Under the pieces are notes generated by a model. The model was not told the DNA's origin and ran no database searches. It saw nothing but the letters and a program-made list of their open reading frames with translations. From Candidatus Krumholzibacteriota bacterium (GTDB lineage: Bacteria > Krumholzibacteriota > Krumholzibacteriia > Krumholzibacteriales > Krumholzibacteriaceae): 64,000 bases of DNA. The position numbers and the translations under genes are program-made. The stretch covers positions 186,001 to 250,000 of the forward strand of contig JAFGCX010000007.1 of NCBI GenBank assembly GCA_016932415.1. The letters run 5' to 3'. This document shows, in pieces, positions 1 to 64,000 of this stretch (positions are counted from its first letter, which is position 1; each line of letters begins with the position of its first letter).

Positions 1-239
1 ATACGGAATCCGCGGTTTACCTGGATATCACCTTTGTCATCTACCCAGGGAACACGGAACATGAAAACCCTCTCAGGTTCAACGATCCTCTCCAGAATCC
101 TTGCTTCAGCATATTTCGGATTTTTTTTGATGAAAGGCATCAGTGAAGTAGCGACTTCATGAACCGCCTGAAGGAATTCGGGCTGGTTCGGATCACGCGC
201 TTCGACATAAGACATGAATGCAGCTACATCTTTAGCCAT
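1..239 (-). CDS. gdhA: NADP-type glutamate dehydrogenase, N-terminal part (runs off window)
   Basis: The first 79 codons of a hexameric, NADP-type glutamate dehydrogenase, which joins ammonium to 2-oxoglutarate in the cytoplasm. The segments RDPNQPEFLQAVHEV, NPKYAEARILERIVEPERV and FRVPWVDDKGDIQVNRGFR line up with the start of E. coli-type GdhA; the substrate and coenzyme domains lie outside the window. The ATG at 237-239 follows an AGGGGG Shine-Dalgarno (SD) run. The gene is divergent from alanine dehydrogenase, so ammonium assimilation and alanine/ammonia exchange share one intergenic region. The family call is secure; the coenzyme preference is inferred from the resemblance. Confidence 0.92.
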   Translation of the reverse strand, partial: MAKDVAAFMSYVEARDPNQPEFLQAVHEVATSLMPFIKKNPKYAEARILERIVEPERVFMFRVPWVDDKGDIQVNRGFR

Positions 240-310
240 CTTTGCCCCCTTTATGGGATTATGGAGTTTTGCAAGTACCCTGAAGTCAGGAACCTGTAAC
301 ACATTAACTA

Positions 311-331
311 CCCGGGGCCAGAGGCTCCGGG
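311..331 (-). other. 5'-terminal stem-loop of gdhA transcript
   Basis: Nine-base-pair GC-rich stem (one G-U) closed by a 3-nt AGA loop. It lies directly at the predicted +1 (about 332) of the gdhA promoter. There is no U-tract, so it is more likely an RNA-stabilising 5' hairpin than a terminator. Confidence 0.45.
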
Positions 332-338
332 ACATTTG

Positions 339-366
339 AATATAGACTAACCATCGATTTTGTCAA
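339..366 (-). promoter_or_regulatory. gdhA promoter
   Basis: On the minus strand TTGACA (361-366), a 16-bp spacer and TATATT (339-344) point at gdhA. This gives a leader of about 90 nt. Only the sequence match supports it. Confidence 0.6.
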
Positions 367-473
367 GACTAAATTTCCCCCTTAACGGAGGCACCGCTAT
401 AGGTGTTTATCTCGCTTGTTATCAACGAGTTACTGAAAGATCGAATCGTCTCTTCAATTAGTCAAAATAAGTA

Positions 474-511
474 TTGAAAAATACGATATTACAGATATAT
501 TACTGTATATC
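474..511 (+). promoter_or_regulatory. ald promoter region with overlapping palindrome
   Basis: A TTGAAA (474-479) and a weak -10 near 498-503 precede ald. Over the -10 lies an inverted repeat, TACAG (490-494) / CTGTA (503-507), extended outward as GATAT...TATC with one base missing on the right. Its position suggests an operator, for example for an Lrp/AsnC-type regulator as known for other ald genes. No regulator gene adjoins it, so this is inference. Confidence 0.4.
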
Positions 512-561
512 AATTCTGTCGATCGATCGATAAAACATGATAACCAGTCAGAGGTGGCAAA

Positions 562-1674
562 ATGATTATTGGCGTTCCAAAGGAAATAAAAAAAGACGAG
601 TACCGCGTTGCCCTGCGCCCGGTAGGGGCTGAATCCCTTAAAAAAATGGGACACAAGGTGCTTATAGAAAAAGGGGCCGGAATCGGCAGTGGTTTTTCTG
701 ATGCCGAGTACCGCGCTGCCGGAGCGCAGATCATTCCCACAGCCAAAGCTGTCTTCGCCAAGGCTGAAATGATAATCAAGGTCAAGGAACCGCAGCCGGT
801 AGAGATAAAGATGATCCGCAAGGGCCAGATCATTTTCACCTATTTCCATTTCGCCGCCGATCGCAGCCTCACCGAGGGGATGGCTCGCACCGGAGCGATA
901 TCGATTGCTTACGAGACGATGGAAGATTATGACGGTACTCTTCCGCTCCTCACCCCGATGAGCGAAGTCGCCGGAAGAATGGCTACCCAGGAAGGGGCCA
1001 AGTACCTTGAGCGCCCGATGGGTGGAATGGGCGTCCTCCTCGGCGGCGTCCCCGGCACATCCCCTGCCCATGTCACAGTCATCGGCGGAGGCGTAGTGGG
1101 AACGCACGCTGCGAAGATGGCAGCAGGCCTCGGCGCCAGCGTCACGATCCTCGAACTCGATCTCGAGAGGATCCGTTACCTCAATGATATTCTTCCTCCT
1201 AATATCACATGCCTTATCTCGGATCCGGAAAATATACGTAACGAAGTGATGAAAGCCGACCTCTTGATAGGCGCAGTGCTGATCAAGGGCGCGAAAGCAC
1301 CGAAACTCGTTACGAAAAAGATGATAAAGACCATGAAACCAGGTTCGGTTGTAGTCGACGTGGCGGTCGACCAGGGCGGATGCATAGAGACGATCAAACC
1401 CACGACTCATACAAACCCGACTTACCTCGTCGATGGCGTCGTTCATTACGCGGTCGCCAACATGCCGGGCGCGGTCGCCAGGACATCGACGATCGCCCTT
1501 ACCAACGCGACCTTCCCCTACGCGGTTGAAATCGCCAACAAGGGATACGAAAGGGCCGCGGTAGAGAACGAGACGATCTGGACGGGAATCAACATCATCG
1601 AGGGCAAGATCACTGATCCAGCCGTCGCGCAGGCTTTCAGAATGAAATATACTCCTCTTGAGGATATCATCTGA
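562..1674 (+). CDS. ald: Alanine dehydrogenase
   Basis: Interconverts L-alanine and pyruvate plus ammonia with NAD(H) in the cytoplasm. The 370 residues match the usual family length. The start MIIGVPKEIKKDEYRVAL carries the pyruvate-binding Arg15. Lys75 (in IKVKEP) and His96 (in YFHF) are at the positions used for catalysis in characterised Ald enzymes. The Rossmann motif GGGVVGTHAAKMAAGLGA starts near residue 175. A GAGGTGG ribosome site lies a few bases before the ATG. The gene is divergent from gdhA, followed by a hairpin terminator and then an smr gene. Transhydrogenase alpha subunits are related, but length and active-site residues favour Ald. Confidence 0.96.
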   Translation: MIIGVPKEIKKDEYRVALRPVGAESLKKMGHKVLIEKGAGIGSGFSDAEYRAAGAQIIPTAKAVFAKAEMIIKVKEPQPVEIKMIRKGQIIFTYFHFAADRSLTEGMARTGAISIAYETMEDYDGTLPLLTPMSEVAGRMATQEGAKYLERPMGGMGVLLGGVPGTSPAHVTVIGGGVVGTHAAKMAAGLGASVTILELDLERIRYLNDILPPNITCLISDPENIRNEVMKADLLIGAVLIKGAKAPKLVTKKMIKTMKPGSVVVDVAVDQGGCIETIKPTTHTNPTYLVDGVVHYAVANMPGAVARTSTIALTNATFPYAVEIANKGYERAAVENETIWTGINIIEGKITDPAVAQAFRMKYTPLEDII

Positions 1675-1680
1675 GCCTTT

Positions 1681-1710
1681 TTGACACAACAGATAGCATT
1701 TCAGTATCCT
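1681..1710 (+). promoter_or_regulatory. Possible promoter of the smr gene
   Basis: TTGACA at 1681-1686, an 18-bp spacer and TATCCT at 1705-1710, just after the ald stop codon. It would place the 1727-1755 hairpin inside the smr leader, so that hairpin may act on both transcripts. Confidence 0.35.
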
Positions 1711-1726
1711 GGGCAGCAGGATCGGC

Positions 1727-1760
1727 AAGAGGGGACTCATCGAGAGTTCCCTCTTTCTCT
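1727..1760 (+). terminator. Hairpin terminator after ald
   Basis: Twelve-base-pair stem (AAGAGGGGACTC / GAGTTCCCTCTT, one G-U) with a 5-nt loop, followed by the pyrimidine-rich TCTCTT. The U-tract is interrupted, so termination may be partial. Confidence 0.6.
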
Positions 1761-1777
1761 TAAACCGGGAAACGGAG

Positions 1778-2059
1778 ATGTCTGAAAAGGAAGAATATTT
1801 CGAATATCCGATCGACGGCACGCTCGACCTTCATACCTTCGCCGCTTCAGAGGTAAAAGGCCTTATTGATGAATATCTTCTCCAATGCCGCAAAACTGGC
1901 ATCAACGAAGTCCGGATAATACACGGAAAGGGGACGGGGGCGCTAAGAGAGACTGTTCATGCTCTTCTTCGCCGCCTTGAATATGTCAGTTCGTTCCGGC
2001 TCGCAGGTGAGGAAAGGAGAGGCTGGGGAGCAACGATCGTCACGCTTAAAGATATCTGA
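1778..2059 (+). CDS. Small Smr-domain protein
   Basis: A 93-residue stand-alone Smr (MutS2 C-terminal type) domain. The conserved pieces are DLHT at residues 17-20 (usually DLHG) and HGKGTG at 49-54, followed by a basic stretch and GWGATIVTL near the end. Smr domains are known as DNA- or RNA-cleaving or nicking modules and act in MutS2 ribosome rescue. The substrate of such short stand-alone versions is not established. It lies between ald and a convergent O6-alkylguanine methyltransferase gene that ends 11 bases away, which hints at nucleic-acid repair but proves nothing. Confidence 0.85.
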   Translation: MSEKEEYFEYPIDGTLDLHTFAASEVKGLIDEYLLQCRKTGINEVRIIHGKGTGALRETVHALLRRLEYVSSFRLAGEERRGWGATIVTLKDI

Positions 2060-2070
2060 CGGGCCGTGAT

Positions 2071-2574
2071 TCAAAGTGGAATGAACCCCGATGCTTTTTC
2101 AAGAGCGAGAAGTTGCTCCTTGATCGGAAGACCACCACCGAATCCTGTCAGCCGTCCGCTCTTTCCTATGACGCGATGACACGGGACGATCACGGCGACC
2201 GGATTTGCCCTGTTTGCCCCTCCCACCGCCCTGCAGGCTTTCGGGTTTCCCATCCTCCTTGCCTGCTCGCCATATGAGATCGTCTTCCCATATGGTATTC
2301 TCAAAAGCTCACTCCATGCCGACCGTTGAAACCCGGTCCCACGAAGGAGCAGGGGGATATCGAATCTCTTCAACTCACCGCCGAAATATGCCTCGAGCTG
2401 CGAGACAATATCCCTGAACGGTTCCCTGGCCTTTTTCCAGCCATCTCCGGGGTCGAACCTTCCCCTCTCCGCCGCGAAGGAGAGATCGCTCAGGCAGCCT
2501 TCCGTAATACCGAGAAAAAGAAGCCCGACAGGACTGTCGACGAATCTGTAAATTCTTTTTTCCATATTCCGCAT
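2071..2574 (-). CDS. ogt: Methylated-DNA--protein-cysteine methyltransferase
   Basis: Suicide repair enzyme that moves an alkyl group from O6-alkylguanine in DNA to its own cysteine. The 167-residue protein has an N-terminal region (residues 1-75) and the C-terminal DNA-binding domain. The active-site motif is PCHRVIG, with Cys132. Arg115 in RAVGGANRANP is the base-flipping arginine of the family. Length fits Ogt/AGT rather than the longer Ada fusion. An AGAGG site lies upstream of the ATG at 2574; a second ATG three codons on is possible. Confidence 0.94.
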   Translation of the reverse strand: MRNMEKRIYRFVDSPVGLLFLGITEGCLSDLSFAAERGRFDPGDGWKKAREPFRDIVSQLEAYFGGELKRFDIPLLLRGTGFQRSAWSELLRIPYGKTISYGEQARRMGNPKACRAVGGANRANPVAVIVPCHRVIGKSGRLTGFGGGLPIKEQLLALEKASGFIPL

Positions 2575-2664
2575 AATATTTTATTCCTCTCTCAATAAAA
2601 GCTGACAGATAATTTTACCACAGATCGCGGGAAAATAAAAAAATCAAAAATCCTCCCCGCCAGG

Positions 2665-2693
2665 TTGACAAGAATGAAATACACAGCTATACT
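2665..2693 (+). promoter_or_regulatory. Promoter of gntR-slipin operon
   Basis: TTGACA (2665-2670), 17-bp spacer, TATACT (2688-2693), followed 60 bp later by the regulator's start codon. Close to consensus. Confidence 0.75.
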
Positions 2694-2695
2694 AT

Positions 2696-2716
2696 TATTG
2701 TACTAGTTGTATAATA
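2696..2716 (+). promoter_or_regulatory. Candidate autoregulatory operator of the YtrA-type repressor
   Basis: Inverted repeat TATTGTAC (2696-2703), 5-bp centre, GTATAATA (2709-2716), matching at 7 of 8 positions. It begins 3 bp after the -10 box and so covers the transcription start. This is where an autorepressor of the GntR/YtrA type would be expected to bind. Confidence 0.5.
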
Positions 2717-2752
2717 CACCAAACCTATAGAGCAAAGAGGAGGTGAAACAAT

Positions 2753-3127
2753 ATGATTGAATTCCGGCTCGATCCAAAAAGCGGGGTCCCTTTCTACAGG
2801 CAGATAATAGACCAGATCAAATACGGGATAGCGACCGGGTCGCTCAGCACCGGTGAACAGCTTCCAACTGTCAGGTCGCTTGCAGTCGAGCTTAAGGTCA
2901 ACCTCAACACCGTGACCAAGGCTTACAAGGAGCTTGAGATCCAGAATATCCTCGAGTCGCACCAGGGAACCGGCACTTTCATCGGAAATATCATCGTGAA
3001 TATACCTGACAAGGAACGCCACGGTAAGCTGAAGAGCATCTGCAGGGAATTCCTTGGCATCGCCGTCAGTTATGGGTTCACCGCAGACGACGTGATAAAA
3101 GAGTTAAGTAGAACCAGGGAGGTGTAA
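2753..3127 (+). CDS. GntR-family transcriptional regulator, YtrA type
   Basis: A 124-residue regulator with an N-terminal winged helix (residues 10-78, including GEQLPTVRSLAVELKVNLNTV) and only a short helical tail, which defines the YtrA subfamily. Members usually repress their own operon. The ATG follows a strong GAGGAGGTG site. It is one base upstream of a slipin gene and translationally linked to it, and a palindrome overlaps the start of transcription. YtrA regulators more often accompany ABC transporters. The effector is unknown. Confidence 0.9.
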   Translation: MIEFRLDPKSGVPFYRQIIDQIKYGIATGSLSTGEQLPTVRSLAVELKVNLNTVTKAYKELEIQNILESHQGTGTFIGNIIVNIPDKERHGKLKSICREFLGIAVSYGFTADDVIKELSRTREV

Positions 3128-3128
3128 A

Positions 3129-4076
3129 ATGAATATCACAAGCAGTACGACCGAATCGAAACCGGTCAATTTCGTATCAGGGCTCGTATTCGTGTTGCTG
3201 ATGGCCGCTAACGGCATCATCCATTATTTTGAACTTATCAGCATAGGCTGGTTTATCATTGGAACGATCATATCACTGGTGATCGCTTCGAGCATCAGGA
3301 TCGCCAACCAATGGGAAAAGGGAGTCGTCCTGAGGATGGGCAGATTCATCGGCCTCAGGGGCCCCGGCCTGTTTTTCGTCATCCCTGTCATAGACAAGGT
3401 CTACAGCTACGTCGACCAGAGAGTCAGAGTGACCGATTTCATGGCTGAAGCGACCCTGACGAGGGACACAGTGCCCGTCAATGTCGACGCGGTAGTATAC
3501 TGGACGGTCTGGGACGCGGAAAAAGCCTCTCTTGAAGTACAGAAATACGCTCAGGCGGTATCCTTCATCGCCGCTACCGGTCTCCGGGACATCATCGGCA
3601 AGCATGACCTTGCCGGTCTCCTGCAGCATCGCGAAGAGATCGCCGAGGACCTGCAGAAGCTTCTCGACGATCACACGAACCCCTGGGGGATCACCTGCCA
3701 GACTGTCGGCATCAAGGATATCATCATACCATCGGCTCTCGCCGACGCGATGAGCAAGCAGGCGCAGGCGGAACGTGAACGGCAGGCGAGAATAGTCCTC
3801 GGGACTGCCGAGACGGAGATATCTGAAAAATTCGCCCAGGCAAGCAGCAACTATCTCGATAACCCCGTCGCCCTTCAGCTCAGGGGGATGAATATGCTTT
3901 TCGAGGGACTGAAGGAAAAAGGTTCCCTCGTCATAGTACCTTCATCGGCGCTCGATTCGATGAATCTCGGAGCGATAGGCGGGTTGGCATCGCTGGCGAA
4001 ACAGTACGGCGAGGCAAAGCAGAAGAAGAGCCTCCTTGACGGCGGGGATGAATCGACAGAGCAGGCTGAAGAGTAA
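3129..4076 (+). CDS. Slipin / stomatin-like SPFH membrane protein
   Basis: A 315-residue SPFH-domain protein. Two hydrophobic segments (about 14-32 and 36-54) are followed by the stomatin core: KGVVLRMGRFIGLRGPGLFFVIPVID, then DQRVRVTDF and TRDTVPVNVDAVVYWTV. A charged coiled stretch rich in AEREROA-type residues (QAQAERERQARI) comes next. Slipins form membrane-bound oligomers that organise membrane microdomains and proteases. No NfeD partner gene adjoins it; instead it is the second gene of an operon with a YtrA-type regulator, starting one base after it with an AGGGAGGTG site. Function in envelope stress is possible but inferred. Confidence 0.9.
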   Translation: MNITSSTTESKPVNFVSGLVFVLLMAANGIIHYFELISIGWFIIGTIISLVIASSIRIANQWEKGVVLRMGRFIGLRGPGLFFVIPVIDKVYSYVDQRVRVTDFMAEATLTRDTVPVNVDAVVYWTVWDAEKASLEVQKYAQAVSFIAATGLRDIIGKHDLAGLLQHREEIAEDLQKLLDDHTNPWGITCQTVGIKDIIIPSALADAMSKQAQAERERQARIVLGTAETEISEKFAQASSNYLDNPVALQLRGMNMLFEGLKEKGSLVIVPSSALDSMNLGAIGGLASLAKQYGEAKQKKSLLDGGDESTEQAEE

Positions 4077-4187
4077 AACGGTTTCGATTTTTCGCCTGCA
4101 TATGATATTATCTGCGGCGAGGCAGGGATATCTGTTCTCGTGGAATATAATATAATACCGCAACCGGTACCCAAGGAGCGGCGCGAA

Positions 4188-5909
4188 GTGGATGATAAAA
4201 GAGATGAAAAAGGTAAAAGCGACAATGGACAGGGGGAAGAATCCGCGCAGGATTCCCTTGATTTCATAAGGATGATAATCGAGGCGGACAGGGAAAGCGG
4301 GAAAAACAGCGGCAGGGTCCATACGCGCTTCCCGCCTGAACCGAACGGTTATCTGCATATAGGGCACGCCAAATCGATATGCCTGAACTTCGGAATAGCG
4401 GCGCAGTATGGCGGCCTGTGCAACCTGAGGTTTGACGACACCAACCCCAGCAAGGAAGACGTCGAATATGTCGATTCGATAATGGAAGATGTCAGGTGGC
4501 TCGGATTCGACTGGCAGGACAGGTTGTTTTACGCGTCGGACTATTTCGAGCAGTTATACTCCTTCGCGCTCCAGTTGATCGAATCGGGAAAGGCGTATGT
4601 CTGTGACCTTTCTGCCGAAGAGATCAGGGAGCATCGGGGCACTTTGACGCGGCCGGGCGTCGAAAGCCCTTATCGAGGAAGACCAGTCGAAGAAAACCTC
4701 GATCTTTTCAAGCGGATGAGAGCCGGTGAATTCGAGGATGGATCCAGGACTCTGAGAGCCAGGATCGATATGTCCTCAGGCAATATCAATATGCGCGATC
4801 CGGTGATCTACAGGATACAGAGAAGTTCCCACCACAGAACAGGCAACAACTGGTGCATCTATCCGATGTATGATTTCGCGCACTGCTGCTCCGATTCTCT
4901 AGAAGGAATAACACACTCGATCTGCACTCTTGAGTTCGAGGACCACCGGCCACTCTATGACTGGTACCTCGAACAGCTTGGTATCTTTCATTCCCGTCAG
5001 ATCGAATTCGCCAGACTGAATCTTACGTATACCGTGATGAGCAAAAGAAAACTCCTTCAGCTCGTCGAAAAAGGATTCGTAAGCGGATGGAACGATCCTC
5101 TTATGCCTACGATCTCGGGGCTCAGAAGACGTGGATATACCGCGGCTTCGATAAGGATGTTCTGCGATATGATCGGAGTGGCCAAGAGAGACAGCACCGT
5201 ATCGATCGACCTGCTGAACCATTGCCTTAGAGAGGACCTCAACAGGAAAGCTCCGCGCGTAATGGCCGTGCTTCGCCCCCTGAAAGTGATAATAGATAAC
5301 TATCCCGAAGGAAAAACCGAGCAGGTCGAAGCGGTGAACAATCCGGAAGACGAATCGATGGGAACAAGAAAGCTTACCTTTTCAAAGGAAATATATATCG
5401 AAAAGGACGATTTTATGGAAGACCCTCCTGGAAAGTTCTTTCGCCTGGCCCCCGGCCGGGAAGTCAGGCTCAAACACGCCTATTTCATAAAGTGTGAAAA
5501 TGTGATCAGGGATGAGAAGACGGGAGAGATCACCGAAGTCCACTGCAGCTACGATCCGGAAACCGCCAGCGGGGAAGCTCCCGACGGCAGGAAGGTCAAG
5601 GGAACGCTTCACTGGGTCAGCGCTGAAGACGGGGTCAAAGCGACGGCAAGGCTGTATCAGCATCTTTTCAGATCTGAAGATCCCGGATCGGCCGAAGATT
5701 TCTTCTCTGATATCAATCCGGACGCGCTGGAAGAGCTGACAGGTTGCTTCGTCGAACCTATGCTGGCGAGATCCGGACCAGGAGATCATTTCCAGTTTTT
5801 AAGGAATGGCTATTTCTGCACAGACTCCGGCCCGGCCGGGCAGATCCCCGTATTCAACAGGACTGTCGGCCTGAGGGACAGCTGGGCAAAAATACAGAGA
5901 AAGAAATGA
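4188..5909 (+). CDS. glnS: Glutaminyl-tRNA synthetase
   Basis: Charges tRNA-Gln directly with glutamine (class I synthetase). The class I HIGH signature is in [14 protein letters not shown] (about residues 51-64) and the KMSKS equivalent is MSKRK near residue 283. The C-terminal anticodon-binding beta-barrels are present, and 573 residues is typical. I chose the GTG at 4188 because AAGGAG lies nine bases upstream; another GTG at 4140 would add 16 unconserved residues and has no SD site. A TATAAT at 4151-4156 could be the -10 of its promoter. GlnRS is patchily distributed in bacteria, many of which use GatCAB instead, so this gene is a lineage marker. Confidence 0.95.
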
Positions 5910-6032
5910 CAGGCCCCCTTTCAAAAAAAACAATTGAAATATTCCCTGATATAAGAGAGTATCTGGCCTTTATTGTTCTGATCGGGCGGCAAATCTGCGG
6001 TCAATACTCAACAGGTCTGTTAAGGAGGATTC

Positions 6033-6926
6033 ATGCACAGGACAGAAACGGCAGCATTCCTTAATCAAAAAGGCGGCGTAGGCAAGACTACGTCGGTAAT
6101 AAACACCGGGGCCGGACTGGCTATCCTTGGAAAACGCGTACTCATAGTCGATCTTGATCCACAGGGACACCTGACAAGCTTTCTTGGAATCGAACCTGAA
6201 GAGATCGACAGGACTGTGATCGATCTGCTGAGAGGCAATATCGATCCGGCGCAGGCTATCATTTCCAGGCCGCTGAAAGCACGCCTCTGCATAGACGGCG
6301 ATGAATCGCAGCTTTCGATCTCCATAATACCATCTTCGCCCGCCCTGTCGGGAATGGAGATCTTCCTTTCCACGTCTCCCGACGGAAAATCGGCTCTTGG
6401 TAAATCCATCTCGAAGATCAGTAATGATTTTGACTATATCCTCTTCGATTGCTCCCCCAGCCTCGGAATAGTCACTATCAACGCTCTCAACGCTTCGAAC
6501 AAGGTCTATATCCCCGTACAGACTGAATTTCTAGCTCTCAAATCGCTTGAGAACCTGATCATGGAAATAGAAGAAGTGATGGTAGAGACGAACAACGACC
6601 TGGTCATCGGCGGATTGATCGCCACGCGCTTCGACGGCCGCAAGGTCCTCAGCCGAAAAGTCCTCGAAACTTTAAGGGAGCATTACGGCGCCCTGCTTCT
6701 AAATTCGATCATAAGAGAGAATATCGACCTTGCCGAATCGCCACGATTCGGAAAAGATATCTTCAGTTACAGGCCGAGGAGTTATGGCGCGCGGGATTAT
6801 CTTAACCTCGCTCTCGAGATCGTCGGCCGCGTCACCGCCGCGGAGAATCTTTTCTCCGTCGAACGCGGAGTCATTACGGCGACGACGGAAGAAAACAGCT
6901 TTATTACCGATGAGATCACACTGTAG
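6033..6926 (+). CDS. ParA/Soj-family ATPase, without ParB
   Basis: A 297-residue deviant-Walker ATPase. Walker A is NQKGGVGKTT (about residues 11-20), with LIVDLDPQGHLTSFLG following as the A' motif and YILFDCSPSLG as Walker B. Such proteins form dynamic ATP dimers on DNA and position chromosomes, plasmids or protein clusters. Typical Soj is about 250-260 residues; this one has an extra C-terminal tail of roughly 35 residues. No parB, chemotaxis or cellulose gene is next to it, so it is an orphan whose cargo cannot be named. It starts after AAGGAGG and is followed by a terminator. Confidence 0.85.
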   Translation: MHRTETAAFLNQKGGVGKTTSVINTGAGLAILGKRVLIVDLDPQGHLTSFLGIEPEEIDRTVIDLLRGNIDPAQAIISRPLKARLCIDGDESQLSISIIPSSPALSGMEIFLSTSPDGKSALGKSISKISNDFDYILFDCSPSLGIVTINALNASNKVYIPVQTEFLALKSLENLIMEIEEVMVETNNDLVIGGLIATRFDGRKVLSRKVLETLREHYGALLLNSIIRENIDLAESPRFGKDIFSYRPRSYGARDYLNLALEIVGRVTAAENLFSVERGVITATTEENSFITDEITL

Positions 6927-6975
6927 GAATCGGGCATCTCCCCGATCCGCCGTGTCAAAAAGATAAATCGATACT

Positions 6976-7000
6976 GGGCCGGTGGTGATTCCGGCCCTTT
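6976..7000 (+). terminator. Terminator after parA-like gene
   Basis: Perfect 7-bp stem GGGCCGG / CCGGCCC with an 8-nt loop followed by a short T-run, 50 bp after the ParA-like stop codon. Confidence 0.65.
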
Positions 7001-7130
7001 CCAATCAGACTCTTGCTATATTTACTTAGAAGTTATTTTACAAAAATCATTGAAACGACAGACCGGCTCTGATAGCCTTCATATGATTTAATCAAAAATG
7101 CCAAAAGGTTCAAACAGGAACTGGGGTATC

Positions 7131-7655
7131 ATGAAAGGTATTATACTCGCCTGCATGAACGAGATGATAGAAAGTCAACATGGAAGTGAATGCTGGGAAA
7201 AGATAATCGCCGATGCCGGGTACGACAGGAGATTAAGTTATCTCGCCACGGAAAATATAGATGCCCAGAAAGTACTCACAACGATCAAATCGATATCGAG
7301 GATCCTTGGAATATCCATTAATAAGGTGTTCGACGCCTTTGGGGAATACTGGTCGACAGAATTCGCCCCCAGGATCTATTCGGCGTATTACAAAAGCCAC
7401 GCTTCAGCTAAGGATTTCATTGTGGCCCTTGATTCTATTCATGAAGACACTACGGACCGGCTATCTGATTCTCATCCTCCAAGATTTGATTATGACTGGA
7501 AAGACGACAGGACTCTCAGACTTCGATATAAATCATCACGAAATCTTATCGATCTGGCAATAAGCCTTCTTCGCGGAATCGGTAAGCACTACGGCGAGAC
7601 GCTGCTGATCAGAAAGCTCGATGAAGACAATCTCGAAATAATATTCAAGAATTGA
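7131..7655 (+). CDS. Stand-alone H-NOX (heme NO/O2-binding) sensor
   Basis: A 174-residue H-NOX domain that should bind heme and sense NO or O2. Two family hallmarks are intact: the proximal heme ligand His104 (in LDSIHED) and the heme-propionate-binding YxSxR motif (Tyr133, Ser135, Arg137), with PPRF between them. The family usually begins MKG, and the ATG at 7131 gives MKGIIL; an in-frame ATG at 7098 adds 11 residues with no SD site and is less likely. H-NOX genes normally sit beside a histidine kinase, diguanylate cyclase or chemotaxis gene. None is here; the neighbours are a ParA-like ATPase and an exported protein. The partner is unknown. Confidence 0.88.
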   Translation: MKGIILACMNEMIESQHGSECWEKIIADAGYDRRLSYLATENIDAQKVLTTIKSISRILGISINKVFDAFGEYWSTEFAPRIYSAYYKSHASAKDFIVALDSIHEDTTDRLSDSHPPRFDYDWKDDRTLRLRYKSSRNLIDLAISLLRGIGKHYGETLLIRKLDEDNLEIIFKN

Positions 7656-7691
7656 CTCTCGATTTTCAGGGAACTGAAACATTGCCTCTTA

Positions 7692-8153
7692 TCAGCGCCC
7701 TTTTACCACAGCTACGCGCCTGCCTCTGCCGTGGCTGTTCCCGGTTATCCTCATCTCTTTCTCAAGGAATCGATTCCATTGGCGTTGATCCATCGCCGCG
7801 CGGACCACTCCCGGAGGAATGTTGTAGAAGCGACCTATTTGTGCCCATCTGTATCCATGACGCCTCATGCGGATCAGCTTGCGCTCCCTTATGCCGGACC
7901 AGGCGGCAAGACGGAAGGCGATCTTTCGATCCTCATAAACTGCCGGCGCGGAACGCCCTGGCCGGATCTGTCCATGATATATCCTTACGTTTCCGCGGTG
8001 CCGGTAAGAATCATTGCCTGCTCGGATCTGAATATCAGGAGTCTTCAACACCGCGTTGAATCTTACCTGCGCCGCGGTATCTTCCGCAAGGAGAGGAATA
8101 ACAATAAAAAACGCTACGATCATTCCCGCTAAGCCTGTAAGCAACCTTCTCAT
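7692..8153 (-). CDS. Exported hypothetical protein with basic helical C-terminal region
   Basis: A 153-residue protein not assigned to a family. Residues 1-29 form a signal peptide (MRRLLTGLAGMIVAFFIVIPLLA, cleavage near AED/TAAQ). A middle part rich in polar strands is followed by a very basic helical region (about 85-140, RKLIRMRRHGYRWAQIG, YNIPPGVVRAAMDQRQWNRFLEKEMRI) that looks like a small compact domain. The ATG follows AGGAGGTG. A GNRA-type hairpin lies just upstream of the ribosome site. The mature protein is strongly basic, so binding to an anionic surface or polymer is possible but speculative. Confidence 0.7.
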   Translation of the reverse strand: MRRLLTGLAGMIVAFFIVIPLLAEDTAAQVRFNAVLKTPDIQIRAGNDSYRHRGNVRIYHGQIRPGRSAPAVYEDRKIAFRLAAWSGIRERKLIRMRRHGYRWAQIGRFYNIPPGVVRAAMDQRQWNRFLEKEMRITGNSHGRGRRVAVVKGR

Positions 8154-8168
8154 AGGGCACCTCCTGTT

Positions 8169-8184
8169 TTGCCACTTTCGTGGC
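8169..8184 (-). other. GAAA-tetraloop hairpin in the leader of the 8.1-kb gene
   Basis: On the minus strand TGCCAC-GAAA-GTGGCA forms a perfect six-pair stem with a GNRA loop, ending six bases before the AGGAGG of the downstream gene. It could affect translation initiation; I cannot assign it to a known RNA family. Confidence 0.4.
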
Positions 8185-8428
8185 AGTCTCGTTGATATAC
8201 CATTGCATACCGTATACCTTTTTCAGCGTATCACCATAACACAATATTTTTAAGGAAGTTAAATAGAGTTTTGCCCTGTCGGGAAAGACCGGCTTATGCC
8301 TCTCGAAAAGGAATTTTGTCTTGATTAGTGGACGATTTCAGAAAAAACAAACCCCACCGCTGAATAGCCAGCAAGACAATCCTCAAACAAGCTGGATCGT
8401 CGCATTAACTGGAGTCAATCTTTGCCAG

Positions 8429-9139
8429 CTATCTGTGAAGCTGCTTGATCGCTCCCCAGCTGTCCTCACCAATGCCTATTATATCCCTTGAGATCTGCAA
8501 GGTCCCGCAACAGACCGTATAAGCCTCTCCCGATGGAGCTCCGCACAGCAGAAGCGGGTAATCGGCCGGAAGATCGGCTGCATCGCCTGACCATATCCGC
8601 GCCACGTTTACCAGGACATAATCGATTATCGCGTTAGGGCATTCGTTGAAGCTGCCTGTAAAGTGCACGGTAGAGTATACCTGAACCGCCACTCCGCCTT
8701 CGAGTATGACTGTCGCCTCGACGATATAATCATCGATATCTCCCGTAAAATCCGTCGCTCCATCGCCCCATATATGGTCCTTTGAGAGCCAGAACTCTCC
8801 CCCATCGTAACAAGTCCGGTAGGTGATCCAGCCATCTCCGAACTCATCGATGCTCCTTCCAGTCTCAACGGCGCCATATTCATCGATCGCCATGCCCCAG
8901 GCTATCCATTGCGTTCCCAGAGAAACGTAATTCCACGACGCGGCGTTCTGCGTGTTCCCTGGAACGCCCCCGATGTACGGCGCGTTGCAGAAAGCTTCTG
9001 AAGCTCTTCCCGGCATGAGAGTGCCCGTGTATGTAGAATATATCCCCTCGACAGGATAGGTATCGCAATCGATCGCATGGATATGTGAAGCCGCGGCAAG
9101 AAAAAGAACACTCAGCAGGATCGTTTTCAATATCCTCAT
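8429..9139 (-). CDS. Secreted hypothetical protein with SWGAIKxLxR tail
   Basis: A 236-residue protein with a signal peptide (residues 1-22, cut near HIHA/IDC). The mature part is acidic, rich in Tyr, Trp and Gly and looks all-beta: VEATVILEGGVAVQVYSTVHFTGS, CCGTLQISRDIIGIG. It has six or more cysteines, including a CC pair, consistent with disulfides outside the cytoplasm. The final residues EDSWGAIKQLHR match the end of an unrelated exported protein at 48.4-49.3 kb. ATG follows AGGAGGGGG. It is expressed from a near-consensus promoter 240 bp upstream through a structured leader. No family recognised. Confidence 0.75.
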   Translation of the reverse strand: MRILKTILLSVLFLAAASHIHAIDCDTYPVEGIYSTYTGTLMPGRASEAFCNAPYIGGVPGNTQNAASWNYVSLGTQWIAWGMAIDEYGAVETGRSIDEFGDGWITYRTCYDGGEFWLSKDHIWGDGATDFTGDIDDYIVEATVILEGGVAVQVYSTVHFTGSFNECPNAIIDYVLVNVARIWSGDAADLPADYPLLLCGAPSGEAYTVCCGTLQISRDIIGIGEDSWGAIKQLHR

Positions 9140-9245
9140 TTCCCCCTCCTATTATTGTCATAACGCATATCTTACAATCAGACGAGTGAAGCGCTAAGGA
9201 CTACCTCCCTTGCCTTGCCGCTTCCCTCCCCCGACGCGCAACACC

Positions 9246-9333
9246 GGCAACCATAGCGAGTCTGGCGCCCTGGAGGCTTTGCGTCGAATCAAACCCGGCC
9301 TGCCATACACCGGCGTCCCAACGAAGGATCGCC
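9246..9333 (-). ncRNA. Structured 5' leader RNA, c-di-GMP-I-like element (tentative)
   Basis: The GC-rich leader between a strong promoter and the exported-protein gene reads, on the minus strand, as hairpin 1 (GGCG...CGCC, 9312-9333), then GACGCAAAGCC (9275-9285), then hairpin 2 (GGC-GCCA...TGGT-GCC, 9246-9269). GACGCAAAGCC followed later by GGTTGCCGG resembles the core of GEMM-I (c-di-GMP-I) aptamers. However, the usual tetraloop hairpin just before GACGC is not evident, so the class is uncertain. One frame through it is also open for about 45 codons, so a short coding region is an alternative. Confidence 0.4.
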
Positions 9334-9379
9334 TGGCACTCAGGGGGTTAATACCCAAGTATATATACCTATGAATTTG

Positions 9380-9408
9380 ATTGTACTCTATTTCTCACGG
9401 CCTGTCAA
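9380..9408 (-). promoter_or_regulatory. Near-consensus promoter for leader RNA and exported gene
   Basis: On the minus strand TTGACA (9403-9408), exactly 17 bp, TACAAT (9380-9385). Predicted start near 9373, giving a 230-nt leader before the start codon at 9139. Confidence 0.8.
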
Positions 9409-9421
9409 TATGTTTCCAAAG

Positions 9422-11659
9422 CTATCCGACCCATTTACCTGAAGCACGATCGTATCTTTTTCCCTTTTCCAAAAGCCGCAGGATCTCCCTCGCGTTTTTA
9501 TTTCCCGGGTCGATCTCGAGCGATTTCCTGTAATTTTCTTTCGCGGTTTCAACCTCGCCGGCAAGAAGATATCCCTCCGCCAGACTGTCATAGACATTGG
9601 CGGAAGCGGGAAAAAGCTTTAGATTAAGTCTGAATATCTCGATCGCGGGCTTGAAATCGTCCTTCCTCAGCAACGCATACCCCGTGCCGTTGAGCCTGCT
9701 TTCAAGGTCAGGTACTTCGGCGAGATAAAGATCCCTCTGTTCGAACAGTTCTCTGACTCCGTCCTCGACCCTGCCCTCGGCGATAAGTTCCATAGGTAAT
9801 TTTTGGCCTTTTTTCACCCTTGGAGCAAATGATTCCACGCCCCTCCATCGAAGCAGAATACCTTCGCGTGTCTCTTCCGAAGAACTCACTTCCGCCACAC
9901 CCGGGTTTTTTCCGGCAGCCATTTTCGTACCGTTGACGTATACCAGTTCGACACCTCTGATATCTGTAGCGAAGATGCCATCACCTTCGGGATAAAGTTC
10001 CGATCTTGCGTTTCCGTAACTTCCTTCAAAGAAATCGGAAATGGCAAACTGTAGCCGCCCTTCAACACTTTCAACTTCAAGGATCTGAAACGGGCTGTAC
10101 ATGTACCTTCCGGCCATTGCCCGAAGATCTTCCTTCTTCACAGGCGCGATTTCCCGCCTCTCTGGAATGTAGCTCAACACAGCCTCGATCGCGGGATCAC
10201 GGCCACAGAGGAAGTCATCGGCAGTATACGGTACGGCGATATCTGGTACTATCGCGTTCTCTCCATCATCGACCAGGGCGCAGCGATTGTAGTAGCTTCC
10301 TATGAGAAGTTCCATCCTCGAATTTGGCAGAACAAGAGTCCTGGGTCTGCCACAGAAAAAGGGGCCCTGCCCGGTCTCTTCTCCGACGATCACGACCCTG
10401 GTATTATACTCGAGAAGGGAAAGAAACATGACGGCCGCGGAAAAAGTCTTACGGCTTGAGAGAGCAAATAACCTTCCAGACCTGTCGACCTTGTCTTTTC
10501 CTATGATCATTCCGGCTATCGCTCTCGACACATAGGAATCCCCCCCGTCGTTTTTTCTGATATCGATTACCATTCTATCGAAATCATTATTATCTATCCA
10601 GTCGCCGAGCCGGGACACGAACTGATCGATATTCTCAATCCTCGACTCTCGCTGACAGGCATTGAACTGCAGGTACAGCGTCCCTGTATCCTCGACATAT
10701 TCGAACCAGAAATTGTCTTCGCAGTCATTCGAATATACAAAGGAACTCCTGTTATCGATCTTCCTGAGGCTCGACCAGTATATCACCGGAAGAAAATGGA
10801 CCGGCCTGATCTCCCTTTTAAACCTTGAACCATCGACCGTTTCAAGAGTCAAAGTGACGCGCTGCCGGTCTTTGACTATACCTTCCGATTCGAGCCATTC
10901 AGAGACGCTTATAGCATATGTGAATCTCAGCTTCCAACCATGCTCGTTTTCGGCGGCCATGCATGACCTGAGCTTTTCATAGATCAGATCGATATCGGTA
11001 TCATCGATCTTTACGATATATGCACCGATCATTTCCCTGTGATCGCGCCCAGCGTCCGTTATCATCAATCCACTGTCAAAAAGCCATAAGCTGAAAGGGA
11101 GAAGATGCCAGTCGATCTTGTGCGTGAAAATATTCGGGAACGAATGGGCGTCGCCAGGCAGAGCAAGCAGCTTGTAGAATTCAGTTTTGATCGAATTCTC
11201 GCCGATGGCGGGTATCTTTTCTTCAAGCACGAGGGCCTGTGACTTAAAATCTTCCCTCTCGATCATTTCAAAAAGCCTAGGATGGAGTTCAGGGAATTTT
11301 TCGGTAAAATATTTCAGATCACCGATCCATTCTTCACTTGAAAGCCCGGTTCGATAGCTGGTGCCGGGAATGATCTTGTAATCGATCTTGATTATGATTA
11401 TTAGAAGTATCATAGCCACGGCGAAAATCCCCGGAATCGCGCCGGCTATCTGAATGCACCTGATCTTTGATCTGAACATGATCAGTGAGACAGTCCCGAT
11501 CAACGAAGCTGCTCCGACTGCCGTCACAAGAAGGACCGTATCGAACAGAGTACCGAATGGAATATCAGACAGACGCCACGCAAGCAGTCCTCCTAAGATG
11601 GTTATGATCGCGAAAACAGACAACGCGACTGCCTTCTGCCTGGGCTTCTTTTTTATCAC
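9422..11659 (-). CDS. Membrane-anchored S41-like (tail-specific) peptidase with C-terminal TPRs
   Basis: A 745-residue protein. Residues 10-95 hold three hydrophobic helices. The middle part resembles the C-terminal-processing peptidase (S41) fold: FEYVEDTGTLYLQFNACQ, the strand MVIDIRKNDGGDSYVSR, and LSSRKTFSAAVMF at the usual nucleophile position (Ser in TFSAA). A final pair of TPR-like units (PAIEIFRLNLKLFP..., AKENYRKSLEIDPGNK) ends the protein. GTG start after GGAG. S41 enzymes cleave non-native or C-terminal tails in the periplasm. The lysine partner cannot be assigned by eye, so it may be a non-classical or inactive member. Downstream it may be read on towards the 9-kb promoter region. 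Confidence 0.75.
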   Translation of the reverse strand: MIKKKPRQKAVALSVFAIITILGGLLAWRLSDIPFGTLFDTVLLVTAVGAASLIGTVSLIMFRSKIRCIQIAGAIPGIFAVAMILLIIIIKIDYKIIPGTSYRTGLSSEEWIGDLKYFTEKFPELHPRLFEMIEREDFKSQALVLEEKIPAIGENSIKTEFYKLLALPGDAHSFPNIFTHKIDWHLLPFSLWLFDSGLMITDAGRDHREMIGAYIVKIDDTDIDLIYEKLRSCMAAENEHGWKLRFTYAISVSEWLESEGIVKDRQRVTLTLETVDGSRFKREIRPVHFLPVIYWSSLRKIDNRSSFVYSNDCEDNFWFEYVEDTGTLYLQFNACQRESRIENIDQFVSRLGDWIDNNDFDRMVIDIRKNDGGDSYVSRAIAGMIIGKDKVDRSGRLFALSSRKTFSAAVMFLSLLEYNTRVVIVGEETGQGPFFCGRPRTLVLPNSRMELLIGSYYNRCALVDDGENAIVPDIAVPYTADDFLCGRDPAIEAVLSYIPERREIAPVKKEDLRAMAGRYMYSPFQILEVESVEGRLQFAISDFFEGSYGNARSELYPEGDGIFATDIRGVELVYVNGTKMAAGKNPGVAEVSSSEETREGILLRWRGVESFAPRVKKGQKLPMELIAEGRVEDGVRELFEQRDLYLAEVPDLESRLNGTGYALLRKDDFKPAIEIFRLNLKLFPASANVYDSLAEGYLLAGEVETAKENYRKSLEIDPGNKNAREILRLLEKGKRYDRASGKWVG

Positions 11660-11772
11660 GCGAACTCCTTTTCCGTTAACACCATATCATAAAAATTATT
11701 CGCATGATTTACGGATTGGACGGGTAAAAAGTTTCAGCGCGGAGCCGAGAGGCTGTCATTGCCCGCGGGATC

Positions 11773-12784
11773 TTATTTTTTCGGAATAAGTCCAAGCAGC
11801 CACTCTTCGCTTCCGTGCTCACTATCATCGAATCCATACCAGGCCCTGATGACCCTTCCGTCCGGGCCTATGATATAGTTCAGAGGGACAGCTGACATAC
11901 CCTTTATCCTCTGGTACTGCTTCATAAAGATATCTTTTGCTTCATCCGACGAATCGAGGACGGTCAAATATGACGTCTTGTATTCGGAGAAGAAATCCTC
12001 GACTGTCTCGCGTGAATCGGCGCAGTTAAACCCGACTATCGTCAGTCCCTTCGATCCGTACTTATGGTGCATCTCTTCGAGATGAGGCATCTCTATCCTG
12101 CAGGGAGGGCATCCGACCCTCCAGAAGACGAGCCAGACGAGATTCCCCCTCTGCCTTGACAATTTGAATCTGCCACCGGAGTAAAGATCCAGTTCGAAAT
12201 CGGGGGCGATCTCTCCCGCCTTGATCAATCCGTCCTCGAGAACAGGTTCCCTGTACTCATACCAGCCCTCGCCCGGCTGCCAGTCGAAAAGACGGTCATC
12301 GATATCGAGCCCTGGCTCTATATTGGACCATTTTTCAGTTGTAATATAACGCGGCACAGTCTCTATAACCTGTTCGAGCCTGACAGGGATATGGTTCTCC
12401 CTTGATATCCAGTATTTCTTTTTTCTCTGACCCAGCATGAAACTCACTTCGATCACGTCGCATTCCTCGCCGCCTGTCACCTCGGATCCAAGCCCCCTCA
12501 CCGCGTCGAGATGTTCGAGCATCGGATCGTCATACCCGTGAAAGGTGCTGAACTCGAAAATCGAGACTGTCATCGCTGTTTGCATATCGGCTGTCCCCCC
12601 AGTCGTATTTACTCTCGAGATCGATCGTCTTCTCCGACCTGAACATATCGAGCATCCTGTCGTAAAGGGCGTAGGCGCCTGGCTCATCGGCAAAAACGGC
12701 TTCTCCGGCAGAAATCGCGATCGAGACGACCGGAGGGATGACTATTATAAGTACGGCAGCAAAAATATACGCTGGTCTCAACAA
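11773..12784 (-). pseudogene. Frameshifted exported thioredoxin-like (TlpA/redoxin) protein
   Basis: Two overlapping frames make one gene. The first (12784 down to about 12545) encodes a signal anchor and the start of a LolA-like lipid-binding region (ALYDRMLDMFRSEKTIDLESKYDW). The second, shifted by one base, continues from STFHGYDDPMLEHLDAVRGLG to the end, with VIEVSFMLGQRKKKYWISRENHIPVRLEQV, and finishes with a thioredoxin fold carrying CPPC (WRVGCPPCRIEMPHL). The joint lies near 12540-12560. In related proteins as I know them a longer segment separates the two halves, so an internal deletion as well as a frameshift is likely. A sequencing or assembly error cannot be excluded. It would otherwise be a periplasmic thiol-disulfide oxidoreductase. 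Confidence 0.7.
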
Positions 12785-12843
12785 TCGATTCAGCAGGCAC
12801 CCTCCTTGAAAATACTACTTTCCTGCCCGCTCCTTTTCCCTCT

Positions 12844-12990
12844 CTATCGTTTTTGTTTATTCCGCGCGGGGAGAGCGAAAAGACCAAAGAGCACGCATAA
12901 GACGAAAAGGATAAAGAGATTTCTCTGGCCTGGCAAAAAGCCAAGACAACCTGTGAACCCAAGGAATCCCAAAAACCCCAGTCTGTTCAT
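12844..12990 (-). CDS. Tiny hydrophobic membrane protein
   Basis: A 48-residue protein, MNRLGFLGFLGFTGCLGF..., with repeated GFLGFLGF and a single long hydrophobic segment (RNLFILFVLCVLFGLFAL) and a basic tail. GGAGGG lies seven bases before this ATG; an upstream in-frame ATG at 13035 has no such site. It starts 45 bp after the ABC permease/M1 gene on the same strand, so it is likely the last gene of the padR operon. Similar phenylalanine/glycine-rich mini-proteins accompany PadR-regulated ABC genes; no function is known to me. Confidence 0.6.
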   Translation of the reverse strand: MNRLGFLGFLGFTGCLGFLPGQRNLFILFVLCVLFGLFALPARNKQKR

Positions 12991-13035
12991 TTCCATTCCC
13001 TCCAGAATTTTCTTCCTGGCAACACTACAATTCAC

Positions 13036-16000
13036 TCAGATCTTCGATACTTTCCTGACATTATCTCCGGGAACGCGGTCTATCAGGATGTTGCGAGGAT
13101 CGATTCCGGCCCTGACAGGTTTTTCGTCCACGATCAACTCCAGATGTCCACAGCCATTTTCGATCCTGTGCTTCTTCTGGTAAAGGGGCCTGCCGAGTGA
13201 TCCGCTTGTTTCAGTCTCCTCGCCATAGACACCTATTTCGATCCAGTCGCTATGATCTATCTCCGTCTCGTAACCTTTGCCGTCGGCCCGCATCTTGCGG
13301 GAAAGATATTCGACAGTGACGCTGTACCTGCCATCGTCTGTCTCGCTGAAGAAGGCTTTTTCCATACGGTTGTCATACAGCGTAATCGTCTCGAACATAT
13401 CCTCGATCAGGTAAGCGTACTCTTCCGGTACTGCCGGCCTGAGCAGAGCCATGAACTCGAGGGTATTCGTGTATGGAGGTCCGGCAAAAGCAGTTCGGTT
13501 TACATAATCCCGCATGACTTTGTTCATCACTTCGGCGCCAAGGTAATCGCGCATCGCGTACATCGCCAAGGCTCCCTTGTTATAATAGATATAAGGCTGA
13601 TCCTCGACAAGCATCAATGGCTTTTCTTCCTTCAGTTCGTTGGACCTGCCGCTCAGATATCGATCGAGCTCATACCGAAGAAAACTCTTCATCCTGTCCG
13701 GCCCATAGTCTTTTTCCATTACCATCAGGGCGGAGTATTGCGTCAGGCTCTCTCCTATCATCTCTGCCCCCTGGACCGGAGCAGGCGTCACCTGGTGGGC
13801 GAACCACTGGTGCGCTATCTCGTGAGCGGTTATGAAGAAGACCATATCGACCGTTGATTCATTCGTCAGGTCTTCGGTGAAATTCGCCGCTTCACTGAAC
13901 GGTATCGTCGTCGAAAACGACTGCGCGAATCTCCTGTACCTTGGAAATTCGACGATCCTGAGTTCCTTGTAGGGATATGGGCTATATTCGGAAGTATAGT
14001 GCGCCAGGGATTTATTAACAGCCTCGATGATCCTCGGCACATTCATCCCATGCCGCGGATGATAATACACCTCGACTTCCGTCTCCCCGCAGATCTCCCT
14101 CGCGATCTCGTACCTGCCCGACACGAAACAGTAAAAATTCAGGATCGGCCGTTCGGCGCGGTAATGAAAATACCTTCTGCCGTGGTCTGTCCACTCCCGA
14201 ACAAGTTCTCCGGGAGCGATGGCGGTCTGGTCGAGACTTGTGCTCACAGTCGCCTGGAATCGTATACGGTCAGCATCACGGACGAATGAACGCATCAATG
14301 CTTCCTGATCGTCAACAGATGGAGCTCCTTTACCTTCGGGCAATCCCGCCTCCTTCCGCCTTGCCGGATCGCTTATTTCGCGGCCGGGATTGTAGCCGAA
14401 TGATGGCATGTAATGCTCGTTCGAGAAGAAAGTGCCGTTTTCCACCAGTTTTACGTTAGTCCTTCCGTTCATGAATCCTTTTTCTTCGACTTTGATCGAG
14501 AGCTTCACAAGAAGCGTATCGCCGTCAGGAAGGGGAGGATCGAGAGAATATATCCTGTAGCCGCGTTCGCGGTCATCGAGGAGCAGGGCAGCGTTGAGTC
14601 GCGCTGAACCGGTCCCTTCTATCTCAAGCCCTGCATTATCTATTTCCGGGCTGATATTAATATGAAGAGAATCAATCTCTGAACCGCTGGAATTTACGAG
14701 GGTCAGAAGACCTGCTATATCGGCCTTACGCGAGCGGGGATATATATCGACTTCGAGATCGGCGGCGACGACCTTCGGCTGCGGCAGATCCTCGTACTTT
14801 CCGTAGAGCTTTTCGTACTCCGCCTGGATGATCCGGGACTGGTCCTCGTTTGTGAATTCGTTGACGACATTGGTATTATAATAAACCCACAGGCCGGCCA
14901 GCAGAAAGACTGCAATTAAAACAGCGAGAGTGGTGGCAGGGTTTCGCGTCAATCGATTCCTGAAAAGAAGTGCTCTTACCCTGGGACTCCTGTCGTTTCC
15001 ACGTATCCAGAGCAAAGTTGCAAGTAAAACGAGTATCCCGGCAAAAAGGGTCCAGTATGTCCTGAACCAGAATATCGCCTTTCCGAAATGTCCGTACCCG
15101 TTCATATCGGACCACGGCGAGCGCGGGATCTGCGCAAAGAGGTACAGGTTATGTTCAAATCCCATTTCCGGAAGGACCTCAAGAGCAATGAAAGCTATCA
15201 CCATAAGGAGCGTCCCGAAATACCTGTTTCCTGAAAGGACCTGAAAAAATACCGAGAGCACGCAGAGCAGAAGCCATTCACCGAGCATAATAAGAAAGAG
15301 CCCCTTGAAATAAAGGAGAGTCTGAAAATCGAAATACCCGCTGAAAAGCTGGTAAGCGACAGCGCATGCCATCGCCGCCGTCGCCATGATAAAAAGAGTC
15401 ACCGAGAGGGCGGCAAGTTTCGACGTGAGGTGGATCCAGTTCGATACTGGAAGGGAGTCGACGATTCCGTCGATCCGGACCCTTCTGTTCTTCCATACGA
15501 TCTCGGCTCCATAAATGATGATCACCAGCCACGGCATGACGGCGAAGGCTCCCTCTATCGCTTCGAGCATATGTTGCGTCAGAGGATAGTTCGTCGTCCC
15601 TTCGGGGTTGATAAAGAGGGCGCTGATAAGGTTGGCCATCCCGAAGATAGTGATGATCAGAAAAGGGATCGAATGGAGGATCGATCTCGTCTCGAGAGAA
15701 ATCAATTCTACAAGCTGCGCCAACCTCGAACGAAATGAAAAATCCGGAGCAGTATCGATCGAGGCTGCAAAGTCGGCGGCCCCTGGCTCGCCGGCTACGG
15801 GACCTGTCTCGGCAGGCCCGATGAGCTGGCGCTTTTTGCTACTGCTGCCGGCAGGGAGCATCATTCGAAAACGCCAGTTGGTAAGAAAGATGATCGCCGC
15901 CGCTACGGCCAACCATAGGATCCGGTTCACCAGAAGCAATCCGCCGACAGGAAGGATCATCGTATTACGCTCGGCGATCGTCCAGTATCTCGTTATGACT

Positions 16001-16650
16001 CTGAAAGAGGCAAGTCCGAAAGGATCGACAATGGACGCCGCGGTCTGGTGATCGAGATCGGCCATTACCGCCGCTCCCATCCCCCACAGGGCAAGGAAGG
16101 CTATGACTCCCACGTAGGCGGAAAAATTCTTCCGCGTCAGCGTGGAGATGGAAAAAAATATCGCGCCCGACAGAAGCATATTCGGAATGACGAAAACTGC
16201 CATGGCGAATATATACGGTCTGGCGTCGAAGGCGAGTATCCTCTCCGGGTCCTGGTACGGCATAACGCTCGCCAGCCATATACCAAGACAGGCCATGACC
16301 ATCGCGAGGATGACCGGAATGACTGAACCGGCATACCTGCCGAAGATATAAGCGCTCTTCGTAAGCGGTTTACTGAAGAAAAGTTGCTGCACGTTCACTT
16401 CGTTATCCCTGTTCACCGAGGGAGCGACGAATATCGTTACGAAAAGAAGCCCGAAGAGACTCATCATGATGAGCATCTCGACGATCACGTAGGGAGCGTT
16501 CCTCGCGACATTACCGATCGCGCCGCCGATCATCACAGAATCGGTAGATATGGCGCCAAACGGCATAAAAAAGAAGATGATCGCGAAGACATAGAGCAGA
16601 GGCCTGCGCAACCGATACAAGATCTCGAATCTTAGTATTTCCCAAAACAT
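13036..16650 (-). CDS. ABC-2 permease fused to M1-family aminopeptidase
   Basis: A 1204-residue fusion. Residues 1-270 and about 320-580 are two multi-helix ABC-2 permease blocks. After a last helix near 600 comes an extracytoplasmic gluzincin domain with the zinc motif HEIAHQW (about residues 938-945) and the third ligand Glu in GESLTQY roughly 20 residues on, as in M1 aminopeptidases. The N-terminal part of the M1 fold (LTLVNSSGSEIDSLHINIS) is also present. It sits directly downstream of its ABC ATPase gene (15 bp). Such fusions presumably export a peptide and trim it, or couple transport to proteolysis; the substrate is unknown. Transcribed in the padR operon. Confidence 0.93.
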   Translation of the reverse strand: MFWEILRFEILYRLRRPLLYVFAIIFFFMPFGAISTDSVMIGGAIGNVARNAPYVIVEMLIMMSLFGLLFVTIFVAPSVNRDNEVNVQQLFFSKPLTKSAYIFGRYAGSVIPVILAMVMACLGIWLASVMPYQDPERILAFDARPYIFAMAVFVIPNMLLSGAIFFSISTLTRKNFSAYVGVIAFLALWGMGAAVMADLDHQTAASIVDPFGLASFRVITRYWTIAERNTMILPVGGLLLVNRILWLAVAAAIIFLTNWRFRMMLPAGSSSKKRQLIGPAETGPVAGEPGAADFAASIDTAPDFSFRSRLAQLVELISLETRSILHSIPFLIITIFGMANLISALFINPEGTTNYPLTQHMLEAIEGAFAVMPWLVIIIYGAEIVWKNRRVRIDGIVDSLPVSNWIHLTSKLAALSVTLFIMATAAMACAVAYQLFSGYFDFQTLLYFKGLFLIMLGEWLLLCVLSVFFQVLSGNRYFGTLLMVIAFIALEVLPEMGFEHNLYLFAQIPRSPWSDMNGYGHFGKAIFWFRTYWTLFAGILVLLATLLWIRGNDRSPRVRALLFRNRLTRNPATTLAVLIAVFLLAGLWVYYNTNVVNEFTNEDQSRIIQAEYEKLYGKYEDLPQPKVVAADLEVDIYPRSRKADIAGLLTLVNSSGSEIDSLHINISPEIDNAGLEIEGTGSARLNAALLLDDRERGYRIYSLDPPLPDGDTLLVKLSIKVEEKGFMNGRTNVKLVENGTFFSNEHYMPSFGYNPGREISDPARRKEAGLPEGKGAPSVDDQEALMRSFVRDADRIRFQATVSTSLDQTAIAPGELVREWTDHGRRYFHYRAERPILNFYCFVSGRYEIAREICGETEVEVYYHPRHGMNVPRIIEAVNKSLAHYTSEYSPYPYKELRIVEFPRYRRFAQSFSTTIPFSEAANFTEDLTNESTVDMVFFITAHEIAHQWFAHQVTPAPVQGAEMIGESLTQYSALMVMEKDYGPDRMKSFLRYELDRYLSGRSNELKEEKPLMLVEDQPYIYYNKGALAMYAMRDYLGAEVMNKVMRDYVNRTAFAGPPYTNTLEFMALLRPAVPEEYAYLIEDMFETITLYDNRMEKAFFSETDDGRYSVTVEYLSRKMRADGKGYETEIDHSDWIEIGVYGEETETSGSLGRPLYQKKHRIENGCGHLELIVDEKPVRAGIDPRNILIDRVPGDNVRKVSKI

Positions 16651-16664
16651 CCCGCTGTCCTCCC

Positions 16665-17552
16665 TTAATTGACCTGTCGAAGGGTCGTGAAATAGACATC
16701 TCGCAGATCGGGGCGAGAGCTTTCAAATGCCTCGCCGGGAGACTGGTCCGAATAGACATGAATAAATGTCCTGCCTCCAGAAAGCCTTTCCCCTATCACG
16801 GCGAATTTGTCTCTTGATGACGCTAATTCACTTCTGGTGACTGCGGTTTTCCATATTTTTCCTTTTAGAGAGGCTATCGCATCGGATGGACTGCCCGCCC
16901 TCAGGAGCCGCCCTTCAGAAATGATCGCCATCGAAGAACATACTTCGCTGACATCTTCGACTATATGAGTTGAAAGGATGACAATTACATTTTCTCCTAT
17001 CTCGCTGAGGATGTTGAGAAAACGGTTTCTTTCCTCAGGATCGAGACCGGCCGTCGGTTCGTCGACTATTATCAGGCGAGGATCTCCTATGAGAGCCTGG
17101 GCGACTCCGAAACGCTGTTTCATCCCTCCGGAGAAAGATCCAAGTTTCTTGTCTTTTACATTCCACAGATTCGTTTTCCGCAAAAGATGGTCTACGACCT
17201 CTCTTCTGCGCCCGTGGCCGGTTATCCCTTTCAGAGTGGCAAAATGGGTGAGCAGCATCTTCGCCGAAACATTCGAATAGACTCCGAAATCCTGTGGAAG
17301 ATAACCAAGGATGCGCCTTACCGATTCGTGATCTTTCAGGACATCGATATCTCCCAGCATGATCGATCCCTCATCCACCGCCTGAAGGGTGGCGATCGAT
17401 CTCATCAGCGTTGATTTGCCGGCGCCGTTCGGTCCGAGCAGACCGAACATCCCCCCTTTTTCTATAGTCAGGGAAAGATCCTCAAGCGCTTTTACTCCGT
17501 TCCCATACCTCTTCGATATATTCCTGATCTCCAGTCTGAATTCTTCTGCCAC
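16665..17552 (-). CDS. ABC transporter ATP-binding protein
   Basis: Cytoplasmic ATPase of 295 residues that should drive the fused permease encoded next. It shows Walker A GPNGAGKST, the signature FSGGMKQR, Walker B RLIIVDEPTAGLDP and the switch histidine STHIVED. I chose the GTG at 17552 because AAGGAG lies five bases upstream and it follows the previous stop by 17 bp. A longer ATG start at 17654 would overlap the HAAS gene and add an unconserved basic leader. The order ATPase then permease/M1 supports one transporter of the Nat/Ytr type. Confidence 0.95.
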   Translation of the reverse strand: MAEEFRLEIRNISKRYGNGVKALEDLSLTIEKGGMFGLLGPNGAGKSTLMRSIATLQAVDEGSIMLGDIDVLKDHESVRRILGYLPQDFGVYSNVSAKMLLTHFATLKGITGHGRRREVVDHLLRKTNLWNVKDKKLGSFSGGMKQRFGVAQALIGDPRLIIVDEPTAGLDPEERNRFLNILSEIGENVIVILSTHIVEDVSEVCSSMAIISEGRLLRAGSPSDAIASLKGKIWKTAVTRSELASSRDKFAVIGERLSGGRTFIHVYSDQSPGEAFESSRPDLRDVYFTTLRQVN

Positions 17553-17569
17553 AACCGCTCCTTTTCTTT

Positions 17570-18463
17570 TTAGTCTCTTACGAGCATATTCTTCGCTATC
17601 CTGGCCTGCATCCTGCCGAGTCCCCTGGCCATATGAAGGGTCAGAAAAAACCATAATATTCCAAGAGCAACCGCCACCGGCATCAGATAACCGGGAGTCC
17701 AGTAACTCCAGTCATTATTCTGTATCATCGGAAGATGAAAAACGTATTCCAGTACCGGCCTGAGTATCAAAGTAAGCGATATTGAGATACTCGTGATCGT
17801 CAGTGTGAAATAGAGGATGCTCAGCGGGAGCATCATTATATTATAGACGACCGTCTTCCATACGAGAGGATCTGTGAAGAGAAAGATCAGCCTGTCGCGC
17901 CAGTTCTCAGGTCTTTTCGAGTATATAGGCCTTCGCGGCATCCGCTCGCCTAGAAGCGCCTCGATGATCCTTCCGTCGACCAGGGCGATCCCTCTCACCG
18001 ACATAAGGAAAAAGCCGAAAAACGGCAGCCCGATGATCAATATCATGACTCCGATCGAGATCGAGAGCCCGCTCACCGTCCAGGTAAAATAAAAGATCCC
18101 AAGAAATAACGAAAAGAACATGTAGAAGAGAGCACCGTAGGCCCTTGGATCGGTAAAGACTCCGAAGAACCTCGCCGAAGCAGATTTTTTCACTGTCCCG
18201 GACTGGACATTCATCGCCGGACGGATTCTCGACTCTATCTCCATGTAAGCCGAAGCGATCTCCCCGGGAGGACCAAACTTTTCGATCTCTGCAGCAATCA
18301 CTTCCTGCTCGCTTATGTCAGGCGACTCTTCCCTTGCCTGGTTAAGAGCGGTCCAGAAATGTTCCTCGGCGTCGGAAAGGGCATCCTGTACCGTCGCGGG
18401 GTCGCAGCCTGCCAGAGCTTTCTTAAGACTTGCCAGGTATTCATTTATCAGATCAGACATCAT
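17570..18463 (-). CDS. HAAS-domain membrane protein (putative sensor)
   Basis: A 297-residue membrane protein. Residues 1-75 are a HAAS domain (MSDLINEYLASLKKALAGCD, DAEEHFWTALN, EKFGPPGEIASAYM). The rest contains four to five hydrophobic helices in two similar blocks (FYMFFSLFLGIFYFTWTVSGLSIS and YNIMMLPLSILYFTLTITSISIS), as in the Pfam putative-sensor family. HAAS proteins are habitually encoded next to PadR regulators and ABC genes and are thought to relay membrane signals. The start overlaps the end of padR by 11 bp, indicating translational coupling. Confidence 0.88.
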   Translation of the reverse strand: MMSDLINEYLASLKKALAGCDPATVQDALSDAEEHFWTALNQAREESPDISEQEVIAAEIEKFGPPGEIASAYMEIESRIRPAMNVQSGTVKKSASARFFGVFTDPRAYGALFYMFFSLFLGIFYFTWTVSGLSISIGVMILIIGLPFFGFFLMSVRGIALVDGRIIEALLGERMPRRPIYSKRPENWRDRLIFLFTDPLVWKTVVYNIMMLPLSILYFTLTITSISISLTLILRPVLEYVFHLPMIQNNDWSYWTPGYLMPVAVALGILWFFLTLHMARGLGRMQARIAKNMLVRD

Positions 18464-18830
18464 CTTTTCCTTTCAGAATGGAATCGACAAAATCCCTTGT
18501 CTCTATCCATGTACCGGTCCAGTCGCCGAGCGTCTCTCGCCCCGCCCCGGTGATTTGGTAGTATCGCCTCGGAGGCCCCGAGACGGAAGGTTCAACCCTG
18601 CTGCTTAGAAGGCCACTCTTCTCAAGAGACCTGAGCACCGGGTAGAGAGCCCCCTGGCCAGTACCGGAGGCTCCGGTCAGCCCCGAATCGAATTTTTTCG
18701 CTATTTCGTAGCCATAGAGCGGAACGCTCGACCTGTTGAGGATGCCCAGCAATGCCAGAGAGACAGTACCTGACTTCAGTTCCTTCCTGAATTTCTTGTT
18801 CGCCGCGTTTTCTTCACTCAATCTCATCAC
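18453..18830 (-). CDS. PadR-family transcriptional repressor
   Basis: A 125-residue winged-helix regulator: GTVSLALLGILNRSSVPLYGYEIAKKF, then GALYPVLRSLEKSGLLSSRVEPSVSGPPRRYYQITGAGR, the wing typical of PadR, and a C-terminal dimerisation helix. PadR proteins usually repress their own operon until a membrane-active or hydrophobic compound binds. It is the first gene of the HAAS/ABC/M1 operon, and a 10-bp palindrome overlaps the promoter ahead of it. Start at GTG 18830, or the ATG one codon on. Confidence 0.93.
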   Translation of the reverse strand: MMRLSEENAANKKFRKELKSGTVSLALLGILNRSSVPLYGYEIAKKFDSGLTGASGTGQGALYPVLRSLEKSGLLSSRVEPSVSGPPRRYYQITGAGRETLGDWTGTWIETRDFVDSILKGKDDV

Positions 18831-18981
18831 CTTCCATTTTCGATCTTCCGGAAAGAACCCCCTGGATACTCCCTCTTTCCAGACTGTTCGAACAACCCGT
18901 CTTTTCCCGTAACTTGCTGTAAATCATCATCTTCTACCCTAAACTCGCTATTATCAATTTACATGTGCTGCCTGCTTATTA

Positions 18982-19023
18982 TTAGTATTAACTTAATACT
19001 AATACTAAATACGCGATAGTCAA
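18982..19023 (-). promoter_or_regulatory. Promoter and palindromic operator of the padR operon
   Basis: On the minus strand TTGACT (19018-19023), 16-bp spacer, TAGTAT (18996-19001). A perfect inverted repeat, TTAGTATTAA-C-TTAATACTAA, occupies 18982-19002 and so covers the -10 and start of transcription; a further TACTAA copy lies at its upstream edge. This is the expected arrangement for PadR autorepression. Binding by this PadR is inferred. Confidence 0.6.
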
Positions 19024-19097
19024 GAAAAATGTTTCAATATCTTTTAAAAAAATCCTGGCAGGCATTTCCCGGGCGATTCTCATCCACCGCGTAGATG

Positions 19098-19125
19098 TTG
19101 ACATCATCACAAAAGCTGATACGAT
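19098..19125 (+). promoter_or_regulatory. Promoter of Tat aldo/keto reductase gene
   Basis: TTGACA (19098-19103), 16-bp spacer, TACGAT (19120-19125), 79 bp before the start codon at 19204. Confidence 0.65.
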
Positions 19126-19203
19126 GGAAAATGTTACAGGCCTGCCATCTTCCAGGCCGACCGATAAATTCCTCTCTGCTCTACCTGAAAAAAGGATGAT
19201 GAG

Positions 19204-20412
19204 ATGAATAAACAGGGACCTACAGATCGAAGGGAATTTCTCAAGACGAGCCTGGCCGGCCTTGCCGGTATAACGGTATTATCCTGTTCCTCATCGAAAA
19301 CGGAAGATATATCGTCGACCGGTAAAGACCTCGTATGCAGGAAACTCGGCAAAACGGGGATAGAACTTCCGATCATCAGCATGGGAACGGGTGATACGAA
19401 CGATCCGGGCCTTGTAAGGGCGGCTCTCGACGCGGGGGTCAAGCTTCTAGCTACTTCTCAGTACTACGGAAACGGCCAGAACGAGAAAATGGTCGCAGAC
19501 GTCGTAAAAGAGCGTGGCAGAGACTCAGCACTTATAATGACCAGTACCAACCCGGAAAACTTCAATCACAAGGAAGGCGTATTCAATGATGGGGCGAGAG
19601 TCGAGCCGTTCATAAACAGGTTTGAGGAAAGCCTGGCGCGTATCGGCAGCCCGATCGATATATTTCTTCTACCCTTTATGGCCAAAAGAGAATCGGTATT
19701 CTACGAGCCATACCTCAACGCGATGGAGAACTTCAAAAAACAGGGCAAGACGCGGTTCATAGGGATCGCCACGCACAGCCATGAAGATGAAGCGGTAAGA
19801 GCGGCTGTCGACGCGAAGATCTACGACGTCGCTCTCGTCGCGTACAACTTCAGAAAGAACAACCGGGCTGAGATCGACGAGTCCATAGCATACGCGTCAA
19901 AGAAGGGCCTTGGTATCATAGCGATGAAGACGATGGCAGGAGCCTACTGGGACGAAAAGAGGAAGGAACCGATAAACTCCGACGCTGCGCTGAAATGGGT
20001 GCTGCAGAACGAGAATATCCACACATCTGTCCCTGGCGTGATGACTTTTGAGGAGCTCCGGAAGGATATCGCCCTGATGTCCGATCTGTCGATGAGCGAA
20101 AGCGAGAAGGCTGACCTTAAACTGAGCCTTCACGAAAACCAGGACGGCCCTTTCTGTCAGCAGTGCGGAAGTTGCGTGTCCCAGTGCAGAAAATCTCTCG
20201 ATATACCGACTCTGATGCGAAGCCATATGTACGCGTACGGATATCGCAACCTTTCTCACGCCAGGCAGACTCTGGAACCGGCATTGAAAACAGCGGACCC
20301 ATGCGCGGGATGCTCCGATTGTCCGGTCTCGTGCGTGATTGGTCACGATGTCAGGAGCAAGATCACCAGGATAGCCCGGCTGGGCGCCGTGCCGCTTGAA
20401 TTTCTCGCTTGA
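19204..20412 (+). CDS. Tat-exported aldo/keto reductase with ferredoxin-like C-terminus
   Basis: A 402-residue protein. The start DRREFLKTSLAGLAG is a twin-arginine signal, and LSCS suggests a lipidated cysteine, so the enzyme probably acts at the outer face of the membrane. Residues about 45-290 are an aldo/keto reductase barrel (CRKLGKTGIELPIISMGTG...). The C-terminal part has two cysteine clusters, CQQCGSCVSQC and CAGCSDCPVSC, expected to bind [4Fe-4S] centres. Members of this subgroup are mostly uncharacterised. A second, divergent copy lies at 21265-22479 on the opposite strand. Confidence 0.9.
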   Translation: MNKQGPTDRREFLKTSLAGLAGITVLSCSSSKTEDISSTGKDLVCRKLGKTGIELPIISMGTGDTNDPGLVRAALDAGVKLLATSQYYGNGQNEKMVADVVKERGRDSALIMTSTNPENFNHKEGVFNDGARVEPFINRFEESLARIGSPIDIFLLPFMAKRESVFYEPYLNAMENFKKQGKTRFIGIATHSHEDEAVRAAVDAKIYDVALVAYNFRKNNRAEIDESIAYASKKGLGIIAMKTMAGAYWDEKRKEPINSDAALKWVLQNENIHTSVPGVMTFEELRKDIALMSDLSMSESEKADLKLSLHENQDGPFCQQCGSCVSQCRKSLDIPTLMRSHMYAYGYRNLSHARQTLEPALKTADPCAGCSDCPVSCVIGHDVRSKITRIARLGAVPLEFLA

Positions 20413-20473
20413 CGCGGAAAAAGCTTGCGCGGTTAATTTTTTGCGCGTCAGACTATCCGGCAGACCCCGAAGA

Positions 20474-21247
20474 TCAACCTGTCTGCTGAGCCGGCCTGTT
20501 TTTCTCGAATATCGCCGGTTCGATCTCCACGTCGAAACTGATCTTGTCCCACTTCCATTCACTCGCCAGCGTGCCGTTCTGGTACTGCCTTATATGGAAA
20601 GGTACTTTCCGGCCGGAGACATCCCTGTAGTCATCCATAAGCATCTGAGTCTCCCCGCCCTGCCCTTTCTCGATCTTTCTCACCGGAAGTCTTGTTTCTT
20701 TGGAAAAATCGAACAGGATCGTATCTTCCGCGCCGAGACAGGCGACTCTCGTAAGTTCAGCCCCGGTGAAAAGCGAGTCGTCTTCGACGGCGGGGACAAT
20801 ATAGAAAGAATCGCAGCTTGAAAGAAAATACGCTATCCCGTCGACCTCACGCATCCTCTTTTTCATCATATCTGTATACCTCTGGTTCTGCCTGATCCCG
20901 AGGTTGACTTCGGCCCATACATCCTCCCCATTGAGGGTGTAGACGAAATAGAAAGGATGGTCGTTGGCGCTGTAATCCTGATCGAGAAGCATCTTGTCCG
21001 GTTTGCTCGTATAATGGGAACATTCGGCGGTCAGCGTCCCCCAGCCCGGCCAGATCGAGGTAAGCGTGCCTTTTTCGACCATCGTATTCCATCCGGTAAG
21101 CTTCGATTCCCCACCCATCACCTTCACCGCGTCGACAAGGACCTTTTTCGCCGGATCTTTCTCCTGCCCGGAACAGGATACGATCGCTGTCAGAATAACG
21201 GCGGCAAGAAGAACCACGCTCCACATTCCGATATAAGATCTTTTCAT
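20474..21247 (-). CDS. Lipoprotein of LolA-like fold
   Basis: A 257-residue protein starting at the ATG at 21247, directly after GAAGGAGG; a longer reading from 21361 would overlap the upstream gene and is not supported. The signal ends in the lipobox-like IVSC. The mature part begins with DAVKVMGGESKLTGWNTMVEKGTL, a pattern seen in LolA-like and outer-membrane lipoprotein-sorting domains, followed by alternating beta strands (KMLLDQDYSA, FYFVYTLNGEDVWAEVN, TILFDFSKETRLPVRKIEK). It follows the minus-strand aldo/keto reductase gene by 17 bp and is probably cotranscribed. Function unknown. Confidence 0.75.
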   Translation of the reverse strand: MKRSYIGMWSVVLLAAVILTAIVSCSGQEKDPAKKVLVDAVKVMGGESKLTGWNTMVEKGTLTSIWPGWGTLTAECSHYTSKPDKMLLDQDYSANDHPFYFVYTLNGEDVWAEVNLGIRQNQRYTDMMKKRMREVDGIAYFLSSCDSFYIVPAVEDDSLFTGAELTRVACLGAEDTILFDFSKETRLPVRKIEKGQGGETQMLMDDYRDVSGRKVPFHIRQYQNGTLASEWKWDKISFDVEIEPAIFEKNRPAQQTG

Positions 21248-21264
21248 TTTTTCCTCCTTCGCGC

Positions 21265-22479
21265 CTAAACGGTGAGTTCCCTGTGCGCCATTGCCAGTTT
21301 TGATCTTATCTTCAGCCCGAAGGGACAGGCTCCCTCGCAATTTCCGGCGCAGTCGCCGCATCTCGAAGCTTTCTTTTCCTCGGGAAGCGAGGAGTAGAGA
21401 TTCATCGCGTATTTTTCCCTGCCGTAATTATTGAAATACAGCCTGTAGCGGAGTATGTCATATATCGGGACATTATTAGGACAGGCGCCAACGCAGCCGT
21501 CGCATCCCGGCCTGCAATAGTCGGCGCTCAGGAGAGCGGCATACCCGTCGAGGACCTTTCGTTCTCTCACGCTTAGTTTCGGATTTCCCGAGGCGGCGAT
21601 GAACTCGTCGACTTCCTCGAAACTTCTCATCGATATCGAGATCGTATCGATATTCGGCCTGGAGAGCATCCATTTTATCAGTCCCTGCCTCGCGGTCCGC
21701 CCTTCCTTCATGAACTCCGAATAGTCGATCTTTTTCGCCGCCGACATCGATTTCATAGCTACTACCGCGATATTCTTCTTTTTCGCTTTTGCCAGAACCG
21801 GTTCGAGTCCCTTAGTGAGGAGGTTCATCCCCGGCATGATAATGTCGATGTCCGTGTTGTCGATAAGCCAGTTGAACTCTTCCACCATCTTCGGACCATG
21901 GGAGCTGGCTCCCCAGAATCTTATCTTGCCCGCTTTCTTCGCTTTCTCGAAAGCCTTGATGATCTCTGGATTCTCTATCCGGTCGAGTCCGCCGAGGTTC
22001 GGATCGCCGATCGAATGGATCAGGCATCCATCCACATAATCCGTGTTAAGCCTCGTGAGGCTTTCCTCGATCGCGGTCCTGATCTGTTCCTCGGTCGTCA
22101 GGGGAGTGAACAGTTCGGGCTCAAGCTTCGTCGTCACAAAGAGTTTATCTCTCTTCTGAGGGAATATCTGTCCGATCACCTTCTCCATATCGTAATACTG
22201 GCGCGCGGTGTCGACATAGTTGATCCCTCTTTCTATCGCGTACTCTAGAAGGGAACAATCCTGCATCCCGGCGTTTCCAAATGATATGTCGGAGACGTTA
22301 TAGCCGGTCCTGCCGAATTTCCTGTATTCCCTTATTGACGCCGCTTTCTCTACAACCGCGGCTTCTTCCTCGCCCGAGGCTCTCGCCGTGGCGGTCAATC
22401 CCAGGCCCGCGCCGATTATCCCGGCAGCCGACCGGCCGATAAAAGATCTTCTCGAAATATTCTTCTTTGAATCCTCCAT
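21265..22479 (-). CDS. Tat-exported aldo/keto reductase with ferredoxin-like C-terminus
   Basis: A 404-residue protein with a twin-arginine signal (SRRSFIGRSAAGIIGAGLGL). An aldo/keto reductase domain follows (REYRKFGRTGYNVSDISFG, YVDTARQYY, KLEPELF). The C-terminal cysteine motifs CRPGCDGCVGAC and CGDCAGNCEGAC should carry two [4Fe-4S] clusters. Same architecture as the plus-strand protein at 19.2 kb, but clearly diverged. The order with the downstream lipoprotein suggests one envelope redox unit. The electron partner and substrate cannot be named. Confidence 0.9.
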   Translation of the reverse strand: MEDSKKNISRRSFIGRSAAGIIGAGLGLTATARASGEEEAAVVEKAASIREYRKFGRTGYNVSDISFGNAGMQDCSLLEYAIERGINYVDTARQYYDMEKVIGQIFPQKRDKLFVTTKLEPELFTPLTTEEQIRTAIEESLTRLNTDYVDGCLIHSIGDPNLGGLDRIENPEIIKAFEKAKKAGKIRFWGASSHGPKMVEEFNWLIDNTDIDIIMPGMNLLTKGLEPVLAKAKKKNIAVVAMKSMSAAKKIDYSEFMKEGRTARQGLIKWMLSRPNIDTISISMRSFEEVDEFIAASGNPKLSVRERKVLDGYAALLSADYCRPGCDGCVGACPNNVPIYDILRYRLYFNNYGREKYAMNLYSSLPEEKKASRCGDCAGNCEGACPFGLKIRSKLAMAHRELTV

Positions 22480-22663
22480 CTCTCACCTCGCTTTTTCATA
22501 CCTCAATCTCAAACCGGTTACGAGCCGGCGCGTCCTGCCTGGTGCTATCTGGTGAACTGTTCCCTTCGAGATGAAATATCAGCGCGCCTTTGTACGATTA
22601 TTAGCCGAATAGAGACCGGTGGTCAAGGATTCTAAATCGATAACCGGGGAGAACCGGCTGATG

Positions 22664-22691
22664 TTGACATATTGATATTTGGTGTTATCAT
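22664..22691 (+). promoter_or_regulatory. Promoter of heparinase-like gene (possibly leaderless)
   Basis: TTGACA (22664-22669), 16-bp spacer, TATCAT (22686-22691). The start codon at 22698 is seven bases after the -10, so transcription would begin at the ATG itself. No SD site lies in the short gap. Confidence 0.65.
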
Positions 22692-22697
22692 TGAACG

Positions 22698-25277
22698 ATG
22701 AAAATATTCCATCGATATTCCGCCACGTGCCTCATTACCCTTTGCTGCCTTACCGTCAACGCTGAAGGCTCGGTAAAGAAGCGTTACTGCGACATTCTCT
22801 CTCCTCAATTCGTCATGGAGGATCTTATCGACCTCGGCAGGGAAGGATACTCGGAGGCGCTTATACTTCGCGAGAAGGGCGATTCGACGGGCTGCAGGCT
22901 CGAGATCATCAAGTCACTACTCGGCGAAAGGGCACCGCGAGGTTTCGATGTATGGCTTGTCCGCCCCGACGCCCTTCTCAGAGCGGACATGCTCCTTGAC
23001 AATAATTATATTCTAGGCATTCACGGGGGGTTCAAGCTTCCCGATGACCTGCGTTGGTCGGAAGACCCCGCCGCTTCCAACAACTGGCAGTTCAACCTTC
23101 TCGCGATGGACTTCCTGGCGAACTCGACAGAAGCTTTCCGGCAGACCGGCGAGAGAAAGTACCTCGACAAAGGGAAAAAGGCCATCCTCGATTTCATGGA
23201 GGATAATCTCGATTGCGCGAACCTGCCGAGCAGATATTCATGGTACGATCACAGCGTGGCGAACAGGACGATCCACGCTATCGATTTCTGGCACGAATGG
23301 TCCGGGCTCGGAGAGCAAGACATCGCTTTCACTGCCGTTTTCCTCGAATTTATATGGCGCCACGCGAAATATCTCGAAAAGAAGAGATACTATCCATCCA
23401 AGACCAACCACGGCATCTATGCCAATATCGCCCAGCTGAGACTCGCCCTGACATTCCCGCAATTCATTGAAGCTTCTTCGTGGAGGGATACAGCTCTGGC
23501 AAGGATGGAAAAACAGCTGGATGACAACTTTACCGATGAAATGATCCACAAGGAATACTCCCCTTCGTATCATATACTGACGACGAGGCTCCTTTACAGG
23601 TTCTGCGCCGATTGTTCGGCGGCGGGCGAGCTTATGCTTTCGACTGATTTCAAGACGCGGATAGAAAAAGCCCGCGGAAACATCGCCTGGCTCTTCCATC
23701 CTGATGGCAGGCTGTCGCTGATAGGAGATTCAAGCCTCAATTCCTCTATTGAATCGCTGATAGGCCACTGGAGGAGCGAGGAACCTTTCCTTCAATGGCT
23801 CCTGACTTCTGGGGAGAAGGGAAAAACGCCAGCGGCATCCTCGATCGGATTTATCGGCGCGCAGCTGTACGTTATGAGAAGCGGATGGGGCAAGACCCGG
23901 CCTTTCGGAGAGGAAAGCTACCTGATCGCTGATTTCTGCCCCTATGGAAAAGCTCATCAACAGGATGATTTTCTTTCCTTCGAGTTCTCATCCCTGGGCG
24001 TGAGGTGGTTCACCGATCTCGGCGTATTCAATTATAACGATAACGACACTGAGAGAAAATTTGTCATCTCTGCGCTGGCGCATAACGTGATAGTCCCCAT
24101 AGTCAACTCGCGGAAAATAAGCATAGGAAAGGACGACAGGGTCTCAGATGCCGGGAAGGACCCTCCTGAGACACAGCTCGAGTCGATGCTCGTCCATATA
24201 GAGACTATACCTCAGCCTTCGGCCCGAATAGAGGCGCTTCAGCAGTTAAAGGGACTTGGATCCGGCAGGATAAAAGCGCGCGTACTGCTCATGCTGGCTT
24301 TGAGTTACGAAGAACTGGGGAACAACCGGGGCAAAGCGAAAGAGTGTCTGGAAGAGATCATCGCGATGGAAAGCGAAACTGACTACGGCGAAATAGCCAC
24401 GCAGCTTCTAGCCACCCTCGACACAGACATAGAAGAGATCGATTTCGAGGAAAGTCCCGAGTTGGAAGGGGCCGCCGCTGACGGGATAAAAAAAGACAGA
24501 CGGGTCCTTGCCGAAAAGACGCCCGGCGCGTCGATAAGGCAAGGCGAATCGTTCGAAAAAGAGGAGAAAAAAGCGAATATAAAAGTCTCTTCAAAACCGT
24601 GGGCTGTAAATCCAGGCCACGGAGAGGCTCCGGAAGTAAACTACTGGATCGAGGATGATGACTACTGTTATCTCGAGGGAAGCTTCAGATATCACAGGGA
24701 TTTTCAACACGCGAGAGCGTTTCTTTTCATAAGACCGCGCACCTTGATCCTCATCGACAGGATAAAGACCAAGGGGGATTATTCTTTCAGGCAGCTCTTT
24801 CATCTGTCTCCTGAAGTTACGGCTGAAAGGTCTGACAATGGTTACATCCTTTCGGGGCCTGCCGGTAAAAAATGCCTCTTCTCGCGCATCACATCCCCGG
24901 AAGGTACAAGCGGCGAAATCGTCAGGGGCCAGAGAAACCCGGAGCTTCAGGGCTGGTTTTCGGGAGTTTTCGACAATTTCGAACCTTCCGACGTAGTCGA
25001 GTATTCGTTCTATCCCGCGTCTCACGGTGAATACTATTTCGCGCATATTATCATGCCGGCAAAAAAAGATGAGATAGACCGTTGCTTGTTCAGGACGGGC
25101 GACGCGTCTGATAATGTGGAATGGAATCCCGGAGGGACTGAGCCTCTTAAACTCGTCATCGAAAGCCCGGAAAAGATAACTACGGTATCCTTTTCACCCT
25201 CTTCTCTTTTTTCAGAAGTACCGGCCGGCGACGAGGTTAAAACGCCAGAGATCATTGTGAAGAACGCTCCTCGCTAG
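22698..25277 (+). CDS. Heparinase II/III-family polysaccharide lyase with helical insertion
   Basis: An 859-residue exported protein (signal 1-23). Residues about 90-400 form the (alpha/alpha) toroid (NWQFNLLAMDFLANS, SKTNHGIYANIAQLRLAL, KEYSPSYHILTTRLL). The catalytic beta-sandwich block begins DFCPYGKAHQQDDFLSFEFSSLGVRWFTDLGVFNYN near residue 412 and continues to AHNVI. Between residues about 480 and 630 a helical, TPR-like and highly charged segment interrupts the sandwich, which resumes at DDYCYLEGSFRYHRDFQHARAFLFIRPRTLILIDRI. Family members cleave uronic-acid polysaccharides such as heparan sulfate or alginate; which polymer is not deducible. Its stop overlaps the convergent gene by 4 bp. 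Confidence 0.87.
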   Translation: MKIFHRYSATCLITLCCLTVNAEGSVKKRYCDILSPQFVMEDLIDLGREGYSEALILREKGDSTGCRLEIIKSLLGERAPRGFDVWLVRPDALLRADMLLDNNYILGIHGGFKLPDDLRWSEDPAASNNWQFNLLAMDFLANSTEAFRQTGERKYLDKGKKAILDFMEDNLDCANLPSRYSWYDHSVANRTIHAIDFWHEWSGLGEQDIAFTAVFLEFIWRHAKYLEKKRYYPSKTNHGIYANIAQLRLALTFPQFIEASSWRDTALARMEKQLDDNFTDEMIHKEYSPSYHILTTRLLYRFCADCSAAGELMLSTDFKTRIEKARGNIAWLFHPDGRLSLIGDSSLNSSIESLIGHWRSEEPFLQWLLTSGEKGKTPAASSIGFIGAQLYVMRSGWGKTRPFGEESYLIADFCPYGKAHQQDDFLSFEFSSLGVRWFTDLGVFNYNDNDTERKFVISALAHNVIVPIVNSRKISIGKDDRVSDAGKDPPETQLESMLVHIETIPQPSARIEALQQLKGLGSGRIKARVLLMLALSYEELGNNRGKAKECLEEIIAMESETDYGEIATQLLATLDTDIEEIDFEESPELEGAAADGIKKDRRVLAEKTPGASIRQGESFEKEEKKANIKVSSKPWAVNPGHGEAPEVNYWIEDDDYCYLEGSFRYHRDFQHARAFLFIRPRTLILIDRIKTKGDYSFRQLFHLSPEVTAERSDNGYILSGPAGKKCLFSRITSPEGTSGEIVRGQRNPELQGWFSGVFDNFEPSDVVEYSFYPASHGEYYFAHIIMPAKKDEIDRCLFRTGDASDNVEWNPGGTEPLKLVIESPEKITTVSFSPSSLFSEVPAGDEVKTPEIIVKNAPR

Positions 25278-26068
25278 CGAAGAAGGACCATTTTTTTCGT
25301 GAAGACCTTTTTCCCGGAGACGAGCCTGTAATAATAGACCCCCGATCCCACGGGATCTCCCCCGCGATCTTTCCCGTCCCACATTGCCGAATGCATGCCC
25401 GGGTCTTCGACACGATCGGCCGCGACCGCGATCAACTGTCCCCGCACGTCATAGACAGAGAGTTTCGTCGGTCCGCTTTCGGCCTTATAATAGCGGATAG
25501 TCGTTTCAGGATTGAAAGGATTCGGATAGTTCTGGAAGAGCACCGACGCCCTGGGCGGGACAGCTATGGAGACCAGTACCGAAGTGTACTCCTTTTCTCC
25601 CTCGATCACTTCGAGCCTGTAATAGAATCTTCTCCCGGGGGTCACTGTCTCATCGAGATAACTCGACCTGAACCCGGCCGAAATGGCCGTCTCGTTTACC
25701 CTGTCGAATGGACCGCCCGGATCGTCGGACCTGAAGATATTGATCTCCGCCGGACCACCCGACAAAGAGAGTTCCCAGTTCAGAAGAACAGAGTATCCCG
25801 AGAGCACGCAATCGAACGATGAAATGGTCACTTCGACGGTAGAGGTGATGAAAGCCTGGTGCCAGAAACCCGACCTGATCATATTCGATCCGTCCGCGCT
25901 GACACCTATTATTCCCTGCCCCGATGTATGATACAACCTGTGCGATCCCTCAACCTGTCCACCAGTGCTCACGAAAGTGCTGTGCAGCACCCCGTACTGT
26001 CCAAAGACGCTCGAAGCCGCGAGAAGGGCCACCGCACTCATTATAACAATTATTCCTGTTTTTTTCAT
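25274..26068 (-). CDS. Secreted protein with T9SS C-terminal sorting domain
   Basis: A 264-residue protein: signal peptide, a short N-terminal beta region (GSHRLYHTSGQGIIGVSADGSNMIRSGFWHQ) common in front of such domains, a fibronectin III-like unit (VLLNWELSLSGGPAEINIFRSDD...), and the FlgD-Ig/T9SS type A sorting domain with NYPNPFNPETTIRYY, LSVYDVRGQLI and the end GVYYYRLVSGKKVFTKKMVLLR. I prefer the ATG at 26068 (GGGAG five bases ahead) over the GTG one codon earlier. It is probably exported by T9SS; its own function is unknown. It lies downstream of two other exported-protein genes on the same strand. Confidence 0.85.
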   Translation of the reverse strand: MKKTGIIVIMSAVALLAASSVFGQYGVLHSTFVSTGGQVEGSHRLYHTSGQGIIGVSADGSNMIRSGFWHQAFITSTVEVTISSFDCVLSGYSVLLNWELSLSGGPAEINIFRSDDPGGPFDRVNETAISAGFRSSYLDETVTPGRRFYYRLEVIEGEKEYTSVLVSIAVPPRASVLFQNYPNPFNPETTIRYYKAESGPTKLSVYDVRGQLIAVAADRVEDPGMHSAMWDGKDRGGDPVGSGVYYYRLVSGKKVFTKKMVLLR

Positions 26069-26131
26069 CACGACTCCCGAACAGAATTATCCCAGAGACC
26101 GGACCGGTCTTTTCGCCCCGGCAGTGATACT

Positions 26132-27400
26132 TTATCTGGCAAGCGATTCCCTTATCACCTGGTACGACTGATGTCCTTTTCTGACCGCCGTAACAAGGTA
26201 ATCGAACCGATATTCACCGATTCCCCCTCCGAGTTCGACGATCACGATCCTGCCCATACCCTTTTCGATAACGGCGAGTCCCTTTGATCCGGCCGAGAGA
26301 GGAGTAAGCTGAACTGTCATACCCTCGGAGACGATCACCTGCGAAAAATGATCGGGAAATTCCACTACTGCCCGTCCACCTTTCAGATCTGCCGTTCCCC
26401 GGATATAAGCGGCCGCCTCTGGACCCTCTATGCAGGCATAGCAGATATCGGTGCCAGGCCGGGATGGATTGGCGACCCTGAAATTCTTTATATCGGCTGT
26501 TATGACGCCCATCCCGGACGCGCCCTCGACATAGACCGCCGCTTTCTTGCTTCCGTTTTCGTCGCAGACAGAAATATATCCAGAGTCTTCAAACCCCGCC
26601 ATCGCCGAGAGGGCGCAGTTAAGGTTTCCGTTCGGGCCGTACGTGTTGATGATCCCGGCGTCTTCGTCATGGACGAAGATCCTGTTCCTTATCTGCCCGA
26701 GCGTATTTGTCACCGCGATGCCATCCCTGACATCGAGCTTCGACACCGGATCTGTCGTACCGATCCCGGTGTTTCCGATCTCATCGACATAGACAGCCTG
26801 GACCGGGCTGCCGTCGACTGCGTCGAGGGAATAGACTGAAGTCAGTCCGGCATCGTCAACACCGTCCGAGAATCCCGAAGGGACATTCTTAAGCATAGAC
26901 CAGTCGACAGGATTGTCCGGACCGTTTATCGATCCTGACGACGAGAGCTCATCCCGCTGGCAATAGATATCGTCATGGTTATGGGCCGAATCGGCGAAAG
27001 CGTCAGCCTGGAACCCCTCGAGAGATTCGGAGTATGCCGATCTGATACTGTACGGAAGAGCGCTCATCTGGACACGCGGCGCGAGTTCCTCCCCTCCCTC
27101 GATCGAGATCCCGAGATAATACTGCTCGTCGAACGGAAGTTCTATCGCAGTGACTGATCCCAGGATCATGCTGAATGTCGATTTGAAGACATTCACGGGC
27201 CGCGTCTCCTGCCACAGCGGGACCCCACCCTCGGCAGTATCATAAATAGCTGTCGTGATGCTGTACGTTCCGTCCGAGACCGGTTCACCCGCGCCGTCTG
27301 TCAGGACTCCCTGATAATCTATCGTTCTCGGGACCTGGGCCGAAGCTGCCTGCATCCAGACGCAGGAGATAAAGATAATTGTAAATATTCTTTTTAACAC
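26132..27400 (-). CDS. Exported tail-fibre-like hypothetical protein
   Basis: A 422-residue protein with a signal peptide (MLKRIFTIIFISCVWMQAASA). The N-terminal region PRTIDYQGVLTDGAGEPVSDGTYSI and the later GIGTTDPVSKLDV resemble phage-tail-collar or tail-fibre-like secreted proteins found in FCB bacteria. The C-terminal block FRVANPSRPGTDICYACIEGPEAAAYIRGTADLKGGRAVVEFPDHFSQV matches the end of the same class. GTG start after AGGAGG. No sorting domain. It may form fibrous surface structures, but this is inferred from resemblance only. Confidence 0.7.
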   Translation of the reverse strand: MLKRIFTIIFISCVWMQAASAQVPRTIDYQGVLTDGAGEPVSDGTYSITTAIYDTAEGGVPLWQETRPVNVFKSTFSMILGSVTAIELPFDEQYYLGISIEGGEELAPRVQMSALPYSIRSAYSESLEGFQADAFADSAHNHDDIYCQRDELSSSGSINGPDNPVDWSMLKNVPSGFSDGVDDAGLTSVYSLDAVDGSPVQAVYVDEIGNTGIGTTDPVSKLDVRDGIAVTNTLGQIRNRIFVHDEDAGIINTYGPNGNLNCALSAMAGFEDSGYISVCDENGSKKAAVYVEGASGMGVITADIKNFRVANPSRPGTDICYACIEGPEAAAYIRGTADLKGGRAVVEFPDHFSQVIVSEGMTVQLTPLSAGSKGLAVIEKGMGRIVIVELGGGIGEYRFDYLVTAVRKGHQSYQVIRESLAR

Positions 27401-27459
27401 TGTCGTTTCCTCCTCTGGCAGGCTTATCGCCTCCGGAACGGGAGTGAGATAATACCTGT

Positions 27460-29589
27460 CTACTTAAGAAGGACCATCTTTTTCGTCTCAATATATTCAC
27501 CGGCATCAAGCCTGTAATAATACACTCCGCTCGCGACGGCGAAGCCGTCGTTGCCTCGCCCGTCCCAGATCACTTCGTGGATACCTCCGGCTTTTCTCTC
27601 ATCTACGAGCAGACGCACAAGCCTTCCGGCACAGTCATAGATCTTCAGAAGAACATCCCGTGGTTCCGATATCCCATAGACTATCGTTGTCAGCGGGTTG
27701 AATGGATTCGGATAATTCTGGCCGAGAAATGAGGCGGACGGAGTCTCCCCCGGCTCTGTGCCGGTAACATCATCCGGAGACAGCAGGCAGGAAAGGCTCT
27801 CGTTTCCATGAGTATCGACGACTCTGAGCTTGTAGAAGTATCCCGCGCCGTTTCTCCACTCTCCGTCGAAATAGACCGTGTCGGGAAGAAAAGCTACAAG
27901 ATTCTCTTCCCCCGTTTCGAAGCTGGCATTTAATCCCCTGAAAACCGAGAAATGGTCGAAATCTGTTTCACGCTCATATTTCCACGTTATGACAAGTCCC
28001 TCGGGATCGAAACTTTCAGTCCCCTGGAGGTCCAGAGGGAAGGAAGGCGCGATATTATCGACAGAATATCCACTGTCGGGAAGGGAAGCCCAGAAGACGT
28101 CGGGAACCGCCGTATGGGCTATGACCTGAAAATAGTGGTATTCGTCGCACGCGGCAGTCGAATCAAAGAACGTCGCTACAGGCCTTCCGTACCCTTCCAT
28201 ATAGTACGCGTCGACCGTCTCTATAAGCTCCCAGTAATATTTTGCCGAAGATGAAAGGGCGATCCTTATCAGCTCCCTGGAATCTCCGGCGGAGAGTTCC
28301 GGAACCTGATCGGTCGACTCCGCGCCTCGCTCGATGGCTGAAATGGCGGCAAGTGGATCAATTGCTCTCCATATCGAATAATGCGTTATATCCCCCGTCA
28401 TATTTATATCAGCCCGGGCGCCAGTCCATGAGAGATAGACCTTACCCCCCTGGTCGCCGGGGATGTCACGCGCCGAATATATCGCCGGCGGAGTCTGATT
28501 AAAAAAGACTGAGAGATCTCTCGACGTCCTGCAGACGACGGCAAAATCTTTCATCCTGTCGCCGTTGAGATCTGAAATGGTAACCGATCTCGGTTGGTCC
28601 GCCGCCTGGAAATCCACTGCAGTGGCGAATGTCCCATCTCCTACGCCGAAAAGGACCGAAACATCGTCAGTGGCGGAATTCGCCGTGACAAGATCACTGT
28701 GGCCGTCCCCGTCGAAATCGGCAGTCTCGATCCACCAGGGACTCCCTCCGACTGTATAGCTGACTGAGGCGGCGAATGTCCCGTCACCGTCATTGATCAC
28801 GATGGCGATCGTCTCACCGGAAAAATTAGTCACGGCCAGGTCTGCGTACCCGTCATGATCGAAATCAGCCGCGCATATCCCCATCGGGCCTCCTCCCGCA
28901 GAGTAATAGACGACGGGATCCAGGGTGCCGTCTCCATTGTTCATCATCACGCCGATATTGCTTATCATATAGTTCGAAAAAGCTATATCGAGATCGCCAT
29001 CGAGATCGAAATCGGCCTGGCAGATCGCGTTGGCGCCATTACCGGCTGTGTATGTCACCGCCGCGGCAAAAGCGCCGGCGCCGTCATTTATCAGGACTGA
29101 AACATCGTCAGAGATATAATTGACGACGATCAGATCGGGGCTTCCGTCACCATTGAAATCGGCCACAGCGCCTGAACGAGGATTCGTTCCAACAGGGTAG
29201 ATCGCATATATATAGAAGTTGCCGCTGCCGTCGTTCTGAAGGACCATAACGTTACCATCCGTCTCGTTCACCACGAGAAGATCGTCATCACCGTCGAGAT
29301 CTATATCGCTGGCGTACATCATGGTTGGACCGTCTCCGACCGCGACATCTACAGGACTGGCGTATGATCCACTTCCGTTATTCATGAATATCGAGATCAG
29401 ATCTACAGAATAGAGAGCTACCGCTATATCGATATCACCATCCCCATCGAGATCCGAGGAACAGACCCCTATCGGATTCATTCCGAGATCATAATTGACC
29501 GGCGCTCCGACGATCGGCTGATCGGCGATCGATGAGCCGGGAAATGAGAAAACGATAATTACTGCAAAGACTATGGCAAACCTGTTCAT
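27460..29589 (-). CDS. Secreted seven-bladed FG-GAP beta-propeller with T9SS sorting domain
   Basis: A 709-residue protein with a signal peptide. Residues about 25-370 contain exactly seven FG-GAP/VCBS units, each with a calcium loop of the DxDxDG type (DLDGDGDIDI, DIDLDGDDDL, DFNGDGSPDL, DFDLDGDLDI, DFDHDGYADL, DFDGDGHSDL, DLNGDRMKDF), so a seven-bladed propeller is expected. Two fibronectin-like regions follow (residues about 375-620), then the T9SS domain with NYPNPFNPLTTIVYG and the end GVYYYRLDAGEYIETKKMVLLK. Likely calcium-dependent surface or secreted adhesin-like protein. SD AGGGAG precedes the ATG. Confidence 0.88.
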   Translation of the reverse strand: MNRFAIVFAVIIVFSFPGSSIADQPIVGAPVNYDLGMNPIGVCSSDLDGDGDIDIAVALYSVDLISIFMNNGSGSYASPVDVAVGDGPTMMYASDIDLDGDDDLLVVNETDGNVMVLQNDGSGNFYIYAIYPVGTNPRSGAVADFNGDGSPDLIVVNYISDDVSVLINDGAGAFAAAVTYTAGNGANAICQADFDLDGDLDIAFSNYMISNIGVMMNNGDGTLDPVVYYSAGGGPMGICAADFDHDGYADLAVTNFSGETIAIVINDGDGTFAASVSYTVGGSPWWIETADFDGDGHSDLVTANSATDDVSVLFGVGDGTFATAVDFQAADQPRSVTISDLNGDRMKDFAVVCRTSRDLSVFFNQTPPAIYSARDIPGDQGGKVYLSWTGARADINMTGDITHYSIWRAIDPLAAISAIERGAESTDQVPELSAGDSRELIRIALSSSAKYYWELIETVDAYYMEGYGRPVATFFDSTAACDEYHYFQVIAHTAVPDVFWASLPDSGYSVDNIAPSFPLDLQGTESFDPEGLVITWKYERETDFDHFSVFRGLNASFETGEENLVAFLPDTVYFDGEWRNGAGYFYKLRVVDTHGNESLSCLLSPDDVTGTEPGETPSASFLGQNYPNPFNPLTTIVYGISEPRDVLLKIYDCAGRLVRLLVDERKAGGIHEVIWDGRGNDGFAVASGVYYYRLDAGEYIETKKMVLLK

Positions 29590-29832
29590 ACGACCTGTCT
29601 CCCTGTTAGAGTCTTGATCATTGCTACAATCTTAAACCGGCCATGGTCAATGGATGTTGATTGAAACCGGATGTACACTCTGTTTATCCACCTTGCCGAC
29701 ATGAAAGCTATCGTCAGTGGAGAAAGGTTTCTTAAGATAAATCGGTTGGGACAATTCAGGCTGGTAATGCCATAAAATATATCCGTACAGGTATATCGTT
29801 ATTCAACAGATCGAGTAGTCGCTATGTGGATC

Positions 29833-30183
29833 TCATGTCATCCTGTGTGCGTCAAGAGCCTTATCGAGAGCTTTCTTGAATGCTTCAGGATCTTCCGGAG
29901 TAAGCAGGATACGTTTTACGAGTCCTTCGCTCTTGTCGATCACCACGTGCTCGACAAAATTCGCCCAATCGACTTTTATCGCCGGGCGAAATCCCTCAAG
30001 GTGAAGATCCCCCCTGAGAAGTCCCTTCACCTCTGATTCCGACACTTCGATAGATTCTATATGATCAAAGGGGATCACCATCATCCCCATATGCGTATCT
30101 ATCTCGACCCTGTCAGCGTAGACGCGATATTCCTGCCATAGACTTTTGACCGTGCTTTTTGATATATAAACAGGACCTTTCAT
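29833..30183 (-). CDS. Small PH-like-domain hypothetical protein
   Basis: A 116-residue cytoplasmic protein with no signal or helix. The pattern VYADRVEIDTHMGMMVIPFDHIESIEVSES followed by GDLHLEGFRPAIKVDWANFVEHVVIDKSEGLVKRILLTPEDPEAFKKALDKAL is that of a bacterial PH-like fold: beta strands and a C-terminal helix. The ATG follows AAGGAG at nine bases. Standing alone between a secreted propeller gene and a DUF5916 gene, it has no informative context. Confidence 0.65.
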   Translation of the reverse strand: MKGPVYISKSTVKSLWQEYRVYADRVEIDTHMGMMVIPFDHIESIEVSESEVKGLLRGDLHLEGFRPAIKVDWANFVEHVVIDKSEGLVKRILLTPEDPEAFKKALDKALDAHRMT

Positions 30184-30341
30184 GATCAGGCACTCCTTTT
30201 TTAAAAAATTCCTTGATCGCTTTCTTGAGTACTATCTTGATATCCCTGAAATCCATTTCAACAGATAGACCGGACCCGTATTTACCGAGAATAGGCCACC
30301 TTGGTGGTATTTGCAAATGTATAAAAAGGATCCGCGTAAAA

Positions 30342-30365
30342 TTTATGTTAAATTTTTAACATAAA
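30342..30365. promoter_or_regulatory. Perfect 11-bp AT-rich inverted repeat upstream of DUF5916 gene
   Basis: TTTATGTTAAA-TT-TTTAACATAAA, perfect over 11 bp on each side, 26 bp upstream of a TATAAT at 30392-30397. It lies in the upstream region of the 30.5-kb gene and also upstream of the divergent 30.2-kb gene. It has no U-tract and looks like a protein-binding site. Confidence 0.45.
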
Positions 30366-30465
30366 ATGGAACATATTAACGATTTTCTCCGTATAATACC
30401 CATACCGGCCGGTAGGCGGCCGGAGATTTAGACCCCGCATCACATTTTTGACCGGGAGTGAGTGG

Positions 30466-32805
30466 ATGAAAAGTTTTTTCGGTTCACGTAACCACCTTGA
30501 TATTATAATGTTAACCGGGTTTTTCCTTGCGGGGATATTATTATCAGGAAATGCTCAGTCAAAGACCCCAACTGACGATTACCCCCCGATCTATCATCCT
30601 GAACTGACCATCCGCAAAGCAACGGGCGCTATCAAGGTCGACGGTTTCATCGAGGATGCCGGGTGGAAGGATGCTGCAAGGATAAATAAATTCTTCGAGC
30701 ATAATCCAGGCGATCAGACGAGACCTGAAGTCGACACCGAAGTCCTGGTAACATACGATGAGACAAACTTTTATGTCGCTTGGATCTGCTACGACGATCC
30801 CGACCAGGTCAGAGCTTTCATGTGCGAGAGGGACAATATATTTGAAGGCGACTATGTCATTCTGGCCATAGATACATATGGAGAAGCTTCGCTAGCATAC
30901 GAGATAGCGGCCAATCCCTACGGGATTCCAGGTGATCTCCTTTACTCATCCAACTATGGAGAGGATATCAGCTACGACATGATATTCCAATCCGAGGGGC
31001 GGATAACCGATTTCGGGTGGGTCGTCGAAATGGCGATACCATTTGAGAGTATGCGCTTTCCAGATAAAGAAGAACAAATCTGGAAAATCGATTTTTGGAG
31101 AAACCGCCCAAGGGGATCGAGGTTCCAGTATTCAATCGCCGCTTACGACAGGGACGAAGCCTGCTGGCCCTGCCAGTGGGGGACGATGAAGGGGATATCC
31201 GGTATAAAACCTGGCAAGGGACTCGAACTTCTCCCATCAATCGTTGCCTACCAGTCAGGCAGTTATGACGACAAGACGGGAAAACTCGACAACATCGATC
31301 CGGATGGAGATATCGCTCTCGGCATCTCGTATGATATATCTTCAGAACTTACAGCCGAAGTGACGCTCAACCCCGACTTCAGCCAGATCGAATCGGACGC
31401 GGCGCAGATAGACGTCAACTCGACATTCGCCCTCTCCTATGCTGAACGCAGACCGTTTTTCCAGGAAGGAAGCGATCTGTTCAAGACATATTTCAGCGCC
31501 GTCTATACGCGCTCCATCAATGATCCTTTACTCGCCGGCAAGATCACGTGGCGAGAGGGGTCGAACTCCGTAGCGGTACTTTCAGCCCACGACGAACACT
31601 CCATTATCATGATCCCGTCGGAGGAGTACAGCAGAGATGTCGAGAACGGCAAGAGCTATTCCAACATCATCCGGGCAAAACATGATTTCGGCGAGCAGTG
31701 TCACCTTGGCATCGTCGCCACCGACAGGCGTTTCGAGGGAGGCGGCTCGGGGTCTCTCGCAGGACTGGACGCGAAGGTACGATTTCTCGGATCGAACAGT
31801 ATCGCCATCCAGGGCCTCGTATCTCGCACCGAAGAAGTCGACAATCCCGATCTTGTCAAGAAATGGGTCGACAGTCTCGGGGTCTACGTGACCGACACTG
31901 AATATAATGAGTCGACCTTCGATGGTGGCAAGTACACCAGAGGGCTCGACGGTGAAACCTTCTGGGGGAACGCTCTTTTTACCAATATCGCCAGGGAGAC
32001 AAGTAAATACTGGACTGGTGCCTCATACGTTGAACGCAACAAGACATTCAGGGCCGATAACGGATTCGAACCGCGCAACAACCGCCGCCAGGCCGAAGTC
32101 TGGCTCGGAGGGGTCAAGAGGTTTGACGAAAGCAAGATACTCGAAAATATCAACGGAACCGTCAGCCTGGACAGGGTATGGAATATGGACGGAGTGAGGA
32201 AGGATGAATGGGCCGACTTCAACGGAGAAATACATTTCCGCGCGGCGCAGACGGGGATTCACAGCCGCTACATGCGCAGCAACGAACTTTATAACGGGAT
32301 CGAATACGATGATATATGGAACGCCCATACATGCTTTAATACTCACCCCACAGCGGCACTTGAATTCGGCGGTAATGTCGATTACGGCCACAGGATAGCC
32401 CGAAGGGACGACACGATGGGCAAGGAACTCAACTGGGGTTTCTGGAGCGAGATACAACCGATCGACAGGCTCTATCTTTTCGGTCAGTTCAGCTACAGCC
32501 AGAGCGACAACCTCTACAACGACGAGCGGCTTTTCGACCAGAGGATCTTCCGGTCGCGGGTGACATTCCAGTTCTCGAGGGAATTCTCCGCCAGACTTAT
32601 CAGCCAGTACAATTCCAGATACGACTGCTGGGATTTCGATCCGCTGCTCGTTTACAGGCTTAACTCATTCTCGGTGTTCTACCTTGGTTCCTCATATAAT
32701 TACAGCTATATGACACTTGAAAAGGGTGAGGGAAGCGAAGTCGAGGAATGGAGGCTTGCCAACAGGCAGTTCTTCCTGAAGTTCCAGTACCTGTTCCAGA
32801 TCTGA
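30466..32805 (+). CDS. Outer-membrane protein, CBM9-like domain plus DUF5916 barrel
   Basis: A 779-residue exported protein. After a signal (LTGFFLAGILLSGNAQS) comes a CBM9-like sandwich: IKVDGFIEDAGWKDAARI, VLVTYDETNFYVAWICYDD, DIFQSEGRITDFGWVVEMAIPFESMRF. The DUF5916 region follows: LNPDFSQIESDAAQIDVNSTFALSYAERRPFFQEGSDLF, then many amphipathic strands ending in an outer-membrane-type terminal strand, FFLKFQYLFQI. ATG 30466 follows GGGAG; the TTG six codons earlier lacks an SD site. It is a paralogue of the 49980-52259 protein. Carbohydrate capture or transport is a guess. Confidence 0.85.
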   Translation: MKSFFGSRNHLDIIMLTGFFLAGILLSGNAQSKTPTDDYPPIYHPELTIRKATGAIKVDGFIEDAGWKDAARINKFFEHNPGDQTRPEVDTEVLVTYDETNFYVAWICYDDPDQVRAFMCERDNIFEGDYVILAIDTYGEASLAYEIAANPYGIPGDLLYSSNYGEDISYDMIFQSEGRITDFGWVVEMAIPFESMRFPDKEEQIWKIDFWRNRPRGSRFQYSIAAYDRDEACWPCQWGTMKGISGIKPGKGLELLPSIVAYQSGSYDDKTGKLDNIDPDGDIALGISYDISSELTAEVTLNPDFSQIESDAAQIDVNSTFALSYAERRPFFQEGSDLFKTYFSAVYTRSINDPLLAGKITWREGSNSVAVLSAHDEHSIIMIPSEEYSRDVENGKSYSNIIRAKHDFGEQCHLGIVATDRRFEGGGSGSLAGLDAKVRFLGSNSIAIQGLVSRTEEVDNPDLVKKWVDSLGVYVTDTEYNESTFDGGKYTRGLDGETFWGNALFTNIARETSKYWTGASYVERNKTFRADNGFEPRNNRRQAEVWLGGVKRFDESKILENINGTVSLDRVWNMDGVRKDEWADFNGEIHFRAAQTGIHSRYMRSNELYNGIEYDDIWNAHTCFNTHPTAALEFGGNVDYGHRIARRDDTMGKELNWGFWSEIQPIDRLYLFGQFSYSQSDNLYNDERLFDQRIFRSRVTFQFSREFSARLISQYNSRYDCWDFDPLLVYRLNSFSVFYLGSSYNYSYMTLEKGEGSEVEEWRLANRQFFLKFQYLFQI

Positions 32806-32830
32806 TCGTATATACAGCGATCGCACCGAC

Positions 32831-32864
32831 AAAAAGGGCAGCTCCAAAGCGGGCTGCCCTTTTT
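32831..32864 (+). terminator. Intrinsic terminator (bidirectional)
   Basis: AAAAAGGGCAGC / GCTGCCCTTTT with a 10-nt loop, 26 bp after the DUF5916 stop. Poly-A before and poly-T after let it work on both strands. Confidence 0.85.
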
Positions 32865-32927
32865 GGTATTATTTTTCAGATCTTTTGTCGGGTTATTGCC
32901 TTTATCCCCGGGTTTCACCGGCCGGAC

Positions 32928-33383
32928 AATATCATCCATCAGGATCATCTTGCGGGTCATGCTCTCCTTGCCCGCCTGGAGCCTGCAGAAATAAATCCCG
33001 CTTGCCATTCGGTTCCCCCTGGAATCTATCCCTTCCCATACGATGTTGTTTTCTCCCGCGTCGCATACGCGGTCGAGAAGCTAAACGACGCGTTTTCCCG
33101 AAACGTAGAAGATATCGAGCGACGCTTTGGTCCTGGCCGGAAGGTAAAATGTGATCTTGGTTGACGGATTGAACGGATTTGGAACATTCTGGAAAAGCCC
33201 CAAGACGCCTGAAGGGATCGAAACAGGGCCGGTCTCAAAAAGGACCCTTGCTTCATCACCTTCGACCGCCTCAACGCGGTAAATATATTCTACTCCTGGA
33301 ATGACTGCCTCATCTGTAAATCCGATGCTCAGCCCTTTCTGCTCGACGAAAAGGTGGTCAGTTATCTTCGAGCACCGGGGCAC
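32928..33383 (-). pseudogene. Remnant of a T9SS-sorted secreted protein with in-frame amber codon
   Basis: Only the end of a cargo gene remains: a fibronectin-like strand pair (EAVIPGVEYIYRVEAVEGDEARVLF), then the sorting domain NVPNPFNPSTKITFYLPARTKASLDIFYVSGKRVV. This is cut by a TAG at 33081-33083, and the same frame continues LLDRVCDAGENNIVWEG, IDSRGNRMASGIYFCRL and MTRKMILMDD. The normal stop after the MILL-type end is also lost, so the frame runs on to 32706. The 5' part is missing, and the remnant begins inside the last 26 bp of the adjacent methyltransferase gene. Suppression of the TAG cannot restore a complete gene. Confidence 0.75.
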
Positions 33384-34092
33384 CTGGCCTCATACCGCAA
33401 TAGACCGTCGCGACGCCGAACGTCATAGGAAAGGATCTCAGGTCTTCAAATCCCGCCTTTTTTAATTGGCCGAGAAATTCCTCACCGGAAGGAAATCCCT
33501 CGACAGAATCAGGCAGATACGAATATGCCGACCTGTCTCTTGAGATCATCCGTCCCACCAGAGGAAGGATCTTTTTAAAGTACAGGTAGTACAGCGACGT
33601 CGCGAAGTGTGATCGGGGTTTTGACAACTCGAGGATCCAGATCCGGCCACCTGTTTTCAACACCCTCCGCGTCTCCGAAAGGCCGAGCATGAGATCATCG
33701 AAATTCCTGACTCCAAAAGCGACCATGACAGCGTCAAATTCAAGATCGCTGAATGGAAGAGCCTCGCTGTCGCCGGGGATAAGAACGATCAGGCGCCCAA
33801 GGTCTCTGCTGATGATTTTTTTCCGGGCGATCCTCAGCATCCTTTCGGCGATATCGACACCGATGATCTTTTCAGGGCCAAGCCTTCGCGCCTCGATCGC
33901 CAGGTCGCCCGTTCCTGTCGCAACGTCGAGGATTTTCCGGGGAGAGGAGCGGCGCATTTTATCGATCATCCTTTTACGCCAAAAGATATCGATACCGAGT
34001 GAAAGGAAGTGATTGAGAAAATCATACCGCCGTGAAATATCGTTGAACATATTCCGGATATGATCTTTATTTTTTTCGGCTTGCCGCTGCAT
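33358..34092 (-). CDS. ubiE: Demethylmenaquinone/ubiquinone C-methyltransferase
   Basis: SAM-dependent methyltransferase of 244 residues for the last step of menaquinone synthesis (menG/ubiE). MFNDISRRYDFLNHFLSLGIDIFWRK is the family's first motif; DVATGTGDLAIEA is the SAM-binding motif I, GVDIAERMLRIARKK follows, and VRNFDDLMLGLSETRRVLKTGGRIWILELSKP is the closing motif. ATG start. Presence of menaquinone rather than ubiquinone is expected from the lineage, so menG is the better functional name. No other quinone gene is in the window. Its 3' end overlaps a degraded cargo gene. Confidence 0.94.
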   Translation of the reverse strand: MQRQAEKNKDHIRNMFNDISRRYDFLNHFLSLGIDIFWRKRMIDKMRRSSPRKILDVATGTGDLAIEARRLGPEKIIGVDIAERMLRIARKKIISRDLGRLIVLIPGDSEALPFSDLEFDAVMVAFGVRNFDDLMLGLSETRRVLKTGGRIWILELSKPRSHFATSLYYLYFKKILPLVGRMISRDRSAYSYLPDSVEGFPSGEEFLGQLKKAGFEDLRSFPMTFGVATVYCGMRPGAPVLEDN

Positions 34093-34168
34093 CGGTCGGG
34101 TTGCTTATCTTTCTTTTCATGTGAAAAAAGCACTTTTCATCAGTCAAAAATATCCTTTCTTAACCATC

Positions 34169-34432
34169 TTATTTCAGTACCAGCCCGACTATCGCCGTCA
34201 CAAGGGCGAGATTCATCGAGATTATATACAAATAGAACCAGAACCCAGGTTTTCCATTCTCCGCCGTAGTGATCTTTGAATATTGATGAATATATTTCAT
34301 GATGAATAACCTGAAAAACAATATGCTGACCTTATGGCCCCGGTTGGAAAGATAGGCCGCCATCACAATCGCCGACACTATGCCGGTGATCAAGCTGACA
34401 AGGGCTATCCCTATAAATACGCTACTCATCAA
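34169..34432 (-). CDS. Small two-helix membrane protein
   Basis: An 87-residue protein with a hydrophobic N-terminal helix (VFIGIALVSLITGIVSAIVMAAYL), a basic loop (NRGHKVSILFFRLFIMKYIHQY) and a second helix (FYLYIISMNLALVTAIVGLVLK). I recognise no family. It lies between menG and a four-helix membrane protein, both minus strand, without overlap. Confidence 0.6.
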   Translation of the reverse strand: MMSSVFIGIALVSLITGIVSAIVMAAYLSNRGHKVSILFFRLFIMKYIHQYSKITTAENGKPGFWFYLYIISMNLALVTAIVGLVLK

Positions 34433-34538
34433 GTACCTCCGCTTCTGTCATTATTCCTTTTATCATCCCACGCTTCGTGAAGATAATACACCCGGCGGTT
34501 TGTTCTTATTCAAAACCGGTAATGCACTGCTGACGACT

Positions 34539-35093
34539 CTATGAGAGATCCTTTTCCGGTCGCATCCGCCAGGCCACCGCCATACCAGTCAGTGTCCATG
34601 CCAGGATATGATAACCGGCGACGGTAAGAGCCTCTTTCAGCGGATATTCCCCTATGCCATACCTTGTCATATCGCCGAAGACAGCGAACAAAAGCCCGAT
34701 ACCGACAAAAAAGAGTACCTTGCGCCAGTAGCTGGACAGTACGCGCTCTGATGCCTGGGAAAGCATCGAAGCTGCGATCATCGGCGCCAGGAGAAAAAGA
34801 ACAAGCCCGAAAATCATCATCCTTCCAGCCGCTTCATGTCCAAACCCGCTGTAGAGGATGCTGAATACCGGTTCACCCGGGGGAAACCCGGTCTGCGGGT
34901 TTCCGGCAGGATTACAGATATACCTGCCCGGCTCGGTTATCTCTTCCTTAAGCAGTTCGTATACCAGCCGTTCATTCTGAATCGGTCTCATATCCAACCT
35001 GCTCTTCAGCCCGAATATACCGTTAACGAGAACTGTCAAAATTATCAACGCCAGAGTCCCAAGCAGACCGGAAACTATCACTCTCTTGATCAC
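34539..35093 (-). CDS. Four-helix membrane protein of unknown function
   Basis: A 184-residue protein with about four to five helices (VSGLLGTLALIILTVLV, MMIFGLVLFLLAPMIAASM, VLFFVGIGLLFAVFGD, ALTVAGYHILAWTLTGMAV) and a polar external loop (residues 45-80, CNPAGNPQTGFPPGEPVF). The start overlaps the end of the AlkD-like gene by the 4-bp ATGA type junction, so the two are translationally coupled. Not recognised as a known family. Confidence 0.65.
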   Translation of the reverse strand: MIKRVIVSGLLGTLALIILTVLVNGIFGLKSRLDMRPIQNERLVYELLKEEITEPGRYICNPAGNPQTGFPPGEPVFSILYSGFGHEAAGRMMIFGLVLFLLAPMIAASMLSQASERVLSSYWRKVLFFVGIGLLFAVFGDMTRYGIGEYPLKEALTVAGYHILAWTLTGMAVAWRMRPEKDLS

Positions 35094-35839
35094 TTCAGCC
35101 TCCTTCGATCAAAGCAATATTTGCCGTAATTTATTCGGATTTCACCCTTCAAATACCTCTGCCTCTCTTCCTCGTCAAACTTCTCGATCGCGTACCTGAG
35201 CATCGTCCGCGGCATTTTCCTGTAATGTTTTTTCAGGAATTTCCGCTCAGTGGCAATATCTCTCTTCCCCACCTCCCGGAGCATCCAGCCGACCGCTTTG
35301 TGGATCAGGTCCTCCACGTCACCGATCAATATTTCTGATATCTCCATCGTCTCATCATACCTGTCCCGTTTGATGAACCAGTATGTCGAGATGATGGCGA
35401 TCCTGCGTTCCCAGATAGATCTCGATTTCGCGAGCCTGCGCAAAACAGCCTTGTCTCTCTCTTCAAGCCAGGCTCCGACTATGTGATATGCTGACAGATC
35501 GACGAGATCCCAGTTGTTTATATGCCTGGTGTTGTTCAAATAGAGCCGGTAGATCTTTTCCTGCTCGCCGGCACCAGCCCTGGAAAACCGATCGACCATA
35601 AGAAGCAGGGCGAAGAGCCGCACTTCATGATATTTCGACCGGAGAAGTCTTTCCACCAGGGAAAGTGAAGCGGACCTGTACCTTTTCGCCGCCTGGCGTA
35701 CTACCGGGACCCTGATGCCCAGGAAGATATCGCCATGGCCATACTCACCCTCGCCTGTTTTGAAAAACCGCTGCGAATGGGCCGCTATCTCCGGATCGGC
35801 CAGGTCAAGCAGATGCTCCATCATCTCCTTATATGACAT
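35090..35839 (-). CDS. AlkD-like DNA alkylation repair protein
   Basis: A 249-residue all-helical HEAT-like protein. The stretch IFLGIRVPVVRQAAKRY and the motif NNWDLVDLSAYHIVG, with the Trp-Asp pair used by AlkD glycosylases to excise positively charged alkylated bases, place it in the DNA-alkylation-repair family. Length is normal (about 230-250). With the ogt at 2.1 kb it is the second alkylation-repair gene in the window. First gene of a two-gene unit with a membrane protein. Confidence 0.9.
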   Translation of the reverse strand: MSYKEMMEHLLDLADPEIAAHSQRFFKTGEGEYGHGDIFLGIRVPVVRQAAKRYRSASLSLVERLLRSKYHEVRLFALLLMVDRFSRAGAGEQEKIYRLYLNNTRHINNWDLVDLSAYHIVGAWLEERDKAVLRRLAKSRSIWERRIAIISTYWFIKRDRYDETMEISEILIGDVEDLIHKAVGWMLREVGKRDIATERKFLKKHYRKMPRTMLRYAIEKFDEEERQRYLKGEIRINYGKYCFDRRRLK

Positions 35840-35904
35840 TCAAGTGACCTCTCTGTCTTATGGATTCGATCCTTGCTCACTATCAGGCATTCTCCCGGTT
35901 CACC

Positions 35905-37092
35905 CTATCGCAAACGGCCATAGAATTTTTTGTGGTCCTCCATATAACTTTTGCATCCAGCATTCAACTGTTCAACCGAGAATTCGCGCCATAGAGGATT
36001 CATCGCGACAGCATGCGCCCTTTCAAGATTACTGTCGTTTATCCAGCCTTCGATGTAGGTGACAGGTTCATACCTGCTGACCGGTTTAGTATATATATAT
36101 CCGTCGCAGAAAGTCGAGAGGGTGAACGGATCATATCCATGGCCATACACGGCGTTTCCTATCGGCAGATCGCCGAGTGGCGAACCGGCAACATCGAATC
36201 CCATTTCGAACGGTCCACCCCCGCGCGACAGCATGAATGCATCGATCCGCCCGTTGGCTGGATGAACATATTCGGAATTATACCCGGCAGCGCTGCTCCA
36301 TGGCGCGTGAAGAGCTACCGTCACCGCTCTCTCTCCGATCGCTTCGCGAATATGATTTCCGAAACGACCCTGGCTGAACCTCTCGAATCTGCCATCGACC
36401 ACGACCGGCTGGCGAAAACCAGTGAAGGCGTGGTGAATGCCGCAATGGACGAGCACCTTTTCTCCGCTCCTGACAGCTTCAATGACCGGCAAGGCCCAGT
36501 CGGCTTCCGTCTGATCACCGGCGACCAGTTTCCATACCTCTGGATCGTTCCAGTCGGCCTCGGATTTAAAATGTTCATATTTGAGGGTATTATTCACACC
36601 TATTACCCTGAACGGAGGCCTTCCGGCGGGCCGCTCACTGTTTACCTTCCACGCAGTCCTGAAAATATCAAGATACTCGCGAAATCCCCAGGGCATAAAA
36701 CCCTCAAAGAGTATCTCGCGTCCGAGATCCTCGTCCCACCTGGAAGCAAGCACAAGCGAGTCGAGGAGCGCCTGATCAGTCCGGCGCGCGAACTCCGTCG
36801 CGAGAAGATTCACTCCTTCGGCGTGAAGGCGGGGTATAAGCTTTTGAACAAAGAGCTCGTCATGCTTGAACCGGTGCATCTCTCCAAGGAGCACCACGTC
36901 GTGGTCATTGAAAAGCCCGGAGACATAATCGCCCGGCGCTCTGCCGTTCGCGGCGAACCAGTTTTCCATCTCTTTCTGAAGCTCGGCCGATATCGCCGGC
37001 GGATCTATAAGATCATCTCCCCCGCACCCGGAAAACAGCAGAACAGCAGCCAGCAGAATAGTGCCAGCAAGAAATGATTTTTCCAGAACCAC
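35905..37092 (-). CDS. ChaN/EreA-like lipoprotein
   Basis: A 395-residue lipoprotein (LLFSGC, lipidated Cys23). The conserved start of the catalytic or binding fold is VVLLGEMHRFKHDELFVQKLIPRLHAEGVNLLATEFARRTDQALLD, shared by ChaN heme-binding lipoproteins and the erythromycin-esterase-like superfamily; VLVHCGIHHAFTGFRQP later gives another His cluster. The C-terminal half (YNSEYVHPANGRIDAFM...) is not recognised. The Glu and His residues could bind heme or metal. Exact activity cannot be told from sequence; the lipoprotein location is clear. Confidence 0.7.
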   Translation of the reverse strand: MVLEKSFLAGTILLAAVLLFSGCGGDDLIDPPAISAELQKEMENWFAANGRAPGDYVSGLFNDHDVVLLGEMHRFKHDELFVQKLIPRLHAEGVNLLATEFARRTDQALLDSLVLASRWDEDLGREILFEGFMPWGFREYLDIFRTAWKVNSERPAGRPPFRVIGVNNTLKYEHFKSEADWNDPEVWKLVAGDQTEADWALPVIEAVRSGEKVLVHCGIHHAFTGFRQPVVVDGRFERFSQGRFGNHIREAIGERAVTVALHAPWSSAAGYNSEYVHPANGRIDAFMLSRGGGPFEMGFDVAGSPLGDLPIGNAVYGHGYDPFTLSTFCDGYIYTKPVSRYEPVTYIEGWINDSNLERAHAVAMNPLWREFSVEQLNAGCKSYMEDHKKFYGRLR

Positions 37093-37292
37093 GATTGCTC
37101 TCCTTCAGACCAGATGGTGGAAAGGATCGATTCCATCTTCATTCTTATTAAAACTCGGCAGCCTCCTGAAGCGTTTTACCATTTTCAGTATTTTAAGGCT
37201 GGCATGCAAGATAAAATGCCGATAATTTATCGAGGCGCTACTGGATTATCCACTATACATTCATCGAGCCAGAGCGATTCGAGGCTAAAAAG

Positions 37293-37321
37293 TTGAAATA
37301 TCTTTTTCCCAGTGATACAAT
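37293..37321 (+). promoter_or_regulatory. Promoter of the alpha/beta-hydrolase gene
   Basis: TTGAAA (37293-37298), 17-bp spacer, TACAAT (37316-37321), 41 bp before the start codon at 37363. It is preceded by about 200 bp with no other feature I can see. Confidence 0.7.
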
Positions 37322-37362
37322 CACGCGGCGGCGCATCAGCAAGGGAATGGAGGGGCAAGCTG

Positions 37363-38697
37363 ATGAACAGATCTGTATGGCCGGAGCACAGGACGGCGTT
37401 TCTCGTATTCCACGGTGTAGGCAACCAGTATCCACTTGCGACAATCGACCGGTTTGCCAGGTCTCTTGTCGAACTGCTCGAAAAGCGGCATCCGGGTATG
37501 ATCGCCATGGAACACAAAGTCGCTGGCAGAGACGACGGAGGCCGCAGGAGATGGTATGATAATTACATAACCATAAAATACCATGATAGCGGATCGACGA
37601 TCGATATATATGAATATTACTGGGCCAACCTCACTGAAAACGTCATGAAGCTGAGCGATCTCCAGCGCTGGGTCTGGCAGGTCGCGAGCGGCGCTGAAAA
37701 GTTCTACGAAAGAAACTCTGATATCGGGAAAAAATACGGTGATGAAAGCGTCTTCTTCACCAGGGATGGAAGGTTCAAAAAAGGAAACTATCGTTCCTTT
37801 CTTCTCGGCGCTGTCGGGATACTCCCGATTTATAAGGCTTTCTGGATATGGCTCTCTTCCCTCGTATCAAGGATCCCCGTCGCCGGTGGTCTTGTGAAAT
37901 GGATCGTCGATCTGGCGAACAGGATGACTACCGATTCGCTGACGAACGTGATTGCCGATGTCGCTGTTTATAACTCGATAGATCCTAAATCGTCCTTTTA
38001 CGCTATCCGGCGCGATATACTCGGTGGAGCGGTCGATGCGCTAAGACACCTGGTCGAACTTCCAGGCGAGATGACTTCCCGCGGAAGGAAAGAAGCCTGG
38101 TCGCCGTATTACGGAAGGATAATCCTCGCCGGACATTCCCTCGGAAGCCAGATCGCTTTCGACGCGGTCAACCGGCTGACGCAGATGATCTCGATGGGCG
38201 AGATCGATGGAGTCGCGGGCAGCGGGGAATATATAGGTCGCGATGGCGAACCATACATGATGAATTCAGGCGCAGAGCGGCATCGAAGAATACAGGAAGT
38301 CCTCTGCGGCCTCGTGACCTTCGGGAGCCCCCTTGACAAGATAGCTTTTTTCCTCAGGGAACAGGCGCCGGAAGAGCAATTCCTGAGGGGACAGATGCTT
38401 GAGAACTTTCACAGCTTCAAGCAGAAAAAGTGGTTCGACGATTCGAATGCCCCGTACCTCCTCGATTCGCCGTTCAAAAGGATCTTCGATGATATAAGAT
38501 GGTACAACTTCCATGACGAGGGCGACCCGATCAGCGGGCATCTCGATTATTACGACAAAGTAAGGAATATCCGCTGCTCCTACAGGCGTAAAGGCCGAAG
38601 GTTCACTCATGGAGAATACTGGAGCGACCCGATGATGTTCGAGCTTATAGCAGATGATTTCATATATCCTGAGAGAGCGCTGAAGCATTCGGAGTGA
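37363..38697 (+). CDS. Alpha/beta-hydrolase (lipase-like) protein
   Basis: A 444-residue protein whose start after GGAGGGG gives AFLVFHGVGNQYPLATIDRF, the oxyanion-side strand of the alpha/beta-hydrolase fold. The nucleophile elbow is GHSLGSQ (Ser near residue 258), followed by LVTFGSPLDKIAFF, and the likely catalytic His is in YNFHDEGDPISGHLDYY. A helical insert (residues about 100-200) lies between. An in-frame ATG 17 codons upstream (37312) has no SD site. Substrate unknown; no signal peptide, so it is probably cytoplasmic or membrane-associated. Confidence 0.75.
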   Translation: MNRSVWPEHRTAFLVFHGVGNQYPLATIDRFARSLVELLEKRHPGMIAMEHKVAGRDDGGRRRWYDNYITIKYHDSGSTIDIYEYYWANLTENVMKLSDLQRWVWQVASGAEKFYERNSDIGKKYGDESVFFTRDGRFKKGNYRSFLLGAVGILPIYKAFWIWLSSLVSRIPVAGGLVKWIVDLANRMTTDSLTNVIADVAVYNSIDPKSSFYAIRRDILGGAVDALRHLVELPGEMTSRGRKEAWSPYYGRIILAGHSLGSQIAFDAVNRLTQMISMGEIDGVAGSGEYIGRDGEPYMMNSGAERHRRIQEVLCGLVTFGSPLDKIAFFLREQAPEEQFLRGQMLENFHSFKQKKWFDDSNAPYLLDSPFKRIFDDIRWYNFHDEGDPISGHLDYYDKVRNIRCSYRRKGRRFTHGEYWSDPMMFELIADDFIYPERALKHSE

Positions 38698-38722
38698 TTT
38701 TGAGCAGGAACGGGAGAACGAT

Positions 38723-41410
38723 ATTTCCGTTATTAAAAAAATAAAATGTCTTTTTATCCCACTCATTTCAGTCCTGGCGGCAATTCTGTTCTGCCCGGAT
38801 ACCGGGGGCGCGAACGCGACAGAGGGCATCGAATGGTGGAACAGCGACTGGAGATTCAGGATACCACTGACGATAGAGAGCTCACCGGAAGCGATCATCA
38901 CCGGACATTTCGACCTGATCCTCGGAGAAGATATACTAGGCCTTAACAGGGTATCAATAGATGGCAGCGACATCCGTTTTATTTATACCGTCGGTGGCAC
39001 GCACCGCGTGCTTCCCTGCTGGATAGATGACAAAAGGATCACAAATGGAGCCTGGTACGCCTGCTGCGAACTGAGCGATTGGGAACAGTATCACGGTCCG
39101 GCAGCCACTTTTTACACCAATACCAGGCCGAACGCTATCAGGTATACCGGGCTGCATGACAGGACTTATTTCGTATATGGAGATTTCGGAAGGGATCCCG
39201 CGATACAGTACTACGACCATGAGACAAAAAGACTCTCTCCCCCTGTTATCTGTGGACGGACCCGGATCCCTGACGATGCCCACGGAAACCCGTCGATCCT
39301 GATAGACGACGATGGTTATATCTACGTCTTTTTCGGTTGCCATCACCATCCGATCCAGATGGTCCGATCGGAATTTCCCGAGTCGATAGAAAGCTGGTCG
39401 CCAGGACCGCTCATTTCCGAAGAAGCTACTTATCCTGAACCATACATGCTCTCCCCGGGAAGGATCATCCTCTCTTTCAGGCAGAAGACCGCCCAGGACA
39501 GGACTGCGAGCTGGGTATATACGATATCGGAAGATCGCGGCGAGAACTGGACAGACGCGGGACAGCTCATACATGAGACAGGAAAATATATCTACGCCAT
39601 AACCGAGACAGGTTCCGAAACGCCTGTGAGAAGTTTTCACATAGCGTTCAACCCATTCGACTATGGCACAAACCTCTATTCCAATATCTACTATATCTAC
39701 TCCGACAACGATCTTGTCACTCTTAAACACAGGGACGGATCGATCGCCGCAGTGCCGCCCTGCGGCCTTGATGCCTGTGATCTTGTCTACGACAGCGAAA
39801 ATAATTCAAGCCACGTCAGCGACATGATACTTGACGATGATAACGCTCCATATATCCTCTTCAACACGGGTCCGTGGGACAAGACAGGCGAACCGGGCGA
39901 TGGAGAGTGGCGGGTGGCGAGGTTTGACGAGGAAATATGGAAAAGTTCCCGCTTGGCGCCATGCGATCACCTCTTCGACAGGGGCTGCCTGGCGCTGACC
40001 GACGACGGCGCGATACTTGCCTACCTTCCCATCGCGGATGACGGAATGGACGGAGGGGAGATCATCCTGTACCGTAGCGACAACCTGGGAATCACCTGGC
40101 AGGAATCTCGTGAAATTACTACCGGTTCTGAATATTCGCATAACTACGCTGTCAGGGTCCGGGGCGCCGATCCGGAATTTCGGGCGTTATGGAGTTATGG
40201 GTCGTCGGAGATGACATCGTGCTGCTGGATGGACAAGCCTTCCGAACTGTTTCTTCACGGTGACGGAGGTTTCATCAACGCGGGGCTCGGACAGACGATC
40301 GACATCTCGGTGAAAGTCGAAGGTGTGACCTCTGAAGGGACTCTTTATATGTACTGCGGCAATCCAGGGGCGGCTTCGGCCAGTGATCCGGGAACTTGCC
40401 TCATTAACAGCTACGCCGCTGCCAGTCAAGACCCTCCCGATCCAGAACTGCTCCTCGAGTGGCTGATCGATCCATGCGCCGATTCAGTTATAGATTATTC
40501 CGGAAACGGGAACAGCGGCTTCGGTCTCTTCGCTTCAGTTCCAGGAGGAAGCTGCCCGGGACGCCGCTATGACATGTCGATGCCTGGCAATGTCGCCCGA
40601 TTCTCTCCCGGCGGTTATATTCAGCCTTCTGAATGGAACGGTCCAACGACAGCCGACAGTTTTTCAATTGAAGTATGGTTTCGATGCGAGAGCGTCGACA
40701 CGATCCAGCCGCTTGCCTGCAGATGGAGCGGATCGCAAGGGTTCGGCCTCTATATAGATAACGGTACGCCGAATTTCTCAGTCGGAGCCGGCGGAATAAA
40801 CGGAGGAGCTTTCGAAACAGCTCACGTCACCGGGAAAATCTGGCATCATATCGCAGCAGTATATGACGGGACAAATATCGACCTCTATCTCGATGGCCAG
40901 AAAAGCAATACAAGATATAACCAGGTCGGCCCGGTCGAGATCGATCCCGCCTCTCTTCTTCTTGGAAGTCTCGATGACGTCTCGTTCAGCGGAGATATTG
41001 ACGAATTCCGTTTCTACTCAAGAGCGATGCGTGGAGACGAAGTCAGAAGTCATTACATGAAAAAGATATTCACCTCTCTCGAGTGGACGCCGGGCGATAT
41101 AGAACCTTTCAATACGTGGACCGAAACAGCGAACCTCTTCATCACGAGAGTCTGGCCCAACCCGTTCTGCGAGCAGGTGAATATAGAATATCATCTCGAT
41201 ACAAGCGGCAGGATATCTATCGAACTGTTCGACGCCGCGGGAAGACGCGTGAGGACTCTGGCGCGCGACCTGTTCGTCAGTGACGGGTATCAGACGGCGC
41301 AATGGGATGGAAACAGCGACACTGGACAAAAGGCTGCGAGCGGAGTATATTTCTTAAGAATCAGCGGAAAAAGCGGCAAAGCTCACGCCAAGATCGTCAT
41401 AATAAGATGA
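38723..41410 (+). CDS. Large secreted protein: DUF2341-like, BNR-4, LamG and T9SS domains; ATT start
   Basis: An 895-residue protein. It begins with a clear signal (KKIKCLFIPLISVLAAILF...GANA), then WWNSDWRFRIPLTIESS and GSDIRFIYTVGG...LPCWIDDKR (DUF2341-like). A BNR-type beta-propeller follows (PVICGRTRIPDDAHGNPSILIDDDGYIYVFFGCHHHPIQMVRS), then a LamG sandwich (DSFSIEVWFRC, WHHIAAVYDGTNIDLYLDGQ), and the T9SS domain (VWPNPFCEQVNIEYHL...SGVYFLRIS). The frame is open upstream but has no ATG/GTG/TTG before the signal; ATT at 38723 has GGGAG six bases ahead. An internal GTG at 39008 would discard the signal. Likely carbohydrate-binding. Confidence 0.8.
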   Translation: MSVIKKIKCLFIPLISVLAAILFCPDTGGANATEGIEWWNSDWRFRIPLTIESSPEAIITGHFDLILGEDILGLNRVSIDGSDIRFIYTVGGTHRVLPCWIDDKRITNGAWYACCELSDWEQYHGPAATFYTNTRPNAIRYTGLHDRTYFVYGDFGRDPAIQYYDHETKRLSPPVICGRTRIPDDAHGNPSILIDDDGYIYVFFGCHHHPIQMVRSEFPESIESWSPGPLISEEATYPEPYMLSPGRIILSFRQKTAQDRTASWVYTISEDRGENWTDAGQLIHETGKYIYAITETGSETPVRSFHIAFNPFDYGTNLYSNIYYIYSDNDLVTLKHRDGSIAAVPPCGLDACDLVYDSENNSSHVSDMILDDDNAPYILFNTGPWDKTGEPGDGEWRVARFDEEIWKSSRLAPCDHLFDRGCLALTDDGAILAYLPIADDGMDGGEIILYRSDNLGITWQESREITTGSEYSHNYAVRVRGADPEFRALWSYGSSEMTSCCWMDKPSELFLHGDGGFINAGLGQTIDISVKVEGVTSEGTLYMYCGNPGAASASDPGTCLINSYAAASQDPPDPELLLEWLIDPCADSVIDYSGNGNSGFGLFASVPGGSCPGRRYDMSMPGNVARFSPGGYIQPSEWNGPTTADSFSIEVWFRCESVDTIQPLACRWSGSQGFGLYIDNGTPNFSVGAGGINGGAFETAHVTGKIWHHIAAVYDGTNIDLYLDGQKSNTRYNQVGPVEIDPASLLLGSLDDVSFSGDIDEFRFYSRAMRGDEVRSHYMKKIFTSLEWTPGDIEPFNTWTETANLFITRVWPNPFCEQVNIEYHLDTSGRISIELFDAAGRRVRTLARDLFVSDGYQTAQWDGNSDTGQKAASGVYFLRISGKSGKAHAKIVIIR

Positions 41411-41491
41411 TTGGAACCTTTCTCTTTATCCATAGATTCTCAATCACCAGCTACTTCCCGGAAGATATCCTCCGGTCGAGGCGCGTGATAT

Positions 41492-42967
41492 TTACGGCAC
41501 CTCGTAGACGTAGATATCGGAGTTACCTGTCCTGTGCCCCTTGTAGGCTATCATCGAACAATCGGGCGACCATTTCGCCTCGCTTTCGTATATCCCATGA
41601 TGAGCAATAAGAGGTTGAGCGTTGGAGCCATCCGCCTCCATTACGAATATCGCCGGATATCCGTTATAGTACCTGGTGAAGACGATCCTGTTGTTCGCTC
41701 TTCCCCAGTCCGGATTGAAATCGCTCTGGCCGCGCGTAAGGACGATCGGCATAACAGTCCCTATCTGCTTCTTTCTTATCTGATAGTTATTGTCCTGATA
41801 GACGACCCATTGTCCATCTCCCGAGAAACAGCCTGCCATCCCCGCGCCGATCGAATCTGTGCCTGAAACAGAGTACATGAAGACGATCGGGACGGTAGTG
41901 CCGTCATCTTCCGGATCGTAAAACTGGGTATAGAGAAGCGAATACCCGCCATGGACTGATGGCGACCAGGCGGGGGTATTATTATTGTCGTTGTCGTTCG
42001 TAAACATCACCATCGTGCATATCGCTCCGGCCCCGCATGAGAATCCGGTGAAGATCTCGTAGTCGCCGTCAGGATTGTTACCAAGGTGATTCCGGTTGGA
42101 AACCCAGGCGACCTCTCCGCTGGAAGGGTTCACCGCAGGCATCGCGTCGAAATCGGGGCTGCTGGCAACCTGTTGCAGTACGGTACCATCGATAGAGATG
42201 CGCCAGATATCCCAGTTCCCCGTGCGAGCGGATGCGAAATAAACATACGTGCCGTCAGCGCTCCAGCACGGCTGCATCTCTTCGGCGACATTATTGGTCA
42301 ACCTGATGATTCCCGAAGAGGTGACATCGACGCTGCTCTGCACTCTCCATCTGCAGTCGATCAGAAGTTCCATCGACACGATCGTCTCTTCCGGAACCAG
42401 TCCTGGCATTACGAAAGTAACAGTCGTGTCGGTCCAGTCGTTCACGACCGCGTCATATCCGAAGACCGAGACTGTGCCGGTGTTCGTTCCGAAACCAGAC
42501 CCGATAGCCATTATCTCACGGCCTCCATATACAGCGTGGGGAAAGAACCCCGTTATCTCCGCTGTAATAATTCCTTTTACCACTGTGACACAGGTCCAAT
42601 CAGAGATATTTCCTTCATCGTCTTTCGCGGCCATACAGACGCGGTAGTTCCCATCCTGGGCCGCGGCAGCGTCCCAAACAACTCCGTACGGCGATGTCGC
42701 GTCGGTGTCAGACCACAGGGTAACGCCACATAGATCCGTCACTTCAAAATATACCGTATCCACACCTGTACCATCAGTCGCCGTGCCTGATATATTCACT
42801 ATCGAAAGGATATCCTCTCCCTCGAGAGGGGAAGTTATACTGACAAGAGGCGGATCGGTATCACCATCGCCTCCACCTCCGCCGGCCGGGCTGTCGCCGC
42901 AGCCGATCAACGCCATTGCCGACGCAAGTACGAATACGAGCATGGTAACGATCGCTACCGATCTCAT
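41492..42967 (-). CDS. Lipoprotein with Ig-like, IPT and TolB-type beta-propeller domains
   Basis: A 491-residue lipoprotein (ALIGCG, glycine-rich linker). First comes an Ig-like unit (VSITSPLEGEDILSIVNISGTATDGTGVDTVYFEV), then an IPT/TIG unit (ITGFFPHAVYGGREIMAIGSGFG), then a propeller of PD40/TolB repeats: QPCWSADGTYVYFASARTGNWDIWRI, MPAVNPSSGEVAWVSNR, DFNPDWGRANNRIVFTRYYN, EAKWSPDCSMIAYKGHRTGNSDIYVYEV. Probably exposed at the cell surface, perhaps binding proteins or glycans. It converges on the large secreted gene, with 80 bp between. Confidence 0.8.
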   Translation of the reverse strand: MRSVAIVTMLVFVLASAMALIGCGDSPAGGGGGDGDTDPPLVSITSPLEGEDILSIVNISGTATDGTGVDTVYFEVTDLCGVTLWSDTDATSPYGVVWDAAAAQDGNYRVCMAAKDDEGNISDWTCVTVVKGIITAEITGFFPHAVYGGREIMAIGSGFGTNTGTVSVFGYDAVVNDWTDTTVTFVMPGLVPEETIVSMELLIDCRWRVQSSVDVTSSGIIRLTNNVAEEMQPCWSADGTYVYFASARTGNWDIWRISIDGTVLQQVASSPDFDAMPAVNPSSGEVAWVSNRNHLGNNPDGDYEIFTGFSCGAGAICTMVMFTNDNDNNNTPAWSPSVHGGYSLLYTQFYDPEDDGTTVPIVFMYSVSGTDSIGAGMAGCFSGDGQWVVYQDNNYQIRKKQIGTVMPIVLTRGQSDFNPDWGRANNRIVFTRYYNGYPAIFVMEADGSNAQPLIAHHGIYESEAKWSPDCSMIAYKGHRTGNSDIYVYEVP

Positions 42968-43108
42968 GATGACACTCCTGTTTTAAATTTAAGATGTCCC
43001 TTAAGTCGCGTTTCGCTTTAACCTGGATCGTCACAGTAATATCAACTGCCACTTTTCCAAGCCACTCTGATTTTATCGGGAAACCCACCGGATTTCAAGA
43101 ACGATTCA

Positions 43109-43137
43109 TTGAGATATTACTTGCCATGGTGTAGTAT
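43109..43137 (+). promoter_or_regulatory. Promoter of the MBL-fold hydrolase gene
   Basis: TTGAGA (43109-43114), 17-bp spacer, TAGTAT (43132-43137), 32 bp before the start codon. Confidence 0.6.
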
Positions 43138-43169
43138 CTCCCGGTCGATCGATCAGAAAGAAAGCGCTC

Positions 43170-43940
43170 GTGATGAAAGCTGTCTCATTACAATCGGGAA
43201 GCAACGGCAACTGCATATACGTCGAGACCGATGACCTCAGGATCCTCTTCGACGCGGGGATCAGCGGCATACAGGCGGAGCAGCGCCTCAGGTCGATCGG
43301 CCGGGATATCCGAGACGTCGACTGCGTCCTGATATCGCACGACCATTCGGACCATACCCGCTGCGCAGGTGTATTCAGCAGAAAATTCGGACATGACCTC
43401 TGGATGACCGAGAAAACGCGAGAAAAGATAGCCTCGTTCGGTTCAATTGGCAGGCTCGGCCGCGTTTGTAATTTCACCGCGGGAGAGATACTCTCTTTCA
43501 ACGATACGACGATCGAGACGATCCCTACGCCCCACGACGGAGTCGACGGCGCCATCTTTATAGTCAGCGACGGGCGCGCCAGGCTCGGTATAATGACTGA
43601 CCTTGGCCACCTGTTCAGCGGCCTGCACGAACTTGTCGCCAGCCTCGACGGTGTTTTCCTCGAAAGCAATTACGACGTCTCGATGCTGGAGAATGGACCA
43701 TATCCCCACTTTTTGAAAAAGAGGATCAGTGGCAGCGGCGGGCATATCTCCAACATCGAGGCGGCGGAGCTTCTGGCACCGGCATTCAGGGGAAAGCTCA
43801 GGTGGGCATGCCTTTCGCATCTCTCCGAACAGAACAACACTCCCCGGGTCGCCATTGCCACGCACAGGGCGGTTCTCGGCGGTGAAGTGGATCTGACTGT
43901 CGCCAGCCGGTACCAGATTTCTTCCGTTCTATCTCTCTGA
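43170..43940 (+). CDS. Metallo-beta-lactamase-fold hydrolase (YycJ/WalJ-like)
   Basis: A 256-residue MBL-fold enzyme. The start SLQSGSNGNCIYVETDDLRILFDAGISG and the metal motif HDHSDH (HxHxDH) are those of YycJ-like hydrolases, with ESNYDVSML, SGSGGHISN and CLSHLSEQNN providing later ligands. Related proteins act on nucleic acids (5' exonuclease-like) or support cell-wall control. The sequence does not settle the substrate. It precedes the cysE leader by 60 bp, with its own promoter. Confidence 0.88.
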   Translation: MMKAVSLQSGSNGNCIYVETDDLRILFDAGISGIQAEQRLRSIGRDIRDVDCVLISHDHSDHTRCAGVFSRKFGHDLWMTEKTREKIASFGSIGRLGRVCNFTAGEILSFNDTTIETIPTPHDGVDGAIFIVSDGRARLGIMTDLGHLFSGLHELVASLDGVFLESNYDVSMLENGPYPHFLKKRISGSGGHISNIEAAELLAPAFRGKLRWACLSHLSEQNNTPRVAIATHRAVLGGEVDLTVASRYQISSVLSL

Positions 43941-43965
43941 ACCTGCTATTCAGAAAATACGGTAG

Positions 43966-43994
43966 TTGACAAAACAGCAAAACAGGAGTAGAAT
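43966..43994 (+). promoter_or_regulatory. Promoter of the cysE-cysK operon
   Basis: TTGACA (43966-43971), exactly 17 bp, TAGAAT (43989-43994). Predicted start at about 44001, three bases before the leader-peptide ATG. Confidence 0.85.
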
Positions 43995-44003
43995 ATTACC
44001 AGC

Positions 44004-44054
44004 ATGAAGAGACAGAAAGGGCATTTAGACGGCTGTTGTACCCCGCTCAAATAG
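44004..44054 (+). CDS. Cysteine-rich leader peptide of cysE-cysK (attenuator)
   Basis: A 16-codon frame, MKRQKGHLDGCCTPLK, with two consecutive TGT Cys codons at 44034-44039 and a TAG stop at 44052-44054. The ATG lies about three bases from the predicted start of transcription, so it is probably read as a leaderless message; the only SD-like AGGAG (43984-43988) is inside the promoter. Right after it lie alternative hairpins and an intrinsic terminator ahead of cysE. Ribosome stalling at the Cys codons should tune read-through. This is inferred from sequence arrangement, which closely follows classical amino-acid attenuators. Confidence 0.75.
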   Translation: MKRQKGHLDGCCTPLK

Positions 44055-44063
44055 CGGTGGTGG
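44040..44063 (+). promoter_or_regulatory. Hairpin that sequesters the antiterminator strand
   Basis: ACC-CCGCT (44040-44047), loop CAAAT, AGCGG-T-GGT (44053-44061): eight pairs with one bulge. Its 3' arm contains GTGGTG (44057-44062), which can instead pair with CGCCAC (44115-44120) of the terminator. The two pairings exclude each other. Confidence 0.55.
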
Positions 44064-44114
44064 TTTCCTCTGCCCTGATATAGTCTTTTCATGACTCATT
44101 CATATTTTTCAAGG

Positions 44115-44158
44115 CGCCACGGATTCTCAGACCACAAGAGATTCCGTGGCGTTTTTTT
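44115..44158 (+). terminator. Attenuator terminator upstream of cysE
   Basis: A 14-bp stem, CGCCACGGATTCTC / GAGATTCCGTGGCG with one mismatch, loop of 9 nt, then seven T residues (44152-44158). It lies inside the cysE leader, 42 bp before the cysE start, so it must regulate rather than end the operon. Confidence 0.88.
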
Positions 44159-44200
44159 GTTCGGGACCCTGACGAGGCGACAAAAGGGAGATGACGCGCG

Positions 44201-44872
44201 ATGTTCTGGTTGAATACGTTTAAAAGGATCAGAGAAGACTATTCTGTAGCTTTCAAAAGGGACCCGGCCGCGACAGGCTGGCTCGTCATCCTGTTCTGCT
44301 ACCCTGGGTTACACGCCGTGTTCCATCACCGGCTCACGAACTTTCTGTGGCGAAAGGGCATGCTCTTTCCCGCCCGTTTCATCTCCCATTTTTCCCGTCT
44401 CATCACCGGAATCGAGATACATCCAGGCGCCAGGATAGGAAAAAGACTCTTTATCGATCACGGCGCCGGAGTAGTGATCGGTGAGACTGCCGAGATCGGT
44501 GACGACGTCGTCATCTACCAGGGAGTCACGCTCGGAGGAGTGAGTCTCAGCAGAGGGAAACGGCATCCGACGATCGAATCGGGAGTCGTCATAGGAGCGG
44601 GAGCAAAGATCCTCGGTCCGGTCGTCATCGGAGAAAACGCGCGGATAGGAGCGGGATCAGTAGTAGTCAAGGGCGTCCCTGGCAATTGCGTCGCAGTAGG
44701 AGTACCGGCGAAAGTGATCTCTCACAGGGACAACAGCGATGGAGATCTCAGACACGACAGAATATCCGACCCCCTGCTCGGAGTGATCAGAAGGCTTGAG
44801 GAAAGGATGTATCACCTCGAGCGGATTATCGAGGGAGAAGGAACTGAAAACGCGGGAGGATCGCCATTATGA
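44201..44872 (+). CDS. cysE: Serine O-acetyltransferase
   Basis: Makes O-acetylserine from serine and acetyl-CoA, the first step of cysteine synthesis. The 223-residue protein has the short N-terminal helical region and the left-handed hexapeptide helix of Cys[42 protein letters not shown], with the catalytic His in DHG, and [26 protein letters not shown]. It starts after GGGAG and overlaps cysK by four bases (ATGA). Expression should be controlled by the Cys-codon attenuator just upstream. Confidence 0.96.
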
Positions 44873-45801
44873 GGAACCTCGTGGAAACGGTCGGAAAAAC
44901 GCCGCTTGTCCTGACGTCAAATCTCGCGCCGGGATCGACTGCCTCAATAGCTGTAAAACTCGAGAAGTACAACCCCGGTGGCAGCATCAAGGATCGGATA
45001 GCTCTTTCAATGATAAGGGACGCGGAAAGGTCCGGCAGGCTTGAACCTGGAGGAACTATCGTCGAGGCGACCAGCGGAAACACTGGGATAGGGCTGGCTG
45101 TCATAGCTGCGGCGCTTGGATATGGCATGAAAACGGTCATGCCCGAATCGGTGAGCGCTGAACGTCGGCAGATACTTGCTTCTTTGGGAGCTGAGATCGT
45201 GCTAACAAAAAAGGATGTCGGGATGTCCGGAGCGGTGGACAGGGCGATGGAACTTGCCCACGCGACGGATAAGGCGTTTATACCGATGCAGTTTGAAAAT
45301 CCGGCGAACCCGGAAGCGCACAGAAAGACGACAGGCCCGGAGATCTGGGAAGATACTGGCGGAAAGGTCGACGGGATCATCTGCGGCGTAGGTACGGGGG
45401 GAACTATAACCGGCCTCGGTGAGTTTCTCAAATCGAGAAAAAACACCATCGAGGTCTACGCTGTAGAACCGGCAGCTTCAGCGGTGCTCAGCGGAAAAGC
45501 GGCGCGGCCACATTCGATAGAAGGGATCGGAGCAGGTTTCATCCCGAAGATCCTCAACCGCGATATTATCAGCGAAGTGATCCCAGTGACGGAAGGGGAG
45601 GCGATCGCCGGAGCCAGGCTGCTCGCGTCGAGAGAAGGGATATTCTGCGGCATCTCATCCGGAGCGGCGATCGAAGCGGCGATAAGAATAGCAAAGCGAG
45701 GATCAAGCGCGGGCAAGCTATATGTCGTCATCCTGCCTGACGGCGGAGAAAAATATCTGAGTACGGGGTTGTGGGGCAACAGGCCGATCGGGATCAGGTA
45801 A
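44869..45801 (+). CDS. cysK: Cysteine synthase (O-acetylserine sulfhydrylase)
   Basis: PLP enzyme that turns O-acetylserine plus sulfide into cysteine. 310 residues, the usual size. The PLP lysine is Lys41 in [15 protein letters not shown] follows near residue 69 and the phosphate-binding GVGTGGT further on; SGISSGAA is the closing motif. Starts inside the cysE stop (4-bp overlap), which is consistent with a CysE-CysK complex. Its stop is only three bases from that of a convergent kinase gene, so no room exists for a shared terminator. Confidence 0.96.
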
Positions 45802-45804
45802 AAC

Positions 45805-48138
45805 CTAGTTGACGCAGCCGGGAAATCCAATTCTCCGGCAGAGATCACTGTAGCGCGGATCATCACGCAATGCGGCCCAGTTCTCTCCCGCATATATCTG
45901 CACAAGAAACTGGTCGCGATTTTCGTAAGCTTTTTCCAGCCAGACAAACGCGGAATCGAGATTCCCGAACTGCAGATACGTCATCGAGAGATAGCCACGG
46001 AGCATCTCATCTTCGGGAAGCTCCAACATATCTTCCAGAAGTTCTCCCGCCTTTTCGTCCTCTCCCGTCCTCGCGTAAAATATCGCCAGGCGAAAACTGT
46101 CGAGAGGAGCCGGTGAAAGAGCGATCCCTTCGTGGAGTACGCTCAGCGCCTCATCCAATCTCGACTGCTTCAAACATATCTCGCTTAGAAGATAATAGGA
46201 ATGGACGAATTCGGGGAACAGGTCGATCGCTTCCCTGCATTCCTTTTCAGCCTTTTCGTTCATCCCCAGCCGGTCGTAGACCCCCGCCAGATTGAGAAGC
46301 ACTCCAGGATCGTTCGGACCGAGCCTGTCTCCCAGCTCAATGAGTTTTTGCGCTTCTTCGTCGCGGCCGAGAAAAATCAGGTAATTCCCGTACCACAGAA
46401 GCCCCGTGACCGATCCCGGACTGAGTTCAAGGCAGCGCCGGTAATATTCCTCCGCTTCCACCCAATCCCACTCGTAGAGGGCTTTGACATCGGCGATCAT
46501 CAGGTACGCTTCGCCGAGGGAATCATCTATCTCGAGCGCACGCTCGGCCCACTTCTTCGATTCCTGCCAACCTTCCGTCGAGCTGAGTCCATCAAGAACG
46601 ATAAGATTGTTATATGCCTCGGCAATGCCGACATAAGCAAGCCCGTAATCAGGAGATCTATCTATGGTCTGCTTCATCAACTCGATCCCCCGCCTCTGAT
46701 CTTTTACCGTCAACCTCCCGATGTGGTAACGGCCCCTGAGATACAGCTTCTGGATTTCCGGATCGACCGTTTCAGCGGTGGCGAGAACAGCTTCCTCCTC
46801 GGGCGTAAGAACCGCCCTGACCTGCCTTGCGACCGATATCGCCACCTCCTTCTGCAGCGACAGGACATCCCTGAATTCCCGGTCGAAATCCCTCGCCCAG
46901 AGATGGCGGTCTGTCTTCGCATCGATAAGCTGCGTGGTGATCCTTATCTTGTCGCCGACAAGTATCGCGGAACCCTCAATGACCGCGTCGACTCCGAGTT
47001 CGCGTGCGATCTGGGGAAGGGATTTTTCCGAGTCCTTGTACTGCATCACCGACGTTCTCGATATGATCCTCAGAGAACTGATCTGTGAAAGTTCGGTAAT
47101 GAGAGATTCCGTCATCCCATCTGAGATATATTCCTGGTCCGGGTCTCCGGAGAGGTTCTCGAGCGGGAGAACCGCGATCGATTCTATAGAGCTTCCTCCA
47201 TCGCGAGGACAGAATTTTACGATAACGAAAACTGCCGCGAAGACGACCATCAACGCTCCCCTGATGAAGCGCCTTGTCGGATTGAAAAAACCAGCTCTTC
47301 GACCGGAGGATTTTACTCCCATATCAACAGGATTCTTGCCAGAGCCCAGATCGTTGATCAGCGCGCCGAACTCCTGATAACGTTCCTCCGGATCCTTCTT
47401 CAGCGCTTTATCAACGATCGCCTCCAGTCCCGCTGGCATCTTTACGCCGTATTCAGAGAGCGGTCTTGGATTTTCATTGAGGATCGAATAGATTATCGCC
47501 TGATCGTAATCGCCGCGAAAAGGGAGTTCTCCGCATAGCATCTGGTACAGGATCACGCCGAACGCCCATATATCAGCCCTGTGATCGACCGGCGATCCAT
47601 GTGTCTGTTCGGGCGACATATAGGCGACTGTACCAAGCGTCGTGCCCTCCTTTGTCAACTTCGATCCGCCCGGAGCGCTCGCGAGGCCGAAGTCCATTAT
47701 CTTCACCCTTCCGCTCGCAGTGATCATTATATTTGCAGGTTTGATGTCGCGGTGTACTATCCCATGACGGTGTGCTTCTCTCAACCCTTCAGCGATCTGG
47801 CTGGCGATCTCAAGCGTATCACCTGTGGAGAGTTTTCCCTTTTTTATTCGGCTCTCGAGAGCCTCCCCCTCGAGATATTCCATTACGATAAAAGACTGGC
47901 CGTCGGCTTCCGCAATCTCATGAATCGTGCAGATATTGGGGTGATTGAGAGACGCGGCGGCCCTCGCCTCGTTCATGAACCGGGTTCTCTCGTCTTCTGT
48001 CCCAAGAGCGCGAGAGGCGAGAAACTTAAGCGCCACAACACGCTTCAGATTCATGTCCTCGGCCTTGTAGACGACGCCCATTCCTCCCTGGCCGATCTTC
48101 CCTGTGATCCTGTAATGAGATATCGTTTTGCCTATCAA
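45805..48138 (-). CDS. Ser/Thr protein kinase with TolB-like and TPR domains
   Basis: A 777-residue membrane-spanning kinase. The cytoplasmic kinase domain (residues about 1-265) has GQGGMGVVYKA, the catalytic loop HRDIKPANI, DFG (KIMDFGLA) and GTVAYMSPEQ. A helix (ALMVVFAAVFVIVKF) follows. Then comes a TolB-like N-terminal domain (IAVLPLENLSGDPDQEYISDGMTESLITELSQI) and TPR units (LYLRGRYHIGRL, ALEIDDSLGEAYLMIADVKALY, EYYRRCLELSP...). TTG at 48138 follows GGAGAAGG and yields the family-typical IGKTISHYRI. Such hybrid kinases are common in this lineage; substrates are unknown. Confidence 0.92.
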   Translation of the reverse strand: MIGKTISHYRITGKIGQGGMGVVYKAEDMNLKRVVALKFLASRALGTEDERTRFMNEARAAASLNHPNICTIHEIAEADGQSFIVMEYLEGEALESRIKKGKLSTGDTLEIASQIAEGLREAHRHGIVHRDIKPANIMITASGRVKIMDFGLASAPGGSKLTKEGTTLGTVAYMSPEQTHGSPVDHRADIWAFGVILYQMLCGELPFRGDYDQAIIYSILNENPRPLSEYGVKMPAGLEAIVDKALKKDPEERYQEFGALINDLGSGKNPVDMGVKSSGRRAGFFNPTRRFIRGALMVVFAAVFVIVKFCPRDGGSSIESIAVLPLENLSGDPDQEYISDGMTESLITELSQISSLRIISRTSVMQYKDSEKSLPQIARELGVDAVIEGSAILVGDKIRITTQLIDAKTDRHLWARDFDREFRDVLSLQKEVAISVARQVRAVLTPEEEAVLATAETVDPEIQKLYLRGRYHIGRLTVKDQRRGIELMKQTIDRSPDYGLAYVGIAEAYNNLIVLDGLSSTEGWQESKKWAERALEIDDSLGEAYLMIADVKALYEWDWVEAEEYYRRCLELSPGSVTGLLWYGNYLIFLGRDEEAQKLIELGDRLGPNDPGVLLNLAGVYDRLGMNEKAEKECREAIDLFPEFVHSYYLLSEICLKQSRLDEALSVLHEGIALSPAPLDSFRLAIFYARTGEDEKAGELLEDMLELPEDEMLRGYLSMTYLQFGNLDSAFVWLEKAYENRDQFLVQIYAGENWAALRDDPRYSDLCRRIGFPGCVN

Positions 48139-48279
48139 GAACCTTCTCCACAATCAATATTTAAAGGGTGCCCTCTTTGTTATGCCGCCCTGCCCCGGAC
48201 AATACTAACCAGATAAGATTGCAGTGTCCATCTTAATCCAAACGATCTGATCAGTGATTTTCACAGACATCAGAGCCCC

Positions 48280-48308
48280 TTGACATATTCATCGATTCCG
48301 ATTATCAT
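48280..48308 (+). promoter_or_regulatory. Promoter of the 48.4-kb exported-protein gene
   Basis: TTGACA (48280-48285), 17-bp spacer, TATCAT (48303-48308), about 100 bp ahead of the start codon. Confidence 0.7.
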
Positions 48309-48405
48309 TTTATCAGCGATAACCCATCATTAATGTCATGAATCAAGCGGGTGGAACATTCACATTGGCCAGGGCTTTCGTGTGCCTGTCTGGAAGGAGT
48401 GGAAT

Positions 48406-49260
48406 ATGAGACTTGCTATTGTTTTGATCTTTATATCTGTCTTTCTCCTCCCCGGCGCGGCGGCGCAATCAGGTGGAACGATCAGTCTCTGGTCAGATAC
48501 TGATCGATGCCATATGTACGCCGAGCCTTCATCTCCTTTTGAACTTTTCAGTTGCTGGATATTCATCTATCCAGACGCCGAGGGCGCAATGTGTCTCGAA
48601 TTCCAGATCGACCTGCCTGACAATGTCGTTCTGATCGACTACGAACTGAATCCGATATTCGGTATCACGATCGATCCGATCACGCCATGGGTAGCGCCGG
48701 GAGCCTCATGGTGTTTTGATCCATGCCAGACAGACTGGTTCTGGACGCACAGAACAGATCTTCTGGCGATGAATTCCAATCCATCGCAGATCACCGTGAT
48801 CCCGCACGGCGACACAGAGTCGATAGCGGCGACGACATGCCTTGGCGTCGAAACAGAGATGCAGGTGGATAACATGTTCTGCGTAAATCAATACTGCGGA
48901 ATAATAACACCATATATACCGAGGCTTACCGGGATAGGGCTTGCTACCGGTACGATCCTTGTCGCGCGTTTCGAGCCGCTCATTGACAGCGCGGAAAACC
49001 GTTTCATCTCCGGGTATGTTCAGGCAATAGAACATCCAGAGGATATGATTGAAGTGATCGAATCAATGCCTAACCCCATTGGTGATGGATCTCTGGTTCT
49101 TACACTCGCGTCTCCCATGACAGACGCGAGGTATTACCTGCTTAACGCGAACACGTGCGGAAGGTGCGACTGCGGCCTGACAAGCAAGCCTTTCTACTTT
49201 GATGATGATATTGCCGCTGATGAATCATCGTGGGGGGCGATAAAAAAACTTGGCAGATAG
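48406..49260 (+). CDS. Secreted hypothetical protein with SWGAIKxLxR tail
   Basis: A 284-residue exported protein (signal RLAIVLIFISVFLLPGAAA). The mature part is mainly beta and cysteine-bearing: SLWSDTDRCHMYAEPSSPFELFSCWIFIYPDAEGAMCLEFQIDLP, and CGRCDCG near the end. The terminus ESSWGAIKKLGR matches that of the 8.4-kb exported protein (DSWGAIKQLHR), although the rest is not similar. ATG 48406 follows AAGGAG at six bases; an upstream in-frame ATG at 48382 is not supported. No family assignment. Confidence 0.72.
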   Translation: MRLAIVLIFISVFLLPGAAAQSGGTISLWSDTDRCHMYAEPSSPFELFSCWIFIYPDAEGAMCLEFQIDLPDNVVLIDYELNPIFGITIDPITPWVAPGASWCFDPCQTDWFWTHRTDLLAMNSNPSQITVIPHGDTESIAATTCLGVETEMQVDNMFCVNQYCGIITPYIPRLTGIGLATGTILVARFEPLIDSAENRFISGYVQAIEHPEDMIEVIESMPNPIGDGSLVLTLASPMTDARYYLLNANTCGRCDCGLTSKPFYFDDDIAADESSWGAIKKLGR

Positions 49261-49293
49261 AGCTGTCTGCTCAATCTTTGCCGTCAAGGAGCA

Positions 49294-49725
49294 TCACTGT
49301 TCGGCAGCGGGCCCGACAGCGACTTTCGCCGTGGCGTCCATAACAACGTAGATCCGGTTGTTATTGCTCTTCGGGTCGATCGGTATGACGAAGAACCCCT
49401 TCTTATGCTTGTTGTACCCAAGCGACATGCCGCGTATCACTTCGCCGTCCTTAAAATCCACTTTTATCTTGATCCCATGGTATGTCGTGCTTTCGCGCTG
49501 CTCGAAGCTCTTCTTCTCCTTGTAACTTTTGTTCCCCTCGAAGGTCTTTGTAAAAAAGACCGCCTTGAGATCGGCGACCTTGATATCCCTGACGTCTGAC
49601 GCCTGTCCCTCGAGTGCGACATTCAGGTGGAAAAGAGGCCTTTCGGGAAGAAAATCATGCGTGAATCCCTTAAGGACCCTTCCATCTTTGAAATGGACCA
49701 CAACGTTATTGCGTTCGCCAAGCAT
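49294..49725 (-). CDS. Duplicated small beta-domain protein (unknown function)
   Basis: A 143-residue cytoplasmic protein with two related halves: VVVHFKDGRVLKGFTHDFLPERPLFHL and, after a charged linker, IKVDFKDGEVIRGMSLGYNKHKKGFFVIPIDPKSNNNRIYVV. Each begins with the same V-x-F-K-D-G-x-V-x-x-G hook, suggesting an internal duplication of an Sm-like or PilZ-like barrel. Weak SD (AAAGG) before the ATG. I know of no assigned function. Confidence 0.65.
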   Translation of the reverse strand: MLGERNNVVVHFKDGRVLKGFTHDFLPERPLFHLNVALEGQASDVRDIKVADLKAVFFTKTFEGNKSYKEKKSFEQRESTTYHGIKIKVDFKDGEVIRGMSLGYNKHKKGFFVIPIDPKSNNNRIYVVMDATAKVAVGPAAEQ

Positions 49726-49979
49726 GCCGACAGCCTTTCGATGAGCCTGTGGAACCTGTCTTTCTCCACGCCATACCCCACCCGATATATCAATCTTTGA
49801 ACAAAAAGATCACATGGCGTGAGGATAGTACAACCCATTCGAAAACCGCAACTGCTTTATGCGCCTTGTGACACCGGGAATAAATCTTCGCGGCAGATAC
49901 TTACATTTCGGAACCAACTCATGTACTTTTCGTATTAAATTAATAAGCAGCTAATTAACCGTCACTCGGGAGGCCCCTG

Positions 49980-52259
49980 TTGAAAAAAACCATCCGTTAT
50001 GCCGTGGCTGTACTAATCCTGACAACAGCTTTAGCCGCGATTCCACCCTTCGGACAAGCGTACGCGCTCAACGCGGGAAAGGGAAGTCAGGACGATCCTT
50101 TCAAGGTCCCCCATAGCGCCGCAAAGATGAAGATCGATGCTGTTCTCAATGAAGCGGCCTGGAAAGACGCTCTTGAACTGATGGTCAATACGGAGGTCGA
50201 GCCGGGCGAGAATATCCCCGCGCCGGTCGACATGAAAGTCTATCTCATCTACGATGAATCGAATCTCTACGTCGCGTTCGTGGCGCTCGATCCAGATCCT
50301 TCGCAGATACGGGCCCGTTACTGCGACCGCGACGACCTTTGGGACGACGACTGGGTGGCGATATTCATCGACACTTTCAACGACGGCAGGCGCGACTACG
50401 GATACCTCGGAAATCCGTTCGGCGTGCAATGCGATATGATCGAAAGCGAGATGGGAGGAAACAACGCGTGGGACGCGATCTGGGACTCGGCCGGACGGAT
50501 AACAGCCGACGGCTATATTGTGGAAATGGCAATACCGTTCAACAGCCTCAGTTTCCAGCGCACAGACTTCGACCAGGTCTGGGGCCTCGACCTTGTCCGT
50601 TCATACCCCCGCGACGTGAGACATCACATAGGCCTCTGGGCGCGCGACAGGAATAACAACTGCTATATGTGCCAGGCTCAGAAGATATCGGGATTCGCCA
50701 GGGTCAACCCCGGCAACAACATCGAGATAGCACCGACTGTTTCGGGGATATTCGCCCAGGAACGAGAGGCTCATACTTCCGGTGATTTCATTGAGAAGGA
50801 AAAATCCTTCTCCCCCGGTATAACAGCCAGATGGGGCTTTACTCCCAGCATGACGCTCAGCGCGACTGGTAACCCCGATTTTTCACAGGTGGAATCTGAC
50901 GCGATGCAGCTCGATATCAATACCCAGTTCGCTCTCGATTATTCGGAAAAACGCCCCTTCTTCCTCGAAGGCGCGGATTTTTTCAACACGCATATGCGGA
51001 CTGTCCATACAAGAAACTTCAGCGATCCAGACTGGGGGATCAAGCTCACAGGCAAAGAGGGCCGCGGTGCTATAGGCTTTCTCGCAGTTCAGGATAAGAT
51101 TACGAACCTTACCTTTCCCGCCCAGGAATTCTCCGACGGCACCTCTCTCGACCAGAAGTCTATCGGCACAGTCCTGAGATACAGGCGAGACGTAAGATCT
51201 TCTTCGAATATCGGGTTCCTCATATCAGACCGTGAAGGCAAGGACTATTACAACCGTGTCGGCGTGGTAGACGGGAAACTTAAATTCACCAAGACTGACC
51301 AGGTCGCTATCATGTTCATGGGTTCGAGCACGAGCTACCCGGAGCAGGTCGCCACTGATTTCGGACAGCCCGTGGAAACCCTTGAGGGTGGAGCTGGCGA
51401 GATATACTACCTCCACGGTACCCGCAGCCTCGACTGGTACTCGATCACCAGGGCTTTCAGCCCTCAGTTCCGTACCGATATAGGATTCTTTCCGCGTGTA
51501 GACTACATCTATACGGAGAATGGGTGGGGGTACACATGGAATAACGATCCAGATCACTGGTGGAACATGCTCAACTTTGGCGCCTGTCACGAGACTGAAC
51601 ATAATTTCTCAGGGCAGAGGCTTCTTACCGGTTATTCATGGTGGGCCAACTACCGCGGAAAGAAGCAGTCGATGATCGACCTTATCGGTTTCGGACGCGT
51701 GCAGAGATACGGGAGTGAGGATTTTTATCTCAAGGGGTTGCATTATACAATGGGGTTTTATCCATTCGGAGCGATGAGCATATACTTAAACGGCATCATA
51801 CGCGAAGCGATCGATTACTCAAACGAGCGGGATGGCGTCCGTATGATGCTAAATCCTGTGATCGACTACAAGATAGGAAGACACCTCGCCCTCGGCATAG
51901 ACCACACCTACGAGCTGTTCAACGTCGATGAGGGCCGCCTTTATGACGCTAATATCAGCCGGGTGAACATGGTGTACCAGTTCAACCGCAGGACATTTTT
52001 CAGGTGGATCGGCCAGTACAGGCACTACAAGAGGAATGCCGGTCTCTATATCGATGATGTCGACCAGGTCACGGAGAATTTCTTCAACCAGCTTCTTTTC
52101 TCGTACAAGATCAACCCGCAGACTGTGCTTTTCCTCGGATACTCTGACACCTTCTATGGAGGGCGTGAATATGTTCCGGATCACGACCCCAGAGAGATCG
52201 ATCTCACGCAGACAGACCGTACTTTCTTCATGAAGATCGGATATGCATGGACTCAATAG
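49980..52259 (+). CDS. Outer-membrane protein, CBM9-like domain plus DUF5916 barrel (second copy)
   Basis: A 759-residue exported protein, TTG start after GGGAGG (six bases). CBM9-like sandwich: MKIDAVLNEAAWKDALELMVNTEVEPGENIPAPVDMKVYLIYDESNLYVAFVALDPDP and SAGRITADGYIVEMAIPFNSLSFQRTDFDQVWGLDL. DUF5916 hallmark: NPDFSQVESDAMQLDINTQFALDYSEKRPFFLEGADFF, then repeated aromatic-rich strands to the end (DRTFFMKIGYAWTQ). Paralogue of the 30.5-kb protein with the same layout. Outer-membrane beta-barrel location is likely; a role in glycan or solute uptake is inferred. Confidence 0.88.
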   Translation: MKKTIRYAVAVLILTTALAAIPPFGQAYALNAGKGSQDDPFKVPHSAAKMKIDAVLNEAAWKDALELMVNTEVEPGENIPAPVDMKVYLIYDESNLYVAFVALDPDPSQIRARYCDRDDLWDDDWVAIFIDTFNDGRRDYGYLGNPFGVQCDMIESEMGGNNAWDAIWDSAGRITADGYIVEMAIPFNSLSFQRTDFDQVWGLDLVRSYPRDVRHHIGLWARDRNNNCYMCQAQKISGFARVNPGNNIEIAPTVSGIFAQEREAHTSGDFIEKEKSFSPGITARWGFTPSMTLSATGNPDFSQVESDAMQLDINTQFALDYSEKRPFFLEGADFFNTHMRTVHTRNFSDPDWGIKLTGKEGRGAIGFLAVQDKITNLTFPAQEFSDGTSLDQKSIGTVLRYRRDVRSSSNIGFLISDREGKDYYNRVGVVDGKLKFTKTDQVAIMFMGSSTSYPEQVATDFGQPVETLEGGAGEIYYLHGTRSLDWYSITRAFSPQFRTDIGFFPRVDYIYTENGWGYTWNNDPDHWWNMLNFGACHETEHNFSGQRLLTGYSWWANYRGKKQSMIDLIGFGRVQRYGSEDFYLKGLHYTMGFYPFGAMSIYLNGIIREAIDYSNERDGVRMMLNPVIDYKIGRHLALGIDHTYELFNVDEGRLYDANISRVNMVYQFNRRTFFRWIGQYRHYKRNAGLYIDDVDQVTENFFNQLLFSYKINPQTVLFLGYSDTFYGGREYVPDHDPREIDLTQTDRTFFMKIGYAWTQ

Positions 52260-52308
52260 GGATTTACGGATAAAATAGATTCCTGTCCAAAGGGTTTCAA
52301 AAACTTAC

Positions 52309-52346
52309 AAAAAACAGGAGGTACGGTTATCCTGATCCGCCTCCTG
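52309..52346 (-). terminator. Second terminator of the giant propeller gene
   Basis: CAGGAGG (52315-52321) and CCTCCTG (52340-52346) form a stem; read on the minus strand it is followed by six T residues (52314-52309). Confidence 0.75.
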
Positions 52347-52382
52347 CTTCCCGGCAGCCTGTCCCATCGATGAAGATAAGGC

Positions 52383-52423
52383 AAAACCCGGCCGCCGGAC
52401 CTTCTTCTGCCCGGCGCCGGGTT
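52383..52423 (-). terminator. First terminator of the giant propeller gene
   Basis: Strong GC hairpin (AACCCGG-C ... CCGGGTT with an inner GCCGG/CCGGC) followed on the minus strand by TTTT, about 35 bp after the stop codon at 52458. Confidence 0.7.
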
Positions 52424-52457
52424 CACCGACCCCTTCCCCCGGATCAAAAATCGTGAT

Positions 52458-55400
52458 CTATCGAAGCAGGATCATCTTCTTCGTGCTGGTAAAGGCGCCC
52501 GCTTCAAGCCGGTAAAAATAGACGCCGCTTGCCACATGGTTACCCAGGCGGTCCTGGCCGTTCCACATTACCGATCTGTATCCGATCTCCTGCGTCTCGT
52601 CGACGAGGACAGCCACCTTCCTGCCTGCAACGTCATAGACGCTGAGCCTTACGTGGCAACGCTCGTCGAGAGCATACTGTATCCGGGTCGCCGGGTTGAA
52701 CGGATTGGGATAGTTCTGGAAAAGAGCGCTCGCTGCCGGCAACTGGTCGTCGTCACCGGTAATGCTCTCCGAACCGGTAAAGCCCCAGACAGAGAACTCT
52801 GTCACGCCGCCGCAGAATACGGAATTTTCATCGACGTCGAAATATCCGTACTGGACCTGCCACTCCGTCTCCAATTCGTCATACCTGTAGGGATGAAGAA
52901 GCGATTCATCGGCGAGTCCGGAAGCGTCGAACTCCTCCTGATCATAGAAAAGCGTGATATCCGCTTCGAACGTCGCCCCGGAAGGATAGGGCGTGATCTC
53001 GTAATACCTGTGGACCCAGTTGCTGAATCTTGGAATGTGCGGCGGGATATCGTTCATGTGAGCGACGATCCTCAGGCTGTCGAGAGTCTCTGACGCGAAG
53101 TTGATCACGGCGAGGGTGTGCGGCCCGTAGATGAACGGTATATCTATCCCCGTGGTATTGATGGGAAGTGTCACGAAATAGGTATTCTGATTGAGGAGTA
53201 TCGAGACATCCCCCGAAGAGTAGTTCATTACGGCTAGGTCGAGGTCCCTGTCACCGTCAAGATCAGCGGCAAAGATACCGTACGGTCCGCTGCCGGCAGA
53301 ATAATCCGCCTGGTGAGTAAAGGTGCCCGAACCATCGTTAAGATAAAGGGTGGCATCGTGAGAAGAATTATTCGAGGTAGCAAGATCGAGATCGCCGTCG
53401 CCATCGAGGTCAGCGGCTGTGACCGCTGTGGGGCCGCTTCCGGTTGGAATGGTCACCTGTGGGGCGAATGATCCGTTTCCATTGTTAAAGAGGATCGAGA
53501 GATCATTGTCCGCGCGGTTTACCGCGACAAGATCAAGATCGCTGTCATCGTCGAGATCGGCCGAGACGATAAAGCTCGGCGCGTCGCCGACGGCGAGCGT
53601 CGCCGGAGAGCTTAGAACACCATGACCGTTATTAAACAGAAGCGAGACTGTGTCGGAGTTGTAATTCGTCACGGCGATATCGAGATCGCCGTCGCCATCG
53701 AGATCTGACGCGTCGATCGAACTAGGGTAGGTCCCCGAGGGATAAGCTGCCTGCGGTCCGAACGTTCCGTTACCGTTGTTATTCAGGACCGAGACATCGA
53801 CAAGGTTCGCCGTCGCCAGATCGATATCTCCGTCGCCGTCGAGATCGGCGGCAAAGACCGCAACCGGATTATTGGCTGTCGAATATGTGGCATGCGAAGC
53901 GAAGGTGCCGTTTCCGTTATTGAGCAGGACGGAGACGTTGTCCGTCCCGGTGTTCGCTGTCACAAGATCTATATCTTCGTCTCCGTCAAGATCGGCGGCG
54001 AAGATGAAGACCGGATAATCGCCGACAGGATAGAGGACCTGCGTAGCGTACGTGCCGTCGCCGTCGCCGAGCAGGACCGAGACGTTATGGGAATTCCGGT
54101 TCGCCACAGCCAGATCGATGTCGCCGTCGCCATCGAGATCAGCCCCCTGGATCGATCTTGGGGCATTGTCCAGATCATAATTGGAATCGAGAGCGAAAAT
54201 CGCTGAACCGCTGCCGGCTACGGCGGTGAAAGTCCATATATAGCTGCTTTCCATGAACGCGCCTTCGGACGATTTTACCCCGGCGGTAACGCATACAGTG
54301 ACCACTTCTCCATCGTCGAAATCTTCAGCGGGATAGAACGTCGCCGTTTTTGAAGGGTTGTCATAACTGACAGTTCCCGCGTGCAGTCCCGTCGATCTTG
54401 AGTTTACGATGAATGTGCCGGCGTTTATGGTAGAACCGTCCATATCGATATCGAAAGTCGCGGTAATGTCCGTGCCGAGCGCGGCATTGAGTTCGTTTCT
54501 CGATGGCGTCGTCGAAACGACATGCGGCGGGTCGACGCTCATGAGCACCGAGACCTCCCATGAAGTATGATTCGCTGTCGCAAGATCGAGCTTACCATCG
54601 CCGTTGAAATCAGCGGCACAGACAGCAAGCGGCCCTGCCCCGGTAGCGCAGGTACGCTGCAGCGAAAAAGTGCCGTTTCCATAGTTCGGCAGAATGGAGA
54701 CTCTCGATCCGAGATAACTCGCCGCCACGAGGTCCTGGTCGCCGTCGCCGTCAAGATCGCCGGCGCACACGAAACTCGGCCCGTTATAAACGGGATAGAC
54801 CGCGTCAGTGGCGAAAGTGCCGTCTCCGTTGTTGGTCAGAACGGAGACGTTGTCATCTGTATGGTTCGCCGTAACTATTTCCAGGTCGCCGTCGCCGTCA
54901 AGATCCGCGATGCTGAGAGAATAGGCGTTGGTACCCACCCCGTATTCCGCGTGGGATCCGTAAGTGCCATCCCCGTTGTTTAAAATCACCGATACTTCGG
55001 CGGAGGTGTTACTCAGCGTGGCAATATCGATATCCCCGTCGCGATCGAGATCACCTGCTGAAATCGCCTTCGGATAGGCCGCTACCGCGTAAACTACCTG
55101 CGCGGCGAATGTGCCGTTTCCATTATTGATCAGGATCGAGACGTCATCTGAATATTCGTTAGGGACGGCGATATCGAGATGGCCGTCACCGTCGAAATCG
55201 GAGACAAAGACCGAACTCGGCCCGGTTCCCGCCCCGTAGGAGACCTGCGATCCGAAGGCACCGCTTCCATTGTTCTTAAGGATCGATACACTGTACGAGC
55301 CATAGTTGGCCACGGCGAGATCAAGGTCGCCGTCCTCGTCGAAATCGGCGGCGCTGGCGGCGCGGGGATTGATGCCGGTGGCGTATGCCGACTGCGAACC

Positions 55401-57305
55401 GAAGGTGCCGCCGCCGCTGTTGAGAAGGATCGAGATATCATTTGATGTCGAGTTCACCGACGCTAAATCGTCATAACCGTCGCCGTTCAGATCAGCGGCC
55501 ATGACAAAGACGGGATACTCATCAACGCCGTAATTTACAGGGGTGGCGAAAATTCCCGAACCGCCTGCCGTCTCGATCGTGAACGACCAGACGTAACCGG
55601 CCAGGGGAAACCCTTCCGAAGACTCTATTCCACCTGTAAGCGAAACGGTAACGAGCTCTCCTTCTTCAAAGCCCTCGGCCGGATTGAATGTCGCCGTCTT
55701 CGTCATACTGCTGTAGGATATAGCCCCGGAATGCTTCCCTGACGATCTTCCGTTGACGACAAAGGTCGAAGCGTTGATCGTCGAGCCGTTCATATCGACA
55801 TCGAAGGTCGCCGATATATCCGTGCCGGCGGTAACATTGAGCTCGTTCAACCCCGGCGATGTTGAAATTACGCGCGGGTCGTTCTCGTTCAGCAGTATCG
55901 TCACGTCATCGGAATCGCGGTTCACCATCATCAGATCCATGTCGCCGTCGCCATCGATATCGGCGATATATATATCGAGGGGATTGTAGCCGACTGGATA
56001 ATCTGCACTGGAGGTCAGCGCCCCGGACCCGTTGTTTAAAAGGATCACTATCTCGTCGCCGCCAGAGGTCGCTGTCGTCAGGTCGAGATCCCCGTCGCTG
56101 TCGATATCAGCGGCGAAGACCCTGTCGGGAGTCGATGGCGTGGTAAATGTCGTGTAGGAAGGGCCGAACGTCCCGTCACCATTATTCATCATCACCGCCG
56201 GATCGGGATGAGTCGAATACCCGACGATCATATCAAGATACCCGTCCTCGTCCAGGTCGGCCATATAGATGTCGGACAGGTAATAATCGAAATCGTACTC
56301 GATCTTCGTCGCGAAGGTACCGTTTCCGTTGTTCTTCAGAACAGCGACGTATCCGGAAGTATAATGCGATATGGCAAGATCGAGATCGCCGTCGTTATCG
56401 ACATCGGCGCCGAAGACCGTCGTAATGTTGGTCCCGCTGTGGTACCAGACCTGCGAAGCGAAGGTGCCGTTGCCGTTGTTAAGCAGGACCGAGACGCCGT
56501 TACCTGTCCAGGTCCCCACCACGAGATCGTTATACCCGTCTCCGTTGAAATCGGCGATGAATATGCTGTTACCATAACTGGGAAGGGTGTAATTGACCGC
56601 GGTGGCGAAGGTGCCGTTTCCGTTGTTCATCAGGACCGAAGCGTTAATACCACCGTAATTGGCGGTCGCGATGTCGAGATCGCCGTCGTTGTCGAGGTCG
56701 GCGGCGAAAAGAGCTTTTGGATATGAACCGACGGCGTATGTCACCTGGTCGGCAAAAGTATCGTCGCCGTTATTTATCAGGACCGAGATATTGTCATCGT
56801 TATAATTCGTAGTCGCGATATCGAGATCGCCGTCGTTGTCAAAATCGGCAGCAAAAAGTTGAGTGGGATTATCCCCCACATCGAGACTTGTAGTGGCCTG
56901 GAAAGTGCCACGGCATTCTCCAGTCGCCGTAGTAAAAGACCAGACGAATTCATCCGCCATCGGGATGCCGACAGACGACTGTATCGTGGCGGCTAGGGAG
57001 ACAGTCACCACTTCTCCCTCGATAAAGTCGGAGGCGGGATCGAAGGTCGCCGTCCTTGTCGAACCGTTATAGGTGATCGTCCCGGCATGCTTTCCCGTCG
57101 ATCTCGCGTGGACGACGAATGAATTGCTGTTGATGGTCGAAGCGTTCATATCGATATCGAACGTCACCGATATATCACTGAAGACCATCGCGTTCAGGGC
57201 GTTCTGGCCAGGCACGACCGAAACGACGTTCGGCGCGGGCTGGGCGAGGACACCTGTGGAAACAACCATCATCAATACAATTAACAGAACGGCAACCTTT
57301 TTCAT
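52458..57305 (-). CDS. Giant secreted protein: three Ig-like/seven-blade FG-GAP modules plus T9SS domain
   Basis: A 1615-residue exported protein. Three similar modules follow the signal. Each has a Big_5-type Ig domain (ISVTFDIDMNASTINSNSFVVHARSTGKHAGTITY..., ISATFDVDMNGSTINASTFVV..., ITATFDIDMDGSTINAGTFIV...) and then seven FG-GAP units of about 52 residues, each with a DxDxDG calcium loop, for 21 in all: three seven-bladed propellers. It ends with a strand-rich region and the T9SS domain (NYPNPFNPATRIQYAL...SGVYFYRLEAGAFTSTKKMILLR). The DNA is correspondingly a degenerate 156-bp tandem repeat, so recombination between modules is possible. It lies 88 bp downstream of the anti-sigma gene and may be a target of that sigma factor. 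Confidence 0.92.
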   Translation of the reverse strand: MKKVAVLLIVLMMVVSTGVLAQPAPNVVSVVPGQNALNAMVFSDISVTFDIDMNASTINSNSFVVHARSTGKHAGTITYNGSTRTATFDPASDFIEGEVVTVSLAATIQSSVGIPMADEFVWSFTTATGECRGTFQATTSLDVGDNPTQLFAADFDNDGDLDIATTNYNDDNISVLINNGDDTFADQVTYAVGSYPKALFAADLDNDGDLDIATANYGGINASVLMNNGNGTFATAVNYTLPSYGNSIFIADFNGDGYNDLVVGTWTGNGVSVLLNNGNGTFASQVWYHSGTNITTVFGADVDNDGDLDLAISHYTSGYVAVLKNNGNGTFATKIEYDFDYYLSDIYMADLDEDGYLDMIVGYSTHPDPAVMMNNGDGTFGPSYTTFTTPSTPDRVFAADIDSDGDLDLTTATSGGDEIVILLNNGSGALTSSADYPVGYNPLDIYIADIDGDGDMDLMMVNRDSDDVTILLNENDPRVISTSPGLNELNVTAGTDISATFDVDMNGSTINASTFVVNGRSSGKHSGAISYSSMTKTATFNPAEGFEEGELVTVSLTGGIESSEGFPLAGYVWSFTIETAGGSGIFATPVNYGVDEYPVFVMAADLNGDGYDDLASVNSTSNDISILLNSGGGTFGSQSAYATGINPRAASAADFDEDGDLDLAVANYGSYSVSILKNNGSGAFGSQVSYGAGTGPSSVFVSDFDGDGHLDIAVPNEYSDDVSILINNGNGTFAAQVVYAVAAYPKAISAGDLDRDGDIDIATLSNTSAEVSVILNNGDGTYGSHAEYGVGTNAYSLSIADLDGDGDLEIVTANHTDDNVSVLTNNGDGTFATDAVYPVYNGPSFVCAGDLDGDGDQDLVAASYLGSRVSILPNYGNGTFSLQRTCATGAGPLAVCAADFNGDGKLDLATANHTSWEVSVLMSVDPPHVVSTTPSRNELNAALGTDITATFDIDMDGSTINAGTFIVNSRSTGLHAGTVSYDNPSKTATFYPAEDFDDGEVVTVCVTAGVKSSEGAFMESSYIWTFTAVAGSGSAIFALDSNYDLDNAPRSIQGADLDGDGDIDLAVANRNSHNVSVLLGDGDGTYATQVLYPVGDYPVFIFAADLDGDEDIDLVTANTGTDNVSVLLNNGNGTFASHATYSTANNPVAVFAADLDGDGDIDLATANLVDVSVLNNNGNGTFGPQAAYPSGTYPSSIDASDLDGDGDLDIAVTNYNSDTVSLLFNNGHGVLSSPATLAVGDAPSFIVSADLDDDSDLDLVAVNRADNDLSILFNNGNGSFAPQVTIPTGSGPTAVTAADLDGDGDLDLATSNNSSHDATLYLNDGSGTFTHQADYSAGSGPYGIFAADLDGDRDLDLAVMNYSSGDVSILLNQNTYFVTLPINTTGIDIPFIYGPHTLAVINFASETLDSLRIVAHMNDIPPHIPRFSNWVHRYYEITPYPSGATFEADITLFYDQEEFDASGLADESLLHPYRYDELETEWQVQYGYFDVDENSVFCGGVTEFSVWGFTGSESITGDDDQLPAASALFQNYPNPFNPATRIQYALDERCHVRLSVYDVAGRKVAVLVDETQEIGYRSVMWNGQDRLGNHVASGVYFYRLEAGAFTSTKKMILLR

Positions 57306-57393
57306 GACACTCCTCCTCGTCGTGGTTCAAGTACTGACGATATATATGACAAACGTGGAAGGTGAAAATCACAGGGAATCATTTGAGGATGAA

Positions 57394-58167
57394 TTATTTT
57401 TGAGATTTTTTGTGAGGCACGGGTCCAAGCGCGGCAGGTGGCGAAATGGCGATCTCATCGCCATGGTCGAGAGCTTTTACCATCCAGAGAAGTTTCTCCG
57501 GCGCTCCGGAAGGAACCATCGAGTGCTCCAGAAGAAAAGTCACACCAGGTATTGCTTCGAAACAGGTTATCTCCGACAGATCGGCGTTGTAGAGGCATAC
57601 CTTGTAGCTGTCAGCGCCACGCTGAGGCGACCAGGCAAGCAGAAGGCTCCCGTCCTCCATGGCGACCGGTTCGGCCAGCTCGAGGCGGCTCCCCTGCTCT
57701 TCTTCTGTCGATATGCCCCTGAGGACAGGCTGCCGACTCGTCCAGGGAGACCACCACACCAGTCCGCCGGCTATCACCACCAGGGCAGCGGTCATCCAGA
57801 CAGGCCTCGCGAAGAGAGCGCCCGCCACTGCCGCGAGAAATCCACGGTCCGGGGAAGACTCCTCCTCGATGAACCTGCCCGAAACGATATCTTCATCCAG
57901 GTCTTCACCGGAAGTCTCTACGGCATCGCCTTCCGACATAGCGCCCGAAGAGACGGGATTTATATTAGAACGGATAAAGGCGCCAAGACGCTCTTCGGCC
58001 CCGGCCGGATCAGATCCCTCGGCCGGTTCCGCTTTCATAAAAGCCTGGTAAGCTACCAGGATCGAAGCGCACCGGGGACACTCGCCGAGGTGGAGGCGCC
58101 TCGGATCGTCATCAGGCAGTTCCAGAACCGATGCTATCATTTCTATATCAACGCATTTTCCAGCCAT
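57394..58167 (-). CDS. Membrane-spanning anti-sigma factor with zinc-finger domain
   Basis: A 257-residue protein. N-terminal zinc-binding anti-sigma pattern: Cys5, His26, Cys30 and Cys33 (HLGECPRC), as in zf-HC2/ZAS proteins that clamp an ECF sigma factor in the cytoplasm. An acidic linker (about 75-108) leads to one transmembrane helix (about 119-140, PVWMTAALVVIAGGLVWW). The C-terminal part (150-250) looks like a fibronectin-type beta domain outside the membrane (LLLAWSPQRGADSYKVCLYNADLS). It starts four bases after the sigma gene stop, so the two are coexpressed. The linker and the external domain could be targets of a protease. Confidence 0.88.
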   Translation of the reverse strand: MAGKCVDIEMIASVLELPDDDPRRLHLGECPRCASILVAYQAFMKAEPAEGSDPAGAEERLGAFIRSNINPVSSGAMSEGDAVETSGEDLDEDIVSGRFIEEESSPDRGFLAAVAGALFARPVWMTAALVVIAGGLVWWSPWTSRQPVLRGISTEEEQGSRLELAEPVAMEDGSLLLAWSPQRGADSYKVCLYNADLSEITCFEAIPGVTFLLEHSMVPSGAPEKLLWMVKALDHGDEIAISPPAALGPVPHKKSQK

Positions 58168-58171
58168 TACT

Positions 58172-58753
58172 TCATCCCTCCTCCAGCACGGCCCTGAGTT
58201 TCCTCCGCGCTGTCTGCAGCATCCCCCTCGCCCCCGAACTGGTCTCTATGCCAAGAAGCTTCGTTATTTCATCTACAGGCAACCGCTCATAGCATCTAAG
58301 CCAGATCGCCTTCTTTTCCATCGGCTCGAGCGCCGTATTCAGGAGGCTGAGGACCCGCGCTTCTCCCTCGCGCTCCTCCAGCTCCCTGTCCGGCCCGGCA
58401 AACCTTCCGGGAAGGTGCTCTACATCGAGTCCCTCCCCGTCGCCCAGGAGATCGACTCGCCGAACCTCGTTAAGACACCGGTTCCTCGTGATCGAAAAGA
58501 GCCAGGAAGAAAACTTCGATTTTCCCGCGAAGGAATCGAGCCCTTCAATCGCGCGCAGAAAAACGTCCTGACTTAAATCCAGCGCCTTCTCGTGGTCGCT
58601 GACGTACCTGAAGCACCACAGGTAGACAGCCTTCTGGTATCTTCCCAGCAGTTCGGCCGTTGCATCACCTCCCCGGCCTTTGTCGCGGCCGGATCTGGCG
58701 AGACCGACCAGTTCAGAGTCAGTCAGTCCACCGTATTCTTCTTCATTAGACAT
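58172..58753 (-). CDS. ECF-type RNA polymerase sigma factor
   Basis: A 193-residue sigma factor. Region 2 is SQDVFLRAIEGLDSFAGKSKFSSWLFSITRNRCLNEVRR; region 4 is LEPMEKKAIWLRCYERLPVDEITKLLGIETSSGARGMLQTARRKL. A linker of about 25 residues (ELEEREGEARVL) lies between. It is encoded 15 bp after the TPR-CHAT protease gene and directly before its anti-sigma factor. The promoter set it drives cannot be derived from this window. Confidence 0.93.
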   Translation of the reverse strand: MSNEEEYGGLTDSELVGLARSGRDKGRGGDATAELLGRYQKAVYLWCFRYVSDHEKALDLSQDVFLRAIEGLDSFAGKSKFSSWLFSITRNRCLNEVRRVDLLGDGEGLDVEHLPGRFAGPDRELEEREGEARVLSLLNTALEPMEKKAIWLRCYERLPVDEITKLLGIETSSGARGMLQTARRKLRAVLEEG

Positions 58754-58768
58754 CTCAGATTCAGTAAA

Positions 58769-61657
58769 TCACATTTTCCCGTTAGATTTCATGATATTTT
58801 TTCGTTTTGCCGCCGCGATGGCGATCGCGAACCCCGCCACAAGAACCATTAAAAGAACGATATATTGTAAATACCTAATCACTCCCTTCTCTTCGAGATC
58901 GACAGTGATATTCCCGTTCCCGATGACTACAAAGCCTGCCCAGTAAAAAGGGGGCTCCGTCTTTTTTCTGCCGCGGACAGTCATTTGCGAGCGCTGAAGA
59001 GCTGCGGCGACAGTCTTTCCCTTTGCCAGTTCCTTGTAGAACTCTCTCATCAGATCGGCGGTCGCGGCATCATCGACAGGCCAGAGAGTCGCCACGACGG
59101 CAGAGGCGCCGGAGCTAATAAAAGCCGCCGGTAGGCCGAACATCCCTTCACCGACAGCGATCTTCCCCCTCGCCGATTCGCATCCGGAGAGGACCACGAG
59201 ACGGGCCGGTATACTTCCACCGGCAATATCCCCCGCTCTGAGATATGTGTCAGGTTCGAATTCAAGCGTCGAAGTTTCGTTGTCATTTTCCGGTCCCAGG
59301 AGAAACCCCGAGTGCCAGATCTTCTCATCATCTATCTTCACGTGAGTCGCGATATGTATCACTTCTGTAGAATTATCCATATCGAAGAATTCTTTTTCCC
59401 CTCCATCGAAAATGTCGACACCGGCAATCCTGCCGCGCAGAAAGTCGACTTCCTCTTCGGCACCTTTCAATCTCGCTCCGCCTCCAGGAGCGACAGCAAG
59501 TATCCGGGCCGGGGTGTCAATTTTCTTGCCGGTGCCGGATCTCACCCTCAGCCACTTGAGCATCGTAGCTGAGGGGATCTGCTGGTTCTCCTTTGACTCG
59601 CAAAGCTGCCGCTCTTCGCTTTCGGGATCGCCTGGATCGGAAATAATGAGTGCGCCAAACGGAACAGAGCTGAAGTAATTATCGGGCGCGATCAGGAGGC
59701 GCCTGGCTCCTCGTACAAGATCACCGACCTGGCCCAGTATCAGGTCGCCGAACTGCCGGTTCATACCGGCAAGATCGATCTCAGCTTCCCCCCGATCGCC
59801 GCTTTGCGGCCTCTTACTCACAGCTTCGCGGTAAAGACCGACCCTCGCGGCGAAATCGGATTTCCTGCCGGGAAGAACAGCCATCCTAACAGCTTTGGCC
59901 GTTACGGCGAAGAGGTACGACTCACGATCACCGACTACAAAATCGAGGAAGAGCTCACCCGGGCCAAGGACTTCATGTCGCAGTTCAGAGAGGGAGATCG
60001 GAGATATTTTCGAAAGATCAGATTGAGGGCCATCCTGCCGCCGAGGCTCTGTCAACCTCTCAGTGAGGGTTCTCGCCTTGTATCGTTGAAATATGTTGAA
60101 CATCTCTTCCACACGCTCTGCTTCAAGCCGATCTGGCGGATACTCAAGGACGATTCCCGCGCAGCTTACAGTGCTCCAGTTCCCTGTTTGCACTTCCCTC
60201 CACTCGTGTGAGCCGGTCATTTCACGCCTTTCGTCGATCAGGTCAAGGGCGCGATGGAACCATTCGTAAGCTTCGGCTGGCCTGCCCGCCGCGCGGAGAG
60301 ACGCGCTCAGCTCAAAAGCCGCCTCAAGCTTCTGCTGAATATCGGCGGCTTGACCGATCTGTCTTTCCATCTTCTCCAGCCTGGCGAGCGCTTCTCCGGG
60401 TCGGCCTTCCCGGCGGATGTATCCGGCGAGCATGATATTCATTTTCGTTTCGTACTCTTCGACGTACGGCGACGCGAGCCCAACCTCGAGGACTTCGATT
60501 GCGGCGGCAGTACTGTCCATTCGATTCAAAGCATCAGCCAGCCCCGTGACCGCTTCGAACCTCTGCTTGTTATTCAGCATGCTTCCCATTCCAAGGACCT
60601 GCCGGTAAAGCCGGGCCGCGGCGTTCATTCTTTTTTGAAGAACGCGTACCTCGCCGAGCCTGTTTCTCACTGTTCCGAGAAGGTCCAGATAATTCAATTC
60701 TTCGCAGGTCGTGATCGCCGATGAAAGGATATCTGCCGCATCTTCGTAATTTCCCAGGTAGGTCATCGCCAGGGCGGTGTTCGAGGCTGGTGTTATCATA
60801 CCGCGCGCGTTCCCCATTGCTTCACTCAACTCAGTCGCCCTCTGGTAGTACTGGACGGCGAGGCTCATATCGCCGTAGACGTACTCGAGGGTCCCGAGGT
60901 TGTTGACAGCATGCGACTCCTGGACGAGGTCACCGAGTTCCCTGGCGGCTACAAGGACTTTCTGGTAACAATCCCTCGCCGATTCTTCATTCTGCATCGT
61001 GTTATATACCCTGCCGAGACCTATCATCGGGGTGAGACCGGCCTGTTTCATCCCTTCAGCGGTGAAGATCTCCGTCGCGAGAGTATATTCTTCGCGCGCC
61101 TGATCGAGCTTCCCCTGCTGGAGATAGACGTATCCGAGAGCCGTTCGGGCCCACGCCTCACCCGGTCGGTTACCGGTCAGTCTCGAAAGGGAGAGTTTCT
61201 TCAGGCTGAGTTCCACGCACTCGTCGTAGCGCCCCTGCCAGGTCACGGCGAAAGCCTTGAACCCGAGAGCCTCCGCCCAGTTCAGCGTGTCTGCGCATGC
61301 CTCTGAGATACGGATCGCCAGATCAAGCGACGCCATTCCATCGACGTACTTTCTCGCCGAAAGCTCCGCCCTGCCGCGTATGAGAATGAGCCTGCCGATC
61401 GCCATGGAATCATCCTCAGCTTGCGCCTGGTCGAGAACGAGCGGCACGAGCGATAGTACCGAATCGAAATTACCTGCCGAAAAAAGGGAATCTAGCACCG
61501 CGCGCTGATCACTGATCGACGCATTGCTTTGCTCGTCAAAATCATCCTGCCCCGATACAGATACGCCAGGCGCAAGGATCAGGCAGACTGCTGAAACAGC
61601 AGCGGCGAACAAAACCGCAAAGAGTCTGCTGGCAGATGGATATCGTGATAAAGCCAT
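58769..61657 (-). CDS. Exported TPR-CHAT caspase-like protease with C-terminal anchor
   Basis: A 962-residue protein. A signal peptide (about residues 1-36, cut near VSG/QDD) is followed by about ten TPR units (residues 60-460; e.g. AEARTALGYVYLQQGKLDQAREEYTLATEIF, VNNLGTLEYVYGDMSLAVQYYQRATELSEAMG). The CHAT domain (about 700-915) has the catalytic pair His772 (in HIATH) and Cys826 (in LSGCESARG), both intact. One helix (927-950) and a basic tail (AKRKNIMK) end it, predicting a periplasmic protease held by a C-terminal anchor. It shares an operon with the sigma/anti-sigma pair. Its trigger and target are unknown. Confidence 0.9.
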   Translation of the reverse strand: MALSRYPSASRLFAVLFAAAVSAVCLILAPGVSVSGQDDFDEQSNASISDQRAVLDSLFSAGNFDSVLSLVPLVLDQAQAEDDSMAIGRLILIRGRAELSARKYVDGMASLDLAIRISEACADTLNWAEALGFKAFAVTWQGRYDECVELSLKKLSLSRLTGNRPGEAWARTALGYVYLQQGKLDQAREEYTLATEIFTAEGMKQAGLTPMIGLGRVYNTMQNEESARDCYQKVLVAARELGDLVQESHAVNNLGTLEYVYGDMSLAVQYYQRATELSEAMGNARGMITPASNTALAMTYLGNYEDAADILSSAITTCEELNYLDLLGTVRNRLGEVRVLQKRMNAAARLYRQVLGMGSMLNNKQRFEAVTGLADALNRMDSTAAAIEVLEVGLASPYVEEYETKMNIMLAGYIRREGRPGEALARLEKMERQIGQAADIQQKLEAAFELSASLRAAGRPAEAYEWFHRALDLIDERREMTGSHEWREVQTGNWSTVSCAGIVLEYPPDRLEAERVEEMFNIFQRYKARTLTERLTEPRRQDGPQSDLSKISPISLSELRHEVLGPGELFLDFVVGDRESYLFAVTAKAVRMAVLPGRKSDFAARVGLYREAVSKRPQSGDRGEAEIDLAGMNRQFGDLILGQVGDLVRGARRLLIAPDNYFSSVPFGALIISDPGDPESEERQLCESKENQQIPSATMLKWLRVRSGTGKKIDTPARILAVAPGGGARLKGAEEEVDFLRGRIAGVDIFDGGEKEFFDMDNSTEVIHIATHVKIDDEKIWHSGFLLGPENDNETSTLEFEPDTYLRAGDIAGGSIPARLVVLSGCESARGKIAVGEGMFGLPAAFISSGASAVVATLWPVDDAATADLMREFYKELAKGKTVAAALQRSQMTVRGRKKTEPPFYWAGFVVIGNGNITVDLEEKGVIRYLQYIVLLMVLVAGFAIAIAAAKRKNIMKSNGKM

Positions 61658-61669
61658 ATCACGATTTTA

Positions 61670-64000
61670 TCATAAATTACAGGCCTTTGCACGGGGAAAC
61701 CATGGGACTCCAATCCTCTCGTTCGGAACATGAGAATCTTGATTCGACAAGTTGGTTTTCATTCGATAGTTCATTTTCCCGGCATTAATAACTTCTTGAT
61801 GATTTATTGAGGATTCCAGGTATTCATTTCCATCAAGTTGGATCGACTCAATATACATTCGCTCCGAACTATAATTATTCACCTCTACTACAAACTCCCT
61901 CCCATCGCCCAGATCGATCTTCGCTCCTGCAATACATGGTGTGCCGATGATATATTCTGCTGAACCGGGGCAGACGGGGTAGAAGCCGAGGCAGCTGAGG
62001 ATATACCAGGCGGACATCTGGCCGCAGTCGTCGTTGCCGCAGAGACCGTCCGGGACGGGGCGGTACATTGTGTTGACTATCTCGTGAACACGCTGCTGCG
62101 TTTTTTCAGGGGCGCCGACGTATGAACAGAGATATGCGATGTGGTGGCTCGGTTCGTTCCCGTGCACGTAATTGCCGATTATCCCGACCCTGGCGACATC
62201 TTCGCTGTGGGCGATATCATCGTCGGAGACTTTCATCACAAAGAGTGAATCGAGCCATTCGATCATGCGGGCTGGGCCGCCGACCAACTCTATCAATCCC
62301 GGAACATCATGCGGAACATAAAGCGAGTAGTTCCAGGCGTTACCTTCGATATATCCCTGCCCCGCTACGCTTAGCGGGTCGAAAGGTTCTTTCCATGAGC
62401 CGTCGGAGTTTCTTGCCCGGATGAATCCGGTCTCCTTGTCAAAGATATTTCTGTAATTCTGAGAGCGCTGGCGGAATTCCCTGGCTATCTCCTTCCTGCC
62501 AAGCGACTCCGCGAGCTGAGAGATGCACCAGTCGTCGTATGCATATTCGAGGGTCTTCGATGCCGAGTTGCTGCTTATATCCTCGGGGACATAACCGTAC
62601 TTTCTGTACGCTTCGATGCCGTCGTAGGCGCCGAAGTTTGCCGACCTGACGCAGGCGGCAAGGGCGCGCTCGCCGTCGAAACCACGAATCCCTTTTATCC
62701 AGGCGTCTGCGATAACAGAGACGGCATGATATCCGATCATGCACCAGTTCTCGTCGCCATGATGCGACCATACAGGAAGGGCGCCGTGAACGCTCTGCTC
62801 GCTGTGGGCAAGTATCGACTTAACCATATCGGTCGTTCTCTCAGGTTCTATGATGGTAAGCAGTGGATGCAGCGCCCTGTAGGTGTCCCAGAGCGAGAAG
62901 ATACTGTAATTTGTAAAGCCAGGGTCGCGGTGGATCTCCTGATCGAGGCCGCGGTAACTGCCATCGACATCGCAGAAGACGACCGGCGACATGCATGCAT
63001 GATAAAGAGCGGTGTAGAAATTGATCTTTCGATCGCGATCTGCATCGATCCGGATCTTCGAAAGCTGCTTGTCCCAGGCGGCGCGGGCCTCGCTTCGAAC
63101 GCGGGCAAAATTGAAATGAGGGAGTTCGGCGCAAAGATTCTTCAGGGCGCCGGCGGAGCTTACCGGCGAAAGGGCGAATTTCACGAGGATCTCATCGCCA
63201 TCCTCGATCTCAAAATCGAAATGGGCCTTTATAGCGCGACCGGCTCGTTCGGGGAAGTTGTCGTCCTCATCGAACTTTCTCCACCATCCGTTGTAGACAA
63301 TATCTTCCCCATTGTGGAGCCCGTACGAACTGATCGGCTTTGATAAGACCATCGCGAAGAAAAGGGTCCTTGTCCTTGCCCACCCTCTGGTCTGCCTCAT
63401 CCCTGTCACAAGGGTATCGTTCTCGACGCGGATCGACGACCAGATGACTTTGCCGTCATAGTTGTAGATGCCGTGCGTCAGGTCGAGAATTATATGGGCA
63501 ACTGAATCTTCACCATCCCCTCTCTCCTTGCCGGTACCCGCGCCAGTAAATCTATACTTGTGAAAACCTACCCTCGTAGAAGCAGTCAGTTCGACATCTA
63601 TCCCGTAATCATCAAGGGTGACTGCGTAGTATCCCGGGCTTCCCGTCTCTGTCTCCTTGGTGTAGCTAGAGCGGTAGCCGGAGCCGGGGTCGCCGGCAGT
63701 GCCGGGATTCAGGTGAAGGGGGCCGGTCGTCGGCATCAGCAGAAAGTCGCCGAGGTCGGAATGGCCGGTCCCGTTAAAATGTGTATGGCTGAATCCGACG
63801 ATGGTCGGATCGTCATACTGATACCCGGCGCAATACCTGTAGACATCGGGGTTGTATCCATCCCCATAGGTGAATAGAAGAGTGTCGGTGTCAGGGCTCA
63901 GCTGCACCATCCCGAACGGCACAGTCGCGCCAGGAAAGGTGTGACCCATATCGCGCGTACCGATGAAAGGATTCACATATGAGCAGAGGTCCTTTTTCTC
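61670..64000 (-). CDS. GH92-family alpha-mannosidase (5' end outside window)
   Basis: At least 776 residues; the frame is open to the window edge, so the true start lies beyond 64000. Near the edge SYVNPFIGTRDMGHTFPGATVPFGMVQLSPDT is the start of the first GH92 domain; HTHFNGTGHSDLGDFLLMPT and the calcium-binding region SIFSLWDTYRALHPLL follow. The end has the family motif GNDDCGQMSAWYILSCLGFYPVCPGSAEYIIGTP. GH92 enzymes cleave alpha-mannosides with inversion, using Ca2+. The stop is 12 bp before the TPR-CHAT start, so the genes may be cotranscribed. Confidence 0.93.
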   Translation of the reverse strand, partial: EKKDLCSYVNPFIGTRDMGHTFPGATVPFGMVQLSPDTDTLLFTYGDGYNPDVYRYCAGYQYDDPTIVGFSHTHFNGTGHSDLGDFLLMPTTGPLHLNPGTAGDPGSGYRSSYTKETETGSPGYYAVTLDDYGIDVELTASTRVGFHKYRFTGAGTGKERGDGEDSVAHIILDLTHGIYNYDGKVIWSSIRVENDTLVTGMRQTRGWARTRTLFFAMVLSKPISSYGLHNGEDIVYNGWWRKFDEDDNFPERAGRAIKAHFDFEIEDGDEILVKFALSPVSSAGALKNLCAELPHFNFARVRSEARAAWDKQLSKIRIDADRDRKINFYTALYHACMSPVVFCDVDGSYRGLDQEIHRDPGFTNYSIFSLWDTYRALHPLLTIIEPERTTDMVKSILAHSEQSVHGALPVWSHHGDENWCMIGYHAVSVIADAWIKGIRGFDGERALAACVRSANFGAYDGIEAYRKYGYVPEDISSNSASKTLEYAYDDWCISQLAESLGRKEIAREFRQRSQNYRNIFDKETGFIRARNSDGSWKEPFDPLSVAGQGYIEGNAWNYSLYVPHDVPGLIELVGGPARMIEWLDSLFVMKVSDDDIAHSEDVARVGIIGNYVHGNEPSHHIAYLCSYVGAPEKTQQRVHEIVNTMYRPVPDGLCGNDDCGQMSAWYILSCLGFYPVCPGSAEYIIGTPCIAGAKIDLGDGREFVVEVNNYSSERMYIESIQLDGNEYLESSINHQEVINAGKMNYRMKTNLSNQDSHVPNERIGVPWFPRAKACNL

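Follow-up and report, generated by a model that had tools for sequence, protein, structure and literature searches.

A probable cysteine-codon transcription attenuator of cysE-cysK in Krumholzibacteriota and its gene-less homologues

Closest described systems

In the trp and his attenuators of Proteobacteria and Actinobacteria, a short upstream open reading frame (uORF) with tandem codons for the product of the pathway and a hairpin at its stop codon stand ahead of biosynthetic genes, together with an antiterminator and an intrinsic terminator that are mutually exclusive. The leader that we describe here, which precedes cysE and cysK in a bacterium of the phylum Krumholzibacteriota, has the same plan: the tandem codons, the terminator and the cysteine genes downstream are all present, and so, for the leaders taken as a group, is a predicted antiterminator. 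It differs from the trp and his type in that it would sense cysteine, in its probably near-leaderless uORF and in a long helix anchored at the AUG.

The uORFC-8-2 motif upstream of cysS in Rhodobacterales, in the portion of PMC8632094 that describes it, is proposed to attenuate transcription in a Cys-tRNA-dependent manner. According to the same portion, it too combines a uORF with tandem Cys codons, stems and an intrinsic terminator; its target is cysS rather than cysE-cysK, it belongs to another lineage, its Cys codons are usually codons 14-15 rather than 11-12, a leaderless start is not described for it there, and no homology to our leader is seen in what is given there. Cys uORFs without obvious terminators were predicted in 2005 for mycobacteria, Propionibacterium and Bifidobacterium (PMC1262725). 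A 2015 study reported leaderless uORFs with polycysteine runs in the sulfur operons of mycobacteria (PMC4633059), and they are described as translation attenuators (Canestrari et al. 2020, as cited in the relevant passage of PMC13236596). These mycobacterial uORFs resemble ours in the near-leaderless start, which is predicted here, the runs of Cys codons and the position before cysteine genes (PMC4633059), whereas a conserved terminator was not found in the 2005 analysis (PMC1262725) and a strong, conserved one is present here. In Sinorhizobium meliloti, trpL is a leaderless uORF that attenuates transcription, and the RNA released on termination, rnTrpL, is a small RNA that acts in trans (PMC7298713). 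There, and perhaps here, a leaderless uORF attenuator is linked to a stand-alone small RNA, but the amino acid is tryptophan and the leader stays attached to trpE, whereas our leader has separate homologues that lack a gene.

The element is thus neither of the mycobacterial class, because it has a terminator, nor uORFC-8-2, because the gene is different. The initial annotation of this DNA had regarded a leaderless Cys-codon attenuator in an FCB-like lineage as new. The lineage and the target are new, but Cys-codon attenuators (PMC8632094) and leaderless attenuators (PMC7298713) were each known.

The cysE-cysK leader and its relatives

The features of the locus are collected in Table 1, in coordinates of the window, by which we mean the whole stretch of 64,000 nucleotides that was analysed. 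The promoter and the 16-codon frame, with its tandem Cys codons and its stop, lie where the initial annotation had placed them, and the hairpin at the stop codon and the strong terminator that it described before cysE are both present. A promoter scan gave one match against 0.8 expected, which is not significant by itself; the promoter is supported because it is conserved in relatives. Both cysE and cysK exceed their NCBIfam cut-offs, and the genes behind the leader therefore make the very amino acid that would be sensed.

Table 1. Promoter, leader, pairing segments and genes of the cysE-cysK locus
Feature	Position	Strand	Detail and basis
sigma70-type promoter TTGACA-N17-TAGAAT	-35 43966-43971; -10 43989-43994	+	17-nt spacer; read from sequence
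Leader peptide uORF, MKRQKGHLDGCCTPLK	44004-44054	+	ATG 44004, 16 codons, stop TAG 44052-44054; sequence and relatives
Adjacent Cys codons TGT TGT (codons 11-12), proposed sensor	44034-44039	+	sequence; relatives with 2-3 Cys codons
Segment A	44004-44023	+	AUGAAGAGAC (44004-44013) with 44083-44092; AGGGCA (44018-44023) with 44071-44076
Segment A', 3' partner of A	44071-44092	+	its GCCCU is also part of the predicted antiterminator; folding, covariation
Hairpin P1 around the uORF stop codon	44039-44062	+	44039-44047 with 44053-44062; folding
Predicted composite antiterminator, 5' strand	44057-44076	+	folding; pairing among relatives
Predicted antiterminator pairs	44057-44061 with 44131-44135; 44062-44063 with 44126-44127; 44066-44068 with 44121-44123		
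Further predicted antiterminator pairs	44072-44073 with 44116-44117; 44074-44076 with 44112-44114		
Intrinsic terminator	44111-44158	+	stem 44111-44128/44138-44155; seven U 44152-44158
cysE, serine O-acetyltransferase	44201-44872	+	TIGR01172, 235.3 bits (cut-off 210.65); SD-like AAAGGGAG upstream
cysK, cysteine synthase A	44869-45801	+	TIGR01139, 400.7 bits (cut-off 350.95); 4-nt overlap with cysE

The 160-nt leader folds with -64.2 kcal/mol (z = -5.8 against shuffled sequence), and the terminator hairpin has -24.7 kcal/mol; with the terminator removed, the fold still has z = -3.7 against shuffled sequence. A scan of the window and all loci examined, 1.8 Mb on both strands, looked for adjacent Cys codons in a short frame that has a strong terminator 25-160 nt behind it. 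The cysE leaders were conspicuous among the matches; the few unrelated ones mostly had weak hairpins. Judged from its sequence, the 158-base stretch looks like a real built-in switch that would end transcription unless ribosomes stall at the Cys codons.

Our sample comprised 80 genomes of the host phylum, with 25 genomes in the host order. A cysE of the type found in the window occurs in six of the 25 (G000, G005, G007, G008, G010 and G013), and in all six family genomes that have it the gene is preceded by the promoter, a Cys uORF of 15-17 codons, the stop-codon hairpin and the terminator. The six leader peptides are MKRQKGHLDGCCTPLK, MKGKVGHNNCCTTLK, MRRRIGHNSCCCSPLT, MKRRNGHRSCCCTMPK, MKGRNGHISRCCSPLT and MKRRAGHTRVNCCCPLT. 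Three class-level relatives from another family have a cysE that is 53-54% identical and leaders that are unlike in sequence, and all three contain an in-frame Cys-Cys-Cys followed by a terminator (peptides MDRLLSNPTCCCRPVHITDRREGL, MTVKNLSSFISCCCPARHSAREG and MKRTRMHLCCCRHLHRGRPGRAYR). Thus, each of the nine orthologous leaders has two or three adjacent Cys codons in its uORF and, between the promoter-uORF and cysE, a terminator on the same strand.

Within the family we compared seven Cys-type elements, namely the six cysE leaders and an element without cysE in G004. In every one of them the frame, Cys-Cys and the stop are kept, indels are multiples of three, and substitutions in the uORF are often synonymous, affecting Leu, Gly and Cys codons (the last by TGC/TGT swaps). 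The alignment of cysE leaders suggested by the initial annotation thus confirmed conserved Cys codons and pairings with compensatory changes. Loss of the Cys frame or of the paired arms in close relatives was looked for and not seen; all six family leaders and the three class-level ones keep the Cys uORF and the terminator. A Cys uORF with a terminator upstream of cysE was found in none of 80 named genomes of many phyla. One lookalike among these (L040) was rejected, having no terminator and being probably antisense to the neighbouring gene. The other families of the class that were sampled likewise had no such leader before cysE or cysK-cysE.

In the window, 9 nt separate the end of the -10 hexamer from the ATG of the uORF, and this gap holds no SD sequence. 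Each of the seven Cys-type elements of the family has 8-10 nt at this place, and the class relative G030 has 7 nt. Transcription usually starts 5-9 nt after the -10 hexamer, so the predicted 5' UTR is about 0-4 nt long, into which an SD sequence does not fit. From this promoter spacing, a near-leaderless start is likely in the family and in G030. In the other two class relatives (G034 and G037) the gap is instead about 30 nt, with a GAGG-like motif close to the ATG, and their 5' UTR is SD-like. The mechanism does not require a near-leaderless start across the class, and the leaderless uORF of the initial annotation is retained as a probable near-leaderless one that is not universal.

Across the window, a permissive count gave an SD-like core ahead of at least one start codon in 27 of the 33 large reading frames. 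At 22664-22698 of the forward strand, a promoter-like TTGACA-N16-TATCAT stands 6 nt before the ATG (22698) of a reading frame that spans 500 codons or more, possibly a second leaderless mRNA.

A probable default-off helix and a predicted composite antiterminator

We consider it very probable, on comparative grounds, that the leader is a ribosome-mediated Cys-codon transcription attenuator of the cysE-cysK operon. The uORF, the Cys codons, the terminator and the conserved pairings are present in the sequence, and from them we infer the transcription start, the stalling, the read-through and the response to cysteine. The RNA would start at the ATG of the uORF or a few bases from it. With ample cysteine, the ribosome would reach the stop codon and cover the 3' arm of P1, so that no antiterminator forms and the terminator halts RNA polymerase. 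When charged tRNA-Cys is scarce, the ribosome would stall at the Cys codons, covering the uORF half of the leader and freeing the 3' arm of P1; the segments beyond the stop codon could then pair with the 5' arm and loop of the terminator, and the polymerase would continue into cysE-cysK. With no ribosome on the RNA, A:A' and P1 would form, and A:A' would hold the region that makes the antiterminator, so that the terminator stands and the default is off. The initial annotation had likewise read the locus as terminating with ample cysteine and antiterminating on a stall, and this reading is supported, with amendments to the antiterminator and to the helix that locks it.

Folded one by one, the six family leaders share a single architecture: A:A', P1 and then the terminator. 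Helix A:A' begins at the AUG and encloses the Cys codons and P1. In the alignment of the seven Cys-type elements, 91.5% of paired cells are standard pairs, against about 48% with slid partners, and nine pairs have changed on both sides, against a mean of 3.7 in shuffles (none of 500 shuffles as high). A first MAFFT alignment put part of A' in the wrong place; the pair counts come from a model-fitted alignment, which is fitted to the structure and hence favours it, and the margins are large. Hairpin P1 has four pairs with changes on both sides within the family, and both segments of A:A' are kept there by compensatory changes. In G008, for example, a change spans three strands: GGAC replaces GGGC in A, GUUC replaces GCCC in A', and GACGCU replaces GGCGCC in the terminator arm. 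A model in which the untranslated leader would be locked off by a long helix anchored at the AUG, in addition to the small hairpin P1, is thereby supported. The initial annotation had the untranslated leader terminate through the small hairpin; the off state stands, but this hairpin is not its sole lock, since the long helix adds to it.

We then took the part of the RNA that a ribosome on the Cys codons leaves exposed, as far as the 3' end of the terminator loop. When folded, it gives one composite hairpin in all seven family elements, in which the post-stop segment pairs with the terminator loop, and further pairs join it to the 5' arm of the terminator; in most of these elements A' (GCC, CCU) pairs with GGC/AGG of that arm. 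The pairs between the post-stop segment and the loop are GUGGU/ACCAC, AGCGA/UCGCU, GUGGAA/UUCCAC, UGGUCU/AGACCA, AGG/CCU, GGUG/CGCC and GAGG/CCUC. GTGGTG (44057-44062) and CGCCAC (44115-44120), which the initial annotation had paired, are both present and complementary, and in the window their pairing is one of the registers of this interaction, but not the register kept in relatives; the conserved form is the composite, with the 5' arm and the loop as partners, and is broader than GTGGTG:CGCCAC.

In a three-state folding that masks all RNA up to the edge of the stalled ribosome, the antiterminator hairpin of the nine leaders has -14 to -25 kcal/mol at a stall on the last Cys codon, and in all nine it is weaker with the ribosome at the stop codon. 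When the upstream part was shuffled for comparison, the native leaders sequestered the terminator arm better, with a combined p of about 1e-5 over ten leaders. The window sequence alone does no better than shuffles (p 0.33-0.36), and in the class relative G037 the antiterminator is unconvincing (p = 0.81). A permutation over seven relatives indicated that the terminator 5' half and loop of a genome fit its own post-stop segment better than swapped ones do (p = 0.003 for fold energy, 0.010 and 0.007 for duplex energy). By these comparisons, the terminator loop is co-evolving with the segment 3' of the uORF stop. Antiterminator potential is significant in six of the seven Cys-type elements and not significant as a group in 18 homologues without a gene, described below (combined p = 0.29), and the two sets differ (Mann-Whitney p = 0.0012). 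Several of the segments and masks behind these values were chosen by hand, and part of the statistics was computed once the pattern was already known.

That antiterminator potential tracks the Cys codons supports the attenuator reading. Conservation of the terminator stem is no proof of antitermination, because the stem is also conserved in the gene-less homologues that have no antiterminator. With the mask reduced to the footprint of the ribosome, so that the RNA on its 5' side can pair, A:A' remains the favoured fold whichever Cys codon is occupied in G007 and G013, and at the last Cys codon in G000 and G005. The model therefore depends on a trailing ribosome, or on folding kinetics, to hold the upstream strand.

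The uORF might instead work on translation, a stall altering the delivery of ribosomes to cysE or the exposure of its SD, with the terminator serving only to end upstream transcripts. Mycobacteria likewise have a near-leaderless polycysteine uORF before cysteine genes, but here a same-strand terminator with a U tract precedes cysE in all nine orthologous leaders, its loop covaries with the post-stop segment, and the SD of cysE lies beyond it, outside the predicted structures. We judge an action on translation to be quite improbable.

Gene-less homologues in the host order

A covariance model built from the six leaders matched related elements in 24 of the 25 genomes of the order (E <= 1e-6), with a weak match in the 25th, G023 (E = 0.026), and a search with the same model found none elsewhere in the phylum. 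Most of the matches are not leaders: no gene lies behind them, and most lack the Cys frame. The gene-less elements keep the TTGACA promoter, a helix at the 5' end of the RNA and the terminator GAGRCGCCACGGAUUC...CCCGUGGCG-U, and in nearly all gene-less loci examined a convergent glycosyltransferase gene comes next. Both forms, the leader with cysE-cysK and the gene-less one, occur in the genome of the window. Its homologue at G000:C16:52803-52952 (L147, outside the window; 67.7 bits, E 1.7e-14) is gene-less and lies between an asparagine-synthase-like gene and the convergent glycosyltransferase gene, with similar elements at this place in most of the order. A service of the gene-less terminator as a bidirectional terminator for the glycosyltransferase gene was judged unlikely because the other strand has no T run after it.

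At the glycosyltransferase locus, G005, G007 and G010 have the leader followed by cysE(-cysK), while in G000, G008 and G013 this locus is occupied by the gene-less form and leader-cysE-cysK lies at another place. In G004 (L129:1501-1654) an intact Cys uORF (MVRQNGQFNNCCTPLK) and the terminator stand directly before the convergent glycosyltransferase gene with no cysE, which may reflect a recent loss of cysE. In a tree of the neighbouring glycosyltransferases, the three loci with cysE are not grouped together, and those of G010 and G004 each branch, well supported, next to gene-less groups. The pattern is explained by cysE having been lost repeatedly; insertion is the alternative. Separately, the gene-less element L136 of G014 (reverse strand, 1521-1544) has a mini-frame MKCCCAAP followed by a stop, the start codon of which is absent from the two other genomes of the genus.

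Between close relatives the 5' structure of the gene-less elements is kept, with 67-100% of pairs intact against 47-59% for slid partners and few double changes. RNAalifold on the gene-less elements recovered the terminator only, and the 5' helix was seen in single folds and within-genus comparisons. The kept 5' structure suggests that the gene-less RNAs have a function, and their antiterminator potential, which is not significant as a group, suggests that they no longer attenuate. Tentatively, and at somewhat less than an even chance, the attenuator may have survived the loss of its gene: cysE would have disappeared repeatedly, whereupon the unit of promoter, leader and terminator, still in place beside the convergent glycosyltransferase gene, shed its Cys codons and antiterminator and came to persist across the order as a separate RNA of about 150 nt that has its own function.

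The presence of gene-less homologues in most genomes of the order, several of which keep a GUUGU-like sequence at the position of the Cys codons, could be taken to mean that the leader itself is a structured RNA or small-RNA gene, with TGTTGT an RNA motif rather than codons and cysE expressed by read-through. However, the frame and the tandem Cys codons are kept wherever cysE occurs, and in G004, with in-frame indels and synonymous changes; the class relatives, whose leaders are unrelated in sequence, still have an in-frame Cys-Cys-Cys; and antiterminator potential accompanies the Cys codons. An RNA gene of this kind is less likely still than an action on translation. Least likely of all, and scarcely credible, is a metabolite riboswitch or Cys T-box in place of the ribosome-mediated attenuator: it would suit a strongly structured leader with a terminator before a cysteine operon, but the uORF and helices explain the conserved elements, and Rfam 15, including its T-box and riboswitch families, gave no match at gathering score in the window, nor any in eight related loci with E allowed as high as 1.

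As places where sister attenuators might lie, we sought hisG and found none in the 25 genomes searched (G000-G028), and in the host family leuA had no full-length match, the best matches being short and below the cut-off, suggesting wide amino-acid auxotrophy. The Cys-codon attenuator of cysE-cysK would bring attenuation of the ribosome-mediated kind that responds to cysteine, based on a near-leaderless uORF plus a terminator, to an uncultured phylum whose sampled genomes have no hisG, and the comparison supports a joint evolution of Cys codons and antiterminator. In the gene-less homologues, a cis-regulatory leader and a stand-alone RNA appear as the same element in different genomes, so that the descent of a small RNA from an attenuator can be put to the test.
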